Part shown: in pieces, positions 1 to 64,000 of the stretch
Position numbering within the stretch: the first letter of the stretch is position 1
Layout: every line of letters begins with the position of its first letter
Assembly: GCF_004114915.1 (NCBI RefSeq)
Contig: NZ_CP022219.1
Location: forward strand, 6,478,501-6,542,500
Reading direction: 5' to 3'
DNA: 64,000 nucleotides
Source: Bradyrhizobium guangxiense
Lineage (GTDB): Bacteria; Pseudomonadota; Alphaproteobacteria; Rhizobiales; Xanthobacteraceae
Notes under the pieces: model-generated
Seen by the model: only the letters and a program-made list of their open reading frames with translations
Told to the model about the DNA's origin: nothing
Database searches by the model: none
Program-made: the position numbers and the translations under genes

Positions 1-851
1 CCAACCGCGACGATGCCTTCGGCGAAATCACCGGCGGTGATCCGCCCGCTGTTGGCGATCGTGGCCCGATCACCCTGCACGAAAATGCCCGCCGAGCTGT
101 TGCCCCCTACCATGATCGTGCCGCCGTTGGTGATCTTGGAATCGTCCCCCTGCACGGCAATGCCGACGCCCAGATCGTCGGTCGCGATCGCGCCAAAATT
201 GCTGACGGTCTGGAAGTTGCCCTGCATATAGATGCCGGCGGCGTTCTGTCCGACCGTGATCGTGCCCGGCGCGGCGTTGGTGATGGTATTGTTCTGGCCC
301 GCGAAGATGCCTGTGCCCGACGCGCCGGCCGACAGCGCGCCGCTGTTGGTGACGGTGTTGTTGTCGCCAATCGAGATCGCGACGCCGCTATTGCCGGTCG
401 CGATCGTTCCGGCATTGGCGATGATGTTGTGATCGATCGCGTGGATTCCGAGACCGTTGTCGAGCGCCGTGATGGTGCCGTTGTTGGTCACGACGTTCGA
501 ATTTCCGGCTCCGATCCCGGTCAGGCCGGAGCCTGCCGACAAAGTCCCGTTGTTGATGACCCCGTTAGAATCATTGACGCCGATCGAAAGCCCGCCGTTG
601 TCGTTCACGGTCGCGCCCGAGAGCACGTTGACATTGAGGCTGTCGACGCCGACACCGGCCTGAAAGCCGTCGGCGTCCGTGCCGCCGCAGGTGACAGTCT
701 GGCCGCTGGTGGCCGGATCGGGTGCGCACAGCGCGTTGACCGGCGTCGTGAGAAGGCTGAGGCCAAAGAAGACCAGCGATACGCTGGCGAGAGACGCAGC
801 GACGCAACGGCGCAGTCGACGCTGCCGCCACGATAGCCCCTCGTCCCTCAC
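1..851 (-). CDS. Autotransporter-like surface protein, N-terminal part (cut by window edge)
   Basis: The reverse strand reads open from a GTG at 851 to the left edge, so at least 283 residues are present and the C-terminus is missing. It starts with an Arg-rich stretch, then a hydrophobic segment (about residues 20-38) ending TPVNA, a good signal-peptide cleavage site. What follows is low-complexity, Gly/Asn/Thr-rich sequence with imperfect repeats of about 20-25 residues of the type 'NNTVTNSGAL' and 'GDDSKITNGGTI', typical of parallel beta-helix passenger domains of type V autotransporters. A C-terminal beta-barrel is expected beyond the edge but not seen. The GTG is the earliest in-frame start I found that keeps the signal peptide. 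Role, probably adhesion or cell surface, is inference. Confidence 0.7.
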   Translation of the reverse strand, partial: MRDEGLSWRQRRLRRCVAASLASVSLVFFGLSLLTTPVNALCAPDPATSGQTVTCGGTDADGFQAGVGVDSLNVNVLSGATVNDNGGLSIGVNDSNGVINNGTLSAGSGLTGIGAGNSNVVTNNGTITALDNGLGIHAIDHNIIANAGTIATGNSGVAISIGDNNTVTNSGALSAGASGTGIFAGQNNTITNAAPGTITVGQNAAGIYMQGNFQTVSNFGAIATDDLGVGIAVQGDDSKITNGGTIMVGGNSSAGIFVQGDRATIANSGRITAGDFAEGIVAV

Positions 852-1080
852 GCCACGCCCCCCCGCCATTGCAGCGGGAACTTAGGCCATCGGGGGGCCC
901 CGTAAAACTACGGCGCGGCCGGAATGCGCCCGTTTGGCACACAACCGAGGCCGAATCCCGCCATCATGTTGCAACCGCGCCACGGTTTTGCCGAGCGCCA
1001 TTCCCATTCCGCGCATCGGCGGATGCGTCAGAGCGACCGCCGTCATGGATGGCCATTCACATCGCTGACTGACCGTCCAA

Positions 1081-1097
1081 CTCGCCGTGCCGGCGAG
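1081..1097 (-). terminator. Hairpin just after amiE stop
   Basis: CTCGCC-GTGCC-GGCGAG forms a perfect 6-bp GC-rich stem with a 5-nt loop, four bases after the amiE stop codon in the direction of transcription. There is no clear T run, so it may be a weak terminator or an RNA-stabilising hairpin at the end of the amide operon. Confidence 0.3.
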
Positions 1098-1100
1098 GGC

Positions 1101-2141
1101 TCAATAGTTGCTGGCCGCCGACCCATTCGGGATGCCGTCGATCGGGCATTCCTCGGTCCCCGGCGTCGAGCGGGTCATCGCCTCGACCATGTCCCGCGTC
1201 CCTTCGGGATCTTTGATCCAGTTCCTGTAGAAATCATACGGGCACGCCGCGACGCCGCGCGGGCTGTCGCCGGAATTGATCATGCCGGTGTAGCCGCGAT
1301 GGACCAGCTTGTAGAGATGATTCTGCGACTGTCCGTTGCGGCGCGCATCCCGGATCAGATGCTTCGACAGCTGCGCGTACTGGATGCCGTAATCCTCCTC
1401 GCCGCATTCGCCGAGGGTGCGGCCGTCGAAGCCGATGATCGCGGAGTGACCGAAATACGAATAGACGCCGTCGAAGCCGGCGGCATTGGCGACCGCGACA
1501 TAGACGTTGTTGGCCCACGCCATGGCCTTGGAGATCATGACCTGCTGCTCCTTGGCCGGGTACATGTAGCCCTGGCAGCGTACGATCAGCTCGGCCCCCT
1601 TCATGGCGCAGTCGCGCCAGATCTCCGGATAGTTGCCATCGTCGCAGATGATCAGGCTGACCTTGAGGCCCTTCGGACCCTCTGAGACATAGGTGCAGTT
1701 GCCGGGATACCAGCCCTCGATCGGCACCCAGGGCATGATCTTGCGATATTTCTGCACGATCTCGCCCTTGTCGTTCATCAGGATCAGGGTGTTATAGGGC
1801 GCCTTGTGCGGATGCTCCTCGTGGCGTTCGCCGGTGAGTGAGAACACGCCCCACACCTTGGCCTTGCGGCAGGCCTCGGCGAAGATCGCGGTCTCCTCGC
1901 CCGGCACCATTGAGGCCGTCTCGTACATCTCCTTGGAGTCGTACATGATGCCCTGCGTGGAATATTCCGGGAAGATCACGAGGTCCATGCCGGGCAGGCC
2001 GACCTTCATGCCGACGATCATGTCGGCGATCTTGCGGGCATTGTCGAGCACCTCGGCCTTTGTGTGCAGGCGGGGCATCTTGTAATTGACCACAGCGACG
2101 CCGACCGTGTCATTGCTGCTGGAGATATCACCGTGAAGCAT
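1101..2141 (-). CDS. amiE: Aliphatic amidase AmiE
   Basis: 346 residues. Hydrolyses short-chain aliphatic amides (acetamide, propionamide) to the acid and ammonia in the cytoplasm. The sequence follows Pseudomonas AmiE from the first residues ([18 protein letters not shown]), and the nitrilase-superfamily triad falls at the family positions: Glu59 (FPEYS), Lys134 (KYRKIMPW) and Cys166 ([11 protein letters not shown]). ATG start at 2141 with AGGAG upstream. It is the last gene of a minus-strand run that begins with an ABC importer and includes formamidase and FmdB, so imported amides are probably its substrates. Formamidase AmiF is a close paralogue family; the N-terminus and length fit AmiE better. 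Confidence 0.93.
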
Positions 2142-2185
2142 GCTGAGCGCTCCTGTACGTTATTTGTCTGATGTGGCGTGTAGCG

Positions 2186-2563
2186 TTAATGGCTGATCAT
2201 CCAGGGCCGCGCGGTCGGAAAACCCTTGGCGCCGCTCTTGGACTTGGTCATCAACCGCGCCGGCTTTTCCCTGTCCGTCGAGCTCTTGTCCTTGACGGTC
2301 TTGCCGGAGGAACAGCAGCCGCAGCCCGGGCCGTGCGAAGCCTTGTATTGCGCCAGCGTCTGCGGCGCGTGAGTGCTGCGTTCGTTGACGGCGTGGGCCT
2401 TACGCTTGTCCGCCGGCATGCAGAAGAAATTCGGTGCGGTCAGGATCACCCGCGGCGCCAGCGTCGCGCAGTGCGGGCAGTTCTGCGGATCGTCGCATTC
2501 CGCCATCGGGCGCAGGTCCTTGAAGGGACCGCAATCGTCACAGAGATATTCGTAGACCGGCAT
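2186..2563 (-). CDS. fmdB: FmdB-family zinc-ribbon protein
   Basis: 125 residues from the ATG at 2563 (MPVYEYLC, preceded by AAGGACC); an upstream TTG would add eight residues but lacks the family start. The N-terminal ribbon has CDDC and CPHC pairs, the FmdB/CxxC_CxxC_SSSS zinc ribbon; the C-terminal half is Lys/Ser-rich with a Cys-Gly-Cys-Cys cluster and probably disordered. In Methylophilus, fmdB lies beside formamidase and is described as a putative regulatory protein; the same neighbourhood is seen here, between fmdA and amiE. Biochemical role unknown. Confidence 0.85.
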   Translation of the reverse strand: MPVYEYLCDDCGPFKDLRPMAECDDPQNCPHCATLAPRVILTAPNFFCMPADKRKAHAVNERSTHAPQTLAQYKASHGPGCGCCSSGKTVKDKSSTDREKPARLMTKSKSGAKGFPTARPWMISH

Positions 2564-2589
2564 TTTGTGGTCCTTCGTGTTCTTCAATC

Positions 2590-2643
2590 CGTCGTCCTTC
2601 GAGGCTCGCCTTGCCTTGCAAGGCGAGCACCTCAGGATGACGG
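2590..2643. repeat. Palindromic intergenic element, 'CCTCAGGATGACG' type
   Basis: Inverted repeat of about 54 bp between fmdB and fmdA: GTCGTCCTTCGAGGCTCGCC...GGCGAGCACCTCAGGATGAC. It shares end sequences with the elements at 16925-17026 and about 27379-27488. It lies inside the operon and could fold in the mRNA as a stable hairpin. Confidence 0.7.
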
Positions 2644-2659
2644 GGATGGCGCGCAGGGA

Positions 2660-3889
2660 TCACTTGTCCGGCGAGATCGGCATCTGGATATCGTCGGTGA
2701 TGTGCTTGATCGGACCTGCCGCCGACGGCATCACGTCGAAATCGAAGATCTCGGTCGGCAGCCATAGGGTGGCGCAGGCGTTGGGCACGTCGACCACGCC
2801 GGAGATGTGGCCCTGGCACGGCGCGGTGCCGAGGATCGAATAGGCCTGGGCGCCGGAGTAGCCGAACTTCTTGAGATACTCGATGGCGTTGAGACAGGCC
2901 TGGCGATAGGCGATGTGAACGTCGAGATAGTGCTGCTTGCCGGCCTCGTCCACCGAGATGCCTTCGAAGATCAGATAGTCCTTGTAGTTCGGCGTGATCG
3001 GCGACGGCTTGAAGATCGGATTCTTGATGCCATATTTCGACATGCCGTCCTTGATCACTTCCACCTTCAGGTGCAGCCAGCCGGCCATTTCGATCGCGCC
3101 GCAGAAGGTGATCTCGCCATCGCCCTGGCTGAAATGCAGGTCGCCCATCGAGAGACCCGCGCCGGGCACGTAGACCGGGAAGTAGATCTTCGAGCCGCGC
3201 GAGAGATCCTTGATGTCGCAATTGCCGCCATGCTCGCGCGGCGGCACGGTGCGCGCGCCTTCGGCGCCGATCTTGGCCTTGATGTCGCCCTTGGCGCGGC
3301 CGCCATGGGCGGTTGCCGCGAACGGCGGGTTGGCAAGGCCGGGCACGCGGGTCGGATTGGTCGAGATCAGCTCGGCCTCGCGCTTGTTCCAGGTCTCCAG
3401 CATCTTCGGATCGGGCAGGCAGCCGATCAGGCCGGGATGGATGAGACCGGCGAAGTTGACGCCGGGCACGTGACGCGACGAAGTGTAGAGACCCTTGATG
3501 TCCCAGATCGACTTCTGCGCCAGCGGAAAGTGGTCGGTGAGGAAGCCGCCGCCGTTCTGCTTGGAGAAGAAGCCGTTGAAGCCCCACAGGCTCTCCTTGA
3601 GCGGGCCGACGTCGAGCAGGTCGACGACGAGGAGATCGCCGGGCTCGGCGCCCTTGACGCCGATCGGGCCGGACAGGAAGTGCACGATCGACAGATCGAT
3701 GTCGCGCACGTCGTCGGCGGAATCGTTGTTCTTGATGAAGCCGCCGGTCCAGTCATAGGTCTCGATGATGAAATCGTCGCCGGGATTGACCCAGGCCACG
3801 ATCGGGATGTCGGGGTGCCAGCGGTTATGCACCATGTCATTTTCATAGGCCGACTTGGTGAGATCGACCTTGATCAGTGTCTCTGGCAT
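2660..3889 (-). CDS. fmdA: Formamidase FmdA (acetamidase/formamidase family)
   Basis: 409 residues, very close to the roughly 407 of Methylophilus FmdA. Hydrolyses formamide to formate and ammonia in the cytoplasm; the family is unrelated to AmiE. It spans the whole FmdA_AmdA fold, with family-like stretches around WVNPGDDFIIETYDWTGG near the N-terminus, HPGLIGCLPD and GGNCDIKDLSRGS in the middle, and GMSKYGIKNPIF towards the end. ATG start at 3889. It follows the ABC ATPase gene urtE by 27 bp and precedes fmdB, making importer plus amide-hydrolase one likely transcription unit. Confidence 0.93.
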   Translation of the reverse strand: MPETLIKVDLTKSAYENDMVHNRWHPDIPIVAWVNPGDDFIIETYDWTGGFIKNNDSADDVRDIDLSIVHFLSGPIGVKGAEPGDLLVVDLLDVGPLKESLWGFNGFFSKQNGGGFLTDHFPLAQKSIWDIKGLYTSSRHVPGVNFAGLIHPGLIGCLPDPKMLETWNKREAELISTNPTRVPGLANPPFAATAHGGRAKGDIKAKIGAEGARTVPPREHGGNCDIKDLSRGSKIYFPVYVPGAGLSMGDLHFSQGDGEITFCGAIEMAGWLHLKVEVIKDGMSKYGIKNPIFKPSPITPNYKDYLIFEGISVDEAGKQHYLDVHIAYRQACLNAIEYLKKFGYSGAQAYSILGTAPCQGHISGVVDVPNACATLWLPTEIFDFDVMPSAAGPIKHITDDIQMPISPDK

Positions 3890-3916
3890 CGAGATGCTCC
3901 CCTTTTACACAGTTGG

Positions 3917-4606
3917 TTAGACGGACAGATATTTCGAAACCTGCGCGGCATCGACGGCGTCGCGCGGATCGTCGCGCACGATCTCGCCGTTCTCGATCAC
4001 CAACACGCGGTCGGCGATGTCGAGCGCGAAGCTCAGGACCTGCTCGGAGACGACGATCGAGAGCCCCTTCTCGTCGCGGATGCGCTTGAGGGTGCGCGCC
4101 ATCTCCTTGATGATGGAGGGCTGAATGCCTTCGGTCGGCTCGTCCAGCAGCAAGACCTTCGGCTTGGTCGCGAGCGCGCGCGCAATGGCGAGCTGCTGCT
4201 GCTGGCCGCCGGACAGATTGCCGCCGCGGCGGCCCTTCATTTCCAGCAGCACCGGAAACAATTCGTAGATGTCGCCAGGCACCTCGGATTCGCCTGCGAC
4301 CACGAGACCGGTCTCGATGTTCTCCTTCACCGTCATAGTCGAGAAGATCATGCGGCCCTGCGGCACGTAAGCGAGCCCCTTGGCGACACGCTCGTAGCTC
4401 TTGAGGCCGCCGAGCTCGGCGCCGTCCATGGTTACCGAGCCGCTTCTAGCCGGCAGGATGCCCATCAGCGACTTCATCAGCGTGGTCTTGCCCATGCCGT
4501 TGCGGCCCATGATCGCCACGATCTCGTTCGGCGCGACCTTGACGTTGAGCCCGTGCAGCACCTCGCTCTGGCCGTAGGCAACGTGGAGATCTGAAATAGC
4601 CAGCAT
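3917..4606 (-). CDS. urtE: ABC importer ATPase UrtE (urea/short-chain amide)
   Basis: 229 residues; LivF-type ATP-binding subunit of a branched-chain amino acid/urea/amide (HAAT) importer. Walker A GRNGMGKTT, signature LSGGQQQQLAIARAL, Walker B VLLLDEPTEGIQPS and a switch-region VSEQ (Gln rather than the usual His just after the conserved Ser-Glu, as is common in LivF/UrtE). Fifth transporter gene of the set; the next gene is formamidase, not urease, so FmdF-like transport of amides is as plausible as urea transport. Confidence 0.9.
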   Translation of the reverse strand: MLAISDLHVAYGQSEVLHGLNVKVAPNEIVAIMGRNGMGKTTLMKSLMGILPARSGSVTMDGAELGGLKSYERVAKGLAYVPQGRMIFSTMTVKENIETGLVVAGESEVPGDIYELFPVLLEMKGRRGGNLSGGQQQQLAIARALATKPKVLLLDEPTEGIQPSIIKEMARTLKRIRDEKGLSIVVSEQVLSFALDIADRVLVIENGEIVRDDPRDAVDAAQVSKYLSV

Positions 4607-4637
4607 CGATTACTCCCAGGCTCGGTGTGTCTCTTTC

Positions 4638-4795
4638 CTTCTCCCCTTGTGGGAGAAGGTGGCGCGGACGAAGTCCGCGACGGACGAGGGGTCGGCATCT
4701 GCGCATGCGAGAGGCAGTTTGGCTCGCGGAGAGACACCCCTCACCCCGATCGCATCTGACGATGCGATCCGACCTCTCCCACAAGGGGGGAGGTG
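4638..4795. repeat. Long palindromic intergenic repeat between urtD and urtE
   Basis: About 158 bp with complementary ends: CCTTCTCCCCTTGTGGGAGA at left and TCTCCCACAAGGGGGGAGG at right, and internal arms (GCGGACGAAGTCCGC; GATCGCATCTGACGATGCGATC). This resembles mobile intergenic palindromes frequent in Bradyrhizobium and splits two genes of one operon. Confidence 0.75.
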
Positions 4796-4833
4796 CACCG
4801 TCAGTGCTGCGGACTCGTTGGGTTTCACCATCG

Positions 4834-5589
<756 letters not shown>

Positions 5590-5599
5590 GATCGTCTCC

Positions 5600-6742
5600 T
5601 CACTCTGCCGGCGCGCCGTCGGCGACCGAATTGCCGTTCCAGCCCGACTTCGCCTTGCGCGAGGCGAACAGCCGATCGATGTGCGGTTGCACGTAGTCGG
5701 CCCAAAGCCCGGACAGACCGTTCGGGAAAGCGAGCACGACCGCGATGAACAGCGCGCCGAGACCGAACAGCCAGAGCTGCGGGAAGGATTCCGACAGGCT
5801 GGTCTTGGCGAAATTCACCAGGATGGCGCCCCAGATCGCGCCGAAGATCGACATCCGCCCGCCGACCGCGGTGTAGATCACCATCTCGATCGACGGCACG
5901 ATGCCGACGAAGGACGGCGACATGAAACCGACATTGAGCGCGAACATGGCGCCGCCGATTGCGGCGAAGATCGCGGCCATGCAGAAGGCGAAGATCTTGA
6001 AGTTGGCGACGCTGTAGCCGGAGAAGCGGACGCGGTCCTCCTGCTCGCGCATCGCCACCAGGATGCGGCCGAGCTTGGTCAGACGGATGAACTGCGCGAT
6101 GCCGATGCAGGCGAACAGCAGCACCACCTCGACGAAGTACAGGATGACCTTGGCGTGGTCGGGCCGGATGTCCCAGCCCTTGAGCGTGCGCAGATCGGTC
6201 ATGCCGTTGATGCCGCCGGTATAGCCCTGCTGGCCGACGATCAGGATGGTGAGGATGGCGGCGACGGCCTGGGTGATGATGGCAAAGTAGGTGCCGCCGA
6301 CGCGGCGCTTGAACATCGCGGTGCCGATGATCAGGGCGAAGATGCCGGGGACCAGGATGATGGCGAGGATGGTGAAGGTGAGGCTGTGAAACGGCTGCCA
6401 GAAGAACGGCAGCGCCGTGATCTGATTCCAGTCCATGAAATCGGGGATGCCGGGCGTCGACTGGATCTTGGTGTTCTCGACGCTGGAGGCTTCGAGCTTG
6501 AGGAACATCGCCATGCAATAGCCGCCGAGGCCGAAGAACACGCCCTGCCCCAGGCTCAAGATGCCGCCATAGCCCCAGCACAGCACGAGGCCGAGCGCGA
6601 CAAAGGCGTAGGTCAGATATTTCGCGACCAGATTGAGGCGGAACACGTCGAGCGTCAGCGGCAGGATCACGAGCAGCACGGCGGCGAGCGCGATGAAGCC
6701 CATGAGTTCGGATCGGTTGAAGAAGCGTGAGTTGATGATCAT
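5600..6742 (-). CDS. urtC: ABC importer permease UrtC
   Basis: 380 residues from the ATG at 6742 (MIINSRFFNRSELMGF); the reading frame stays open upstream, but that part is the shadow of urtB. LivM-type permease with about ten hydrophobic segments and the conserved patch GGILSLGQGVFFGLGGYCMAM near residue 65-85. The cytoplasmic EAA-like loop is around IRLTKLGRILVAMREQEDR. The protein ends with a short polar tail. Preceded by urtB with a 17-bp gap. Confidence 0.92.
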   Translation of the reverse strand: MIINSRFFNRSELMGFIALAAVLLVILPLTLDVFRLNLVAKYLTYAFVALGLVLCWGYGGILSLGQGVFFGLGGYCMAMFLKLEASSVENTKIQSTPGIPDFMDWNQITALPFFWQPFHSLTFTILAIILVPGIFALIIGTAMFKRRVGGTYFAIITQAVAAILTILIVGQQGYTGGINGMTDLRTLKGWDIRPDHAKVILYFVEVVLLFACIGIAQFIRLTKLGRILVAMREQEDRVRFSGYSVANFKIFAFCMAAIFAAIGGAMFALNVGFMSPSFVGIVPSIEMVIYTAVGGRMSIFGAIWGAILVNFAKTSLSESFPQLWLFGLGALFIAVVLAFPNGLSGLWADYVQPHIDRLFASRKAKSGWNGNSVADGAPAE

Positions 6743-6759
6743 GACTTGCCTGCTTCTCG

Positions 6760-7686
6760 TTATTTGCGGACCTTGAGGGCGAACAGACCCTGCGGTCGCA
6801 GCATCAGGATGCCGACGACGGCAAGCAGCGTGAGCACCTTGGCCATCGACCCCGACATGAAGAATTCGAGCGTCGACTGCGTCTGCGAGATCGAGAACGC
6901 GGAGGCGATGGTCCCGAGCAGGCTGGCGGCGCCGCCGAACACCACGACCAGGAACGTATCCACGATATAGAGCTGTCCGGAGGTCGGCCCGGTCGAGCCG
7001 ATCATGGTGAAGGCGCTGCCGGCGACGCCGGCGATGCCGCAACCGAGGCCGAACGTGTAGCGATCGACCTTCTCGGTGTTGATGCCGACGGCGCCGGCCA
7101 TGATGCGGTTCTGCACAACGGCGCGCACCTGGCGGCCCCAGCGCGACATGTAGAGCACATAGGCGACGGCGATGGTGATCAGCACGGTGAGGCACATCAC
7201 GAAGACGCCGTTGATCGGCACTTCGATGCTGTCGGTGACGTGCAGCGAGCCAAGCATCCATTGCGGCAGCTCGACGCCGACCTCGCGTGCGCCGAACACG
7301 GAGCGATAGGCCTGCTGCAGCATCAGGCTGAGGCCCCAGGTCGCGAGCAGCGTATCAAGGGGACGCTTGTAGAGGTGCCGTATCAGCACCCATTCCACCA
7401 GCATGCCCAGCGCGCCGGATGCGAGAAAGGCCAATATCATGGCAAGGAAGAAGTAGCCGCTGAACAGGCTCGGCAAATAGACCTGGAAGAGATTGGAGGT
7501 CATCCAGGTGACGTAGGCCCCGAGGATCATGAACTCGCCATGGGCCATGTTGATGACGCCCATCTGGCCGAAGATGATGGCAAGTCCGAGCGCCATCAGT
7601 ACGTAGACCGAGAACAGGATCAGTCCTGCAAAACCCTGCATGACGAAGATGGAGCCGAGATCACCAAGCGAGTAGTCGCCGAACAT
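6760..7686 (-). CDS. urtB: ABC importer permease UrtB
   Basis: 308 residues from ATG 7686 (MFGDYSLGDLGSIF), chosen because GGAGGA lies six bases upstream; the longer frame starting at 7755 adds an Arg/Pro-rich run without family similarity. LivH-type permease: early motif MALGLAIIFGQMGVINMAHGEF is diagnostic of the family, followed by several membrane spans and a late loop ALGLVGINTEKV-like stretch (AGAVGINTEKVDRYTFGLGCG). Forms the channel with UrtC. Confidence 0.92.
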   Translation of the reverse strand: MFGDYSLGDLGSIFVMQGFAGLILFSVYVLMALGLAIIFGQMGVINMAHGEFMILGAYVTWMTSNLFQVYLPSLFSGYFFLAMILAFLASGALGMLVEWVLIRHLYKRPLDTLLATWGLSLMLQQAYRSVFGAREVGVELPQWMLGSLHVTDSIEVPINGVFVMCLTVLITIAVAYVLYMSRWGRQVRAVVQNRIMAGAVGINTEKVDRYTFGLGCGIAGVAGSAFTMIGSTGPTSGQLYIVDTFLVVVFGGAASLLGTIASAFSISQTQSTLEFFMSGSMAKVLTLLAVVGILMLRPQGLFALKVRK

Positions 7687-7834
7687 CGATGTCCTCCGTC
7701 GGGGGAATAGGGTCCCGCGTCGCGACGCAGGGTCGCGACGCGGGGTCTTGGGCATGGACTTGCGGGTCCACGCCAGGGAGCGGTTTGCCTTGAGAGAAAG
7801 TGCGATGGGCGCCGCGACTCGCTGGTAGCGCTTC

Positions 7835-9094
7835 TTACTGGTAGCCCTTGGGAAACGGATCCGGCTCGACGAGATCGGCGGTCTCGTAGATCAGCTCGAA
7901 CTGGCCATCGAGCTTGGCGCGGCCGACGCGGGTCTTCGACCAGAGGTGATGGTTCTCGTGGATGCGCACATAGCCTTCCGGCGCGCCCTTGAACTCGACG
8001 CCCGGCGACGCCGCCGCGATCTTGTCGACGTCGAAGGAGCCGGCCTTCTCGACCGTCAGCTTCCACAGCCACGGGCCGAGGTAGGCCGCCTGGGTGACGT
8101 CTCCGATCACCGTCTTCTCGCCCCACATCTTCTTGAACGCCGATACGAAGGCCTTGTTGTTGGCATTGTCGAGCGACTGGAAGTACTTCATGCAGGCATA
8201 GGCGCCCGCGATGTTCTCGCCGCCGATGCCGTCGATCTCGTCTTCGGTCACCGAGATCGTCAGCAGCGGCTGCTTGGAGAGGTCAATGCCGGCCGCCTTG
8301 AGCTGCTTGTAGAACGCAACGTTGGAACCGCCGACGACGTCGGTGAAGATGACGTCGGGCTTGGTCAGCTTGATCTTGTTGATGACCGAGTTGAACTGCG
8401 TCGAGCCGAGCGCGTAATACTCCTCGCCGACGACCTTGCCCTTCAGCACGTTCTCGACATGCTTGCGCGCGATCTTGTTGGAGGTGCGTGGCCAGATGTA
8501 GTCGGAGCCGATGAAGAAGAACGACTTCGCGCCCTTCTCCTTGGCGATCCAGTTCAGGCCGGCGAGGATCTGCTGGGTCGCCTCCTGCCCGGTGTAGATG
8601 ACGTTCTTGGACTGCTCGAGGCCTTCATAGAAGGTCGGGTAGTAAAGCATGCCGTTGTACTGCTCGACGACCGGCAGCACCGCCTTGCGCGAGGCCGAGG
8701 TCCAGCAGCCCATGATCGCCGCGACCTTGTCGTTGACCAAGAGCTTCTTGGCCTTTTCCGCAAAGGTCGGCCAATCGCTGGCACCGTCCTCCTGGATGAA
8801 CTTGATCTTGCGCCCAAGCACGCCGCCGGCGGCGTTGATCTGCTCGATGGCGAGCTTTTCGGCCTGGATCGAGCCGGTTTCGGAGATGGCCATGGTGCCG
8901 GTCGCCGAGTGCAGGATACCGACCGTCACCTCGGTGTCGGTGACCGCAAGACCCGTAGTGTTGACCGCGGAGGTCGCCGGGGTCTGCGCAAATGACCCTC
9001 GCGGCAGCATGGTGATGGCCGGCACGGCGGCCATTCCCATCAATAGTTTGCGCCGAAGCGGCGACAACAGGCCCTTGTTTTCTTCGTCCGACAT
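7835..9094 (-). CDS. urtA: Periplasmic substrate-binding protein UrtA (urea/amide)
   Basis: 419 residues from ATG 9094 (MSDEENKGLL), which has GTGGGG upstream; the TTG at 9190 adds a spurious extension overlapping the divergent promoter region. The N-terminus carries a twin-arginine-like signal (PLRRKLLMGMAAVPAITML) ending near SFAQ, so Tat export is possible. The mature part is a type I periplasmic-binding fold of the Peripla_BP_5/UrtA type (VGILHSATGTMAISETG at its start, IIEEYYALGSTQFN-like middle). First gene of the minus-strand operon. UrtA and the amide-binding FmdD are close homologues; the formamidase and amidase neighbours make amides a real alternative ligand. Confidence 0.9.
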   Translation of the reverse strand: MSDEENKGLLSPLRRKLLMGMAAVPAITMLPRGSFAQTPATSAVNTTGLAVTDTEVTVGILHSATGTMAISETGSIQAEKLAIEQINAAGGVLGRKIKFIQEDGASDWPTFAEKAKKLLVNDKVAAIMGCWTSASRKAVLPVVEQYNGMLYYPTFYEGLEQSKNVIYTGQEATQQILAGLNWIAKEKGAKSFFFIGSDYIWPRTSNKIARKHVENVLKGKVVGEEYYALGSTQFNSVINKIKLTKPDVIFTDVVGGSNVAFYKQLKAAGIDLSKQPLLTISVTEDEIDGIGGENIAGAYACMKYFQSLDNANNKAFVSAFKKMWGEKTVIGDVTQAAYLGPWLWKLTVEKAGSFDVDKIAAASPGVEFKGAPEGYVRIHENHHLWSKTRVGRAKLDGQFELIYETADLVEPDPFPKGYQ

Positions 9095-9165
9095 GAGCAC
9101 CCCACTTTTGTTCGAGAACACGCGATTGGCGCCGTGAGGATGGCTCGGATTTGTGCAGCGGAAGC

Positions 9166-9183
9166 ATACGCAAGATCGCGTAT
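9166..9183. promoter_or_regulatory. 18-bp dyad in divergent urtA/sensor-kinase intergenic region
   Basis: ATACGC-AAGATC-GCGTAT, two perfect 6-bp inverted half-sites. It lies 71 bp upstream of urtA and 78 bp upstream of the sensor kinase start. Dyads of this form suit NarL/FixJ-family (LuxR-type) response regulators, and such a regulator is encoded just downstream at 12617. Binding is inference. Confidence 0.45.
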
Positions 9184-9212
9184 ATTGCACCGCAAAATGC
9201 CGACGTAGGCTT

Positions 9213-9229
9213 TTGGTACGGAATTTGCG
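9213..9229 (+). promoter_or_regulatory. Sigma-54-like (-24/-12) promoter for the sensor-kinase gene
   Basis: TTGGTACGGAATTTGCG has GG (9215-9216) and GC (9227-9228) separated by exactly ten bases and matches the -24/-12 consensus TTGGCAC-N5-TTGC at nearly all positions. The predicted start near 9240 leaves a leader of about 22 bases with GGGAG before GTG 9262. A TGCACC half-site resembling NtrC targets lies at 9186-9191. This would tie the sensor to nitrogen limitation. Confidence 0.5.
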
Positions 9230-9261
9230 AGGGGTCCGGGTCCGTATCGGGAGTTGGGTTA

Positions 9262-12200
9262 GTGGCAGGGCGGCAGCGAATCGACCGCGTCAGGCGCCAG
9301 TACAACCAGTGGGTCGCCAACCAGACGCTGGAGGACTACGCGCTGCGTTTCACCGCCAAGGGCGCGCGCCGCTGGTCCGCCGCCCGGGTCGCCAACACCG
9401 CGCTGGGCGCGATCTCGTTCCTGGCGATGGAGGCGATTGGCGGCACCATCACCCTGAACTATGGCGTCACCAATGCGACCGCCGCCATCCTCGTGGTCTC
9501 GATCATCATCTTCTGCTGCGGCGTGCCGATCGCCTATTATGCCGCCAAATGCGGCATCGACATCGACCTGCTCACCCGCGGTGCCGGCTTCGGCTACATC
9601 GGTTCGACCGTCACCTCGCTGATCTACGCGTCCTTCACCTTCATCTTCTTTGCGATCGAAGCCGTAATTCTCGCCTCCGCTCTCGAGATGTGCTTCGGGA
9701 TTCCGCGGCCGGTCGGCTATCTCATCAGCGCCGTCGTCATCATCCCGCTGGTGGCCTACGGCATCACCCTGATCAGCCGTTTCCAGCTCTGGACGCAACC
9801 GCTGTGGATCGTGCTCCACATCATTCCATTTGCGGCGATCGCCTGGCACAACCCGCACTCCTTCACGGAATGGCGCAAATTTGCCGGCGAGCACGGCGAT
9901 CTCAACGGCCAGTTCGATCTATTGCTGTTCGGCGTCGCGGCCTCGGTGGTGTTTTCGCTGGTGGCGCAGATCGGCGAGCAGGTCGACTTCCTGCGCTTCC
10001 TGCCGCGCGACCGCCGGGCCTCCAGGGCCTCCTGGTGGATGGCGCTGATGAGCGCCGGGCCGGGCTGGATCGTGCTGGGTGCGCTGAAGCTCCTGGCCGG
10101 CTCCTTCCTCGCCTTCTTCGCGCTCAGTCATGGTGTGCCGCCCGAGGAGGCCGCCGAGCCGGCGCACATGTATCTCGAAGCGTTCCGCTATGTGCTGTCG
10201 CAGCCGGACCTCGCGCTGGCACTGACCGGCACGTTCGTGATCCTGTCGCAGGTCAAGATCAACGTCACCAACGCCTATGCCGGCTCGATCGCCTGGTCGA
10301 ACTTCTTTTCGCGCCTGACCCACAGCCATCCCGGCCGCGTCGTCTGGCTGGTCTTCAACGTCATCGTGGCGCTGCTGCTGATGGAGATCGGCGTCTACAA
10401 GGCCCTGGAGCAGACGCTGGCGCTTTATTCGAATGTCGCGATCGCCTGGGTCGGCGCGCTGGTCGCAGATCTCGTGGTCAACAAGCCGCTTGGGTTGCGA
10501 CCCCAGCAGATCGAGTTCAAGCGGGCGCATCTCTACGACATCAATCCGGTCGGCGTGGGCGCGATGACGATCGCGACCATCGTCTCCATCAGCGCCTTCT
10601 ACGGCCTGTTCGGGCCCACCGCGAAGGCGCTGTCGGCCTTCATCGCGCTCGCGGTGGCCTTCATCGCCGCGCCGTTGATTGCCTGGGCCACCGACGGCAA
10701 GTACTACATCGCACGCAAGCCGAAGCGGAGCTGGCAGAACATCGAGGCGATCCAGTGCTGCATCTGCGAGCACTCGTTCGAGCCGGAGGACATGGCCTCC
10801 TGCCCCGCTTACGCCGGGCCGATCTGCTCCTTGTGCTGTTCGCTGGACGCGCGCTGCCACGACCTCTGCAAGCCGCATGCGCGGATCCAGGCGCAGGTGT
10901 CGGAGACGCTGGGCAAGCTGATGCCGCAGCCGATCTACGCCCGGATCAACTCGCAGCTCGGCCATTATATCGGCGTGTTCGTGGTCTCCGCCGGCCTGGT
11001 CGCCCTGGTGCTCGGACTCATCTATCTGCAGACCTCGGCAAGCGTACATGGCGAGAACGTGCTCGTCTCCGACCTGCTGTGGAAGGTGTTCTTTTCGCTC
11101 AGCATCATCATCGGCGTGGTGGCCTGGCTATTCGTGCTGGCGCAGCAGAGCCGCCGCGCGGCCGAAGCCGAGACGCGGCGCCAGACCGCGCTGCTGATCC
11201 AAGAGATCGACGCCCACAAGCGCACCGATGCCGAGCTCCAGCGCGCCAAGGAAGTCGCCGAATCCGCCAACCTCGCCAAGAGCCGCTACGTGGTGGGCCT
11301 GAGCCACGAGCTGCGCTCGCCGCTGAACGCGATCAGCGGCTATGCCCAGCTTCTGGAGCAGGATACGACGCTCAGCACCAAGCCGCGCGACCAGGTTCGT
11401 GTCGTGCGCCGCAGCGCCGACCATCTCTCCGGCCTGATCGACGGCATTCTGGACATCTCCAAGATCGAGGCGGGGCGATTGTATCTGTCGCGCGACGAGG
11501 TGCGCTTAAGCGAATTCCTCGACCAGCTGGTCGGCATGTTCCGTCTTCAGGCCGCCGCCAAGGGCATCGATTTCGTGTTCCGACGACCGGCACATCTGCC
11601 GGTCGTGGTCTATGCCGACGAGAAGCGGCTGCGCCAGGTGCTGATCAACCTGCTCTCCAACGCGATCAAGTTCACCCAGACCGGCAGCGTGCAGTTCGTC
11701 GTGCACTATCGCAGCCCCGTCGCCGAGTTCGAGGTGATCGACACCGGGCCAGGCATCCAGGGCGACGATCTCGAGCGCATCTTCGCGCCGTTCGAGCGCG
11801 GTGCGCTCGGCGCCTCGCAGCCGCAGACCGGCACCGGGCTCGGCCTCACCATCAGCCGCCTGCTCGCGGGCGTGATGGGCGGCGATATCAAGGTCACGAG
11901 CACCGTCGGCACCGGCTCGACGTTCAAGGTCAAGATCCTGCTCTCGGAGGTCACCAATCCGCAGCGCATCGCGCCGGTGGAAGCCCCGGTCTCCGGCTAT
12001 CACGGCGCGCGCAAGACCATCCTCATCACCGATGACGACCCCGTGCATCGCGACCTGCTGCGCGAGGTGCTGACGCCGCTCGGCTTCATCCTGCTCAGCG
12101 CCCCCGACGGTCCCGGCTGCCTTGCGCTGGCGCAGCACTGCCGGCCCGATCTGTTCCTGCTCGACATCTCGATGCCCACCATGGACGGCTGGGCCGTGGC

Positions 12201-12633
12201 GGAAGCCTTGCGCGCGAGCGGCCATCACCAGGCGCGCATCCTGATGGTGTCGGCGAGCGCGCTCGAAGCGCACGGCACGCCGCTGGCACAACCGTTCCAC
12301 GACGGCTACCTGATGAAGCCGATCGACATCCCGCGGCTGCTGGAGACGATCCGTCAGCTCCTCAGGATCGAATGGCAATACGGCCCGGACGAGGTCGCGG
12401 TGTCGTTCTGGCGTCCCGAGAGCGGATCGAGGCCGCCGGCGCGGCACATCGAGGCGCTGATCGGGCTCGGCCAGATCGGATATGTCAGGGGTATCCAGTT
12501 GAAACTGGACGAGATCGGCAGCGAGCATCCGGAGCATGCCGATTTCGTCGCGCAGATGCGGTCGCTGGTCGACCGCTTTGATATCGACCAGTACATGGCC
12601 ACATTGAAGACGTTGCATGCGCATGAACATTGA
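9262..12633 (+). CDS. NCS1-like permease fused to hybrid sensor histidine kinase
   Basis: 1123 residues from GTG 9262 (GGGAG upstream, just after the sigma-54-like site). Residues about 1-480 form a 12-span purine/cytosine-permease (NCS1/CodB-like) domain. A cysteine cluster follows (Cys499, 502, 514, 522, 525, 532, 536; CxxC-x11-C-x7-CxxC pattern), likely binding zinc. Two more membrane spans (about 565-640) lead to a coiled stretch, then HisKA with the phospho-His682 in LSHELRSPLNAI, HATPase_c (N-box INLLSNAIKF, G-boxes DTGPGI and TGTGLGLTIS), and a C-terminal receiver with phospho-acceptor Asp968 (LLDISMPTMDGW). The tail after it is an uncharacterised helical region. Placed divergently from the amide importer operon, it plausibly senses a transported amide, urea or nucleobase-like ligand, comparable in principle to CbrA with its SLC5 domain. 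Ligand unknown. Confidence 0.85.
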   Translation: MAGRQRIDRVRRQYNQWVANQTLEDYALRFTAKGARRWSAARVANTALGAISFLAMEAIGGTITLNYGVTNATAAILVVSIIIFCCGVPIAYYAAKCGIDIDLLTRGAGFGYIGSTVTSLIYASFTFIFFAIEAVILASALEMCFGIPRPVGYLISAVVIIPLVAYGITLISRFQLWTQPLWIVLHIIPFAAIAWHNPHSFTEWRKFAGEHGDLNGQFDLLLFGVAASVVFSLVAQIGEQVDFLRFLPRDRRASRASWWMALMSAGPGWIVLGALKLLAGSFLAFFALSHGVPPEEAAEPAHMYLEAFRYVLSQPDLALALTGTFVILSQVKINVTNAYAGSIAWSNFFSRLTHSHPGRVVWLVFNVIVALLLMEIGVYKALEQTLALYSNVAIAWVGALVADLVVNKPLGLRPQQIEFKRAHLYDINPVGVGAMTIATIVSISAFYGLFGPTAKALSAFIALAVAFIAAPLIAWATDGKYYIARKPKRSWQNIEAIQCCICEHSFEPEDMASCPAYAGPICSLCCSLDARCHDLCKPHARIQAQVSETLGKLMPQPIYARINSQLGHYIGVFVVSAGLVALVLGLIYLQTSASVHGENVLVSDLLWKVFFSLSIIIGVVAWLFVLAQQSRRAAEAETRRQTALLIQEIDAHKRTDAELQRAKEVAESANLAKSRYVVGLSHELRSPLNAISGYAQLLEQDTTLSTKPRDQVRVVRRSADHLSGLIDGILDISKIEAGRLYLSRDEVRLSEFLDQLVGMFRLQAAAKGIDFVFRRPAHLPVVVYADEKRLRQVLINLLSNAIKFTQTGSVQFVVHYRSPVAEFEVIDTGPGIQGDDLERIFAPFERGALGASQPQTGTGLGLTISRLLAGVMGGDIKVTSTVGTGSTFKVKILLSEVTNPQRIAPVEAPVSGYHGARKTILITDDDPVHRDLLREVLTPLGFILLSAPDGPGCLALAQHCRPDLFLLDISMPTMDGWAVAEALRASGHHQARILMVSASALEAHGTPLAQPFHDGYLMKPIDIPRLLETIRQLLRIEWQYGPDEVAVSFWRPESGSRPPARHIEALIGLGQIGYVRGIQLKLDEIGSEHPEHADFVAQMRSLVDRFDIDQYMATLKTLHAHEH

Positions 12634-13543
12634 GTCGAAGAAGCGCGACGTCGCGCTCGTTGTCGATGACTCTCCGGAGACGCTGCGGCTGCTGACCGAC
12701 GCGCTCGACGGCGCCGGCATGACGGTGATGGTGGCGCTCGACGGCGCAGCCGCGATGCGCATCGTCGACCAGATCACGCCCGACATCGTGCTGTTGGACG
12801 CCGTGATGCCCGGTATCGACGGCTTCGAGACCTGCCGCCGCCTCAAGCGCGATGCGGATCTTGCCAATGTCCCGGTCATCTTCATGACGGGGCTCGCCGA
12901 AACCGAGCATATCGTGCGCGGGCTCGAGGCGGGCGGCGGCGACTACGTGACCAAGCCGATCGTGATCGAGGAGATGCTGGCGCGCATCCGCGTCCATCTC
13001 GGCAATGCCCGGCTGACACAGAGCGCGCGCGCCGCGCTCGACGTCTCCGGCCGTTTCCTGTTCGCGGTCAACCACCAGGGCAACGTGCTGTGGGCGACGC
13101 CGCAGGCGCAGAAGCTGATGTCCGACCATCAGGGCACGCAGGCCGAGGACTTCGTGCTGTCGCCGTCATTGCTGCAATGGCTGGAGCAGGCCAAGGCCAA
13201 GGGCAGCTCGAAGTCTCAGGCGACCTCGCTGCCCGACAACCCGCAACTGCGGCTCTATTACATGGGCGAAACGGCGCCGAACGAGTTTCTGCTGCGGCTC
13301 TCCAGGGACTCCGGCACCGCGCTGCCGCCGGAATTCACCAGCGAGCTCGGCCTCACCACCCGCGAAGGCGAGGTGCTGGCCTGGCTCAGCAAGGGCAAGA
13401 CCAACCGCGACATCGCGCAAATCCTGGGCCTCAGCCCGCGCACGGTCGACAAGCATCTCGAGCAGATCTACGCCAAGCTCGGCGTGGAGAACCGCACCGC
13501 CGCTGCGGCGATTGCGGCGAATGCGACGCGGCGGAATTCGTGA
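12617..13543 (+). CDS. LuxR-family response regulator (REC-spacer-HTH)
   Basis: 308 residues. Receiver domain at about 10-125 with acidic pair VVDD, phospho-Asp in VLLDAVMPGIDGF and Lys in YVTKPI; a linker of about 110 residues with a PAS-like beginning (FLFAVNHQGNVLWATPQA); then a NarL/LuxR helix-turn-helix (LTTREGEVLAWLSKGKTNRDIAQILGLSPRTVDKHLEQIYAKLGV). Its start lies inside the sensor-kinase gene (17-bp overlap; a second ATG at 12623 is also possible), indicating translational coupling. It should be the output of the neighbouring kinase and is the natural candidate to bind the dyad at 9166-9183 and control the divergent amide operon. Confidence 0.9.
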   Translation: MRMNIESKKRDVALVVDDSPETLRLLTDALDGAGMTVMVALDGAAAMRIVDQITPDIVLLDAVMPGIDGFETCRRLKRDADLANVPVIFMTGLAETEHIVRGLEAGGGDYVTKPIVIEEMLARIRVHLGNARLTQSARAALDVSGRFLFAVNHQGNVLWATPQAQKLMSDHQGTQAEDFVLSPSLLQWLEQAKAKGSSKSQATSLPDNPQLRLYYMGETAPNEFLLRLSRDSGTALPPEFTSELGLTTREGEVLAWLSKGKTNRDIAQILGLSPRTVDKHLEQIYAKLGVENRTAAAAIAANATRRNS

Positions 13544-13587
13544 GTGTGGTGTGAAACGGTTGAGATGCCGCTCACCCGATCCACGGT

Positions 13588-13737
13588 GTCGTCCCGGACA
13601 AGCGCGCCTCAAGCGCGCGCCGATCCGGGACCCATAACCACAGGGAGATGTTTGGCGCGAGTTGGTAACTCCGAGTCCCCGTAACCACCCCTTCCTGTGG
13701 TTATGGGTCCCGAGTTCGCTTCGCGCCCCGGGACGAC
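13588..13737. repeat. 150-bp palindromic element, family A copy 1
   Basis: Ends GTCGTCCCGG / CCGGGACGAC, with inner arms CCCATAACCACAGG and CCTGTGGTTATGGG. A second copy of the same family, 164 bp, is at 44242-44405. The centre differs between the copies. It occupies most of the gap between the convergent response-regulator and monooxygenase genes. Confidence 0.85.
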
Positions 13738-13784
13738 GGCGGAGCGTGTGGCGGGCGCCCGCCGCCCCTTACGCCAACAGCCCC

Positions 13785-15287
13785 TCACCCATAGACAAAC
13801 GCCTTGTCGTCGAGGTCCGTCTTCGGAATCTCGTCCTTCTCGGTCCAGTAATCCTGGCTGTGCTGCCATTCCGGCTTGTCGCCGCGCTTGGGCAACAGAT
13901 CCATGTTGCGCATCATGTAGCCGGGATTGAAGTTTTCCGGATCGATCCAGGGCAGGATCGGCATGTTGTGGTCTTCAGGTCGCAGCTTGACCTCGACCCT
14001 CCTGGCGCCTTTCGCCTTCATGTGTCCGAGCAGCCTGCAGACGAAATCGGCGACGAGGTCGACCCGCAGCGTCCAGCTGGCGCGGAAATAGCCGAACACC
14101 CAGACCATGTTCGGAACGCCCGTGAACATCATACCGCGGTAGGTGACGGCATCGCCGAAGGCGAGCGGCTTGCCGTCGATCTCGAACGCGATATCGCCGA
14201 GCGCCGCGAGATTGAAGCCGGTCGCGGTGACGATGATGTCGGCCTCGAGCACCTTGCCCGACTTGAGCTGGATACCCTTCTCGACGAAGCATTCGATCTC
14301 GTCGGTGACGACCGAGGCCTTGCCGCTGGCAATCCCCTTGAACAGATCGGCATCGGGCACGAAGGCAATACGCTGCCGCCACGGCCGGTATTTCGGCGTG
14401 AAATGTGTCTCGACATCGTAGTCCGGGCCGAGCACCGCGCTGATCTGGCCGATCAGCTCCTTCTTCACCTGCTCGGGCTTGGAGACGCAGAGTTTCGTGA
14501 AGGCGTCCTGCTCGAACAGGATCTTGCGCCGCACGATCTCGTGGATCCAGGCCTCATCGACCTGCAGCCGGCGCAGCTCCTCCGCGATCTCGATGGCGTT
14601 GCGGCCGAGTCGGAAATAGGTCGGCGAGCGCTGCAGCATGGTGACATGGGCGCATTTGTCCGCGATGTTCGGCACCAGCGTTGCCGCGGTGGCGCCCGAG
14701 CCGATCACGACGACCTTCTTGTTGGTGAGGTCGATATCGTCAGGCCAGGTCTGGGGATGGACGATGCGGCCCTTGAAGCGGTCCATGCCCTTCCATTCCG
14801 GCGTGTAGCCTTCCGAATGGCGGTAATAGCCCTGGCACATCCAGAGGAAGTTCGCGGTGAAGGTCCTGGGCTCTGCGGTGTCGGTCGTCACCGCCTCGAT
14901 GGTCCAGAGATTGTGCTCGCTCGACCAGCTCGCCGAATTGATCTTGTGCTTGTAGCGGATATGCCGCGCGATATCGTTGTCGTCGATCACCTCTTTCATA
15001 TAGGAGAGGATCTCCTCGGCGGTCGCAATCGGCGGCCCGACCCACGGCTTGAAGCTGTAGCCAAAAGTATGGAGATCGCTGTCGGAGCGAATGCCGGGAT
15101 AGCGATGTGTGCTCCAGGTGCCTCCAAATGTTTCCTGCGTCTCCAGGATGACGTAGCTCGTGCCCGGAAGCTGCTTCTGGATGTGATAGGCGCTACCGAT
15201 GCCGGAGATGCCGGCGCCGACGATCAGCACGTCGAAATGTTCCGATGCCTGTTTGGCCATGGCGTGACTGCGAACAGCGACATTCAT
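13785..15287 (-). CDS. Flavin-containing (Baeyer-Villiger-type) monooxygenase
   Basis: 500 residues from ATG 15287 (MNVAVRSHAMAKQ). NADPH- and FAD-dependent oxygenation of an unknown ketone or related substrate, probably cytoplasmic. N-terminal FAD site GAGISGIGSAYHI (about residues 26-38); a fingerprint F-K-G-R-I-V-H-P-Q-T-W-P matching the BVMO motif FxGxxxHxxxWP around residue 165; and a second Rossmann GxGxxA-like NADPH site, VIGSGATAATLVPNIA, just after. The sequence overall resembles class B monooxygenases of the EthA/BVMO group. It stands alone, divergent from nothing obvious, so the substrate cannot be inferred from neighbours. Confidence 0.85.
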   Translation of the reverse strand: MNVAVRSHAMAKQASEHFDVLIVGAGISGIGSAYHIQKQLPGTSYVILETQETFGGTWSTHRYPGIRSDSDLHTFGYSFKPWVGPPIATAEEILSYMKEVIDDNDIARHIRYKHKINSASWSSEHNLWTIEAVTTDTAEPRTFTANFLWMCQGYYRHSEGYTPEWKGMDRFKGRIVHPQTWPDDIDLTNKKVVVIGSGATAATLVPNIADKCAHVTMLQRSPTYFRLGRNAIEIAEELRRLQVDEAWIHEIVRRKILFEQDAFTKLCVSKPEQVKKELIGQISAVLGPDYDVETHFTPKYRPWRQRIAFVPDADLFKGIASGKASVVTDEIECFVEKGIQLKSGKVLEADIIVTATGFNLAALGDIAFEIDGKPLAFGDAVTYRGMMFTGVPNMVWVFGYFRASWTLRVDLVADFVCRLLGHMKAKGARRVEVKLRPEDHNMPILPWIDPENFNPGYMMRNMDLLPKRGDKPEWQHSQDYWTEKDEIPKTDLDDKAFVYG

Positions 15288-15412
15288 TGTTGATTCTATG
15301 CCTTGCTTGTTTTTGTGGCCGCCCTTGTCCGGACGACGCGTTTCCTCCGCGACGGGCATGGTCGCCCATCGCGCTTCCGCTTCAAAATGACATAGATCAA
15401 ATCGAGGTCAAA

Positions 15413-16189
15413 TCACAGGCCCGCACCCCAGCTCCGCGCGGTCTGCAAGATCCAGTCGCGATAGAGCGTGAGCGGCGTGACGCCGGTCAATCCACCGCAG
15501 CCGGCTGCGCCGTTCGGACCGGTGGACCAGCTGATGAGGCCGACAAGGATGGGACCATTCGGCCTGTCCTCCAGCACGGGGCCACCGGAATCGCCCGTGC
15601 AGGCGCCAATTCCATCGCGAACACCGTTGGTTACGGGATCAACCAGCCGGATTTGGAGAGTGCCGGGCTGGCCCGTGGCAACGAGCGCGGCGACACGCGT
15701 CGCGCCGCCGCTCTTGCCGTCACCGCGTACCGTGACGCCGATGCCGGCGATGACGAAGCGGCTGCCGACCTGGATTGGAATTTGCGGCATGCCGACCGTC
15801 ATCGTGGATTTTCCCTTGAGTGGAATTTCCAGTTGCAGCAATGCCACGTCGGCGGTGGCACGATGCGCCTGCATCGCCTGCATATTGAAGTTCGGATGGA
15901 TGGCGACGGTGCGCACGTTCAGCAATTGCGGGGCACCGTCGGCTCCGCGATCGACGATCTTGTAGTCCGCGCCAGGCTGCACACAGTGCGCGACCGTCAG
16001 GACCACGCGTGGCGCAATCAAGCTGCCGGTGCAGAAATTGCCGCGCGAGCCAACGATGGTGACCACGGCGCGCGCTACGCCGTCGGCCTGCGGCGTACCG
16101 CCGCCGACGATGGCGCGCGCGGGCGCAGCGAGCAGCAGCGCGGCGATGATGAGGGTTGCAAGCTTTGTCATGGGAACACGCTTCGGCAT
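15413..16189 (-). CDS. Secreted trypsin-fold (S1) serine protease
   Basis: 258 residues from ATG 16189; MTKLATL at 16171 is an alternative start, and a longer frame to 16237 is unlikely. A signal peptide (hydrophobic LATLIIAALLLAAPARA) ends directly before IVGGG, the activated N-terminus of S1 proteases. Catalytic triad visible: His68 in LTVAHC, Asp in TADVALLQL, Ser in GDSGGPV. Cysteines at NFC..AHC and ACTGDS..GCGG fit the two canonical disulfides. The residue at the S1-pocket position 189 aligns as Gly (GACTGDS), so trypsin-like Arg/Lys specificity is not expected. Probably periplasmic or exported; substrate unknown. Confidence 0.85.
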   Translation of the reverse strand: MPKRVPMTKLATLIIAALLLAAPARAIVGGGTPQADGVARAVVTIVGSRGNFCTGSLIAPRVVLTVAHCVQPGADYKIVDRGADGAPQLLNVRTVAIHPNFNMQAMQAHRATADVALLQLEIPLKGKSTMTVGMPQIPIQVGSRFVIAGIGVTVRGDGKSGGATRVAALVATGQPGTLQIRLVDPVTNGVRDGIGACTGDSGGPVLEDRPNGPILVGLISWSTGPNGAAGCGGLTGVTPLTLYRDWILQTARSWGAGL

Positions 16190-16275
16190 CAGTGACGGCG
16201 GCGGATTGCTTCGGACTGGCCCTTGCCGATAGCGCATGCTAGCCCTCTTGGAAAGGAATTGACGAGGGCAGGATC

Positions 16276-16911
16276 GTGACGGTCGAGGCGGTTATCTTTG
16301 ATTTTGGCGGCGTGCTGACGAGTTCACCGTTCGAGGCGTTTGCGCGGTTCGAGACGGCGCGCGGCCTGCCTGTCGACATCATCCGGCGCACCAATGCCGC
16401 CAACCATCTGGAAAATGCCTGGGCCAGGTTCGAACGCGCCGAGGTCGATATCGAGACGTTCGATCGCCTGTTCGCCGAGGAGTCGCTGGCACTCGGCGCG
16501 GAGGTACGCGGCCGCGACGTGCTGCCGCTGCTGCAGGGCGATCTGCGCCCCGAGATGGTCGAGGCCCTGAAGCGAATCAAGGCGCAATTCAAGACCGGCT
16601 GCATCACCAACAACCTCCCAGCCAATGCCATCGGAAGCCTGACCGGACGCTCGCTCTACATCGCCGAAGTCATGGTGCTGTTCGATCACGTGATCGAATC
16701 CGCCAAGATCGGCCTGCGCAAGCCCGACCCGCGCATCTACGCGCGGATGGTCGAGACGCTCAAGGTCGATCCGAACAAGTGCGTCTATCTCGACGATCTC
16801 GGCGTCAATCTGAAGCCGGCGCGCGAGATGGGCATGACCACGATCAAGGTGACGAGCGGCGCGCAGGCGATTGCCGAGCTCGAGAAGGCGACGGGGCTGA
16901 AGCTGGGGTAG
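16276..16911 (+). CDS. HAD-superfamily hydrolase (sEH N-domain/YihX-like phosphatase)
   Basis: 211 residues, GTG start at 16276 with GAGGGCAGGA upstream. Motif I is IFDFGGVL: nucleophile Asp9, with Gly in place of the usual second Asp, as in the epoxide-hydrolase N-terminal/YihX group. Motif II ITNN, motif III Lys in GLRKPDPRIY, motif IV YLDDLGVNLKPA. The helical cap is inserted after motif I (subclass IA). Likely a small-molecule phosphatase; substrate unknown. ACAD10-type proteins carry the same domain, often in acyl-CoA contexts, but nothing adjacent supports that here. Confidence 0.85.
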   Translation: MTVEAVIFDFGGVLTSSPFEAFARFETARGLPVDIIRRTNAANHLENAWARFERAEVDIETFDRLFAEESLALGAEVRGRDVLPLLQGDLRPEMVEALKRIKAQFKTGCITNNLPANAIGSLTGRSLYIAEVMVLFDHVIESAKIGLRKPDPRIYARMVETLKVDPNKCVYLDDLGVNLKPAREMGMTTIKVTSGAQAIAELEKATGLKLG

Positions 16912-16924
16912 CGCACGGCCAACT

Positions 16925-17026
16925 CCTCATCCTGAGGAGCGCGCCTTAGCGCGCGTCTTGAAGGATGCAGGCCCTCCTGTGGCCCTCGCCCTTCGAGACG
17001 CCGCTTCGCGGCTCCTCAGGGTGAGG
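16925..17026. repeat. Palindromic intergenic element, 'CCTCAGG' type
   Basis: About 102 bp with outer arms CTCATCCTGAGGAGC and GCTCCTCAGGGTGAGG and an inner GCGCGCCTTAGCGCGC hairpin. Same group as the elements at 2590 and about 27379. Sits between convergent genes (HAD hydrolase and mtnA). Confidence 0.75.
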
Positions 17027-17073
17027 GAGCGACCGGCGTACGCCGCTTCCGCAGACTTGTTATTGCGAGCTGG

Positions 17074-18180
17074 CTACTCCGCCGAAGCGGTGACCCGTTC
17101 CGGGAACGCCGCCGCCAGCGAAGCACGATCCGGCTTCAGCACGCCGCGCTCCGTAATCAGACCCGTCACGAGACGCGCCGGCGTGACGTCGAAGGCGTAG
17201 TTCGCGACCGGTGAATTCTCCGGCACGATGCGCACCGTCTCCAGCCGGCCGTCCGCGGTGCGGCCGGTCATGTCGGTGACCTCCGCGCCGCTGCGCTGCT
17301 CGATCGGGATGTCGCGGATGCCGTCATGGACCGCGAAATCGATCGTCGGCGACGGCAGCGCGACGTAGAACGGCACGTTGTTGTCGTGCGCGGCGAGCGC
17401 CTTCAGATAGGTGCCGATCTTGTTGCAGACGTCGCCATTGGCGGCGACGCGGTCGGTGCCGACGATGGCGAGATCGACCATGCCGTGCTGCATCAGGTGC
17501 CCGCCGGTGTTGTCGGGAATCACCGTGTGCGGCACACCGTGATGGCCGAGCTCCCAGGCCGTGAGCGAGGCGCCCTGATTGCGCGGACGCGTCTCGTCGA
17601 CCCAGACGTGGACCTTGATGCCGCGCTCATGGGCGAGATAGATCGGCGCCGTCGCCGTGCCCCAATCGACGGTGGCGAGCCAGCCGGCGTTGCAATGGGT
17701 CAGCAAATTGACCGTCTCGCCCGGCTTCTTCGCTGCGATCGCCTCGATCAGCTTCAGCCCGTTGCCGGCGATGCCGCGATTGATCTCGACGTCCTGCTCG
17801 ACGATCTCGTCGGCGCGCGCGTAGGCTGCCTCGGCCCGCTCCAGCGGATCGACCGGCGCGAGCGTCGCGCGCATCTCGTCCAGCGCCCATTTCAGATTGA
17901 TTGCCGTCGGCCGCGCCACCACGAGCGTGTCATAAGCGCGCGTCAGGCCCGCGCCGGAGGCGTCCTCGCGCATGCCGAGCGCCATGCCATAGGCCGCGGT
18001 AGCGCCGATCAGCGGCGCGCCGCGCACCAGCATGTCGCGGATCGCGACGGCCGCGTCTTCACACGATGTCAGCTTCGCGACGACGAACTCGTGTGGCAAT
18101 CGGCGCTGATCGATCGCGCCGATGGACCAGCCGTCACGTTCGCGCCAGATGCTGCGGAAATGCTTGCCGTCGACCTTCAT
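17074..18180 (-). CDS. mtnA: S-methyl-5-thioribose-1-phosphate isomerase MtnA
   Basis: 368 residues, the usual family length. Converts 5-methylthioribose-1-phosphate to 5-methylthioribulose-1-phosphate in methionine salvage. Family signatures include DQRRLPHEF near the N-terminus, [34 protein letters not shown] with the catalytic Cys, and [11 protein letters not shown] with the Asp-containing active-site loop ([12 protein letters not shown]). eIF2B-alpha-like fold. Directly follows mtnP (33-bp gap), so both act in sequence on methylthioadenosine. The other mtn genes are not in this window. Confidence 0.95.
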
Positions 18181-18213
18181 GGCATTCTGCCTTTTCGTAC
18201 CTCGTCTTGCGTC

Positions 18214-19089
18214 TCACGCCCGCAGCACGCGTCCCGCCACCGCGTCGAGCTTCTTGAGAAGCTCGGGATCCCGCGCTTCGGGCGCCGTGATCAGCGCGGT
18301 GTCTAGCGCGCGGTCGGAGCCGATCGGACACGGCTCGTGCTCGCGCGGAAGATCTTTGGCCAGCCGCGCCACCAGCGCCTTCGCCTTGTCGGCGTTCGAC
18401 GTCAATACGCGGATGATGTCCTGCACGGTGACGGCATCGTGGTCCGGATGCCAGCAGTCGAAATCGGTGACCATGGCGACGGTCGCGTAGCAGATCTCCG
18501 CCTCGCGTGCGAGCTTCGCCTCGGGCATGTTGGTCATGCCGATCACGGAATAGCCCAGCGTCTTGTACGTCATGCTCTCCGCATAGGTGGAGAATTGCGG
18601 CCCCTCCATGCAGACATAGGTTCCGCCGCGCACCACGGTGATGCCCTCGGCCTCGGCCGCTGCAGCGAGATGGATGCGCAGCCGCGGCGAGACGGGATGC
18701 GCCATCGACACATGCGCGACGCAGCCCCGCCCGAAGAACGAGCTCTCGCGCTTGTGCGTGCGGTCGACGAATTGATCGACGAGAACGAAGGTGCCTGGCG
18801 GCAGTTCCTCCTTGAAGGAGCCGCAGGCCGACAGCGAGATCAAGTCGGTGACACCGGCGCGCTTCAGCACGTCGATATTGGCGCGATAGTTGATGTCGGA
18901 GGGTGACAGCCGGTGGCCCTTGTCGTGCCGCGGCAGGAATACAATGGGCAGGCCGGCGATGGAACCGCGCCTCAAGGGCGCCGACGGCTCACCCCAAGGG
19001 CTTTTGATCAGCTCTTCGCGTGCATCCTCGAGACCCGGCAGGTCATAGATGCCCGAGCCGCCGATGATGCCCAATACCGCCTGCGTCAT
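18214..19089 (-). CDS. mtnP: S-methyl-5'-thioadenosine phosphorylase MtnP
   Basis: 291 residues. Phosphorolysis of 5'-methylthioadenosine to adenine and 5-methylthioribose-1-phosphate. PNP/UDP phosphorylase family type 2: phosphate-binding GIIGGSGIYDLPG at the start, FLPRHDKGHRLSPSDINYRAN, GGTYVCMEGPQFSTYAES and MTNMPEAKLAREAEICYA, all typical MTAP sequences. Upstream gene of the mtnP-mtnA pair; its product is the substrate of MtnA. Start ATG 19089. Confidence 0.95.
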   Translation of the reverse strand: MTQAVLGIIGGSGIYDLPGLEDAREELIKSPWGEPSAPLRRGSIAGLPIVFLPRHDKGHRLSPSDINYRANIDVLKRAGVTDLISLSACGSFKEELPPGTFVLVDQFVDRTHKRESSFFGRGCVAHVSMAHPVSPRLRIHLAAAAEAEGITVVRGGTYVCMEGPQFSTYAESMTYKTLGYSVIGMTNMPEAKLAREAEICYATVAMVTDFDCWHPDHDAVTVQDIIRVLTSNADKAKALVARLAKDLPREHEPCPIGSDRALDTALITAPEARDPELLKKLDAVAGRVLRA

Positions 19090-19199
19090 GCCTGCTCCAC
19101 CCTGTCAGCTCCATGCGACATGGTTAAGCTATGCCAGCTTTGGGGCGGTTTTGGAACGGGGGCGGAGGGATGATGCCGATGGTGTGAGGGCCGATGGCC

Positions 19200-19232
19200 G
19201 CACACTCAGTGTGGTCCCTGCGAGTGCAGGGA
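19200..19232. other. Two adjacent small hairpins between carrier protein and mtnP
   Basis: CACACTCAGTGTG followed closely by CCCTGC-GAGT-GCAGGG. No T-run follows on either strand. They could attenuate transcription between the carrier-protein gene and mtnP, or be part of a small repeat. Coordinates are approximate to one or two bases. Confidence 0.35.
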
Positions 19233-19249
19233 TAACACGGATGATCTGA

Positions 19250-19522
19250 CTAGGCCGCGGTCGCCGGCTGCAGCTGGGTCGCCACCATCCGTTCCAGCGT
19301 CTCGACGGACTGGAAATTCTCCGGCGTGATCTCCGACTGCGGGATGGTGAAGTCGAATTCGGCCTCGACGCCGAGCATCAGGTTGACCATGTCCATCGAG
19401 GTCAGGCCGGCATCGACGAGCTTGGTGGACGGTGTGACGTCAGCGCTGAGCGAATTCTGCTGCAGGATGCCCTTCACCAGCTTGATGATGCGATTGCGCA
19501 CGTCGTCGTCAAAGGCTTGCAT
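19250..19522 (-). CDS. Aminoacyl/acyl carrier protein
   Basis: 90 residues from ATG 19522 (MQAFDDDVRN, GGGA upstream). A four-helix PP-binding protein: the phosphopantetheine attachment site is DAGLTSMDMVNLM with Ser42; it differs from the DSL motif of fatty-acid AcpP and resembles stand-alone peptidyl/aminoacyl carrier proteins. Located divergently from an acyl-CoA dehydrogenase and an amino acid:[carrier protein] ligase. In Bradyrhizobium japonicum, ligases of that family charge small carrier proteins encoded nearby, so this is the likely acceptor of an activated amino acid. Final product unknown. Confidence 0.88.
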   Translation of the reverse strand: MQAFDDDVRNRIIKLVKGILQQNSLSADVTPSTKLVDAGLTSMDMVNLMLGVEAEFDFTIPQSEITPENFQSVETLERMVATQLQPATAA

Positions 19523-19882
19523 CGGCAAATTCCCGTCTGTCTGTCGAAGGTCCGGACCGGCTTTCCGCTACGATGGGCGCGGTCTGCCGGTCCCGCAATG
19601 GGCGACAGCAATACTTCCCGTTTCTTAGTAAACGATGACTCAGATTGTCTGGAATTCAGGCTTCTTCCAGATTCCTAATACGATGTCCGAAAATCGGCAG
19701 ATGCAAACAACTGGGCTTTAACTGTTCGTTCGGAATTGGGCTTTGTTTACCCTCTATTTCATCGACGAATTTGAATTAAATCCGTAGCCTCGTCTCACAA
19801 GCAAAGATGACCGGAGGATCGCTTTCAGCGGTATCGCGAATGATGCCGGCGATCTCGAACGGCAAACCGGAGGCGGACAAGT
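19523..19882. other. Relatively AT-rich divergent control region
   Basis: 360 bp without a gene, visibly richer in A/T than its surroundings, separating the minus-strand carrier-protein gene from the plus-strand dehydrogenase gene. It should contain both promoters. The clearest structure is the inverted repeat at 19648-19671. No riboswitch or small ORF was recognised. Confidence 0.5.
19648..19671. promoter_or_regulatory. Inverted repeat TCTGGAA-N10-TTCCAGA
   Basis: Perfect 7-bp arms with a 10-bp spacer, located about 126 bp upstream of the carrier-protein start and 212 bp upstream of the dehydrogenase start. The size fits a dimeric transcription factor. The regulator is unknown; none is encoded next to it. 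Confidence 0.4.
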
Positions 19883-21100
19883 ATGAACGTGCGTGAAGCA
19901 GTCCTCACTGTCGACGAAACGCAGACGAGCTTGCTCGAGCAGGGACCTTCCCTGACCGAGCGTGCCGCCCGGACCGCCACCGCCGCTGCGGCCGACGCCG
20001 ACCAGGTCGATCGCGACGCCCGTTTTCCGCACAAGGCTTTCGAGGTCGCCCGCGAACAGAAGCTGCTCGGCGTCATGATCCCGGTCGAGTTCGGCGGCTT
20101 CGGCGCCTCCATCTACGACGTCACCGACATCTGCTACACGCTCGGACGCGCCTGCGCCTCGACGGCGATGATCTACGCGATGCATCAGACCAAGGTGGCC
20201 TGCGTCATCAGGCACGGCCACGGCATCCCCTGGATGGAAACCATGATGCGCCGGGTCGCCCGCGACCAGTGGCTGCTCGCCTCCTCCACCACCGAAGGCC
20301 AGAACGGCGGCAACATCCGCGCCAGCGCCGCTGCCGTCGACCACGCCGGCGACACCATCTCGCTGGTCCGCGACGCCACCGTGATCTCCTACGGGGCCGA
20401 GGCCGACGGCCTCGTCACCATCGCCCGCCGCGCCACCGACGCTGCCGCCTCCGATCAGGTGCTGCTGGCACTCGCCAAGGACGATTATTCGCTGAAGCGG
20501 ACGCTGGGCTGGGAAACGCTGGGGATGCGCGGCACCTGCTCGACGGGCTTCGAGCTGAAGGTCGATTGCCCCGCCGACCGCGTCTTCCCGGAATCCTACG
20601 ACAAGATCCATGCCCAGACCATGACGCCGTTCGCGCATCTATGCTGGTCGTCGGCCTGGGCCGGCATTGCCGCCGCAGCCGTTACCCGCGCGCAGGCCTT
20701 CATCCGCAAGGCGGCGCGCTCGTCCGGCGGCCAGATGCCGCCGGCCGCTGCGCATTTCACCGCGGCCAAGATGTCGCTGGCCAAGCTGCGCGCGCTGCTC
20801 GCCACCAACATCGACGCGTTCGCCCGCGCCGAGCATGACGAGCGCGCGCTCGGCTCGCTCGACTTCCAGTCTTCGATCACGCTTCTGAAGGTGCAGGCCT
20901 CCGAGCTCGCGGTCGAAACCGTGATGCATGCGATGCGCACTGCGGGCCTTTCGGGCTACCGCAACGACGGCGAGTTCACCATGGGCCGGCACCTCCGCGA
21001 CGTATTGTCGTCGCCGATCATGATCAACAACGACCGCATTCTGGCCAACGCCGCGACCTCGACCCTGATGAGCGGCGTGCCGTCGAGCCTTCGCGACTGA
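19883..21100 (+). CDS. Acyl-CoA dehydrogenase-like flavoprotein, non-canonical active site
   Basis: 405 residues, ATG 19883 with GGAGGCGGAC upstream. Acyl-CoA dehydrogenase fold: N-terminal helices (RFPHKAFEVAREQKLLGVMIPVEFGG), a beta-domain FAD region (LASSTTEGQNGGNIR) and a C-terminal helical domain (MRTAGLSGYRNDGEFTMGRHLRDVLSSPIMINNDRI). Where MCAD-type enzymes have YEGT with the catalytic Glu, this protein reads MINN, so that base is missing. The next gene is an amino acid:[carrier protein] ligase, 57 bp away. Dehydrogenases of this superfamily that act on aminoacyl carrier proteins are known (prolyl-PCP oxidases such as PltE), so oxidation of a carrier-bound aminoacyl group is a reasonable hypothesis, not shown. 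Confidence 0.85.
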   Translation: MNVREAVLTVDETQTSLLEQGPSLTERAARTATAAAADADQVDRDARFPHKAFEVAREQKLLGVMIPVEFGGFGASIYDVTDICYTLGRACASTAMIYAMHQTKVACVIRHGHGIPWMETMMRRVARDQWLLASSTTEGQNGGNIRASAAAVDHAGDTISLVRDATVISYGAEADGLVTIARRATDAAASDQVLLALAKDDYSLKRTLGWETLGMRGTCSTGFELKVDCPADRVFPESYDKIHAQTMTPFAHLCWSSAWAGIAAAAVTRAQAFIRKAARSSGGQMPPAAAHFTAAKMSLAKLRALLATNIDAFARAEHDERALGSLDFQSSITLLKVQASELAVETVMHAMRTAGLSGYRNDGEFTMGRHLRDVLSSPIMINNDRILANAATSTLMSGVPSSLRD

Positions 21101-21157
21101 CGTGCCTTGCCGACCCAGACCAACAAGAACAATTTCGAGATAGCAGGACATCGCCCC

Positions 21158-22138
21158 ATGAATATTGCCGTCCTCCCCAATTCGCCGGAAACCGCGCCGC
21201 AAATCGTTGATCCGCTCGACCATCTCGCCGACAAGCTGTTCCATCGCATGGGCGCCGACGGCGTCTATGCCCGCACCGCACTGTATGAAGGCGTCGTCGA
21301 GAAGCTGGCCGCGTTGATCACTGGCCATCGCGAGACCGGTACCGAGGTGATGCGTTTCCCGCCGGTGATGAGCCGGGCCCAGCTCGAAAAATCCGGCTAC
21401 CTCAAGAGCTTTCCGAACCTGCTCGGTTGCGTCTGCGGCCTGCACGGGACCGAACGCGAGATCAACGCCGCGGTGAGCCGCTTCCATGCCGGCGGCGACT
21501 GGACCACCTCGCTGTCGCCCGCCGACCTCGTGCTGTCGCCTGCCGCCTGCTATCCGGTCTATCCGATCGCGGCGAGCCGCGGACCGTTGCCGAAGGGCGG
21601 CCTGCGCTTCGACGTTGCCGCCGATTGCTTCCGCCGCGAGCCGTCGAAGCATCTCGACCGCCTGCAATCGTTCCGGATGCGCGAATATGTTTGCATCGGC
21701 AGCCCCGACGACGTCGCAGATTTCCGCGAGCGCTGGATGGTCCGCGCGCAGAAGATCGCGACCGACCTCGGCCTCACCTTCCGTGTCGACTACGCCAGCG
21801 ATCCGTTCTTCGGTCGCGTCGGCCAGATGAAGGCGGTTAGCCAGAAGCAGCAGCAGCTCAAATTCGAGCTCCTGATTCCGCTGCGCTCCGAAGAGCATCC
21901 GACCGCCTGCATGAGCTTCAACTATCACCGTGAGCATTTCGGCACGACCTGGGGCATTCAGGACGCCAATGGCGAGCCGGCGCACACGGGCTGCGTCGCT
22001 TTCGGCATGGATCGGCTGGCTGTCGCCATGTTCCACACCCACGGCACCGACCTTTCCGCCTGGCCCGCCAAGGTGCGGGACGTCCTGGGCCTGCAGCCGC
22101 TTGCTCCGGCCAATGCCCATGTCGAGGGCTGGCGCTAA
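21158..22138 (+). CDS. Amino acid:[carrier protein] ligase (class II seryl-tRNA synthetase-like)
   Basis: 326 residues from ATG 21158 (AGGA nine bases upstream); an upstream start at 21107 adds residues without family similarity. It resembles the catalytic core of atypical SerRS but lacks the tRNA-binding arm, as in the Bradyrhizobium japonicum enzymes that activate glycine or alanine with ATP and transfer it to the phosphopantetheine of a carrier protein. The zinc ligands fall at Cys131, Glu176 and Cys279, the positions I recall for the characterised B. japonicum glycine ligase. Class II motif 2 is near RREPSKHLDRLQSF and motif 3 near AFGMDRLAVAMF. Carrier protein at 19250-19522 is the probable partner. 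Confidence 0.93.
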   Translation: MNIAVLPNSPETAPQIVDPLDHLADKLFHRMGADGVYARTALYEGVVEKLAALITGHRETGTEVMRFPPVMSRAQLEKSGYLKSFPNLLGCVCGLHGTEREINAAVSRFHAGGDWTTSLSPADLVLSPAACYPVYPIAASRGPLPKGGLRFDVAADCFRREPSKHLDRLQSFRMREYVCIGSPDDVADFRERWMVRAQKIATDLGLTFRVDYASDPFFGRVGQMKAVSQKQQQLKFELLIPLRSEEHPTACMSFNYHREHFGTTWGIQDANGEPAHTGCVAFGMDRLAVAMFHTHGTDLSAWPAKVRDVLGLQPLAPANAHVEGWR

Positions 22139-22175
22139 CCGAACGAGGCCGGTCATTTCCACGGGCAAAACGAGC

Positions 22176-23051
22176 GTGATCCACACCAAGATCCGATGCC
22201 GCGAGATCACGGAGTCCGACGCAGAAGCGATCGCGGACTTGCTGACGCGCGGATTCGTGGGCCGCTCGCGCAACTATTGGATCCAGGGCCTGCGCCGGCA
22301 GGCCTTCCGGGCCGTGCCGGAGGGCTATCCGCGCTTCGGCTACATGCTCGACCATGATGGCACGCCGGTCGGCGTGCTGCTGCTGATCTACACCGCGCGC
22401 AAGGACGGCGAAGAGACCACCATCCAGTGCAATTTGTCGAGCTGGTATGTCGATCCGGCCTACCGCAACTACGCTCCGCTGCTGACCAAGATTGCCCAGC
22501 GGCACAAAGACGTGACGTATTTCAACATCAGTCCGGCGCCGTGGACCTGGCCGATCATCGAGACCCAGGGCTTTCGCGCCTATTGCCGCGGCATATTCTT
22601 CTCGGTTCCTGCACTGGCAGGCGCCCCGCGCGGGAGCGAGATCGAGGGCATCTCACCTCACGCCAAGTCGATCGAGGGGCTTTCCGACGCCGAGACCGAG
22701 CTGCTGACGCGGCATGCGCGCTACAATTGCCTCAGCCTGGTCTGCCGCACGCCGAAGGGAACGTTCCCCTTCATTCTGCAACCCGTGCGCATCCGCCGCG
22801 GCTTCATTGCACCGCCTGCGATGAAGCTGATTTATTGCCGCAGCGCCGCGGAATACGCCGCTTGCGCAGGCCGTATCGGCCGCCTGCTGCTCCGGCTCGG
22901 CAAGGTCGCGGTAACGGTCGATGCCAATGGCCCGATTCCCGGCCTTGTCGGTATTTACACCGAGCGGCGCGGTCGCAAATATTTCAGGGGTCCCCACCGG
23001 CCGCAGCTTGGCGATCTCACCGACACGGAACTCGTGTTGTACGGGCCTTAG
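22176..23051 (+). CDS. GNAT-like acyltransferase of the carrier-protein cluster
   Basis: 291 residues from GTG 22176; the frame is open further upstream but that part overlaps the ligase gene. The N-terminal half looks like a GNAT N-acyltransferase (REITESDAEAIADLL, then YMLDHDGTPVGVLLLIY and SSWYVDPAYRNYAPLLTKIA, the usual acyl-CoA/phosphopantetheine region, where the R/QxxGxG/A loop is degenerate). The C-terminal half has no fold I recognise. It follows the ligase by 37 bp and is probably co-transcribed. It could transfer the carrier-bound aminoacyl group to an acceptor; this is inference. Confidence 0.65.
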   Translation: MIHTKIRCREITESDAEAIADLLTRGFVGRSRNYWIQGLRRQAFRAVPEGYPRFGYMLDHDGTPVGVLLLIYTARKDGEETTIQCNLSSWYVDPAYRNYAPLLTKIAQRHKDVTYFNISPAPWTWPIIETQGFRAYCRGIFFSVPALAGAPRGSEIEGISPHAKSIEGLSDAETELLTRHARYNCLSLVCRTPKGTFPFILQPVRIRRGFIAPPAMKLIYCRSAAEYAACAGRIGRLLLRLGKVAVTVDANGPIPGLVGIYTERRGRKYFRGPHRPQLGDLTDTELVLYGP

Positions 23052-23069
23052 GGCAACGCTCGCTCTGTC

Positions 23070-23130
23070 GCCCGGATGAGCGTAGCGGCAAGCGGGAACT
23101 CTCAGATATCACTGCGCTCATCCGGGCTAC
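23070..23130. repeat. Inverted repeat GCCCGGATGAGCG / CGCTCATCCGGGC
   Basis: Perfect 13-bp arms about 33 bp apart, 19 bp after the acyltransferase stop codon. The 'CCCGGATGAGCG' element is a common small intergenic repeat in Bradyrhizobium genomes. It may also act as a terminator for the carrier-protein cluster. Confidence 0.7.
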
Positions 23131-23292
23131 AGCCTATCGCCTTGTCGGCTGGCCATTTACGCGCCCTTTGTCTATCGCCGGTCATCCTCCGTAAACTACG
23201 GCGCTTAAGGGAATTTTCCCGCCTCTTCGCTACCCTCGGCGGCTGAATTAGGTTGCGTTAAGTCTATTGCTCGCCGAGACCCCGCCGATCCC

Positions 23293-26160
23293 ATGAGTTC
23301 GACCTGCGACAACGAGCTTGGTGCACGCCGCGAGCAGGGTCCGGAGGCCCTGGTCGCGCTGAGCCAGCTCGCGCTCGACCACATGGAACAGGGCGTCTGC
23401 GTCTACGATGCCGACAACCGGATCGTGCTGGTCAATCAACGCTACCTGTCCCTGTTCGACATGTCGGGCGACATCGTGCGGGTGGGCACCAGCTACCGCG
23501 AGGTGCTCGCACACAGCGCCGGGCGCGGCAACTTTCCGGAAAGCGAGCTTGACGCGCTCTATTCGGCGCGGATCGCCCAGATTGCCGCAGGCAAACCGTT
23601 CCGGACCGAGCAGCGACTTGCGACCGGCCTCGTCATGTCGCTCGAGCTGAAGCCGCTTCCGGGCGGTGGCTGGATGACGATCTGCGACGACGTCCCCCGC
23701 CTCGCCCGGCTCGAAGCGGAATTGCGCGTGCAGACCGAGCGCAGCCAGCACGCGCTCGCCAACATGTCGCACGGCCTCATCATGTACGACGCCGACAGCC
23801 GCGTCGTCGTCTGCAACGACCGCTTCCTGAATCTCTACAACCTCGACCCCCAGATCGTGCAGCCGGGCGTCTCGCATCGTGCGGTGCTCGACCATTGGGT
23901 GTCGCGCGGCAACCAGCCGGGCATGCCGACCGACGAATTCCGTAGTTCCAGATTGGAGGACGTGCGCACCAGACGAGAGAAATCCCTGCTGGTGATGCGT
24001 TATGACGGACGCATGGTGCAGACGGTCTCCCGCTTCCTGCCGGACGGCGGCTGGGTCACCGTGCACGAGGATGTCACGGAGCGGCTGCAATACGAGGAAA
24101 CGCTGCGGCAGCAGAACTTCATCTTGGATGCGGCGCTGGAGAACATGGCGCACGGGCTCGCCCTCTACGACAGCGACATGCGCCTTCGCGTCTGCAACAC
24201 CACCTACCGCAAGATCTACCTGCTGTCGCCGGAGGAGACGCGGCCGGGCACGCATCTCGCCGAGCTGATCGAACGTTCGATGGCGAACGGCGCGTTCGCC
24301 TCGGAATACAGCCCAGGAGAAATCACGGAAGCGGCCCGCGCGCGAATCGCGAGCCGCGACCGCTCACCGATGCGTCGGCGCATGTCGAACGGCACCGTGG
24401 TCTCGGTACGCTATTGCGCGCTGCCCGAGGGCGGCTTCGTCGCCACCTATGAGGACATCACCGAGCGTGAGCGCGTCATCGAGCAGCTGAGTGAGCAGTA
24501 CCGCCGCTTCGACGCGGCGCTGAACAACATGAGCCAGGGCCTGTGCATGCTCGATGCGAGCCTGCACGTGATCGTCTGCAACCGCCGCTATGTCGAGATG
24601 TACGGCATGTCGCCCGACATCGTGAAGCCCGGCGTCTCGATGCGCGAGATCATGGAGCACAGCTGCGAGCTCGGCATCCACCCGAACATGACGGGGGCCA
24701 AGCTCTATGCCGACTATGTCGAGCGGCTGCGCGAAGGCGAGCATACGCTGCATCGCCATCTGAGCGACGGCCGCATCATCAAGCTCAATCACAAGCGGAT
24801 GGAGCATGGCGGCTGGGTCGTCACCTATGAAGACGTCACCGAGCGCCACAAGGCCCAGGCGCGCGTGGCGCACATGGCGCGGCACGATTCGCTGACCGAC
24901 CTGCCCAACCGCACGCTGTTCCGCGAGAAGATGAGCGAGGGTCTGAACCAGGTCGCGATCGCCGGCGGCGCGATGGCCGTGCTGTGCTTCGACCTCGACA
25001 ATTTCAAGACCGTCAACGACCGCCTCGGCCACGCCGCCGGCGACCGCCTGCTGCGCTGGGTCGCGGCACGCCTGAAGGAGAATGTCGGCGAGCACGATAC
25101 CGTCGCGCGCCTCGGCGGCGACGAATTCGCCGTTCTCCAGCGCGGACCGCAACCGCAATCGGCGGAAAAGCTGGCCAGACGCCTGGTCGAGGTCCTCGGT
25201 CATCCGCCGCCGCTGGAAAGCCAGTCGATCCATGTCGGCGCCTCTGTCGGCATCGCGATCGCGCCCGATCACGGGCTCGATGCGGACGAACTGATGAAGT
25301 GCGCCGACCTCGCGCTGTACCAGGCCAAGGCCAGGGGGCGCGGCGCCTATCAGCTGTTCGAGCCCGAGATGGAAGAGGAGGCGCGCAGCCGGCATGCGCT
25401 GGAGCAAGATCTGCGCGGCGCACTAGAGGCACACGAATTCCACCTGGTGTTTCAGCCGCAGATGCGGCTCGAGTCGTCGGAGCTCACCGGCTTCGAGGCC
25501 CTGCTGCGCTGGAGACATCCTTCGCGCGGCTTCATCTCGCCGGCCGAGTTCGTTCCGATCGCGGAAGAGAACGGCTTGATCGTTCCGATCGGCGAATGGG
25601 GGCTGCGGACGGCCTGCGTCACGGCCGCGTCATGGCCGGATGTCACGGTTGCAGTGAACCTGTCGCCGGTGCAGTTCCGCTCGCGCGGACTGGTGGCAAT
25701 GGTGACGAGCGCACTTGCGGAGGCCGGCCTGCCGCCGCAGCGGCTCCAGCTCGAGGGCACCGAGACGGCGCTGCTCGACGACAGTGAGGCGACGATCGAG
25801 ATCCTGCACCAGCTCCGCGCGCTGGGGATCCGCGTCAGCCTCGACGATTTCGGCGTCGGCTATTCCTCGCTAAGCTATTTGCGCAAGTTTCCGTTCGACC
25901 GCATCAAGATCGACCGCTCCTTCGTCGGCACGCTCGGCGAAAGCCCGGAGAGCGTCGCCATCGTTCGCACCATCGCAAGCCTCGGTTCCGTGCTCGGCGT
26001 CGAGACCACGGCGGAGGGCGTGGAGACCGAAGAGCAGCTCGACTTCGTGCGCGAATGCGGCTGCACCGCCGTTCAGGGCTATTATTTCGGCAAGCCGTGC
26101 CCGGCATCGGAGGTCGGCCGCACCATCGAGACGCTGAACACGGTCCGGCGCGTCGCGTAA
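23293..26160 (+). CDS. Multi-PAS GGDEF-EAL protein (c-di-GMP turnover)
   Basis: 955 residues. Four tandem PAS (PAS-7 type) domains at about 25-140, 150-270, 275-395 and 400-515, each with the pattern 'xxMxxGLxxYDxxxRxxxCNxxY'. Then a GGDEF domain with intact GGDEF at 608-612 (LGGDEFAV) and an EAL domain with EAL at 735-737, DDFGVGYSSLSYL and TTAEGVETEEQ. Both enzymatic motifs look complete. The inhibitory RxxD I-site is absent (GEHD at that position). No membrane segment; cytoplasmic. Probably switches between diguanylate cyclase and phosphodiesterase activity under PAS control; signal unknown. Confidence 0.92.
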   Translation: MSSTCDNELGARREQGPEALVALSQLALDHMEQGVCVYDADNRIVLVNQRYLSLFDMSGDIVRVGTSYREVLAHSAGRGNFPESELDALYSARIAQIAAGKPFRTEQRLATGLVMSLELKPLPGGGWMTICDDVPRLARLEAELRVQTERSQHALANMSHGLIMYDADSRVVVCNDRFLNLYNLDPQIVQPGVSHRAVLDHWVSRGNQPGMPTDEFRSSRLEDVRTRREKSLLVMRYDGRMVQTVSRFLPDGGWVTVHEDVTERLQYEETLRQQNFILDAALENMAHGLALYDSDMRLRVCNTTYRKIYLLSPEETRPGTHLAELIERSMANGAFASEYSPGEITEAARARIASRDRSPMRRRMSNGTVVSVRYCALPEGGFVATYEDITERERVIEQLSEQYRRFDAALNNMSQGLCMLDASLHVIVCNRRYVEMYGMSPDIVKPGVSMREIMEHSCELGIHPNMTGAKLYADYVERLREGEHTLHRHLSDGRIIKLNHKRMEHGGWVVTYEDVTERHKAQARVAHMARHDSLTDLPNRTLFREKMSEGLNQVAIAGGAMAVLCFDLDNFKTVNDRLGHAAGDRLLRWVAARLKENVGEHDTVARLGGDEFAVLQRGPQPQSAEKLARRLVEVLGHPPPLESQSIHVGASVGIAIAPDHGLDADELMKCADLALYQAKARGRGAYQLFEPEMEEEARSRHALEQDLRGALEAHEFHLVFQPQMRLESSELTGFEALLRWRHPSRGFISPAEFVPIAEENGLIVPIGEWGLRTACVTAASWPDVTVAVNLSPVQFRSRGLVAMVTSALAEAGLPPQRLQLEGTETALLDDSEATIEILHQLRALGIRVSLDDFGVGYSSLSYLRKFPFDRIKIDRSFVGTLGESPESVAIVRTIASLGSVLGVETTAEGVETEEQLDFVRECGCTAVQGYYFGKPCPASEVGRTIETLNTVRRVA

Positions 26161-26366
26161 CGGCTTTCCGCCACCTCAAATTCCGTCTCTCGGCACACCA
26201 CCAAACGACGAATTGTCGCACGTACCGGTTCGGCCGGGATTGCTGCATTGGCCGCCGCGCGCGGTCGGCGCAATGCGCTTTTCTTCTCCCTCGATTTCGG
26301 GAACAATCACCTCACAAGAAAGAGAAACGACGGCCCGAGGAGGCTGTCGCGAAGGGAGGAATTGCG

Positions 26367-27344
26367 ATGCCGCGATACGGGCTGAAGACGATCGCATTTG
26401 CCGCGATGCATGTTGCCATGGGCGCATTGGTCTCGACGGTGACCAGCGCGCAGGATTATCCCAGCAAGCCGATCACGCTGATCGTGCCGTGGCCGGCCGG
26501 CGGATCGACCGATATCTCGATGCGCGCCATCGCCGACAGCGCCTCGAAGGTGCTGGGGCAGCCGATCGTGATCGACAACAAGGCCGGCGGCGGCGGCACG
26601 GTGGGACCGGCGACCATGGCAGCGGCCGCGAAGCCGGACGGCTACACCATCTCGCAGATTCCGATCACCGTGTTCCGCCTGCCCTTGATGCAGGAGGTAT
26701 CGTGGGATCCGGCCAAGGACTTCACCTACATCGTCCACCTCACCGGCTATACCTTCGGTGTGACCACCAGTGCGGAGTCGCAGTTCAAGAGCTGGAAGGA
26801 CGTGGTGGAGTTCGCCAAGGCGAACCCGGGCAAGGTGACCTATGCCACGCCGGGCGCCGGCACCTCGCTGCATATCGGCATGGAGCAGATCGCCGGGATG
26901 TCCGGCATCAAGCTGACGCAGGTCCCTTTCAAGGGCGGCGCGGAAACCAACGCTGCGGTGCTGGGACAGCACACCATGCTGCAGGCGGACTCCACGGGAT
27001 GGCGGCCGCTGGTCGACGCCGGCAAGCTCCGCCTGCTGATGGTATGGACCGGCTCACGCTCGCCGAACTATCCCGACGTGCCGACGCTGAAGGAGCTCGG
27101 CTATCCCATGGTCTATGACTCCCCATTCGGCATCGCCGGCCCGAAAGGCATGGATCCGAAGATCGTCGCCAAGCTGCACGATGCATTCAAGAAGGCGGTC
27201 GAGGATCCCGCGGTCGTGGCGACGCTCGCCAAATACGACATGGTGCCGAACTACAAGAACACCGAGGACTACAAGAAGTTCGTCGTCGAAGTCACGGAGT
27301 CCGAGCGGAAGGTGATCGAGACGCTCGGGCTGGCGAAGAAATAG
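26367..27344 (+). CDS. tctC: TctC/Bug-family periplasmic binding protein (TTT transporter)
   Basis: 325 residues from ATG 26367, with a strong GGGAGGA ten bases upstream; the frame is open to 26055 but without similarity. Signal peptide about residues 1-28 (IAFAAMHVAMGALVSTVTSAQ). Bug-family start DYPSKPITLIVPWPAGGSTDISMR, and the ligand loop VPFKGGAETNAAVLG. Captures a carboxylate in the periplasm for the TctAB permease encoded next. Ligand not predictable; citrate or other di/tricarboxylates are typical. Confidence 0.9.
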   Translation: MPRYGLKTIAFAAMHVAMGALVSTVTSAQDYPSKPITLIVPWPAGGSTDISMRAIADSASKVLGQPIVIDNKAGGGGTVGPATMAAAAKPDGYTISQIPITVFRLPLMQEVSWDPAKDFTYIVHLTGYTFGVTTSAESQFKSWKDVVEFAKANPGKVTYATPGAGTSLHIGMEQIAGMSGIKLTQVPFKGGAETNAAVLGQHTMLQADSTGWRPLVDAGKLRLLMVWTGSRSPNYPDVPTLKELGYPMVYDSPFGIAGPKGMDPKIVAKLHDAFKKAVEDPAVVATLAKYDMVPNYKNTEDYKKFVVEVTESERKVIETLGLAKK

Positions 27345-27378
27345 AATGGCGAAGAACAGTTTCAGCTACTGCAAATTC

Positions 27379-27488
27379 TGACGTCATCCTGAGGTGCGAG
27401 CCGTCCTCGCGGCTCGCCTCGAAGGATGGACACAGGCACCGTCGCCCTTCGAGGGCCGCTGAAGGAGCGGCCACCTCAGGGTGACGGT
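27379..27488. repeat. Palindromic intergenic element, 'CCTCAGG' type
   Basis: About 110 bp between tctC and tctB: ACGTCATCCTGAGGTGCGAGCC... and ...GGCCACCTCAGGGTGACG, with internal hairpins. Same group as the elements at 2590 and 16925. It ends about 20 bases before the tctB start codon. Confidence 0.75.
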
Positions 27489-27506
27489 GGTCGAGAGGTG
27501 TCTCAC

Positions 27507-27992
27507 ATGAACGACCCAACCAACGTCAAGCTCCGCCTCAGCAACTCCGAACTCTGGGGCGGGCTGATCGGGCTCGCGCTCGGCGGCTTCGTGATCTGGT
27601 CGGGCATGAAGCTCAAGCTGGGCACCATCAACGATCCCGGATCGGGCTACGTGCTGTTCTACACGGGCATCCTGATGTGCGTTTTCGCCAGCGCCATCAT
27701 CGTCTCGGCGGTCACGGAAGGCGGTCCGACGCTGGCCTCGCGCTGGGAGAACGTGCGCTGGAGCAAGCCGCTCCTGCTGATCGCCTGCCTTACGGCATTC
27801 TCCGTCGCGCTGGAGCCGGTTGGCTTTCTGCTGTCGTCGATCCCGTTGATGCTGCTGCTGTTGCGGCTGATCGATCCGGTCCGATGGACGCTGGCGATTC
27901 CGATCGCCGTGCTGGTGCCATGGGGCATGTGGTGGGTGCTCAAGCGGCTGCTGCTGATCCAGCTGCCCTCGGGCCTGTTCGGGATCGGTTGA
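27507..27992 (+). CDS. tctB: TctB-family small membrane subunit
   Basis: 161 residues from ATG 27507 (GAGAGGTG upstream). Four hydrophobic segments (LWGGLIGLALGGFVIW; YVLFYTGILMCVFASAIIV; PLLLIACLTAFSVAL; LAIPIAVLVPWGMWWVL), the layout of the poorly conserved small subunit of tripartite tricarboxylate transporters. The stop is four bases before tctA, and tctC precedes it, so identity rests largely on context and topology. Confidence 0.85.
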   Translation: MNDPTNVKLRLSNSELWGGLIGLALGGFVIWSGMKLKLGTINDPGSGYVLFYTGILMCVFASAIIVSAVTEGGPTLASRWENVRWSKPLLLIACLTAFSVALEPVGFLLSSIPLMLLLLRLIDPVRWTLAIPIAVLVPWGMWWVLKRLLLIQLPSGLFGIG

Positions 27993-27996
27993 CGCC

Positions 27997-29505
27997 ATGG
28001 ATACGCTCGTCAATGTCGCCCACGGGTTCGGCGTCGCGCTGCTGCCGATCAACCTGCTCTATTGTTTCATCGGCGTCTTCATCGGCACGCTGGTCGGTGT
28101 ACTGCCGGGCATCGGGCCGATCTCGGCGATGTCGCTCTTGTTGCCCGTGACGCTGTCGGGAACGCCGGAATCCGGCATCATCATGATGGCCGGCATCTAT
28201 TACGGCTCGATGTATGGCGGCTCGACCACCTCGATCCTGGTCAACATCCCCGGCGAGGCGGCTTCCGTCGTCACCTGTATCGACGGCCACCAGATGGCAA
28301 AGCAGGGCCGCGCCGGCCCTGCGCTCGGCATCTCGGCCTTCGGCTCCTTCATTGCCGGCACGTTTGCACTGATCGCCTTGATGCTGGTCGCGCCGAAACT
28401 TGCCAGCGTCGCCATTGCGTTCGGGCCGGCCGAGTATTTCAGCCTGATGGTGCTCGGCCTCGTCGTGCTCACCTTCCTGACGCAGGGCTCGATGCCGAAG
28501 GCGCTGCTGATGGCCTGCATCGGCGTCGTGCTCGGACTGATCGGGCTCGACAGCATCACGGCGCAGCCGCGTCTGACCTTCGGCCGCATGGAGCTGATCG
28601 ACGGCATCGGGCTCGTGCCCGTGGTGATGGGCCTGTTCGGCGTTGCCGAGGTGCTGCTCAACACCGAGCAGGCGATCAAGCGCGACATCATCAACACCAA
28701 GATCACCCACCTCCTGCCCAGCAGGGAGGACTGGACGGCGAGCGCAGGCCCGGTCGGCCGCGGCACCATCCTCGGCTTCTTCCTCGGCATCCTGCCGGGC
28801 GGCGGCGCCGTGGTGGCGTCCTTTGCCTCCTATGCCCTGGAGAAACGGCTCTCGAAGACGCCCGAGCGTTTCGGCCACGGCGCGATCGAAGGTGTCGCAG
28901 GGCCGGAATCGGCGAACAACGCCGCGGCGGGCGGCGCCTTCATTCCGCTGATGACGCTCGGCATCCCGCCCAACGTGGTGATGGCGCTGTTGCTCGGGGC
29001 CTTCGTCATTCACGGCCTGCAGCCGGGGCCGCTGCTGATCACGCAAAACCCCGGCCTGTTCTGGGGCATCGTCGCCAGCATGTATATCGGCAACGTCATG
29101 CTGCTGATCCTGAACCTGCCCATGATCGGCATGTGGGTGCAGCTGCTCAAGCTGCCCTACAACATCCTGTTTCCGCTGATCATCCTGTTCACCATCCTCG
29201 GCGTCTACTGCTCCAGCAACAACGTATTCGACGTCTATGTGATGATCGCGTTCGGCATCGTCGGCTATTTCATGCGCAAGCTCGGCTACGAGCCGGCACC
29301 GCTGGTGCTGGCCTTCGTGCTGGGACCGATGATGGAGAACAATCTGCGCAAGTCGCTGATCCTGTCGCAGGGCGACCTCTGGACCTTCGTGCAGCGGCCG
29401 ATCTCGGGGGCGTGTCTCGCGTTCGCGCTCATGCTGCTGATCGCGCCGTTGCTGCCCTCACTGCGCAGGAAGCGCGAGCTGGTAGCGCTGGACGAGGGGG
29501 CGTGA
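27997..29505 (+). CDS. tctA: TctA-family large permease subunit
   Basis: 502 residues, the standard TctA length, with about 11-12 membrane spans. Conserved family motifs: [64 protein letters not shown] and [28 protein letters not shown], the paired half-motifs typical of TctA. Transports the solute delivered by the TctC protein, driven by an ion gradient. Confidence 0.95.
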
Positions 29506-29529
29506 AGAGGTCTTGCAGGGTGGATTGGT

Positions 29530-29618
29530 TTCGGGTGGGCAAAGCGAAGCGTGCCCACGATCTGTATCCATCAGAGAATTGGTGGGCACGGCGCAAGTGC
29601 GCCCTTTGCCCACCCGAA
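29530..29618. repeat. Palindrome TTCGGGTGGGCAAAG / CTTTGCCCACCCGAA
   Basis: 89 bp with complementary ends of 15 bases and inner arms GTGCCCAC / GTGGGCAC. It sits between the convergent tctA and GGDEF/EAL genes, where it may serve as a bidirectional terminator. Confidence 0.75.
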
Positions 29619-29633
29619 GGCATCTACGATATC

Positions 29634-31328
29634 TCAGCTCGCCGCAGGCAGCACATTGTCCGGCGGCGCATCCCACGGGCGCTCCGCAGAGGCAAGCCCG
29701 ATCAGCCGGCCCTGGATGTAGTCGCAACCCCACTCGCGCAACATGTTGGCGGCCTCTTCGTCCTGCACCCATTCGGCGACGGTCTTGATGTCGAGGCGGC
29801 GGGCGAGATCAATCAGGGTCTGCACGAAGGCGCGGTCGTCGGCGGAATGGGTGATGTTCTGCACGAACGCGCCGTCGATCTTCACGATATCCACGCCGAG
29901 CTTGCGCAAATTGCGGAACGAAGTGTAGCCGGCGCCGAAATCGTCGATGGCGATGCGGCTGCCGAAATGCTTGAGGCGGCCGACAAACGCACGGACGTCA
30001 TCGATGTCCTGGATCGCGACCGTCTCGGTGATCTCGACGATCAGCCGCTCGGCAACGCCGGGATGGGCCTGCATCAGCGATTCGATTCCCGCCCACCAGT
30101 CCGGGTCCATGGTGGTATCCGGCGAGATATTGAGGCTGAGGCAGATGTCGGGGGCGGCAGCAAGCTCGGCGACAACGAGCTCGAGCACGCGATGGTCGAC
30201 CAGGCGGATCAGGCCGAGCCGTTCGGCCACCGGCACGATATCAGGCGCGAGCAGCACCTGCCCGTCGCCCTGGTCCATCCGCACCAGGCATTCGTGGAAC
30301 GCGCGCTCGCGCGAGTCGGCCGACACCACCGGCTCGTAGGCGAGCTTGATGCGGCGCTCGTTCAGCGCGGTGACGATCTCGTCGGTGACGCGGATGTTGA
30401 CGCGGCGCTGCGCGTCGCGCGCGGCATCCGGGCGCCACGCCGCGAACGAGCCGGCGCGGCGGCGCTTGGCGGCGTCCAGCGTCTCATGGGCGCGGTTGAC
30501 GGCCTCGTCGGTGCTGCGGGCATAGCGCGGCACGCTGACCGCGCCGATCGAGGCGGTGACCGAGACCGGACCGGACTTGGTCGGCACCACCTCATCGCGG
30601 ATGCCGGCGAGGAAGCGCTCGGCAGCGACGTTCATGTCGTCGACGGTGCAGTTCTTCAGGATAAGGCCGAACTTGTTGCCAGAGAAGCGACCGAGCACGT
30701 CGCCGCCGCGCAGGCGCGAGCGAATGCGCTTGCCGATGTCGAGGATCACGGCATCCGCCACGTCGAAGCCGAAGGCGTCGTTGACGCGGGCGAGATGATC
30801 GATCCCGACCAGCATGAACGCCGCGGTCGAGCGGAAGCGCGTCGTCTCCTCGATCGCCTCGGCCAGCGCCGCGATCAGATGCGAGCGGTTGAGCTCGCCG
30901 GTCAAAGGATCGAGCCGGGCCTGCTTCGTCAGCTCCTCGTCGCGGGCATGGCGCTCATTGTTGATGCGAACGGAGCCGATCGCGCGCGTGGGGCGGCCGT
31001 CGGGGCCGGCGAACCAGCGGCCGGTCTCCTCGATCCAGATCACGGGATCGGAGGCGCTCATGCGCACGCCATACTCGATCCGGTAGGGCGTACCGCCGGC
31101 GCCGTGCACGGCGGACGTCTGCGCCAGCGCGGCGGTCCGCAGCGCCGGCCCGGGCTCGATCAGCTTGGCGAATTCGGCGCCGGTCGCCAGCCGCTCGGCA
31201 GGAATGCCGGGAAAGACGCTGGAGATCTGGTCACTCCAGACGATCGCATCACTGCCGATGTCCCAGGCAAACACGGCTTGGCCGAGGGCGGCCAGGATCT
31301 CGGAGGCTTGCGGTAATGCGGGGTTCAA
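29634..31328 (-). CDS. EAL-domain protein with degenerate GGDEF
   Basis: 564 residues if the TTG at 31328 is the start (GAGG upstream; reads MNPALPQASEIL). The frame runs on to 31688, but that part is antisense to a small plus-strand gene. A PAS-like N-terminal segment (VFAWDIGSDAIVWS) precedes a GGDEF-like domain whose active motif has decayed to SGNKF, so no cyclase activity is expected. The C-terminal EAL domain has ECL instead of EAL, with EITET, IAIDDFGAGYTSFRNLRK, KIDGAFV and KTVAEWVQDEE retained. It is probably a c-di-GMP phosphodiesterase or a c-di-GMP/GTP-binding sensor. Confidence 0.85.
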   Translation of the reverse strand: MNPALPQASEILAALGQAVFAWDIGSDAIVWSDQISSVFPGIPAERLATGAEFAKLIEPGPALRTAALAQTSAVHGAGGTPYRIEYGVRMSASDPVIWIEETGRWFAGPDGRPTRAIGSVRINNERHARDEELTKQARLDPLTGELNRSHLIAALAEAIEETTRFRSTAAFMLVGIDHLARVNDAFGFDVADAVILDIGKRIRSRLRGGDVLGRFSGNKFGLILKNCTVDDMNVAAERFLAGIRDEVVPTKSGPVSVTASIGAVSVPRYARSTDEAVNRAHETLDAAKRRRAGSFAAWRPDAARDAQRRVNIRVTDEIVTALNERRIKLAYEPVVSADSRERAFHECLVRMDQGDGQVLLAPDIVPVAERLGLIRLVDHRVLELVVAELAAAPDICLSLNISPDTTMDPDWWAGIESLMQAHPGVAERLIVEITETVAIQDIDDVRAFVGRLKHFGSRIAIDDFGAGYTSFRNLRKLGVDIVKIDGAFVQNITHSADDRAFVQTLIDLARRLDIKTVAEWVQDEEAANMLREWGCDYIQGRLIGLASAERPWDAPPDNVLPAAS

Positions 31329-31548
31329 AATCGCCTCATTTCGGGACAGCGGGAGTCCTGAGCCGGCACAGGATAAAGCCAGATTCGTCTTCAACCCTAG
31401 GCAAAGTTGATAAACAATTTGGAAACCACGTTTGTCCGGGCGAGGGAACCAAACCCGTCCGTCCGGCATAGGCCTTGCGAGTACATGGCACGCACCGGCG
31501 CCAGCGTCCCGAAACGCGACAATTTGCGCCGGATCAACGGTGATAGCG

Positions 31549-31809
31549 ATGTTAGGTACTGATCGATCGGACGCGGCGGACAACGGCACAGGCACGGCCC
31601 TGGTGCCGCTGATGCCGACATTGCGGTGGGTCCGCAAGGCGTCGCTGCCGCGCCCCGATCCCAGCTTCATCACACAATTGATCGCCAATGCCGAGCAGCT
31701 GCCGCAGACCAGCCGGCTCCGCCGCGCCTCTTCCGAGGATGCGCGGATGGCCTATGGCAGCAAGCGTCCGCTGCAAAGCGTCAGCGCGCGGACACGGCAG
31801 GGGGCTTGA
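31549..31809 (+). CDS. Small uncharacterised protein, 86 residues
   Basis: 86 residues from ATG 31549. No domain recognised. It contains PDPSFITQLIANAEQLPQTS followed by a basic stretch (RLRRASSEDARMAYGSKRP), a pattern I associate with small conserved hypothetical proteins of Bradyrhizobium; that association is from memory and unverified. Soluble, no signal peptide. It overlaps only the extended, unlikely part of the opposite EAL frame. Confidence 0.5.
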   Translation: MLGTDRSDAADNGTGTALVPLMPTLRWVRKASLPRPDPSFITQLIANAEQLPQTSRLRRASSEDARMAYGSKRPLQSVSARTRQGA

Positions 31810-31815
31810 TGCCGG

Positions 31816-32469
31816 TCAGCGCGGCGGCGTGTCGGAAGACGGCGGCGTGCCGTTACCCGGCTGCAGCTGCGGCGAGGGAATTTCCGGCGAAGGCGCGCCT
31901 GCTACGGGCTTGGGCGCAGGATGGTCCATCAGCACGGATTCCGCGACGGATTGCGCCGAGGGTGCGGGAGGCTCGACCGGTGCGGGCTGCGGCGCAATCA
32001 CCGGTTCGAACTTGCGCGCGGCCGCCACATCCTCCGCCGGCGCTTCTGCCTGACGCTTGGCCTTGCGCGGCACCGGCACCGTCGTCTCGGCCACATAGGT
32101 GACGCGGCGACGCGTGCGCTGGGCAATGCCGCCGAGGAAATCCGCCATCGCGAGCAGCACCAGCAGGAAATAGGTCGAGTTGCCAAATTTGGGCCACATC
32201 ACGAATTCGGCGGCCGCCGCGCCGAACACGATCAGCGACAGCAGATGGTCCATCAGGAATTTCGAGCCGGGCCGCGCGCCTTTGACCACCTCGAGCAGCA
32301 GCAGCACCACGCCCAGTGCGAGCAGGAGATCGGCGAGCGTGACCGGCCAGCTCTCGCCCGTGATCATCGGCACCTTGAACAGCACGTCCGAGAAGGACAC
32401 GCTGGGCATCAGGAAGGCGATGATGTTGTACACCGCGAGCGGAATCAGAAGCAGCGGGAAACCGACCAT
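31816..32469 (-). CDS. Membrane protein with Pro/Ala-rich cytoplasmic tail, unknown function
   Basis: 217 residues from ATG 32469 (AGAAGG upstream; an in-frame TTG lies two codons earlier and the frame is open to 32544). Four hydrophobic segments in the first 120 residues (GFPLLLIPLAVYNIIAF; TLADLLLALGVVLLLLEV; HLLSLIVFGAAAAEFVMW; YFLLVLLAMADFLGGIA). The remaining 100 residues are Pro/Ala-rich and likely disordered. No catalytic motif seen. Neighbour of rpmF but separated by about 140 bp on the same strand. Confidence 0.75.
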   Translation of the reverse strand: MVGFPLLLIPLAVYNIIAFLMPSVSFSDVLFKVPMITGESWPVTLADLLLALGVVLLLLEVVKGARPGSKFLMDHLLSLIVFGAAAAEFVMWPKFGNSTYFLLVLLAMADFLGGIAQRTRRRVTYVAETTVPVPRKAKRQAEAPAEDVAAARKFEPVIAPQPAPVEPPAPSAQSVAESVLMDHPAPKPVAGAPSPEIPSPQLQPGNGTPPSSDTPPR

Positions 32470-32604
32470 CGGCAAAATGCCTTCTCGATCATGATATCCG
32501 GACAGGACAATGCGGCGGCGAAGCATTCGCTCCGCCGCCGTCATCGTCTATCTCATGGGTGGGCCGAAATCAGGCAGGCAACATCATCCTGCCCGGAGAA
32601 AGTT

Positions 32605-32617
32605 CCTGAGGCTCAGG
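32605..32617 (-). terminator. Small hairpin overlapping rpmF stop
   Basis: CCTGAGGCTCAGG (5-6-bp arms) overlaps the stop codon of rpmF; after it the transcribed strand reads AACTTTCTCC. Weak evidence for termination. Confidence 0.25.
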
Positions 32618-32795
32618 ACTCTTTCTTCTTCAGGACCTGCCGGCCCTTGTACATGCCGGTTTTGAGGTCGAGATGGTGCGGACGACGGAGCTCGCCGGAA
32701 TCCTTGTCTTCCACGTAGGTCGGCTTCTTGATGGCGTCTGCCGAGCGGCGCATGCCACGACGCGACGGCGAGGTTTTTCTTCTCGGAACGGCCAT
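32613..32795 (-). CDS. rpmF: 50S ribosomal protein L32
   Basis: 60 residues, normal L32 length. N-terminus [20 protein letters not shown] is the family signature; the C-terminal half carries [16 protein letters not shown]. No zinc-ribbon cysteines, as in the zinc-independent alphaproteobacterial form. Start ATG 32795 with AGAGGAT upstream. Confidence 0.97.
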
Positions 32796-32966
32796 TTCAA
32801 TATCCTCTAGGGATTGGTGTCATCAGGGCATCGTCCGCGAAGGGACGGCTCAGCACCCGCAAATAACGAGGCGAGCTGAATGCCGATCAAGGCCGGGCTT
32901 ATAGAGGAAGGCTGGCCGTAAAGCTAGGCTCTTGGGGCGGAAAATGCGCCCGAAATGGGCTCAAAA

Positions 32967-33641
32967 TCAGCGATTTTCCCGCCAGCAGGTCGCAAGCGAG
33001 GTCGCCTGCCCCCGCGCCATGTAGGTCGCCGCCAGCCGCCGGACACCCGGGCCGGGGGTTTTGGCGCTGCGTTTGACTGGATTCGGCAGGATCGCGGCCA
33101 GAAGGGCCGCCTCACGCGGGGAAAGGCTGGCGGCCGATTTGCCGAAGGCATAGGCGCTGCCCGCCGCCACGCCAAACTGCCCCTGCGGGCCGAGCTCGGC
33201 GATGTTCAGGTAAATTTCGAGAATCCGGGCCTTGGGCAGGACCAGGTCGATCCATAGCGCCAGCGGGAATTCGAGCGCCTTGCGGACGAAATCCCGACCC
33301 TGCCAGAGGAACAGGTTCTTCGCGACCTGCTGGGTGATCGTGGAGGCGCCCCGGAACGGCGTACCGTCCTCCTTTGCATCGTCGATCGCCTCGCGCAACG
33401 CGCCCCAATCGATGCCGTGATGCTTGCAGAAATGCGCGTCCTCGGCCGCAATCACCGATCGCGGCAGTGAGGGCGACATCGCCGCCAGATCGATCCATTC
33501 CCGCTGCATCGACACGCCGCGAAACGCGCGCCAGGCCATCAGCGTCGAAACGGGATGGCCGGTGCGGTAGAATGGCGCGATCACATAGGGCGCGAGCAGC
33601 GCAACCGCGAGCACCAGGAGAAGGATTTTGACAATGCGCAA
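32967..33641 (-). CDS. mtgA: Monofunctional peptidoglycan glycosyltransferase MtgA
   Basis: 224 residues with a TTG start at 33641 (GGAAAGG upstream); the longer frame lacks similarity. One N-terminal membrane anchor ([22 protein letters not shown]), then the GT51 domain: catalytic Glu in [65 protein letters not shown] and [32 protein letters not shown]. Polymerises lipid II into glycan chains at the outer face of the inner membrane. No transpeptidase domain. Located between rpmF and a divergent prenyl synthase that supplies the polyprenyl pathway. Confidence 0.95.
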
Positions 33642-33802
33642 ATCAACCTTTCCGGCGCAAAATGAAATGCGGCCACCGAACCCAGCATTAAGTCTGTGAT
33701 AATTCGGGCCTTTTCCAGCAGTTTTTAGGCCTTCCAAACGATTGACTGGGGCCGGCGCATAAAGGATTGTCCGGCCGAATTTTAGTTCTGGAGCCCTTCT
33801 TG

Positions 33803-34726
33803 ATGACCGGCACGTCCCCGTCCGATTTTGCCAAGCGTCTGGACAAGACCGCTGATGACACCGAGGCCCTGCTCGGGCGCCTGTTGTCGGACGACATCCT
33901 GCACGATGAGATCGCCCGGCCCAAGCGACTGATGGACGCAATGCGCTATTCGAGCCTGAACGGCGGCAAGCGCCTGCGGCCGTTCCTGGTGGTCGAGAGC
34001 GCCGCCGTGTTCGGTGTTGCCCGCGAGGCGGCCTTGCTGGTCGGCGCCGCGCTGGAATGCATCCACTGCTATTCGCTGATCCATGACGATCTGCCGGCGA
34101 TGGACAATTCGGACCTGCGCCGCGGCCGTCCCACCCTGCACAAGCACACCGACGACGCGACCGCGATCCTCGCCGGCGACGGACTGCTGACGCTCGCCTT
34201 CGACATCGTCACCCGCGACGAGATCCATCGCGACGCCAATGTGCGGCTCCTCTTGACGCGCGCGCTGGCGCGTTGCGCCGGCATCGGCGGCATGGTTGGC
34301 GGCCAGATCCTCGATCTCGCCGGCGAAGGCCGCTTTGGCGGCAACGAGCCGATCGACGTCGCCCGCATTCAGCAGATGAAGACCGGCGCGCTGCTGCGCT
34401 ACGGCTGCATCGCCGGTGCAATTCTCGGCCAGGCTTCGCAAAAGGAATATCAGGCACTCGACGATTACGGCCGTGCGCTCGGCGAGGCCTTCCAGATCGC
34501 CGACGATCTGCTCGACGTCGAGGGCGATGCGGCCGCGCTCGGCAAGCCGGCCGGCGCCGATGCCGCGCTCGGCAAGACCACCTTCGTCACCCAGCTCGGC
34601 ATCGAAGGCGCCAAGCAGCGCGTGCGTGACCTGCTCGCCCGAGCCGACAGTGCCGTGTCGATCTTCGGCGACCGCGCCGCCGTGCTGCAGGCCGCCGCGC
34701 GCTTCGTCGCCGAGCGGAAGAACTGA
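33803..34726 (+). CDS. ispA: Short-chain polyprenyl (farnesyl/geranylgeranyl) diphosphate synthase
   Basis: 307 residues from ATG 33803 (MTGTSPSDF). Condenses IPP with allylic diphosphates. First Asp-rich motif [20 protein letters not shown] (about residues 92-111), second DDLLDVEGD (about 234-242), substrate-binding GGKRLRP near residue 54 and the QMKTGAL loop. The two residues before the first motif are Ile-His and the CHCYS-type stretch upstream ([14 protein letters not shown]) fits FPP synthases of the IspA type; GGPP synthase is the alternative. Followed nine bases later by a DUF1345 gene. Confidence 0.9.
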
Positions 34727-34735
34727 CGCGCTGCG

Positions 34736-35428
34736 ATGGCGGGCAACGGCAAGGAAGACCCCGCCCTCGTCCGCTTCCGCAAGATGTCGCGGCCGCTGCG
34801 GCTGATCTATGCCCGGCCACGGACTTTCATCGCGCTCGCCGCCGGCGTCCTGGTCAGCCTGCTGCTGCCGGGCTCGTTCCGGCTGGTGACGCGGCTTCTG
34901 TTCGGCTGGGATGCACTGATCGCGGTCTATCTCGTACTGGTCTATGCGATGATGCTGTGCAACGACCACCAGCACATCCGCCGCGCTGCGGCCATGCAGG
35001 ACGACGGCCGCTTCGTGATCCTGCTGGTGACGGCAACCGGCGCCTTCGCCGGCATCGCAGCGATCGTCTCCGAGCTCGGCACGCCACATCGCGGAGTGCT
35101 GGAGCTGACCATCGCGATCACCACGATCGCGCTGTCATGGGCCGCCGTGCACACGACCTTCGCGCTGCATTACGCGCATGATTATTATCGCAGCGCCAAG
35201 CCGGGCGGCCTGCAATTCCCGAGCGGCGACAAGGAAGACCACGCCGACTATTGGGACTTCGTCTACTTCTCGTTCGTAATCGGCATGACCGCACAGGTCT
35301 CCGACGTCGGCATCACCGACAAGACGATCCGCCGCACCGCCACGGCGCATGGGATCGTGTCGTTCATCTACAACACGGCCTTGCTGGCGCTGACCGTCAA
35401 CATCGCGGCGAGCGCGATTTCGGCCTGA
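34736..35428 (+). CDS. DUF1345 membrane protein
   Basis: 230 residues with five or so hydrophobic segments. Matches the DUF1345 pattern: WDALIAVYLVLVYAMM, then HRGVLELTIAITTIALSWAAVHTTFALHYAHDYY and DYWDFVYFSFVIGMTAQVSDVGIT. Inner-membrane protein of unknown function. Probably co-transcribed with the prenyl synthase. Confidence 0.88.
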   Translation: MAGNGKEDPALVRFRKMSRPLRLIYARPRTFIALAAGVLVSLLLPGSFRLVTRLLFGWDALIAVYLVLVYAMMLCNDHQHIRRAAAMQDDGRFVILLVTATGAFAGIAAIVSELGTPHRGVLELTIAITTIALSWAAVHTTFALHYAHDYYRSAKPGGLQFPSGDKEDHADYWDFVYFSFVIGMTAQVSDVGITDKTIRRTATAHGIVSFIYNTALLALTVNIAASAISA

Positions 35429-35491
35429 TCTGCCGGCCCGGCCAGGTGCGCAATTGCGCACGGGCGCGGGGACGACGGGAGACTTCCAACC

Positions 35492-37318
35492 TCAGTGACA
35501 CACCTCTGCATTGGCCTCGTTGCCGGGGCCGCCGCCACCGCGATATTCGAGATGGCAACCGCGGCTGACCGGGCGGCAGCCGGTGCTATTGCAGAACACC
35601 TGCCCGCCACCCGCGGCACGGCCGGCGCCAGCGGCCGCCGCAATCCCGCCGGCGGCGCCAAGACCTTCCACGCCTCCGGCAGCCGCACCGCCGGCCTGGC
35701 GACGCTGCCGCGCCGGACGGTCCTCGCTGTCGTCGCGGCGCGAGGTCGCGGAAGCTGCGGGCTTGGCGGCGCGCTTCTTCTCGCATTCATTGTCGTCGTT
35801 CAGCGCATAGCCGTTGCCGCAGACTATCCTGGTGCACTGGTCGCCATCGGCCTTGAAGCCGTGTTCGCAGACCAGCGGGCAGACCCGCGACGGCTTGGCC
35901 TTGACCGCATCCAGCGCATCCGTGCTTGCGACCTTCACGTCGAGCTTGGTGCCGGCATAGCGGTTGAACTGCGACAGCGAGCGCTGCGAAGACGCATTCC
36001 AGTTGCCGTCGGCTGCGCCTGAGAAGCAGCCGACGCGGCCAAGCTCGGTCTGCACCGACCGGTTGAGATCGGCCGGCGCGGTCGCCGGGGTCAGCGAGGC
36101 GACATTGGCGCCGGCAGGGCTCGCCGTGCTGGCCGGCGCCGCGCTCGGAGCCGCAGCGGCGAGGTTGACGCGCTGCTGCTCGGCCGCGGCGGCCTGCTGC
36201 TGCGCCTGCTCCTTGGCCTTTTGCGCGGCAAGCTGCGCTTGCTCGGCCGCCTTCGCATCGGCCGCGGCTTTGGCCTGCGCATCCTTCTGCGCACCGAGGG
36301 CGGCGAGGCGATCGCGTTCGGCCTCGGCCTGCTTCGCCTTCGCGATCGCCGCTGCGTGGGCCTGCTCGGCACCGATCTTCTCAACCTGGAGCTTGGCAAG
36401 GCTCGCATAGAAGCCATCGGGATGCTGGGCGAGGAAGGCATCCCATGCCGCCTTGTTGCCGACCTGGAGCGCGAGTTCGTAGTCGCGGCGGATATCGGCC
36501 TGCGGGGTCGCCACGGGCATCCCCGGTGCTGCAACCGCCACCTTCACTGGCACCAGTGGCACGTCTTCGCCGCCGAGCGAGCCGTAGACGAACGGCTCCT
36601 GCTTGTTGCCGGTCGACTTGAGCACGTCGTCGCGCACGTAGCCGAAGGCGCGGCGAACGTCGAGACCCGGCGTCGTCAAATGCCGCGACAGCGCCACCGT
36701 AAAGGGACTGTTGGCGCCGTCGCCATCCTGCGCCGTGAAGCCCGCCTTCGCCGCATAGGCGATCAGCGTGTTAGGGCTGTTCGGCTCAACCTGGGCCAGG
36801 CCACGGCCGATGGCGCGCGAGACCGCCGTGCGCTTCATCCCCTTGCCGAACGGATTGTCGCGGCACGCATCCAGAATGACGAGACGAAGCTGCTTCGCAG
36901 GCTCGATGGCAATGAGGATGCGGTCGAGCGAGAGCGCCTCATCGTAAACGTCGGTGTCGCGCTCGAGCTTGGCGTCGACCGGGATCAGATAATTCGAACC
37001 TTCGACCTCCAGGCCGTGGCCGGCATAATAGACCACGGCAATGTCAGCCGTGCGGGTCGCGTCGGCAAAGTCGCGCAGCACGCGCCGCGTATCCAGGGCC
37101 GACAGGTCGTGCCGGTAATCGACGCTGTCGAAACCGGCGTCCTTCAGCGTCTTCGCCATCACCGCCCCGTCATTGATGGGGTTGGTGAGCGTCGGCGCGT
37201 GCTGATAGGCCGAGTTGGCGAGCACCAGCGCGACGCGCTTACCGGCGAAAGCGGGATCCGTGCCGAACAGCAGCATTGAGGCAAGGAGAAGCGGGCAAAG
37301 TCTGAGCAGTTTACGCAT
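35492..37318 (-). CDS. Caspase-like (peptidase C14) exported protein with coiled coil and Cys-rich tail
   Basis: 608 residues from ATG 37318 (CGGAAG upstream); the frame is open to 37693 without similarity. Signal peptide 1-25 (LLRLCPLLLASMLLFGTDPAFA). Caspase/p20-like domain about 26-260 with catalytic His101 (YYAGHGLEVEG) and Cys152 (VILDACRDNPF). Residues about 290-410 contain a QVGNKAAWDAFLAQHPDGFYASLAKLQ repeat-like helix and an Ala/Gln/Lys-rich coiled coil. The C-terminus has a possible peptidoglycan-binding-like segment (ELGRVGCFSGAADGNWNASSQRSL) and four or more cysteine pairs. Probably a periplasmic protease-like protein; substrate and trigger unknown. Confidence 0.85.
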   Translation of the reverse strand: MRKLLRLCPLLLASMLLFGTDPAFAGKRVALVLANSAYQHAPTLTNPINDGAVMAKTLKDAGFDSVDYRHDLSALDTRRVLRDFADATRTADIAVVYYAGHGLEVEGSNYLIPVDAKLERDTDVYDEALSLDRILIAIEPAKQLRLVILDACRDNPFGKGMKRTAVSRAIGRGLAQVEPNSPNTLIAYAAKAGFTAQDGDGANSPFTVALSRHLTTPGLDVRRAFGYVRDDVLKSTGNKQEPFVYGSLGGEDVPLVPVKVAVAAPGMPVATPQADIRRDYELALQVGNKAAWDAFLAQHPDGFYASLAKLQVEKIGAEQAHAAAIAKAKQAEAERDRLAALGAQKDAQAKAAADAKAAEQAQLAAQKAKEQAQQQAAAAEQQRVNLAAAAPSAAPASTASPAGANVASLTPATAPADLNRSVQTELGRVGCFSGAADGNWNASSQRSLSQFNRYAGTKLDVKVASTDALDAVKAKPSRVCPLVCEHGFKADGDQCTRIVCGNGYALNDDNECEKKRAAKPAASATSRRDDSEDRPARQRRQAGGAAAGGVEGLGAAGGIAAAAGAGRAAGGGQVFCNSTGCRPVSRGCHLEYRGGGGPGNEANAEVCH

Positions 37319-37493
37319 GACAAAACTTCCGAAGGTCGGGCCGTTCGAGTCCTTTTGGGAGCGCTTGAGCGGGATCTGGCGCATGCATTGATGGAGGTCG
37401 CGAAGGCTGCGCCGACGATGGGTTGAAAGCCCTCTTTGATTGTCACGCCAACGCGGCCACGGTTCGCGGCGAGGCCAGCGCGCCAAAGTTTCC

Positions 37494-37922
37494 TTAACCA
37501 TCACCGACATGCCCCCGATATTGCGGTAGATTGTCTGTAATTTCGTGCCAAGGCGCCTTCGAGGCCACGAAAATATGGGCGCTCGGCCGGATCGAGGGGG
37601 CGTCGACCAGGGTTCCCATGGCGACATGGACCCATTGTCCCTCACGCACCCGGGAATAGAGCAGCGAGCCGCATCGGCCACAATGGGCGTCATGGGTGGT
37701 GTCGTCGCCGAAAATCATCCGCTGGTCCCCACCCTGGACAATGCGGAGCTTGTGTTGCGCGATGCCGGCGAACGGCTTGAAGGCGGAGCCGGTGGTGCGA
37801 CGGCAGTTCGAGCAGTGACAGTTCATCGCATAGGAGAAAGCGTCGGCCACCTCGAAGCGCACGGTGCGGCAATAGCATTCGCCGATCAGGATGCGAGCGT
37901 TCGAATTGTCTGATCCGGTCAT
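37494..37922 (-). CDS. GFA-family (glutathione-dependent formaldehyde-activating-like) protein
   Basis: 142 residues from ATG 37922 (MTGSDNSNARI). Zinc-binding GFA fold with GECYCRTVRFEV, NCHCSNCRRTTGSAF and DAHCGRCGSLLYSRV, the cysteine pattern of S-hydroxymethylglutathione synthase-like proteins. The family is broad and most members are not proven to act on formaldehyde. Stands alone. Confidence 0.85.
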   Translation of the reverse strand: MTGSDNSNARILIGECYCRTVRFEVADAFSYAMNCHCSNCRRTTGSAFKPFAGIAQHKLRIVQGGDQRMIFGDDTTHDAHCGRCGSLLYSRVREGQWVHVAMGTLVDAPSIRPSAHIFVASKAPWHEITDNLPQYRGHVGDG

Positions 37923-38014
37923 GGCAAGCCTCGATGCAAAATCGCTGACACAGCCATAGCGCATTTTGACCTATACGACTAAGTTCGCCCCAAGCCATCA
38001 TGAAGGGATGACCC

Positions 38015-38389
38015 ATGAGCCAGAAGCGTTCGAGCGTCGAAGCTGTCGTGCAGTCCTATTTTGACGGCCTTTACGAGGGCGACGCCGAAAAGCTCGGCGC
38101 CATCTTCCATCCTTCAGCGGATTTGCGCTGGGTCGAGAAGGGTGAATTGCAGGTGCTGACCGTGCCGGACTGGCTCGACCGTGTCCGCAAGCGCCCGTCC
38201 GGCAAGGCCGAAGGCAAGCCGCGCGAGGACTTCATCGTCACCATCGACCGCTCCGACGACAAGACCGCCTTCATCAAGGTCAGGTGCCAACTGCCCCCGC
38301 GCTATTTCACCGACTATCTGGTCGCGATGAAGCTCGCCGACGGCTGGCAAATCGTATCGAAGTCGTATCGGTATGACCTGAGGGAGTGA
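38015..38389 (+). CDS. NTF2-like/lumazine-binding-type small protein
   Basis: 124 residues, ATG 38015. Alpha+beta cone fold expected from SSVEAVVQSYFDGLYEGDAEKLGAIFHPSADLRW at the start and YFTDYLVAMKLADGWQIVSKSYRY at the end, typical of NTF2-like (SnoaL/Lumazine_bd_2) proteins. Ligand or enzymatic role unknown. Divergent from the GFA gene with 92 bp between. Confidence 0.75.
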   Translation: MSQKRSSVEAVVQSYFDGLYEGDAEKLGAIFHPSADLRWVEKGELQVLTVPDWLDRVRKRPSGKAEGKPREDFIVTIDRSDDKTAFIKVRCQLPPRYFTDYLVAMKLADGWQIVSKSYRYDLRE

Positions 38390-38456
38390 GGAGGCTCGCC
38401 CGAAATCGGACGCACTCGCTCCCCATTCTCTGTCATTGCGAGCACCGCTCTCGCCC

Positions 38457-38579
38457 CGTCATTGCGAGGAGCCCTCGCAACGAAGCAATCCAGAATCCCT
38501 CCGCGCAAAGACTCTGGATTGCTTCGCGGAGCCTGTCATCGGGCCGCGCTTCGCGCGGACCCGTTGGCTCGCAATGACG
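38457..38579. repeat. Palindromic element CGTCATTGCGAG / CTCGCAATGACG
   Basis: 123 bp with 12-bp complementary ends and strong inner arms GAAGCAATCCAGA / TCTGGATTGCTTC, plus hairpin CCGCGCTTCGCGCGG. An additional GTCATTGCGAG half-copy lies at 38432-38442. This 'GTCATTGCGAG' palindrome is widespread in rhizobial genomes. Confidence 0.8.
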
Positions 38580-38633
38580 ATGCGGATGAAGTGAGCGATC
38601 CATCTCCCACCTCCACTCGCCTGAAAGCTCTTC

Positions 38634-39491
38634 ATGCCTCTTGACCGACGGTCCCTGCTCGCCTCCCTCTGCTGGATGGCCGCATCTCCTGTAGTCGCAG
38701 CTGAGGCACCGCCCGAGCTCGAGGCCTATGAACGCGAGAGCGGCGGACGGGTCGGGGTCCATGCGGAAAATCTCGCAACCGGCAAGAAGCTCGGCTGGCG
38801 AGCTGATGAGCGCTTCGTCATGTGCTCGACCTTCAAGGCCTCGCTCGCGGCCTGCGTGCTGGCGCGGGTCGATCGCGGCGAGGAGCAACTCGCGGCCGTG
38901 ATCCCTTACGGCAAGGCCGATCTGCTGGAGTATGCGCCGGTCGCCAAGCAGAATCTCGCGGCCGGTACGATGTCAGTCGCCGAGATGTGCAAGGCAATCG
39001 TCGAGCTTAGCGACAACACCTGCGCCAACCTGCTGCTGGCGCGGGTCGGCGGGCCGGCTGCCCTCACGGCATTCTGGCGGTCGCTTGGCGACAGCACCTC
39101 GCGGCTCGATCATAATGAGCCCGAACTCAACCGCTCACCGCCTGGCAATCCCCAGGACACCACGACGCCGGCAGCGATGGCGGGCAATTTGCGGCGCCTG
39201 GTGGTGGGCGAAGCCCTGTCGCCGGGCTCACGTGCCCTGCTCACGGATTGGATGGTGAACTGCAAGACCGGCGCAAACAGGCTGCGCGGCGGCCTGCCCG
39301 CGGGCTGGACCATCGGCGACAAGACCGGCTTCAATGGCAAGGACGCGGCGGGGGACATCGTCGTCGCCTGGCCGAAGCCCGACACGCCGATCCTGATCAC
39401 GACCTATGTCCAGGGCGGCGCGCCGACCGCGGCGCAGATCGAAGCCGTGTTCGCGCGCATTGGGCGGATGGTGGCGGAGCGGCTGGCATAA
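38634..39491 (+). CDS. bla: Class A beta-lactamase
   Basis: 285 residues. Hydrolyses beta-lactams in the periplasm by a serine mechanism. Motifs: S65-T-F-K68 (CSTFK), S126-D-N, an omega-loop EPELN with Glu162 equivalent to Glu166, and K230-T-G (GDKTGFNG). Signal peptide at 1-23 with a twin-arginine-like start (DRRSLLASLCWM), so Tat export is possible, as in some other class A enzymes. No ampR-like regulator or mobile element is adjacent; it looks like a resident chromosomal gene. Confidence 0.95.
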   Translation: MPLDRRSLLASLCWMAASPVVAAEAPPELEAYERESGGRVGVHAENLATGKKLGWRADERFVMCSTFKASLAACVLARVDRGEEQLAAVIPYGKADLLEYAPVAKQNLAAGTMSVAEMCKAIVELSDNTCANLLLARVGGPAALTAFWRSLGDSTSRLDHNEPELNRSPPGNPQDTTTPAAMAGNLRRLVVGEALSPGSRALLTDWMVNCKTGANRLRGGLPAGWTIGDKTGFNGKDAAGDIVVAWPKPDTPILITTYVQGGAPTAAQIEAVFARIGRMVAERLA

Positions 39492-39539
39492 GCCGCGCGC
39501 ATTGACGTCGCAGTCGCTTCCGGTTCAAGACAGGCCATC

Positions 39540-41147
39540 ATGGAAGCGAAGTTCCAGACCTTTCTCATCCTGCTCGCCGTCCTGGCAGGCGTGGCGCTGG
39601 CCGCGCGCCGCTTCAACATCGCCCCTGCCATCCTGCTGATGCTGGCCGGCGTCGGCCTCGCCTTCGTGCCGGGCATGCCCGCGGTGGAGCTGCCGCCGGA
39701 ACTGGTTCTGCTGATGGTGCTGCCGCCGCTGATCTACTCGGCGAGCGTCGCCATGAGCTGGCGCGAGTTCAAGAACAATCTGCGCCCGATCGTGCTGCTC
39801 GCGGTCGGCGCCGTGATCTTCACGGCAGCGATGGTGGCGGCCGCCACACACTACATGATCGGCCTGCCCTGGACCATCGGCTTCCTGCTTGGGGCCATCG
39901 TCGCACCGCCCGACGTGGTTGCGCCGCTCGCGATCGCGCGCCGGCTCAACATGCCGCGGCGGCTCCTCGTCATCCTCGAGGGCGAAGGACTCGCCAATGA
40001 TGCCACGGCGCTGATCCTCTACCGCTTCGCGCTCGCCGCCATCATGGTCGGGCATTTCTCGTTGCCGCTCGCGGCCGGCGAGTTCCTCCTCATCGTCGCC
40101 AGCGAGATCGCCTTCGGCATCGGCGTCGGCTGGCTCTCCCTTCGCTTCCGCAAATGGTCCGGTGATCCGCAGGTCGAGCTGACGCTGTCGCTGATCACGC
40201 CCTACGTCTCCTACTGGCTGCCTGAGCATCTCGGCGGCTCCGGCGTGATCGCGACCGTCGCCTGCGGGCTCTATGTCAGCTGGAACGGCCCGCTGCTGAT
40301 CTCGTCGGCCACGCGGCTGCAAGGCATCTTTTTCTGGGACCTCGTGATCTACCTGATCGAGGGCGTGCTGTTCCTGCTCACCGGCTTCCAGATGCGCGCG
40401 CTCTACGAGAAGTCGAAGGCGTTCCCGCTCGACGACATCCTGATCGCGACCGCCGTGGTCCTGGTGATCGTGGTGATCGCGCGCTTCGCCTGGCTCTATC
40501 CCGCAACCTATCTGCCGCGAATGCTCAGCAAGTCGCTGCGCGCGCGCGATCCGTCGCCGCCATGGCAATGGCCGTTCGTGCTCGCCTTTACCGGTGTGCG
40601 CGGCGCGGTGTCGCTCGCGGCCGCGCTGGCGCTGCCGTTCACGCTGCCGGACGGCGAAGCGTTTCCGTATCGCGACCTGATCCTGTTCGTGGCCTTCGGC
40701 GTCATCTTCGTCACGCTGATCGGCGTCGGCCTCACGCTGCCGCCGGTGGTGCGCTGGCTTGGGGTCGCGGAGGCCGGCCGCAACGAACATGTCGCCGAGC
40801 ACGAGGCCGAGATTGCCGCCCGCCGCCAGGCCCTCGACGCCGCGCTGAAGTCGCTCGATGCAATGACCGCGGAGCAGGAAATCTCCGACGAGGTGATGCG
40901 GCTTCTGCGCGCGCGTCACGACATCCGCGTCAACCAGCTGCCGGATTCACTCGATCCCACCCACCACAACGTCTCCGCCGCGGGCACCGCGCTGACCCGC
41001 AACCTGATCACCGCCGAACGAAAATTCATCCACGACCTCCTGCGCGACGGCCAGATCACCGACGAGACGCGGCGGCGGATCGAGCGCGACCTCGATCTGG
41101 AAGAGGCGAGCTTGGCGAATCGGGAGTATCGGGGCGCGCCGCTATAG
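39540..41147 (+). CDS. CPA1-family Na+/H+ antiporter
   Basis: 535 residues with about 12 membrane spans in the first 410. Family motifs: LLMVLPPLIYSASVAMSWREFKNNLRPI, GAIVAPPDVVAPLAI and ILEGEGLANDATALILYRFALAA (the NDA motif that carries the ion-binding Asp), and FTGVRGAVSLAAALALP near the end of the membrane domain. The C-terminal 120 residues are a charged, helical cytoplasmic tail. Resembles NhaP/YjcE-type antiporters. Starts 48 bp after bla but has no functional link to it. Confidence 0.92.
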   Translation: MEAKFQTFLILLAVLAGVALAARRFNIAPAILLMLAGVGLAFVPGMPAVELPPELVLLMVLPPLIYSASVAMSWREFKNNLRPIVLLAVGAVIFTAAMVAAATHYMIGLPWTIGFLLGAIVAPPDVVAPLAIARRLNMPRRLLVILEGEGLANDATALILYRFALAAIMVGHFSLPLAAGEFLLIVASEIAFGIGVGWLSLRFRKWSGDPQVELTLSLITPYVSYWLPEHLGGSGVIATVACGLYVSWNGPLLISSATRLQGIFFWDLVIYLIEGVLFLLTGFQMRALYEKSKAFPLDDILIATAVVLVIVVIARFAWLYPATYLPRMLSKSLRARDPSPPWQWPFVLAFTGVRGAVSLAAALALPFTLPDGEAFPYRDLILFVAFGVIFVTLIGVGLTLPPVVRWLGVAEAGRNEHVAEHEAEIAARRQALDAALKSLDAMTAEQEISDEVMRLLRARHDIRVNQLPDSLDPTHHNVSAAGTALTRNLITAERKFIHDLLRDGQITDETRRRIERDLDLEEASLANREYRGAPL

Positions 41148-41987
41148 CGGCTTCGTCATTGCGGGCGCGACCGATCGCCTGTCGCAAAACTCTCCCATCG
41201 CCGCGGCGACAGCACCCGCAATCAGCTCCTGCCGCTCCGGCGAGTTCATCTCCATCTCCTCGTCGCGATTGATGATTGAGCCGGCCTCCAGCAGAACGGC
41301 CGCGCTTCTCGTTCGCGACAGCACCACGAGCCCGTCATAGCGATAGACGCCGAAATCCTTGTCGAGCAGCTGGCGCCGGTAGCGCCCCATCACCGGCAGC
41401 GTGTACTGGCTGGCATAGCGCAGGCCCTGCTCCTTCAATTGCCGGCCGATCATCCGGGCCAGCTTCAGGCTGGTGGCGAAGTGCGGATTGCGTTCGGAGA
41501 CGAACAGCGAATGGCCCGAAAAGCGGTCACTGAAGTAGCTGTTTGCGCCGTCGAACTCCCAGGCCTCGAGCAGCTTGTCGGGCACCGAATCATGGTGCAC
41601 CGACAGCAGGAGATCAGCCCGGGCGTCATTGGCGACGCCGACCCGCTTGAACAGGCTCGGCCTCGCCTTGCCGTCCGTGACGAGCAGGCGGGTTGCGGCA
41701 AAGCCCTCGGCCTTCAGTTTCGCCGTGATCAGGCGCGCAAGCCGGAAGTTGAAGCCGAACTCGGGGTCGTTGCGCGCGCTGAGCGCGCCATAGGAGTCCG
41801 GCGTATGCCCGACATCCACGACGATCCGGAATTTCGGCGCCTCGCATCTGGCCGGTGTCTGCGGCTGGTTCGGTTTGGCCTTCGCGACCGTTCGCACCGC
41901 AGCGGCCTCGCTGCGGCCGGCAGGCACGAGCGATGATAGCAGGATGGACGCAAGGACCCCGACTGCGATGCTCCACGCCCACGACAA
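41142..41987 (-). CDS. N-acetylmuramoyl-L-alanine amidase (Amidase_3)
   Basis: 281 residues from a TTG at 41987, which keeps the signal peptide (WAWSIAVGVLASILLSSLVPAG). Zinc amidase cleaving the bond between MurNAc and L-Ala in the periplasm. Zinc ligands and catalytic residues: His in VVDVGHTPDS, Glu in DPEFGFN, His in LLSVHHDS and Glu in VLLEAGSIINRDEE. No AMIN domain or regulatory helix insert is obvious, so it differs from E. coli AmiA/B/C. Its 3' end overlaps the convergent antiporter gene by 6 bp. Confidence 0.88.
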   Translation of the reverse strand: MSWAWSIAVGVLASILLSSLVPAGRSEAAAVRTVAKAKPNQPQTPARCEAPKFRIVVDVGHTPDSYGALSARNDPEFGFNFRLARLITAKLKAEGFAATRLLVTDGKARPSLFKRVGVANDARADLLLSVHHDSVPDKLLEAWEFDGANSYFSDRFSGHSLFVSERNPHFATSLKLARMIGRQLKEQGLRYASQYTLPVMGRYRRQLLDKDFGVYRYDGLVVLSRTRSAAVLLEAGSIINRDEEMEMNSPERQELIAGAVAAAMGEFCDRRSVAPAMTKPL

Positions 41988-42294
41988 GCCGCTACCCCGC
42001 TGACCAGAAGCGCCCCAACGGTACGCTCACACCTATTCCGGGCTGACTTCGCTCAGGAATTCGTTGTCCGCGGCGCAGCATGGCTGGTCCCAGGGGACGG
42101 ATGCAGAGCTTGATAGACTGACGCGAGGCGATGAGGGGGTCAACGGATCCGATACGGAACCCCCTGTTCTCCGAATGGAGCCGGGAATTTTGCGCAAGAG
42201 TGTTGCCGTCCGGTGACTGACAAGCAGGCAGCCTGCCTTTATTTTATGACGCAGATCATGGCTCGGGGTTACCTTTTTTTCTAGGGGAATTCTC
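41988..42294. other. Intergenic region upstream of outer-membrane protein gene
   Basis: 307 bp without a convincing gene, between divergently oriented genes. It holds the omp promoter candidate at 42217-42245, a short palindrome AGGCAGCCTGCCT at about 42225, and an A/T-rich leader with a run of seven T before the ribosome-binding site AGGGGA. Confidence 0.5.
42217..42245 (+). promoter_or_regulatory. Sigma-70-type promoter of omp gene
   Basis: CTGACA-N17-TATTTT: five of six -35 and four of six -10 positions match with optimal spacing. The predicted start near 42252 gives a leader of about 43 bases. A small palindrome (AGGCAGCCTGCCT) lies between the two boxes. Confidence 0.4.
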
Positions 42295-43065
42295 ATGAAG
42301 CGTTCAATTCTCACGGCCATCGCTGCCTCCCTTCTGTTCACCACGGCAGCCTCTGCTGCCGATCTCGCCGCACGACCCTATACGAAGGCTCCACCCCCTG
42401 TGGTTGCAGTCTACGACTGGACCGGCTTCTACATCGGCGGGCATCTGGGCGGCGCCTGGACCAACGAGCAATGGATCAACACCGCGAACACAACAGCGTT
42501 CGGCGACCTCTCCCCCGGCCAAGGTTTCTCCCAGCGCGGATCCGGCGTGTTCGGCGGCGGCCAGATTGGCTACAACTGGCAGGTCAATAATTTCGTGCTC
42601 GGCCTGGAAGGCACGATCTCCGGCATGGGCAACAAGGGCACCGTCGTCAACACTGTGTTCGGCGCCGGCCTCGATGACGTCTTCAGCTGGCGGACCGACT
42701 GGATGGCGACCGTGGTCGGCCGCGCCGGCGTCGCATTCAACAACAATCTGTTCTACGTGAAGGGCGGTTATGCTGGCGTGAACAACAAGTTGTCGGTCTC
42801 CGATACGGTCGGCGCCACCGGTTCCGGCTCCCAGACCACCTGGCACAATGGCTGGACCGTCGGCGCGGGCTGGGAATACGGCATCACGCGCAACTGGATC
42901 GTCGGCGTCGAGTACGATTACGCCGCCTTCCAAACCAAGAGCTATCAGCTTGCCGGCGCTGCCGCGCCCGCGGTCTATACGTTCGACGTGAAGCCGAAGG
43001 ACATCCAGTCGGTAGTGGCGCGGCTGAGCTACAAATTCGGCGGCCCGGTCGTCGCCAAGTACTGA
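42295..43065 (+). CDS. Outer-membrane beta-barrel protein (Omp25/31-like)
   Basis: 256 residues. Signal peptide MKRSILTAIAASLLFTTAASA, then AADLAARPYTKAPPPVVAVYDWTGFYIGGHLGGAW, the standard start of the rhizobial/Brucella Omp25-Omp31 (OmpA-like 8-stranded barrel) family. It ends YKFGGPVVAKY, with the C-terminal aromatic residue expected for barrel assembly. Strong AGGGGA ribosome-binding site, candidate promoter upstream and intrinsic terminator downstream suggest an abundant monocistronic product. Confidence 0.92.
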   Translation: MKRSILTAIAASLLFTTAASAADLAARPYTKAPPPVVAVYDWTGFYIGGHLGGAWTNEQWINTANTTAFGDLSPGQGFSQRGSGVFGGGQIGYNWQVNNFVLGLEGTISGMGNKGTVVNTVFGAGLDDVFSWRTDWMATVVGRAGVAFNNNLFYVKGGYAGVNNKLSVSDTVGATGSGSQTTWHNGWTVGAGWEYGITRNWIVGVEYDYAAFQTKSYQLAGAAAPAVYTFDVKPKDIQSVVARLSYKFGGPVVAKY

Positions 43066-43108
43066 CCCAAGGTTACAGGATCAACCGGCTTTTTCTGCTT
43101 GCTAAGAC

Positions 43109-43137
43109 AAAGGCCCCGACATCGTCGGGGCCTTTTG
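43109..43137 (+). terminator. Intrinsic terminator after omp gene
   Basis: AAGGCCCCGAC-ATC-GTCGGGGCCTTTTG: 11-bp stem, mostly GC, followed by T's, 44 bases after the omp stop codon. The classical terminator of the window. The A-stretch on the left also allows use from the opposite strand. Confidence 0.9.
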
Positions 43138-43263
43138 CTTGACCAACGTCAGACCCACCAGCCCAAGGCGCGACGAGATTTAGATGCATCGTCATCGCGC
43201 TTTAGGTTGTTGCTTGCGCATGATCATTCCGGAAAACCGCTTCGCACGTTTCCGGATCATGCT

Positions 43264-44160
43264 TTAAACCGGCCTCTCCCCCTTCACCGTCACGCGCGTG
43301 CCCGAGCGCGTATGCGGCCAGTAATCCCACATCGCGCGGTGCTGGGTGCAGCGATTGTCCCAGAACGCGATGGCGTTCTCGGTCCAGCGAAAGCGGCATT
43401 GGAACAGCGGGTTCTCGGCGTGCTGGTAAAGATAAGCCAGCATCGCATCGCTCTCGTCGCGGGGGATGCCGTTGATGTGGCGGGTGAAGCCGCGGTTGAC
43501 ATAAAGCGCCTTCTTGCCGGTGACCGGATGCGTGCGCACCACAGGATGCTCGGCGTGGGGGTAGGACGGACGGTCAGCGACGCCATAGTTCGCGTAGAGG
43601 CCGCGATAGATCGGCTCACCATCATGCAGCGCGGTGAGCCCATCGAGATAGGCCTTCATGCGGTCCGACAACGCCTCGTAGGCTGCGTACATGTTGGCGA
43701 ACAGCGTGTCGCCGCCGCGCGGAGGGCACTGCTTGATGTAAAGGATCGAGCCCATCGGCGGCTCGAGGGCGCAGGACACGTCGGAGTGCCAGCCCTCGCC
43801 GTTCGCCCGTGGCGAGTTCTTGTCGGCGTAGATCTTCATCAAGGCGGGGTCTTCGTCCTCGTGGGGTGCGGCGGGATGAAAATGCAATTCGCCGAACTTG
43901 CGGCCAAAGGCGAGGTGCTGCTGCGGCGTGATGTGCTGGTCGCGGAAGAAGATGACGAGGTTTTCGGCGAGCGCGCGGTGGATTTCATCCATCTGCTGGT
44001 TGGAACGGCTATCGCCATCGACGAGCTTCCCGAGATCGACGCCCGAAATCTCCGCGCCGATGATGGGAGTGAGCTTTTCGACCTGAAGCGTCTCGTATGG
44101 CGCGCCGTCCTCGGCGGTGTGGCGATAGCGCGGGCCTTGCTTGCCGGCGAGTGAGCTCAT
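43264..44160 (-). CDS. TauD/TfdA-family Fe(II)/2-oxoglutarate dioxygenase
   Basis: 298 residues from ATG 44160 (MSSLAGK; GGGAGA seven bases upstream; another ATG at 44178 is less well placed). Jelly-roll dioxygenase: iron ligands His125 and Asp127 (GWHSDVS) and the distal His in TQHRAMWDYWPHTRSGTRVTV, with the 2-oxoglutarate-binding Arg in the same stretch. Closest to taurine dioxygenases by overall sequence (IIGAEISGVDLGKL start), but substrate cannot be assigned: no sulfonate transporter is nearby. Confidence 0.9.
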   Translation of the reverse strand: MSSLAGKQGPRYRHTAEDGAPYETLQVEKLTPIIGAEISGVDLGKLVDGDSRSNQQMDEIHRALAENLVIFFRDQHITPQQHLAFGRKFGELHFHPAAPHEDEDPALMKIYADKNSPRANGEGWHSDVSCALEPPMGSILYIKQCPPRGGDTLFANMYAAYEALSDRMKAYLDGLTALHDGEPIYRGLYANYGVADRPSYPHAEHPVVRTHPVTGKKALYVNRGFTRHINGIPRDESDAMLAYLYQHAENPLFQCRFRWTENAIAFWDNRCTQHRAMWDYWPHTRSGTRVTVKGERPV

Positions 44161-44241
44161 GGCGTGTCTCCCGATCATTGTTGATTGGGAGGCATCGTAA
44201 CGCGCGGTGACAGATACGCAATCTGCACCGCAAACACAGCC

Positions 44242-44405
44242 GTCGTCCCGGACAAGCGCAGCGAAGCGGAGCGCAGATCCGGGACCCATAGCCACAGAAC
44301 TAGATTGGGCGAAGACTCGGAGTGACAGCCCGTCGTAACCACAAAGTCCTGTGGTTATGGGTCCCGGATCGGCGCGCGCTTTGATGCGCGCTTGTCCGGG
44401 ACGAC
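44242..44405. repeat. 164-bp palindromic element, family A copy 2
   Basis: Same ends as the copy at 13588-13737: GTCGTCCCGG...CCGGGACGAC, with CCCATAGCCACAG on one arm and CTGTGGTTATGGG on the other. The flanks of the left and right halves pair over almost the whole length. Located between tauD-like gene and ispG. Confidence 0.85.
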
Positions 44406-44429
44406 GGCGGAGTATCCGCGGGCGTAAAA

Positions 44430-45713
44430 CTACTCCGCTGCGGTCACCGGCACCTTGGCACCCTGGCCGTAGCGCTGGTCGATATAGTCGATCACCAGCG
44501 CCTTGAAGTCGGCGGAGATGGTCGGACCACGCAGCGTGCGGAACTTCTTGCCGTCGACGAAGACAGGCGCGGCCGGCGCTTCGCCGGTGCCCGGCAGCGA
44601 GATGCCGATATTGGCATGCTTGGATTCGCCGGGACCGTTGACGATGCAGCCCATCACCGCGACGTTGAGCTCCTCGACCCCGGGATATTTCGTCTTCCAC
44701 GTCGGCATCTCGTCGCGAATGAAATCCTGGATCGAGCGCGCCAGCTCCTGGAACGTGGTCGAGGTGGTGCGGCCGCAGCCGGGGCACGCCGCGACCAGCG
44801 GCACGAAGGTGCGGAAGCCCATGGTCTGCAAGAGCTCCTGGCCGACCTGCACCTCGCGGGTGCGGTCGCCGCCGGGCTCCGGCGTCAGCGAGATGCGGAT
44901 GGTGTCGCCGATGCCCTGCTGCAAGAGGATGCCGAGCGCGGCCGAGGAGGCCACGATGCCCTTCGAGCCCATGCCGGCTTCGGTCAGGCCGAGATGGATG
45001 GCGTAGTCGGAACGGCTGGCGAGATCCTGGTAGACCGCTATGAGATCCTGCACCGCCGAGACCTTTGCGGAAAGGATGATGCGGTTCTTGGGCATGCCGA
45101 GCTCTTCGGCGCGCGCAGCCGAGAGCAGCGCGGACTGCACCATGGCCTCGCGCGTCACCGCGCGCACGTCGCGCGGATTCGGCGAAGCGGCATTCTCGTC
45201 CATCAGCTTGGTCAAGAGCTCCTGGTCGAGCGAGCCCCAATTGGCGCCGATGCGGACCGGCTTGTTGTTCTTGTTCGCGATCTCGATGATGTCGGCGAAC
45301 TGGGTGTCGCGCTTGTCCTTGAAGCCGACATTGCCGGGATTGATGCGGTACTTGGCGAGCGCCTCGGCGCAGGCCGGATAGGCCGCGAGCAGCTTGTGGC
45401 CGATATAGTGGAAGTCACCGATCAGCGGCGTGGTGATACCGCGCTTGGCGAGGCCGTCGCGGATGTGCGGAACGGCGGCCGCGGCTTCCTCGCGGTCCAC
45501 GGTGATGCGGACCATTTCGGAGCCGGCACGCGCGAGCGCCGCAACCTGAGCGATGGTGCTTTCGACATCGGCGGTGTCGGTATTGGTCATCGACTGCACG
45601 ACAATCGGCGCACCGCCGCCGACGGCGACGTCGCCGACTTTGACCTGGGTGGTATGATGGCGCGGCGCAGGTCCCGCGATGTCGGAATCGATGGTGGTTT
45701 CGGGCTTGTTCAT
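44430..45713 (-). CDS. ispG: 4-hydroxy-3-methylbut-2-enyl diphosphate synthase IspG
   Basis: 427 residues from ATG 45713; a TTG three codons upstream is possible. Iron-sulfur enzyme of the MEP isoprenoid pathway that converts MEcPP to HMBPP. N-terminal TIM-barrel ([38 protein letters not shown]), C-terminal [4Fe-4S] site with [15 protein letters not shown] and [22 protein letters not shown]. Provides precursors for the prenyl synthase elsewhere in the window. Confidence 0.97.
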
Positions 45714-45725
45714 GGGGTCCAAATA

Positions 45726-46679
45726 TCAGGTTTTGGTGACGTTCAGCAATGCATCAGCTGGCGCCGTAGCCGTTTGGCTCGGACGGTTAACCAGAAAAAG
45801 CCCAGCAATTACAAGGAGGGCAGCCGCCCCGAACGCCAGACTTAGGGTGTCGTGCATGATGAAATAGCTACCCACCACGCCAAACAAAGGGGTGATGAAG
45901 GTAAAAGCCGACAATTTGCTGGCCGAATAGGCCTTCACCAGCGCGAACCAAAGCGTGAACGTGGTTCCAACGACCCAGATCGCCTGAAACGCCATCAGGC
46001 CGAGCGACAGCGGCGCCGGCACGTGGGTGATGGTCTCGCCGAACAGCCAGGCCGCCGACCCCAGGATCGGGATCGAGGTGGCGACCTGATAGCCGAGCGC
46101 CTTCTCGGGCGCGGCGAACCGTAACGTCGTGCCCTTGGCGACCAGCGTCGTCGCCGCCCACAGCGCGGCGCCGCCGACGATCATGAGGTCGCCGAGCAGA
46201 ACATGCGAATCGACATTGGGCTGGGGCACACCGATGGCGAGGGCGACGCCGGCAAAGCTGATGGCAAGGCCGAGCCATTGCGAGGCGCCGAGCCGCTCGC
46301 CCAGCACCTGGTAGGAACCGAGCGCCACGAAGAACGGCGCGGTGTAGAGGAACACCACCGCGCGCGAGGCCGAGGTGAGGCGCAGCCCCTGGAAGATCAG
46401 CACGAATTCGATGCCGAACATCAGCCCGGCAACCAGGCCGGGCTTCCATGTTCCGTCGCGCTCGAAGAATTTGACGCCGCGAAGCGTGCCGATGAAGAAC
46501 AGCACCGGCAGCGCGCCCATCGAGCGGATCATGGCCTGCAACATCGGCGGGATATCCGGCAGAACCAGCTTCACCGCGATCTGGTTGAACCCCCAGGTCA
46601 CGCACAGCATGAGCATCAGGGCGATGGCGCCGGCACTGGGGGGACGTGCGGCGGACGGAATGGCTTGTGGTGAGGACAT
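45726..46679 (-). CDS. EamA/DMT-family exporter
   Basis: 317 residues with ten hydrophobic segments arranged as two EamA repeats (LMLCVTWGFNQIAVKLVLPDIPPM at the start of repeat one; PLSLGLMAFQAIWVVGTTFTLWFALVKAYSASKLSAFTFITPLFGVVGSYFI in repeat two). Inner-membrane metabolite exporter; substrate unknown. The stop lies close upstream of ispG on the same strand. Confidence 0.9.
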   Translation of the reverse strand: MSSPQAIPSAARPPSAGAIALMLMLCVTWGFNQIAVKLVLPDIPPMLQAMIRSMGALPVLFFIGTLRGVKFFERDGTWKPGLVAGLMFGIEFVLIFQGLRLTSASRAVVFLYTAPFFVALGSYQVLGERLGASQWLGLAISFAGVALAIGVPQPNVDSHVLLGDLMIVGGAALWAATTLVAKGTTLRFAAPEKALGYQVATSIPILGSAAWLFGETITHVPAPLSLGLMAFQAIWVVGTTFTLWFALVKAYSASKLSAFTFITPLFGVVGSYFIMHDTLSLAFGAAALLVIAGLFLVNRPSQTATAPADALLNVTKT

Positions 46680-46715
46680 GTCTTCCCGAAAAACCGGCTT
46701 TGCGCCGTTGTTGAT

Positions 46716-47210
46716 TTATGCAGCTTTCTGACAATGGGTGCAGACGCCCGTGATCTCCACCACGGACAATTTGGGAGCGAAGCCTGAGCTGCGGGCCGCA
46801 GCGTTGAGATCCCCGGCGAAGGACGCCGACGGGATCTCGCCGACGAGGCCGCAGCGCTCGCAGATCAGGAACGCCACCGCCGAGGTCGCATCGTGGTCGT
46901 GGGCGGCGCAGGCGAGATAGGCGTTGCGGCTTTCGATGCGGTGCACGAGGCCGTTGGCCATCAGGAAATCGAGCGCGCGATAGACCGTGATTGGCGCCGG
47001 CCGCGGCATCGATTTGGCGAGTTCGTCGATCACCTCATAGGCCCCGAGGGGGCGGTGGCTGGAGAGCAATGCCCCCAGCACCTGCCGCCGGATCGGCGTG
47101 AATTTCTGGGCCCGCTGCTCGCAAACCGCTTCGGCATGCGACAGGGCGTCCGCGGTACAGCGGCCATGATCGTGGTCGGGCGTCGGAAAGGCCGGCTTGG
47201 CGGAGGTCAT
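46716..47210 (-). CDS. zur: Fur-family regulator, Zur-like
   Basis: 164 residues. Winged helix at about 35-100 (TPIRRQVLGALLSSHRPLGAYEVIDEL; ITVYRALDFLMANGLVHRIESRN), metal-binding dimerisation domain with CERCG and C-terminal CTHC, the four-cysteine structural zinc site typical of Zur. The N-terminus is His/Asp-rich (PDHDHGRC). Likely represses zinc uptake genes when zinc is plentiful; a targeted zinc transporter is not in the window. Fur/Irr-like alternatives are less likely because of the cysteine pairs. Confidence 0.85.
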   Translation of the reverse strand: MTSAKPAFPTPDHDHGRCTADALSHAEAVCEQRAQKFTPIRRQVLGALLSSHRPLGAYEVIDELAKSMPRPAPITVYRALDFLMANGLVHRIESRNAYLACAAHDHDATSAVAFLICERCGLVGEIPSASFAGDLNAAARSSGFAPKLSVVEITGVCTHCQKAA

Positions 47211-47312
47211 GGGATTGGCGTTCTAGCATTTCGGCGGTGGAACCCAAAGCGCGCGCGCTGGCGCGGCTGCCAGCCATGCTCATTCTGCGGGACAGCGTCG
47301 CGTTGACCCGCC

Positions 47313-47340
47313 GTGAAATAGTCATAAGCTTGCTTATTAT
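47313..47340 (+). promoter_or_regulatory. Candidate promoter inside the MarR operator
   Basis: GTGAAA-N16-TATTAT: four of six and five of six matches. The -10 box lies in the spacer of the dyad at 47324-47352, the classical arrangement for repression by occlusion. Confidence 0.35.
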
Positions 47341-47352
47341 ATGCGAGCTTAT
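47324..47352. promoter_or_regulatory. Probable MarR operator (29-bp dyad)
   Basis: ATAAGCTTGC-TTATTATAT-GCGAGCTTAT: 10-bp arms, nine matched, around a 9-bp A/T spacer. A second, larger dyad (GTCATAAGCTT 47321-47331 and AAGCTTATGAC 47361-47371) overlaps it and includes the MarR start codon. Position right before the MarR gene suggests autoregulation. Confidence 0.6.
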
Positions 47353-47366
47353 TGGAGACAAAGCTT

Positions 47367-47849
47367 ATGACCCGCGGGTCGGTCGACCAGAACTTCCTGT
47401 TCACACTCGGCGAGCTCTACCGCCTATTGCGCGTCTATGCCGACAAGGAAGCCTCGCGCTTCGGCATCACCCGCGCCCAGTGGGCGGTGCTGACCAAGGT
47501 CGAGCGCAGCGAGGGCATGAAGCAGTCGGAACTCGCAGAGCTCATGGAAATGCAGCCGATCACGCTGACGCGACTGATCGACAAGCTCTGCGACAACGAC
47601 TGGATCGAGCGCCGCAGCGACGCGTCGGACCGCCGCGTCAAGCGCCTCTATCTCAAGAAGGCCGGCCGACAATTGCTCGGCCGGATGAGCGGGTTGAAGT
47701 CCGAGCTGACGGCCAACGCACTCGACGGCATCACGCCGGCGGATGCTCATCGCCTCCTCACCCAGCTCGAAACCATCAAGGAAAACGTGCGCGCCGCGAT
47801 CCAGAGCAGCGGCGCGGAACAAGCACGTAAGGAGCAGCGCTATGGCTGA
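47367..47849 (+). CDS. MarR-family transcriptional regulator
   Basis: 160 residues from ATG 47367 (TTGGAG upstream; a TTG at 47352 would add five residues). MarR winged helix: FGITRAQWAVLTKVERSEGMKQSELAELMEMQPITLTRLIDKLCDNDWIERRSDASDRRVKRLYLKKAG, including the DRR beta-wing. Directly upstream of, and overlapping by 8 bp, an EmrA-like gene, so it probably represses the efflux operon and itself until a lipophilic or phenolic ligand binds. Confidence 0.92.
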   Translation: MTRGSVDQNFLFTLGELYRLLRVYADKEASRFGITRAQWAVLTKVERSEGMKQSELAELMEMQPITLTRLIDKLCDNDWIERRSDASDRRVKRLYLKKAGRQLLGRMSGLKSELTANALDGITPADAHRLLTQLETIKENVRAAIQSSGAEQARKEQRYG

Positions 47850-49017
47850 CCAGGTTCTCAAGTTCCAGCCCGAGCAGAAGGCCGACGGCGGCAAGCCCGC
47901 CAAGAAGGCCGGCACCGACCCGCGCCGGCGCTTCATCGCCGGCCTGCGGCGCTATCGCCGTTTCCTGCTGATGGTCGTGCTGCCTGTTGTCGTCGCCATC
48001 GGCGGTCTCACCTTTTATCTGAACGGCGGCCGCTATGTCGGCACCGACGACGCCTATGTCGGCGCGCAGAAGGTGCTGGTCACGCCCGACATCTCCGGCA
48101 AGATCCTGAAGGTGGTCGTGAAGGAAGGTCAGTCGATCAAGCGGGGCGACGAACTGTTCGAGATCGACCCCGTTCCGTTCCGCCTTGCGGTGGAGGAGGC
48201 CAAGGCGCAGCTCGCACAGGCGCGCACGACCTATGACAACCTCGTCGCCAACATCAAGATTTATGGCGATATGCTCAACCTCGCCCAGCAGGGCATCGAC
48301 CTGAAGCAGCGAGACGTCGAGCGCAAGCAGGCGCTGGTGAAGAACAATTTCGGCTCGCAGCTCGACCTCGACAACGCGGCGAACGCATTGGTCACCGCCG
48401 GCGCGCAGGCGCAATACATCAAGCAGCAGCTCTCGAACGCCAAGACGCAGCTGCTCGGCGACCCCGCATTGCCGCTGGAGCAATTCCCGCCCTACGCCCA
48501 GGCGAAAGCCAAGCTGGACGACGCCCAGCGCAACCTCGACCACACCGTGCTGCGCGCGCCGATGGATGGCGTGGCAACCCAGGTCGAGCAGATTCAGCTC
48601 GGCCGTTTCGTCACCGCAGGCACGCCCGTCTTCTCCATCATCGACGTCGCCCACCCCTGGGTCGACGCCAATCCCAAGGAGAGCGATCTCACCCACGTCA
48701 CCGAAGGGCAGCCCGTCACGCTCGAGGTCGACGCGTTCCCGAACCACGTCTTCAAGGGCAGGATCGGCTCGCTCTCGCCCGGCACCGGCGCGCAATTCGC
48801 GATCCTGCCGCCGCAGAACGCCACCGGCAATTTCGTCAAGGTGGTGCAGCGCGTGCCGATCCGCATCTATTTCGACGAGACCGACAAATACGTGCGGAAG
48901 CTGAAAGCCGGCATGAGCGTCTATGCCACGATCGACACCGGCCATCGGCGCTCGCTCGCCGGCCTGTTCGGCCTGTCGGCGACCGCAAGCCAAGACAAAG
49001 ATCAGGGCAAGGACTGA
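47842..49017 (+). CDS. emrA: EmrA/HlyD-type membrane fusion protein
   Basis: 391 residues from ATG 47842 (GGAG upstream); the frame extends upstream through the MarR gene without similarity. Cytoplasmic N-terminus, one membrane span (FLLMVVLPVVVAIGGLTFYLNGG), then the HlyD-like biotinyl-lipoyl half-motifs (YVGTDDAYVGAQKVLVTPDISGKILKV...VREGQ-like KEGQSIKRGDELFEIDP), a coiled-coil hairpin about residues 105-200, and a beta-barrel (LRAPMDGVATQVEQIQLGRFVTAGTPVFSI). Periplasmic adaptor linking the MFS pump encoded next to an outer-membrane channel. Confidence 0.92.
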   Translation: MADQVLKFQPEQKADGGKPAKKAGTDPRRRFIAGLRRYRRFLLMVVLPVVVAIGGLTFYLNGGRYVGTDDAYVGAQKVLVTPDISGKILKVVVKEGQSIKRGDELFEIDPVPFRLAVEEAKAQLAQARTTYDNLVANIKIYGDMLNLAQQGIDLKQRDVERKQALVKNNFGSQLDLDNAANALVTAGAQAQYIKQQLSNAKTQLLGDPALPLEQFPPYAQAKAKLDDAQRNLDHTVLRAPMDGVATQVEQIQLGRFVTAGTPVFSIIDVAHPWVDANPKESDLTHVTEGQPVTLEVDAFPNHVFKGRIGSLSPGTGAQFAILPPQNATGNFVKVVQRVPIRIYFDETDKYVRKLKAGMSVYATIDTGHRRSLAGLFGLSATASQDKDQGKD

Positions 49018-49021
49018 TCCC

Positions 49022-50578
49022 ATGGCGGAGTCCAATCCTGCCCTGATGGTCCCCGGCCTGCGGCGGAACATGGTGACGATCTGCGCCATGACCGCGACCA
49101 TCATGCAGGCGCTGGACACCACCATCGCCAACGTCGCGCTGCCCTACATGCAGGGCACTCTGTCGGCCTCGCAGGACCAGATCAACTGGGTGCTGACCTC
49201 CTACATCGTCGCCGCCGCGATCATGACGGCGCCGGTGGGCTGGATCGCCAACCGCTTCGGTCGCAAGCGCATCTTCATCATCTGCTCGGCCGGCTTCACC
49301 ATGGCCTCGGTGCTGTGCGGCCTCGCCCAGGACATCAACCAGATGGTGCTGTTCCGCCTGCTGCAGGGCGTGTTCGGCGCCGCCCTGGTGCCGCTGTCGC
49401 AGTCGGTCATGCTCGACTATTACACGCTCCAGGAGCGCGCCAAGGCGATGTCGATCTGGGGCATGGGCGTGATGATGGGTCCGATCATGGGTCCCTCCCT
49501 CGGCGCCTGGCTGACCGAGACCTATTCCTGGCACTGGGTGTTCTTCGTCAATTTGCCGTTCGGCCTCGTCACCGTGCTCGGGCTGATCGTCTTCATGGAC
49601 GAGACCAGGAAGGACCTCAGCCTCAAGTTCGACTGGCTCGGCTTCGCTGCACTGGCGATCGCGATCGGCGCGCTTCAGCTTGCGCTCGACCGCGGCGAGC
49701 AACTGGGCTGGCTGAAATCCAATGAGATCCTCGCGGAGTTCATCGTCTCGGCCGTCGGCTTCTATTTCTTCCTCGCGCATTCCTTCACGACCTCGACCCC
49801 GTTCATTCGCTTCGCGCTGTTTCGGGATCGCAACTTCGTCACCGGATGCGTATTCATGATCGTGATGGGGCTCGTGCTGTTCTCGACCATGGCGCTGGCC
49901 TCGCCCTACATGCAGAACGTGATCGGCTATCCCATCATCACCGCCGGCCTCTTGCTGGCGAGCCGCGGCTTCGGCACTTTCTTCGCCATGATGCTGGTCG
50001 GCCGCATGATGCGCTATTTTGAGGCGCGCACGCTCATCATCTCCGGCCTGACGCTGACGGCGGGCTCGCTGTTCCAGATGACCGGCTGGACCGATCTGAC
50101 CCAGGTGCCCGAGATCGTGACCGTCAGCGTCATCCAGGGCTTCGGCTTCGGCCTCGTCTTCGTGCCGCTCTCGACCGTGGCGTTCCTGACGTTGTCGAAT
50201 GATCTGCGCACCGACGGCACCGCGATGCTGACCCTGATGCGCAACGTCGCGAGCTCGGTCGGCATTTCGGTGGTCATCGCCGAGCTGACGCAGGGGACGC
50301 GGCGGACCTATGCGATCCTGTCTGAGCACATCAACCCGTTCAACCATGCACTGCAAATGCCCGACGTGCGCGGCATGATCAACCTGTCCACCGACGCAGG
50401 CCGCGCCATGGCCGACAGGATGGTCAGCGTGCAGGCGCAGATCATCGCCTTCGCACACGACTACATGCTGGTGATGCTCTTCATCCTCTGCACCATCCCG
50501 CTCGCTTTGCTGATCGGCTCGACCAAGGCCACGCTGCGCAAGCAGGCCGCGGGACCGGAACATGCCGTGATGGAGTAA
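49022..50578 (+). CDS. emrB: EmrB-type MFS efflux pump (DHA2, 14 spans)
   Basis: 518 residues from ATG 49022, four bases after the emrA stop. MFS motif A-like WIANRFGRKR after span 2, TM1 motif TIMQALDTTIANVALPYMQGTL typical of the DHA2/EmrB family, about 14 membrane segments and motif C-like VMMGPIMGPSLGAWL. Exports hydrophobic compounds together with the adaptor. Operon marR-emrA-emrB. Outer-membrane channel not present here. Confidence 0.93.
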   Translation: MAESNPALMVPGLRRNMVTICAMTATIMQALDTTIANVALPYMQGTLSASQDQINWVLTSYIVAAAIMTAPVGWIANRFGRKRIFIICSAGFTMASVLCGLAQDINQMVLFRLLQGVFGAALVPLSQSVMLDYYTLQERAKAMSIWGMGVMMGPIMGPSLGAWLTETYSWHWVFFVNLPFGLVTVLGLIVFMDETRKDLSLKFDWLGFAALAIAIGALQLALDRGEQLGWLKSNEILAEFIVSAVGFYFFLAHSFTTSTPFIRFALFRDRNFVTGCVFMIVMGLVLFSTMALASPYMQNVIGYPIITAGLLLASRGFGTFFAMMLVGRMMRYFEARTLIISGLTLTAGSLFQMTGWTDLTQVPEIVTVSVIQGFGFGLVFVPLSTVAFLTLSNDLRTDGTAMLTLMRNVASSVGISVVIAELTQGTRRTYAILSEHINPFNHALQMPDVRGMINLSTDAGRAMADRMVSVQAQIIAFAHDYMLVMLFILCTIPLALLIGSTKATLRKQAAGPEHAVME

Positions 50579-50609
50579 CGGGAGATCTGGTGCCCCGGAC
50601 GCGACAGCG

Positions 50610-51671
50610 CTACAGCAACTCCTCGCAGCCCAAATCATCCACGGCCGCAAACACCCGCTCCAGATTATTCCACCAGATCAGTGGCGGGATGTTGACGCTC
50701 CACTGCCAGACCGGCTTGGTGATATGCCAGAGCACCGACCGTCGATAATCCTGGTCGAGCGCGCCGCGCGTATAGCCGGCGACGCCGCGCGCGATCAGAG
50801 TTTCGTGGTATTGGTTAAGTAGCGGACGTTCGAGAGCATGGCGACGTTCGGGATACCATTGCGTCGCCATCATGTAGGCGAGGTCGCCAGTCGGCACATT
50901 GATGCGCCACTGATCGAAGTCGAAAATGCGCACGCTGTCGTTCACACCGGTGCGTGGCAGCAAGAAATTCCAGATATGGGCATCGCCGTGAGCAATGGTG
51001 ACGTGGCGGCGTGAATGATAGCGCTCGAACAGGCGACCTGACTGCTCGATAAACCGGCGATAGAGAATGCGCCGCTCTTCGCTCAGACGATCGCCAAGGA
51101 GATCGGCGAAACGATCGTAGTGACCGGCGAACGTCTCCATCAGTCTTGCGGAGTCTTCGGTACTCATCCAGTCGCCGACGGTGTCACCGAGATCGGGATG
51201 ATCCCACCAGGCCGCGTGCCACCCCGCGAGTGTCGTGACGATCGCCATTGCTTGAGCTCGCGCCGGCGGCAGCGGCCACTGGCTCCCGACTTCGTGGCTA
51301 TCCGTGAGATCCTCGAGCAGGAGATGCCAGCTTTGGCCCTCCTCGTCGAAACGTCCGTCGAAGCAACGCGGCACCAGCCCCGATGGCATGTTCGGTGCGA
51401 GCTTCGTGTAGAAGGCCACCTCGTGCCGGCCGCCATGCGCGAGCGTCTTGGCAAAATTGGCGTGAGGGGTTTTGAGAATCAGGGTCTGCGGCGAACCGGC
51501 CGACTCCCCGACGTAGCGCAGGCCAAGCCGGGTGATATGTGACACCAAGGTGTCGCGTTCATCCAGCACCTTCACCTCGCGCACGGCGCCGGCGTCCAGC
51601 GCACCCGCCTTGCGCAGCGCAGCCGTCAAATAGTTGGGCTCAGTAACCGCAGGCAGTTGTGGAGATGTCAT
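50610..51671 (-). CDS. Aminoglycoside phosphotransferase/choline kinase-like protein
   Basis: 353 residues from ATG 51671. Protein-kinase-like fold of the APH/CHK group: ATP-binding Lys in TLILKTPHANF, Brenner motif HGDAHIWNFLL with catalytic Asp, metal-binding DFDQWRINVPTGDLAYMM. Sequence resembles ecdysteroid-kinase/DUF1679-like bacterial proteins more than resistance APHs. Small-molecule substrate unknown. Convergent with emrB. Confidence 0.85.
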   Translation of the reverse strand: MTSPQLPAVTEPNYLTAALRKAGALDAGAVREVKVLDERDTLVSHITRLGLRYVGESAGSPQTLILKTPHANFAKTLAHGGRHEVAFYTKLAPNMPSGLVPRCFDGRFDEEGQSWHLLLEDLTDSHEVGSQWPLPPARAQAMAIVTTLAGWHAAWWDHPDLGDTVGDWMSTEDSARLMETFAGHYDRFADLLGDRLSEERRILYRRFIEQSGRLFERYHSRRHVTIAHGDAHIWNFLLPRTGVNDSVRIFDFDQWRINVPTGDLAYMMATQWYPERRHALERPLLNQYHETLIARGVAGYTRGALDQDYRRSVLWHITKPVWQWSVNIPPLIWWNNLERVFAAVDDLGCEELL

Positions 51672-51744
51672 GCAGCGCCCCCTGTCCCGCGCCATACTGC
51701 ACGATCACAATCCCGGGCACCAGCAGCGGACCTCGCACCCGGCT

Positions 51745-53433
51745 TCACGCGGCCGCGGTCGATTCGCGCACGGTCCTGACCACGACCGACCGAAGCTGCT
51801 CGAGATTGGCCGCCATCCCGGCGATCGCCTGCCTGACCTCCGCCGCGCGCTCGTTCACGGACGCGGCGTCGCGGCTGACATTGCCGATCTTGGCCGAGAC
51901 CTCCTGTGCGGCGGAGGCCGATTCGGAAATGGACCGCGTGATCTCCCGCGTCGCGGCATCCTGCTCCTCCATCGCTGCGGCGACCGAGGTCGCAACGCCG
52001 TCGATCTCGACGATGTGCCCGCCCATGACTTCGACGGCATCGACCGCCGCCTGTGTCGAGGCCTGGATCTCGGCGATCAGGCGCGCAATCTCCTCTGTGG
52101 ATTTGGCGGTCTGGTCCGACAGGGACTTCACCTCGGCGGCGACCACCGCGAAGCCGCGACCGGCCTCGCCGGCCCGCGCCGCCTCGATGGTGGCGTTGAG
52201 CGCCAGCAGGTTGGTCTGGCCGGCGATACCGCCGATGAGGTCGGAAACCTCGGCGATCTTCTTCACTGACCCCGCCAGCGCCTGGATGGTCGAACGCGCC
52301 TGCTCGCGGCCGGCGACCGCAGATCTGGTGACCGTGCTGGTCCGCGCGACCTGGCTGGCGATCTCGCGAATCGAAGCACTGAGCTCTTCGGCCGCAGCCG
52401 AGACGGTCTGCGAGCTGCCGAGCGCCTGGGTGGAGGCCGCCGCGACCGCCTGCGACTGCGCGGAAAGCGAACTTGCGATCTCGGACAGGCTGGTGGCCGC
52501 CCGCTCCACGTCCTGGCTCCCCGCGCTCGCGGGGTCGACCGAGCGGCCGGTCTCGCGTTCGACGGTCTCGGCCATCTGGTGCAGGGCCGAGCGCTTGGCC
52601 AGCGCCGCCTCCTGCTCTTGCCGCAGTTGCTCCTCGCGCAGGCGGGAGTTCTCGACCGCCGCCTGCTTGAACCCCTGCAGCGCCCCCGCCATCGAGCCGA
52701 CCTCGTCGCGGCGATGCGCGAAAGGAATGTCGGCGGCGAGATCGCCGGTCGCAAGCTTCTGCATCGTATCCGTCATGCGCACGATCGGGCGCACCACGCC
52801 GACGGCGACGCCGAGCAGGCCGGCGGCGACGAAGGCGAGGACGGCGGCGGAAACGCCGAGCAGGATATAGAGGATGGAGCTGTCGCGGTCCGCCGCCAGC
52901 TTCTCCATGGCGGCATTCTGCTTGTTGGCGCTCTCGACGATGCTATCGATCACGGCGCGATGCGCCGTGTAGGCGTCCCTGAGCTGCGCATAGGCGCGCT
53001 CGGAAGCCACCGCGTCCTTGGCCTTGAGGGCCGGCAGGAGCTGATCGGACGCTTTCCAGAACTTCTGCACCTCGGCGTCGGACTTCGACACCAGCGCGGT
53101 CTTGAGGTCGGCCGAGAGGTTGGAGGAGGCCCAGAACGCCTTGCGCTCGTCGTAGTCCTTGCGAAGCTGGACCAGGCGTTCGCCGTGGGCCGCCAGCTGA
53201 TCCGGCTCGCGCATGGCCAGGGTCGCCTCGAGATAGGCTTCGATGACGTATTCCGGCGGCGGCAGAATGTCCGCGATCAGGTCGTTGCCCAACTTGATGT
53301 CGGAGTAGAGCGGACCGCCGACCTTGAGCTCCTTCAAGGCGTACAGGCTGGTCGAAACCACGGCGGCAAAACCAATGGCGAGCACGATACCGAACGCGAT
53401 GATCGCCGAGGACAAGGACAGACGAAATTTCAT
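51745..53433 (-). CDS. Methyl-accepting chemotaxis protein, membrane-bound
   Basis: 562 residues. N-terminal TM ([29 protein letters not shown]), periplasmic helical ligand domain about 35-185, second TM ([30 protein letters not shown]), HAMP about 210-265, then the signalling domain with hairpin tip [45 protein letters not shown]. Transmits a periplasmic signal to CheA/CheW. The C-terminus lacks a CheR-tethering pentapeptide. Ligand unknown. Confidence 0.93.
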
Positions 53434-53694
53434 GAAGCAATCCGGGTCGACGTCGAAACTGCCGCCACCCTAGACGAACTCCGTAAATACGGGATTGCTG
53501 CGCGCCGGAATTGTATCGCCCGAACCCCGCACAATTACTGGAATTGGACGCCAACCTATCGGTATTGAGACAGTGAGGCTGACGCACAAACGTGAAAAGA
53601 ATGTTTGAGCCTGATGGGGCGACGCAGCGCCGGTTCGGATGCCCCGAACGAGAAATGCGTGCCGAGGAGCAGGCCCTCCCGGCACGCCCTGCCT

Positions 53695-54297
53695 TCAGAC
53701 GTCGAAGAACACCGTCTCGTTATCGCCCTGGAGCCGCAGATCGAGCCGATAGACCGGCTTTCCCGCCTCCCGCACGGCGGTCAGCGTGGCGCGGCGATCG
53801 CTGGGCACCAGCGCCAGCACGGGATCGCCAGCGTTGCCGGCCTCGTCGCTGAAATAGATGCGGGTGTAGAGATGCCGCAGCATGCCGCGGCCGAACACCG
53901 CAAGCAGTATGTGCGGCGCCTGGGGCTTGCCGTCGGGATCCGGCACCGCGCCCGGCTTGATGGTCTCGAAGGAATAATTGCCGTCCTTGTCGGTGCCGCA
54001 GCGGGCAAAGCCGCGGAAGCTCGCATTCGGCAGCGCACGCTTGTCCTGCGGGTCGGCAAAGCGGCCTTGCGCGTCCGCCTGCCAGATCTCCAGCATGCAA
54101 TCCGGCACGGCGACGCCGTCACCGTCGAACACGCGGCCTTCGATACGGATGCGGTCGCCCGTCACGTCGGGCGTGAGCGTCGAGCTGGTGAACGCATCGT
54201 TCCAGGCGTACTCGCCGGTCGGCGTCAGGCCGTATTTGAAGAACGGACCGACGGTCTGCGATGGGGTGATACCGTCAGGCTTCACAGGCTCTTGCAC
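53695..54297 (-). CDS. pcaG: Protocatechuate 3,4-dioxygenase alpha subunit
   Basis: 200 residues from GTG 54297, one base after the pcaH stop. Family start ITPSQTVGPFFKYGLTP, CMLEIWQADAQGRFADP, GFARCGTDKDGNYSFETIKPGAVPDPDGKPQAPHILLAVFGRGML and a C-terminal YRLDLRLQGDNETVFFDV stretch, all typical PcaG. The alpha chain forms the (alpha-beta-Fe)n enzyme with PcaH; it lacks the full set of iron ligands itself. Intradiol cleavage of protocatechuate to 3-carboxy-cis,cis-muconate. Confidence 0.95.
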   Translation of the reverse strand: MQEPVKPDGITPSQTVGPFFKYGLTPTGEYAWNDAFTSSTLTPDVTGDRIRIEGRVFDGDGVAVPDCMLEIWQADAQGRFADPQDKRALPNASFRGFARCGTDKDGNYSFETIKPGAVPDPDGKPQAPHILLAVFGRGMLRHLYTRIYFSDEAGNAGDPVLALVPSDRRATLTAVREAGKPVYRLDLRLQGDNETVFFDV

Positions 54298-54298
54298 T

Positions 54299-55000
54299 TT
54301 AGTGGTTCTCCATAGGCGTAGCGTTCTTGCCGCGCAGCACGATGTCAAAGCGGTAGCACAGCGCCCATTCGGGCTGGGTATTCTCCAAGTCGAACGAGGA
54401 AACCATCCGCGCCCGCGCCTTCTCGTCCGGCACCGAGTTGAAGATCGGGTCGAATGGAAACAGCGGGTCATTCGGGAAGTACATCTGCGTCACCAGGCGC
54501 GTGACGAAGGAATGACCGAACACCGACAGATGGATGTGCGCCGGCCGCCACGCATTGTGGTGATTGCCCCAGGGATAGGCGCCGGGCTTGATGGTGACGA
54601 AGCGGTAGTAGCCGGACGCATCGCTCACGGTGCGGCCCGCGCCGGTGAAATTCGGATCGAGCGGCGCCGGATGCTGGTCGCGGACATGGACGTAACGGCC
54701 GCAGGAATTGGCCTGCCAGATCTCAACGAGCGAGTTCGGCACGCCCCGGCCGTCCTCGTCGCGCACATGGCCGTGCACGATGATGCGCTCGCCGATCGGC
54801 TCGCCCCTGTGCTGGGTGGTCAGATCGTTGTCGCCCTTGCGCACGGTCTCGTGGCCGTAGACCGGGCCGGTCAGCTCCGACAGCGTATGGCGCATCGGAA
54901 TCAACGGCTTGTTCGGTGCGCGTTTGATCGAGCTCTTGTACTCGGGCGACAGCGGCAGCGGATGCGCCTTGTTGCTGTCCACGGGATAGATGAATGTCAT
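54299..55000 (-). CDS. pcaH: Protocatechuate 3,4-dioxygenase beta subunit
   Basis: 233 residues from ATG 55000 (GGGGAGGAG upstream). Iron-binding subunit: Tyr103 (GRYVH), Tyr142 (AYPWG), His155 and His157 (RPAHIHLSVFG) correspond to the Tyr408/Tyr447/His460/His462 set of the Pseudomonas putida enzyme. N-terminal YPVDSNKAHPLPLSPEYKSS and GPVYGHETV are family signatures. Translationally coupled to pcaG. Part of a minus-strand aromatic cluster with pcaF and a second intradiol dioxygenase. Confidence 0.96.
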   Translation of the reverse strand: MTFIYPVDSNKAHPLPLSPEYKSSIKRAPNKPLIPMRHTLSELTGPVYGHETVRKGDNDLTTQHRGEPIGERIIVHGHVRDEDGRGVPNSLVEIWQANSCGRYVHVRDQHPAPLDPNFTGAGRTVSDASGYYRFVTIKPGAYPWGNHHNAWRPAHIHLSVFGHSFVTRLVTQMYFPNDPLFPFDPIFNSVPDEKARARMVSSFDLENTQPEWALCYRFDIVLRGKNATPMENH

Positions 55001-55118
55001 TTGGCGAACTCCTCCCCGGCCATTCTTGCTCCCGGCCGGCCAACTTCCGCCAATCATTATAGGATATAACTAATTTGGGGAAGCGGGTTTGGCGGGCGTG
55101 CCGCGCCTGCCAGCCCCG

Positions 55119-56012
55119 CTATCTGATCGGCGGACGCGGCAATACGGCCTCCCCGGCTTCGAGCCGGTAGGTGTGATCGAGCGAATACCAGGGTGCGATG
55201 ACGTCGCGCGCGGTCGGATGCGGCGTGTCGTGGCGCTGGAACTTGCCGATCAGCGCCTGCGTCACTCCGAACTGCACGTCGCTGTCGATATGCGGGTCGG
55301 CGGGATCGTAGACCTGCGAGATCAGCACCTTGAATCCCGCCTTGAAGATCAGGGCGTGCAGATGCGCGGGCCGATAGGGATGCCGGCTCTGCGCCTCGAG
55401 CAGGCGGCCGACCACGCCATTGGTCGGAATGGGATAACCGACCATCATCACCGAGCGGAAGGCGAAGCGTCCATCCTGATCGGTCGTGAACTTGCCGCGC
55501 AGGTTCATGTCGGCCTGCTCGGGGTCCTGGTTCTCGTAGAGGCCGACCGGCGAGGCATGCCAGACATCAACCTCGGCGCCGGCAACCGGCCGACCATCTT
55601 TGTCGACGACGCGACCCTCGACGAACAGCGGCGCACCTGGCGTCTCGGAACGGACGATGGAGCCACCGTTCTCCACGCGCGGCGAGTTCAGGCGCCAGAA
55701 CGGCCCTAGCAGCGACTGATCGGTCTCCGTGTTGCCCTGATCGCCATTGTTGAGCAGGCACACCAGCGGCGAGACGCCGAGCGATCCCGCCATCAGCACC
55801 ACCTCGTTATGCGTGTCGGTGGTCAGCTTGCCGAGCTCGGCGATGACCGCGGTGGCATCGCGAAACTCCTTCTCGGTCAGGCGGACATCGCGGACAAAGG
55901 CGTGGAGGTGCTTGACCAGGGAGACCATGATCTGGCGCAGCCGCGGATCGGTTGTCCGCTCCATCACCGCCAGCGCCGCGGCCGTGACGTCCTGCTCGCG
56001 CTCGATGATCAT
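55119..56012 (-). CDS. Hydroxyquinol 1,2-dioxygenase-type intradiol dioxygenase
   Basis: 297 residues. Helical N-terminal dimerisation domain (about 1-100, RLRQIMVSLVKHLHAFVRDVRLTEKEF) and a catalytic beta-sandwich (LLGPFWRLNSPRVENGGSIV; VDVWHASPVGLYENQDPEQADMNLRGKFTTD; GYPIPTNGVVGRLLEAQSRHPYRPAHLHALI) with the Tyr/Tyr/His/His iron site. The DMNLRGKF and PTNGVVG patterns favour hydroxyquinol over catechol dioxygenases. Ring-cleaves benzene-1,2,4-triol to maleylacetate; a maleylacetate reductase is not in the window. Confidence 0.88.
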   Translation of the reverse strand: MIIEREQDVTAAALAVMERTTDPRLRQIMVSLVKHLHAFVRDVRLTEKEFRDATAVIAELGKLTTDTHNEVVLMAGSLGVSPLVCLLNNGDQGNTETDQSLLGPFWRLNSPRVENGGSIVRSETPGAPLFVEGRVVDKDGRPVAGAEVDVWHASPVGLYENQDPEQADMNLRGKFTTDQDGRFAFRSVMMVGYPIPTNGVVGRLLEAQSRHPYRPAHLHALIFKAGFKVLISQVYDPADPHIDSDVQFGVTQALIGKFQRHDTPHPTARDVIAPWYSLDHTYRLEAGEAVLPRPPIR

Positions 56013-56027
56013 GCTGCCATTCTCTCC

Positions 56028-56114
56028 CTGTCATTCCGGGGCAGCCCGACAGGGCTGAACCCGAAATCTCGAGATCCCGGATTCCGCTCTAACGAGCGGC
56101 TCCGGGATGACGGG
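56028..56114. repeat. Palindromic element CTGTCATTCCGGGGC / GGCTCCGGGATGACGGG
   Basis: About 87 bp between the hydroxyquinol dioxygenase and pcaF genes, with imperfect complementary ends and internal GATCCCGGATTCC / GCTCCGGGAT arms. Related to the element at 57452-57563 ('GTCATTCCGGGGC' group). Confidence 0.7.
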
Positions 56115-56129
56115 ACGCTACGCGTCCCG

Positions 56130-57338
<1,209 letters not shown>

Positions 57339-57451
57339 CGTTGTTCTCCCTGAATGCCGCGGTTCGGCCAAATTCTTCAATGTCGGCGGAGTTTTAGGAG
57401 GGCGCCCGCGGCAGGTCAATTGACGGTTTCGCGGGCTGAGCATTCCGCCCT

Positions 57452-57563
57452 CGCCGTCATTCCGGGGCGCGCCACTTGGCGCGGGCCCGGAATCCATTGA
57501 TCCACGCGATTTGCGGCCCGATGGATTCCGGGCTCGCCCTTCGGGCGCCCCGGAATGACGGCG
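57452..57563. repeat. Palindromic element CGCCGTCATTCCGGGGCGC / GCGCCCCGGAATGACGGCG
   Basis: 112 bp with perfect 19-bp complementary ends and inner arms CCCGGAATCCAT / ATGGATTCCGGG. It fills the divergent gap between pcaF and mutS. Same group as the element at 56028. Confidence 0.85.
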
Positions 57564-57621
57564 TGGAAAACCGGCCAAACCGATAGGACCACGGGACGAA
57601 ATTTTGTAGGTTGCGCCGCCC

Positions 57622-60360
57622 ATGACCATGCAACAGCCGATACCTGTCCCGCCCCCTGACGGAGCGCCGGCACCGCAGCCGGAAGCCGCCGCGCGCGTCA
57701 CGCCGATGATGGAACAGTACCTCGAGATCAAGGCGGCGCATCAGGGCCTGCTGCTGTTCTACCGAATGGGCGATTTCTACGAACTGTTCTTCGAGGACGC
57801 CGAGATCGCCTCCAGGACGCTCGGCATCGTCCTGACCAAGCGCGGCAAGCATCAGGGCGCCGACATCCCGATGTGCGGCGTGCCGGTCGAGCGCTCCGAG
57901 GATTATCTGCACCGCCTGATCTCGGCCGGCCATCGGGTCGCGGTCTGCGAGCAGACCGAGGACCCTGCGGCAGCGAAAGCGCGCGGCAACAAGAGCGTGG
58001 TCCGCCGCGGCGTGGTGCGGCTGGTCACGCCGGGCACGCTGACCGAGGACACGCTGCTCGATGCGCGTGCCAACAATTATCTGCTCGCGATCGCGCGGGC
58101 GCGCTCATCCGCCGGCGGCGACCGCTTCGGCCTCGCCTGGATCGACATCTCGACCGCCGAATTCATGGTCACCGAGTGTTCGGGCGGCGAGCTCGCCGCG
58201 ACGCTGGCGCGCATCAACCCGAACGAGGCCATCGTCACCGACGCGCTCTATAACGACAGCGAGCTCGGACAGACCCTGCGCGAGCTGCCGGCCGTGACGC
58301 CGCTGACCCGCGACGTCTTCGACGGCGCCACCGCCGAGAAGCGGTTGTGCGACTACTTTGCCGTCGCGACCATGGACGGCCTGTCCCAGCTCACGCGCCT
58401 CGAGGCCACCGCGGCAGCGGCCGCCGTCACCTATGTCGACCGCACCCAGGTCGGCAAGCATCCGCCGCTGTCGCCGCCGACGCGCGAGGCCTCGGGCGCG
58501 ACCATGGCGATCGACCCGGCCACACGCGCCAATCTCGAGCTGACGCGGACGCTCGCGGGCGAACGACGCGGCTCGCTGCTCGACGCGATCGACTGCACCG
58601 TGACGTCGGCGGGCTCGCGCCTGCTTGCGCAGCGCCTGGCGGCACCGCTGACGGACGCGCCCGCAATCGCGCGGCGGTTGGACGCGGTCAGCACTTTCGT
58701 TACCGATTCCGCCGCGCGCGAGGACATCCGCAGCATCTTGCGCGGCGCGCCCGACATGTCGCGGGCGCTGGCCCGTCTCTCGGTCGGCCGCGGCGGCCCG
58801 CGCGACCTTGCCGGCCTGCGCGACGGCATCATCGCCGCCGACCAGGTGCTGCTGCGACTTTCCGAGCTTGACCAACCGCCGCAGGAGATCGCCGCGGTGA
58901 TGGCGGCGCTGCAGCGGCCGTCGCGCGAGCTCGCTGCCGAGTTGGCGACGGCGCTCGACGAGCAGCTGCCGCTGATCAAGCGCGACGGCGGCTTCGTGCG
59001 CCAGGGCTATGAGCCGGCGCTGGACGAAGCGCGCAACTTGCGCGATGCCTCGCGCCTGGTGGTCGCCTCGATGCAGGCCCGTTACGCGGACCACACCGGC
59101 GTCAAGGCCTTGAAGATCCGCCACAACAACGTGCTCGGCTATTTCGTCGAGGTCACCGCCCAGCACGGCGACAAGCTGATGTCGGCGCCGCTGAACGCCA
59201 CCTTCATCCATCGCCAGACGCTGGCGGGCCAGGTGCGCTTCACGACATCTGAGCTCGGCGAGATCGAGGCCAAGATCGCCAATGCCGGCGACCGTGCCCT
59301 TGGACTGGAGCTCGAGATTTTCGAGCGGCTGTCGGCAAAGGCCATGGCGATCAGCGACGATCTGCGCGCCGCCGCCCACGCCTTCGCTCTGCTCGACGTC
59401 GCGACCTCGCTCGCAAAGCTCGCCGTCGACGATCATTACGTGCGGCCCGAGGTGGATGACTCCCTCGGCTTTGCGATCGAAGCCGGCCGTCATCCCGTGG
59501 TCGAGCAGGCCCTGAAGCGCAACGGCGAGCCATTCATCGCCAACGCCTGCGACCTGTCGCCGGCGCCGGCGCAAAAGTCCGGCCAGCTCTGGCTGCTGAC
59601 CGGTCCCAACATGGCCGGCAAATCCACCTTCCTGCGCCAGAATGCGCTGATTGCCCTGCTGGCGCAGATCGGCAGCTTCGTCCCGGCGACACGCGCGCGG
59701 ATCGGCATCGTCGACCGCCTGTTCTCGCGCGTCGGCGCCGCCGACGACCTCGCCCGCGGCCGCTCCACCTTTATGGTGGAGATGGTCGAGACCGCGGCGA
59801 TCCTCAACCAGGCCGGCGAGCGCTCGCTCGTGATCCTGGACGAGATCGGCCGCGGCACCGCCACCTTCGACGGCCTCTCGATCGCCTGGGCGGCGATCGA
59901 GCATCTGCACGAGAGCAACCGCTGCCGCACGCTGTTCGCGACGCATTATCACGAGCTGACCGCGCTCTCGGCCAAGCTGCCGCGGCTATTCAACGCCACC
60001 GTGCGGGTGAAGGAGTGGCAGGGCAACGTCGTGTTCCTGCACGAGGGGCTGCCGGGCTCGGCCGACCGCTCCTACGGCATCCAGGTGGCAAAACTCGCCG
60101 GCCTGCCGCCGGCGGTGATCACGCGCGCCAAATCGGTGCTCTCCAAGCTGGAGGCACAGGATCGCGGCCAGACCGCGCGCGCGCTGGTGGACGATCTGCC
60201 GCTGTTCGCCGTGCCCTCGCGCGCCGCGGCTGAAGCCGCGCCGCCGAGCGAGGCGGAGCTGCTGATGGAAGCCGTGAAGGCGCTGCACCCCGACGAGATG
60301 TCGCCGCGGGAGGCGCTCGATGCGCTCTATGCGCTGAAGGCCAAGCTGCCGAAGCAGTAA
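57622..60360 (+). CDS. mutS: DNA mismatch repair ATPase MutS
   Basis: 912 residues. Domain I mismatch-binding Phe-x-Glu in [15 protein letters not shown] (about residues 48-62), connector, lever and clamp domains, then the ATPase: Walker [24 protein letters not shown], Walker [17 protein letters not shown] (the common ST motif), and His loop [10 protein letters not shown]. The C-terminus carries the dimerisation HTH ([17 protein letters not shown]). Recognises mispairs after replication together with MutL. ATG 57622; a second ATG is at 57628. Confidence 0.98.
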
Positions 60361-60388
60361 GCGATGCCGTAGATTCCAACCGCCTGGC

Positions 60389-62065
60389 TTACGCCCTTGC
60401 CGCGATCGCAGCCGCTTCCGCGGCGGCGCGCTGCATGCTGGTCGACATCTCGTTCGTCACCGTGCTCTGCTCCTCGACGGCGGCCGCGGTCGAGGTGACG
60501 TATTCGCTGACGTTGTTGATCGCCTGCTTGATCGAGCTGAGCGCGCTGACGACGTCGCCGGAGATGCCGTTGAGGCTGCCGATCTCCTGGCCGATCTTGT
60601 CGGTGGCCTGCTTGGCCTGGTTGGCGAGGCTCTTCACCTCGGAGGCGACCACGGCAAAGCCGCGGCCGGCCTCGCCGGCCCGGGCGGATTCGATCGTGGC
60701 GTTCAGCGCCAGGAGGTTGATCTGGCCGGTGATGCTGTTGATCATCTCGACGATGCCGCTCATCGACTGCGCCGCCTCGGTCAGGCGCTGCGCCTGCGCG
60801 TCGGCCGCGGCGACCTGGTCCACTGCGCTCATCGCAGTCTCGCGGGATTTGGTCATCGCCTCGGAGATCTCGCGCACCGAAGCGTTCAGCTCCTCCGACC
60901 CCGCCGCGACCGATTCCATCATGCCGCGCACGCGCTCGTTGCCCATCCGGACCAGCACCTGCCGCGTGGTGTCGGTGGCATATTTGACGACCTTGAACGG
61001 CTTGCCGTTGAGATCCAGGATCGGATTGTAGGACGCCTGGATGTAGACCTCCTTGCCGCCTTTGCCGATGCGCTTGTATTCGGCCGCCTGGTACTGACCG
61101 CGGTTGAGTGCCGCCCAAAACTCGCGATAGGCGGCGCCGTCGCGCTCGCTGGGCTCGACGAACATGCTGTGATGCTTGCCCTTGATCTCGGCCAGCGAAT
61201 AGCCGAGCGCGCTGAGGAAATTGGCGTTCGCGGTGATGATCGTGCCGTCCATGTTGAATTCGATCACGGCCTGGGCCTTGTCGATCGCCGCGATCTGACC
61301 GGCGAGATCGGCGTTCTTCAGCTTCTCCGCAGTCACGTCGGTCGCGAACTTGACGACGCCGTACGGCTTGCCGGCCTCGTCGAGCAGCGGATTGTAGGAA
61401 GCGAGAATCCACACCTCCTTGCCGCCCTTGCCGATGCGCTTGAACTCGCCAGCCTGGTAGTCGCCGCGGTTGAGTGCGGCCCAGAACTCGCGATAGGCCG
61501 CGCTGTTGCGGTCGGCCTCGGCCACGAACAGGCTGTGATGCTTGCCCTCGATCTCGGCCAGCGAATAGCCGAGCGCCTTGCAGAAATTCTCGTTGGCGGT
61601 GACGATGGTGCCGTCGAGCTTGAACTCGATGACCGCCTGGGCTCGGCTGATGGCGGCGATCTTCGACGCATCCGTCATGCTCCGCATCTTCTTCGCGGTG
61701 ATGTCGGTCGCGATCTTGGCGACCATCACCGTCTTGCCATTGCCGTCGAGCACTGGATTGTAGGCTGCTTCGATCCAGACCTCGCGACCGCCCTTGCCGA
61801 TCCGCTTGAACTCGCGGGCCTGACACTCGCCACGGTTCAACGCAGCCCAGAACGCCTTGTACTCGGCGCTGTCGCGCTGGTCGGCCGGCACGAACATGGA
61901 GTGATGCTTGCCCTGGATCTCGTAAAGCCGATAGCCCAGGGCGTCGAGAAAGTTCTTGTTGGCCGTGATGATCGTCCCATCCAGATTGAATTCGATCATA
62001 GCTTGGGAGCGGCCGATCGCATCGAGCCGGGCTTGTGCATCTATCTGGGACTTGCGACCGAACAT
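60389..62065 (-). CDS. Soluble MCP with three near-identical PAS domains
   Basis: 558 residues from ATG 62065 (GGAGA upstream). No membrane segment. Three tandem PAS/PAC blocks of about 122 residues (about 12-130, 135-252, 257-375), each with '[19 protein letters not shown]', 'GKHHSMFV', '[30 protein letters not shown]'. Then a short MCP signalling domain with [50 protein letters not shown] cytoplasmic energy or redox-type chemoreceptor is likely; the PAS ligand, possibly a flavin or haem, cannot be told from sequence alone. Confidence 0.93.
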
Positions 62066-62068
62066 CAA

Positions 62069-62456
62069 ACAATCTCCATCTCGAAATGACGTGGACAGCT
62101 GTTAGGGGAAGTGACCGTCGCGGCAAGACAGCCGTACTCAAACTACAATTCCCGCGAGTCCCTGCACTCGGATGCAGCTCGGACGAGTTCGCGCCGATGA
62201 CAGCGGAGCGGGTACGCAGCATCATTCGTACGGGAAAAGCTCGAACAAAGTTCTAATTCTACTGTCGGGAATTCGACGGGGATGAATCAGCCCGCCCACG
62301 CGAGAGCCGCCGGAGCGCGGACTGAAACAGCTCGGCAGGATTTGGAATGATGCTTCTCATTCAACGGGTTGGGAAAGATGCCTGGTCACTGGCTGACGTG
62401 AACTGAACGTGCCGCATTCGGCTTTTCGCGACGCCCGGTCACGCATGTCCGTAGTC
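62069..62456. other. Gene-free stretch upstream of the triple-PAS MCP
   Basis: About 390 bp between the MCP start and the 3' end of the downstream membrane-protein gene, moderately AT-rich in its middle. Short ORFs here lack ribosome-binding sites and similarity. A GAACAAAGTTC mini-dyad is at about 62241-62252. No RNA gene or terminator recognised. Confidence 0.4.
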
Positions 62457-63266
62457 TCACGGCGTCGGCCGCGCCTTGCGCATCGCGCGCCGACCAATTC
62501 CCCACAGCGTCAGGTTCCAGGTGACGCAAGTGCCGAGCGCGAGAGTCAAACCGACGACCGAGCCGTACGACACCACCGCGACGTGCAGAACAGCGATCGC
62601 CGCGCCGAATCCGAGCAGGCCCCAGGCAGAGTTGGCGAGCACGGCCGCGGTCGGCGGGCCGCCGATGCGCGGATGCAGGATCACCATGATGCTGGAGAAG
62701 ACCACGGGATATAGCGCGATGATGCCGCTGATGCGCGGACCGACCCAGCCCGAGGTCGAAACGACGATGGCGACGAGCGTCGCGACCAGTGTTGCTCGCA
62801 TCGGCACGTCGTACCAGCGGCGCGTCACCAGCGGCATTTTGACATGGCGGTAGCCGGCCAGGAGCGGAATGCAGATGCCGAAGGCGATCAGGTGGGCGGC
62901 AAGCCCCGCCGTGAGCGGCCAGTCGAACTGGCGGATGATCGATGCAAGCACGATCCACACCGCGACCGCGCTTCCACAACTCACCAGAAGATTGTTCCGC
63001 TGCGCCAGCACGACATAGGTGAGGCACATGAAGATGGTCGCCGCATTGATCGGCAGGCTCGCCAGCGCACCCTGGGCGATGAAGGCGGCGTCATGATCGA
63101 TGGCGAGGAAGACGTAGGACGGACCGGCCGAGATCGGCAGGGGCGCGACCAGCGCTCCGATCACCGGACCCGCGCGCTCGGTGATGATCGACGCCGTCAC
63201 GACGAACGTCGCGGCGATCGCCATGCGCAGGAGCAGGAAGAGAATGAAGTGGAGGTCGGGGGACAT
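62457..63266 (-). CDS. Multi-span membrane protein, unknown function
   Basis: 269 residues, ATG 63266. About seven hydrophobic segments (FILFLLLRMAIAATFVVTASII; GALVAPLPISAGPSYVFLAI; LLVSCGSAVAVWIVLASII; LAAHLIAFGICIPLLAGY; MRATLVATLVAIVVSTSGWVG; SGIIALYPVVFSSIMVIL; GLLGFGAAIAVLHVAVVSYGSVVGL). Internal pseudo-repeat of two halves is suggested by GPVIGALVAPLPIS and GPRISGIIALYPVVFS. I recognise no named family. Neighbouring OsmC gene is on the same strand but separated by a 180-bp repeat. Confidence 0.75.
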   Translation of the reverse strand: MSPDLHFILFLLLRMAIAATFVVTASIITERAGPVIGALVAPLPISAGPSYVFLAIDHDAAFIAQGALASLPINAATIFMCLTYVVLAQRNNLLVSCGSAVAVWIVLASIIRQFDWPLTAGLAAHLIAFGICIPLLAGYRHVKMPLVTRRWYDVPMRATLVATLVAIVVSTSGWVGPRISGIIALYPVVFSSIMVILHPRIGGPPTAAVLANSAWGLLGFGAAIAVLHVAVVSYGSVVGLTLALGTCVTWNLTLWGIGRRAMRKARPTP

Positions 63267-63279
63267 TTTTGGCTTCTTA

Positions 63280-63436
63280 CCCTCCCCTGGAGGGGTAGGG
63301 TCGGCTCATATGGAGCGGAGCGAAGTATGAGACGGGGTGGGGTGACAGTCTCTCGACCGAGACAGTGCGCGAATGGAGAGATCACCCCACCCCGCTCGCG
63401 CTACGCGCGATCGACCCTCCCCCTCCAGGGGAGGGG
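63280..63436. repeat. Palindromic element CCCTCCCCTGGAGGGGTAGGGTCG / CGACCCTCCCCCTCCAGGGGAGGG
   Basis: 157 bp with long complementary ends, an inner pair GACGGGGTGGGGTGA / TCACCCCACCCCG and hairpins at the centre. Located between the OsmC gene and the membrane-protein gene. This GGGTGGGGTGA-type palindrome is one of the common rhizobial intergenic families. Confidence 0.85.
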
Positions 63437-63446
63437 TTTTAGAGAG

Positions 63447-63956
63447 TCACATCCTCTGCATCGACACCGAGACCTTCGGGCCATTCTTGATGGTCTGGTA
63501 GACCACGCAATAGCGCTCGGTCAGCTTGAGCAGGAGATCGAGCTTGTCCTGCGGCGCCGGCGTGTCGACCTCGAAGCGCAGGCGGATCTCGGTGAAGCCG
63601 ACCGGGGTCTCCTTATCGATGCCGAGCGTGCCGCGGAAATCGAGATCGCCCTCGGCATAGACATTGCCGGTCTTCAAGGGCACCTCGATCGCGGTCGCGA
63701 CCGACTTCAGCGTGACGCCGGCACAGGCGACCAGGGCTTCGAGCAGCATGTCGCCGGAGCAGAGCTCGAGGCCGGAGCCGCCAGTGGCCGGATGCAGGCC
63801 TGCCATTGCGATGGCCCGGCCGGTCTCGATCTTGCAGGCGATACCCTCACTGTCGGTGGAGCCCTTGGCCTTCAATGTGATGAGCGCGGTCTTGGGATCG
63901 GCCTTGTAGCGCTCCTTGATCGGAGCCTGCATCTGGCGCAGCTCTGCAGCGTCCAT
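63447..63956 (-). CDS. OsmC-family protein
   Basis: 169 residues, ATG 63956. OsmC/Ohr fold: GSGLELCSGDMLLEALVACAGVTLKSVAT carries the first conserved Cys, and LTERYCVVYQTIKNGPKV the second, the redox pair of organic-hydroperoxide reductases. Spacing and the GDMLLEALVACAGVT stretch resemble the OsmC/YhfA subgroup rather than Ohr. Likely thiol peroxidase-type activity or a related function; no OhrR regulator nearby. Confidence 0.85.
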   Translation of the reverse strand: MDAAELRQMQAPIKERYKADPKTALITLKAKGSTDSEGIACKIETGRAIAMAGLHPATGGSGLELCSGDMLLEALVACAGVTLKSVATAIEVPLKTGNVYAEGDLDFRGTLGIDKETPVGFTEIRLRFEVDTPAPQDKLDLLLKLTERYCVVYQTIKNGPKVSVSMQRM

Positions 63957-64000
63957 TTTCGTTCACTCCCGGAAAAATCGCTTCTCGATGTACCGGCTTG

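Follow-up and report, generated by a model that had tools for sequence, protein, structure and literature searches.

What purpose do the SerRS-like carrier ligases serve? Ligases of the Bll0957 family load a carrier protein instead of tRNA, a purpose for them still lacks an explanation to our knowledge, and a literature search of open-licence full texts found no paper on their pathway. The window studied here, a stretch of 64,000 nucleotides from Bradyrhizobium guangxiense, encodes such a ligase (LIG) together with a stand-alone carrier protein (CP), a flavoenzyme of the acyl-CoA dehydrogenase (ACAD) fold (DH) and a fourth protein (GNAT). We propose, with a probability of roughly 0.48, that CP, DH and LIG form a portable three-gene module, which would load a small amino acid, glycine or alanine by orthology, onto CP and N-oxygenate it there. 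New in this analysis are DH as the constant partner of the ligase, its non-acidic active site, the swapping of the release enzyme and the recognition that the window contains part of a larger cluster.

The four open reading frames lie where a preliminary description had placed them (Table 1). The divergence of the carrier gene from DH that it reported spans 360 bp, and the gaps it called small amount to 57 bp between DH and LIG and 37 bp between LIG and GNAT. The order carrier (-), DH (+), LIG (+), GNAT (+) recurs in 67 of 72 loci, all chosen for encoding the fourth protein, with L037 and L073 coming from a single record. The four genes are kept together in many Bradyrhizobium, so that gene order does not refute the preliminary reading.

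Table 1. Features of the locus, in window coordinates
Feature	Position	Strand	Remarks
CP: stand-alone aminoacyl carrier protein	19250..19522	-	90 aa, counted from the ATG common to the solved orthologue; Pfam PP-binding over cut-off
GGTATCGCGAAT: PhaR-box-like candidate	19830..19841	+	position -53 of DH
DH: acyl-CoA-dehydrogenase-fold flavoenzyme, predicted aminoacyl-CP N-oxygenase	19883..21100	+	Pfam Acyl-CoA_dh_N and Acyl-CoA_dh_1 over cut-off
LIG: SerRS-like amino acid:[carrier protein] ligase, Bll0957 orthologue	21158..22138	+	Pfam tRNA-synt_2b over cut-off
GNAT: probable tandem-GNAT protein, GTG start	22176..23051	+	predicted acyl/aminoacyl transferase, carrier-bound donor

LIG aligns without gaps with 3mey over residues 1-326 (711 bits), clears the 357-bit cut-off of NF005479 'amino acid--[acyl-carrier-protein] ligase' with 484 bits and is the sole ligase match in a search of the genome. 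Its residues C131, E176 and C279, which we take to be the zinc ligands, are all present. The carrier encoded near it matches 4h2s_C, 'Aminoacyl carrier protein 1', with 162 bits over residues 1-90 (phmmer), and its phosphopantetheine serine is Ser42, as previously stated, within the motif GLTS; among 25 carriers a search pattern fits eight, and the other 17 have G(L/M)(T/S)S. As judged from sequence, LIG is thus the orthologue of Bll0957 and CP that of the aminoacyl carrier protein paired with it in Bradyrhizobium, which supports the ligase family named in the preliminary description. The loading step is therefore already known: Mocibob et al. reportedly found that a Bll0957-type ligase loads glycine or alanine onto a carrier protein.

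From 289 genomes in one sampling and 398 in another came 32 genomes with a ligase passing the NF005479 cut-off, weaker matches being left out of the tally, and in 31 of the 32 DH adjoins the ligase. The module was seen in Alphaproteobacteria, in Betaproteobacteria and on a Bacillota plasmid. One ligase genome, G190, has CP and LIG and lacks DH, no CP was detected at L188/L189, and broken copies of the cluster occur at L074/L246 (one contig), L066 and L247.

DH matches PF02771 and PF00441 over cut-off and PF02770 under it, giving the domains of the ACAD fold. At the ACAD catalytic sites DH has A251 (IVD-type) and I381 (MCAD-type), and none of the 30 aligned members has an acid at either site, L270 and L288 having fallen outside the length limits of this alignment and L296 having been left out. 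As a control, the genome's 37 further PF00441 matches were considered and 35 of them aligned: 24 of these paralogues have Glu or Asp at one site (19 of the 35 have Glu) and 11 are without both acids, so that this loss is by itself no proof of oxygenation. It does argue against ordinary dehydrogenation, and glycine, having no beta carbon, could not undergo the ACAD reaction in its usual form. The earlier name 'dehydrogenase' may not fit this enzyme, given that all 30 relatives compared are non-acidic at the two catalytic positions.

Should DH nevertheless be a true dehydrogenase, which we judge unlikely but worth serious attention, it would take two electrons off aminoacyl-S-CP with an unusual base such as the invariant His252, giving an imino-glycyl group (hydrolysing to glyoxylyl) or a dehydroalanyl group that GNAT or DUF1839 would move. 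True acyl-CoA dehydrogenases indeed rank first among the solved-structure matches of the DH profile, the list includes the thiotemplated ACADs 4irn (prolyl-ACP dehydrogenase) and 6cxt_B, and His252 adjoins the IVD-Glu column in the DH alignment; DnmZ, KijD3, nitrososynthase and DszC are matched as well, the N-oxygenases below the plain dehydrogenases. Set against this are the missing acids and the catalytic Glu kept by characterised prolyl-carrier oxidases, according to PMC10849742, which also names 6cxt_B as Bmp3. The placement of DH in a phylogenetic tree was without support, and its AlphaFold model (pLDDT 43.5) was too poor to inspect or fold-search. As DH has neither of the two catalytic acids of ACADs, N-oxygenation is predicted in place of alpha,beta-dehydrogenation. 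Among far relatives, with ligase identities of 28-32%, a gene for the N-oxygenase AurF lies near the ligase homologue at L159, L191 and L194, and of 14 mapped loci with a distant ligase, several of them yielding few gene calls, 4 contain the AurF family.

What stands in fourth place changes between lineages. Only 9 of the 32 genomes encode a GNAT-like protein within some 4 kb of the ligase, 17 have a papain-like DUF1839 protein instead and 6 have neither, about 3.9 kb having been viewed in each of seven of these genomes (G521 and six Bradyrhizobium-like ones). The acyltransferase had been expected to help reveal the product; being lineage-specific, it does not define the pathway. A GNAT match is present in 27 of 36 same-genus genomes (one only 27% identical, two in pieces); a separate count of the GNAT family scored 7 candidates per genome and may undercount members. 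No Pfam family matches the fourth protein over cut-off, and RxxGxG/A, the pyrophosphate-binding loop of CoA-dependent GNAT acetyltransferases, is absent from all 24 sequences. It is probably a tandem-GNAT protein, to which the secondary structure and full-length Foldseek matches of its model point at low model confidence and TM, many rows of the VIA search spanning one GNAT domain and covering the second half poorly. DUF1839 clusters were seen in Rhizobium, Shinella, Azospirillum, Methylobacterium, Burkholderia, Caballeronia and Mycetohabitans; DUF1839 was not found in G000, and control genomes gave no match either. The Cys of DUF1839 is invariant partly by construction, because the 16 aligned proteins were chosen from 21 by a motif containing it. 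A BtrH-like identity of DUF1839 was rejected, the hhalign result (Prob 3.5%, E 0.012, against E 0.11-0.47 in six control pairs) not being significant.

The four genes had also been taken for the whole system, yet a class-IV aminotransferase (BCAT), an O-acetylhomoserine sulfhydrylase (OAHS) and a homoserine acyltransferase (HTS) accompany the module in relatives, including many of type B. Beyond the main Bradyrhizobium clade, 22 different ligase loci without DUF1839 were compared, the equal contigs L249 and L063, and L228 and L064, each being counted once, and 19 of the 22 have OAHS and HTS. In this genome the same three genes lie apart from the window, at contig positions 25-37 kb, with HTS (84% identity) at 26 kb and BCAT (90%) at 36 kb, and phaR is one gene away from BCAT. 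In a phaR mutant of B. diazoefficiens both bll0957 and bll0958 are up, according to PMC10888616, a table of which predicts the PhaR box GGCATCGCGAAT at -52 of bll0958. The candidate upstream of DH differs from it by one base, and GG[CT]ATCGCGA[AT]T is kept in 42 of 65 loci; it does not fit the published consensus NGCN3GC[GA]N3 (PMC10888616), because the differing base hits the conserved GC. MtnP/MtnA were also considered as members (methionine salvage, with a LuxI-like SAM-using GNAT giving MTA) and rejected because their adjacency is clade-specific: mtnP was found in 17 of 19 genomes searched, namely all 17 of the same genus, 10 of these have no GNAT or ligase match, and in G015 and G032 it lies far from their cluster.

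AlmEFG puts a carrier-bound aminoacyl group on a glycan, and GNAT or DUF1839 could similarly decorate the envelope or an exopolysaccharide, a role that we consider improbable. GNAT relatives, with no ligase in the viewed stretch, occur in glycan loci (L066, L067, L168, L169) with GumC-like, O-antigen-ligase-like and glycosyltransferase-like genes, and the L066 contig also has a full cluster (L244) about 20-25 kb onward. In Shinella L192, genes for O-antigen ligase and GumC flank a GNAT relative, and a DUF1839 cluster is 5 kb away; GH2 is present in 16 of 17 DUF1839 clusters, a GumC-like gene lies near the L185/L186 clusters, and PMC10318531 suggests glycan processing for DUF1839. However, no glycan genes were seen beside the four window genes, and five other GNAT loci (L069, L231-L233, L245) have AMPL-CP2-SDR, with the ligase absent from the viewed stretch. 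The polysaccharide deacetylase that follows HTS was rejected as a member and is probably a chromosomal neighbour, because it accompanies RecQ in Bradyrhizobium. That the four genes are decaying and no longer serve a function in this strain is hardly credible: broken copies exist (L074/L246, L066, L247) and the remaining cluster genes sit at another locus, but pairwise dN/dS against three relatives is 0.06-0.27 in all four genes, hence purifying selection, and the two middle genes are expressed and regulated in B. diazoefficiens (PMC10888616).

What holds from the preliminary description is thus the ligase and carrier pair and the conserved gene set, as opposed to the acyltransferase role, the 'dehydrogenase' label and the completeness of the system. 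With DH constant (31/32), its active site non-acidic and the release enzyme swapped between lineages, the question of what the ligase is for is reduced to three assays with purified proteins. In the N-oxygenation pathway, LIG would adenylate the amino acid and then form a thioester with the Ser42-phosphopantetheine of CP, both steps being reportedly demonstrated by others for the Bll0957 orthologue. The oxidation step is now suggested to put oxygen on nitrogen: DH would act on aminoacyl-S-CP in a flavin- and O2-dependent reaction, reaching the level of the N-hydroxyamino acid or oxime. A separate, exchangeable enzyme would release or transfer the product, namely the tandem GNAT in this genome, DUF1839 in DUF1839 clusters and perhaps an ATP-grasp ligase in Priestia. 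In Bradyrhizobium, genome comparison links HTS, OAHS and the class-IV aminotransferase to the module, with which they would make up a longer pathway of predicted chemistry. Going further, we entertain as speculative and on balance doubtful that the module is widespread and N-oxygenates carrier-tethered glycine or alanine, that DH is the second stand-alone aminoacyl-carrier N-oxygenase family after ChmG, that the release enzymes (tandem GNAT, papain-like DUF1839, ATP-grasp ligase) build N-O antimetabolites or signals, and that the Bradyrhizobium version, controlled by PhaR, couples the N-oxidised unit with one derived from homoserine.

Among known systems, Bll0957 and its carrier (3mey, 4h2s) are alike through full-length orthology; loading was known before from that work, and the present analysis adds the partnership with DH, the exchange of the fourth gene and the second locus. 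DUF1839 resembles the BtrH_N acyl-carrier-protein:aminoglycoside acyltransferase in being papain-like, and the latter takes its acyl group from a carrier; in Alkalihalophilus a BtrH_N protein adjoins a distant ligase homologue, and a search of this genome gave no BtrH_N match. Rhizobitoxine-type pathways occur in Bradyrhizobium and use an O-acylhomoserine gamma-replacement enzyme, a likeness that may serve as a lead only.

In chalkophomycin biosynthesis, ChmI, ChmJ and ChmG likewise combine a carrier, an adenylating enzyme and a Glu-less ACAD-fold enzyme acting on a carrier-bound amino acid (PMC10849742), ChmJ being paired with LIG by its described role. ChmG, KijD3-like and proven to N-oxygenate prolyl-S-ChmI, has Met at the catalytic-Glu site, the section on it not specifying the ACAD column (PMC10849742); DH and ChmG would thus share an ACAD fold with the catalytic Glu replaced. 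The chalkophomycin system differs in its proline substrate and in having ChmH, a further ACAD with the Glu retained, and section 8 of that source does not mention a GNAT. If N-oxygenation by DH is true, it would supply the central chemistry of an orphan pathway of plant-associated bacteria and extend the ChmG-type reaction, presented in PMC10849742 as the first such case.

The four open reading frames of the preliminary description, a stand-alone carrier protein (CP), a flavoenzyme of the acyl-CoA dehydrogenase (ACAD) fold (DH), a SerRS-like amino acid:[carrier protein] ligase (LIG) and a GNAT protein, are all present as described, with starts refined here. LIG is orthologous to the characterised Bradyrhizobium ligase Bll0957 (3mey; 711 bits, full-length, no gaps) and scores above the NF005479 family cut-off, and the orthologue of CP is 'Aminoacyl carrier protein 1' of the solved ligase–carrier complex. 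Searching the window's genome with LIG and with GNAT gave one match each. Across the four genes, dN/dS values of 0.06-0.27 against three relatives indicate purifying selection. Directly past the CP gene, on the same strand, lie mtnA and mtnP, an adjacency confined to some Bradyrhizobium; mtnP is retained in same-genus genomes devoid of the cluster. GNAT is followed, here and in most of the 72 GNAT-selected loci, by a 955-aa protein that looks by eye like a sensor containing GGDEF/EAL-like sequence.

Coordinates of the cluster genes and of related loci (C1, contig in the window's genome; L, locus)
Feature	Location	Strand	Remark
mtnA and mtnP	window 17074-19089	-	
CP	window 19250-19522	-	
DH	window 19883-21100	+	
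LIG	window 21158-22138	+	
GNAT	window 22176-23051	+	
955-aa protein	window 23293-26160	+	
Homoserine O-acyltransferase (HTS)	C1:26266-27129		84% identity; OAHS precedes
Class-IV aminotransferase	C1:36255-37124		90% identical to that of L063
phaR	L218:3039-3629	-	
GNAT relative, Shinella	L192:2482-3360	+	
Priestia megaterium plasmid cluster	L190:1670-16644		
Alkalihalophilus plasmid cluster	L297:6764-14463		
Apilactobacillus kunkeei plasmid cluster	L298:1455-10943		

The order CP(-) DH(+) LIG(+) GNAT(+) was found in 67 of 72 loci by a contig scan with the GNAT protein, a set therefore conditioned on GNAT. A GNAT match occurs in 27 of 36 same-genus genomes, one being only 27% identical and two in pieces. 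Among 32 genomes with a ligase over the family cut-off, drawn from two samplings, DH adjoins LIG in 31. The case for CP, DH and LIG as a module is strong. The fourth gene is exchanged: the papain-like family DUF1839 occupies this place in 17 of the 32, GNAT (within about 4 kb) in nine and neither in six, one of which (G129) carries GNAT on another contig. DUF1839 and GNAT were never seen together within the stretches covered in these genomes; outside this set, in Shinella (L192), 5 kb separate a DUF1839 cluster from a GNAT relative. This distant relative is flanked by GumC/O-antigen-ligase genes and by the DUF1839-type cluster. According to PMC10318531, DUF1839 is papain-like and has a C(T/S)H triad; among 16 aligned members, which had been selected by a Cys-containing motif, Thr126, Thr127 and His144 do not vary and His123 is retained in 15. 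A GH2 gene continues 16 of the 17 DUF1839 clusters and also appears in annotated ones of Rhizobium, Shinella, Caballeronia and Mycetohabitans.

The predicted GNAT model (pLDDT 67.5) contains one GNAT domain and, as read from secondary structure, probably a second GNAT-like half; in Foldseek it aligns best with tandem GNATs, over ~290 columns but at low TM and high rmsd. None of the 24 sequences has the RxxGxG/A CoA loop, an absence that fits a donor bound to a carrier. The family is infrequent: with seven candidates scored per genome, it turned up in 10 of 337 class genomes. Some relatives have no ligase in the stretch seen: five accompany an AMP-ligase, a second carrier (CP2) and an SDR (L069, L231, L232, L233, L245), and four lie in glycan-like loci (L066, L067, L168, L169). 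These settings suggest that GNAT performs a predicted acyl transfer more general than the CP-DH-LIG module. The glycan-like genes, named by similarity and by eye, are GumC-like, flippase-like, O-antigen-ligase-like and glycosyltransferases; in L066, scraps of DH and aminotransferase remain, with a full cluster (L244) 20-25 kb further on the same contig.

By Pfam and PDB searches alone, DH is an acyl-CoA dehydrogenase, and nitrososynthase, KijD3, DnmZ and DszC are lower PDB matches. We aligned 30 DH members with 35 same-genome ACAD-fold paralogues at the two known positions of the catalytic acid. All 30 members carry A/S/T at the IVD-type site and I/V at the MCAD-type site, whereas E or D stands at one of the two in 24 of the 35 paralogues (E in 19) and at neither in 11. 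According to PMC10849742, characterised prolyl-carrier oxidases keep the catalytic Glu, and ChmG, which N-oxygenates carrier-bound proline, has Met there. Each of three scanned loci with a distant ligase (L159, L191, L194) has an AurF N-oxygenase (PF11583) next to that ligase, and L191 (Pfam) and L194 (annotation) also have a nitronate monooxygenase; the AurF gene family occurs in four of 14 mapped distant-ligase loci, several with few gene calls. Together, the missing acids, the ChmG comparison and AurF argue for N-oxygenation of the amino acid on its carrier, to which we give slightly under even odds. Against it, dehydrogenases top the PDB matches by score, the DH tree lacks support, genome G190 has a ligase–carrier pair without DH, and the predicted DH model is too poor for use.

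In loci devoid of DUF1839, the module is accompanied by O-acetylhomoserine sulfhydrylase (OAHS), HTS (MetA/HTS) and a class-IV aminotransferase; several add the AMP-ligase/CP2/SDR trio, a second AMP-ligase, a ThDP enzyme, a cupin and an alpha/beta hydrolase. OAHS and HTS are both found in 19 of 22 distinct ligase loci of this kind outside the main Bradyrhizobium clade (L059, L063=L249, L064=L228, L065, L071, L153, L165, L184-L189, L226, L227, L230, L240-L244, L247), and were not seen in L184-L186. In the main clade, window included, neither stands beside the four genes. OAHS, HTS and the aminotransferase lie at a second place in the window's genome, the cluster being thus split in two. A diverged second cluster kind (L240-L244, five Bradyrhizobium-like genomes) holds AMP-ligases, CP, DH, LIG, OAHS, HTS, GNAT and, in four of five, the aminotransferase; four of the five genomes also have a window-type GNAT (84-91% identity).

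After the split-off aminotransferase come a methyltransferase, phaR and a thiolase gene. In B. diazoefficiens at 0.5% O2, bll0957 and its neighbour bll0958 rise 3.0-fold each upon PhaR loss, according to a table of PMC10888616 whose legend covers fold changes for both RNA and protein; from its name and place beside bll0957, we take bll0958 as the DH orthologue. At -52 of bll0958, that table lists GGCATCGCGAAT as a predicted PhaR box. Its window counterpart, GGTATCGCGAAT, lies at -53 of DH, but differs at a base within the GC that the published consensus conserves. In 42 of 65 relatives, the region upstream of DH contains GG[CT]ATCGCGA[AT]T. The motif is called abundant by the authors of PMC10888616 themselves. 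PhaR control through this predicted box is a lead.

Three plasmids carry related genes. In Priestia megaterium, acpS-CP-DH-LIG is followed by a transporter, an ATP-grasp protein (PRK07206 over cut-off, distantly like dapdiamide synthase), a hydrolase, an alanine permease and an alanine racemase, and preceded by a D-Ala-D-Ala ligase; such a gene set suggests a pathway for an alanine mimic, with self-protection. In Alkalihalophilus, a distant ligase homologue neighbours a BtrH_N protein, two carriers, a 3-hydroxyacyl-CoA dehydrogenase, an ACAD, HAD-IIIC and an acyltransferase, a set resembling an aminomalonyl-type extender pathway. The small plasmid of the honeybee symbiont Apilactobacillus kunkeei has another distant homologue, near ddl-named ATP-grasp genes, an ilvE-named aminotransferase, a methyltransferase and a split transketolase.

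On the N-oxygenation reading, the amino acid would be N-oxygenated while on the carrier, and GNAT would then transfer the product. The loading step was already known; new here are the partnership with DH, the catalytic acids missing from DH, the exchange of the release enzyme and the division of the cluster.
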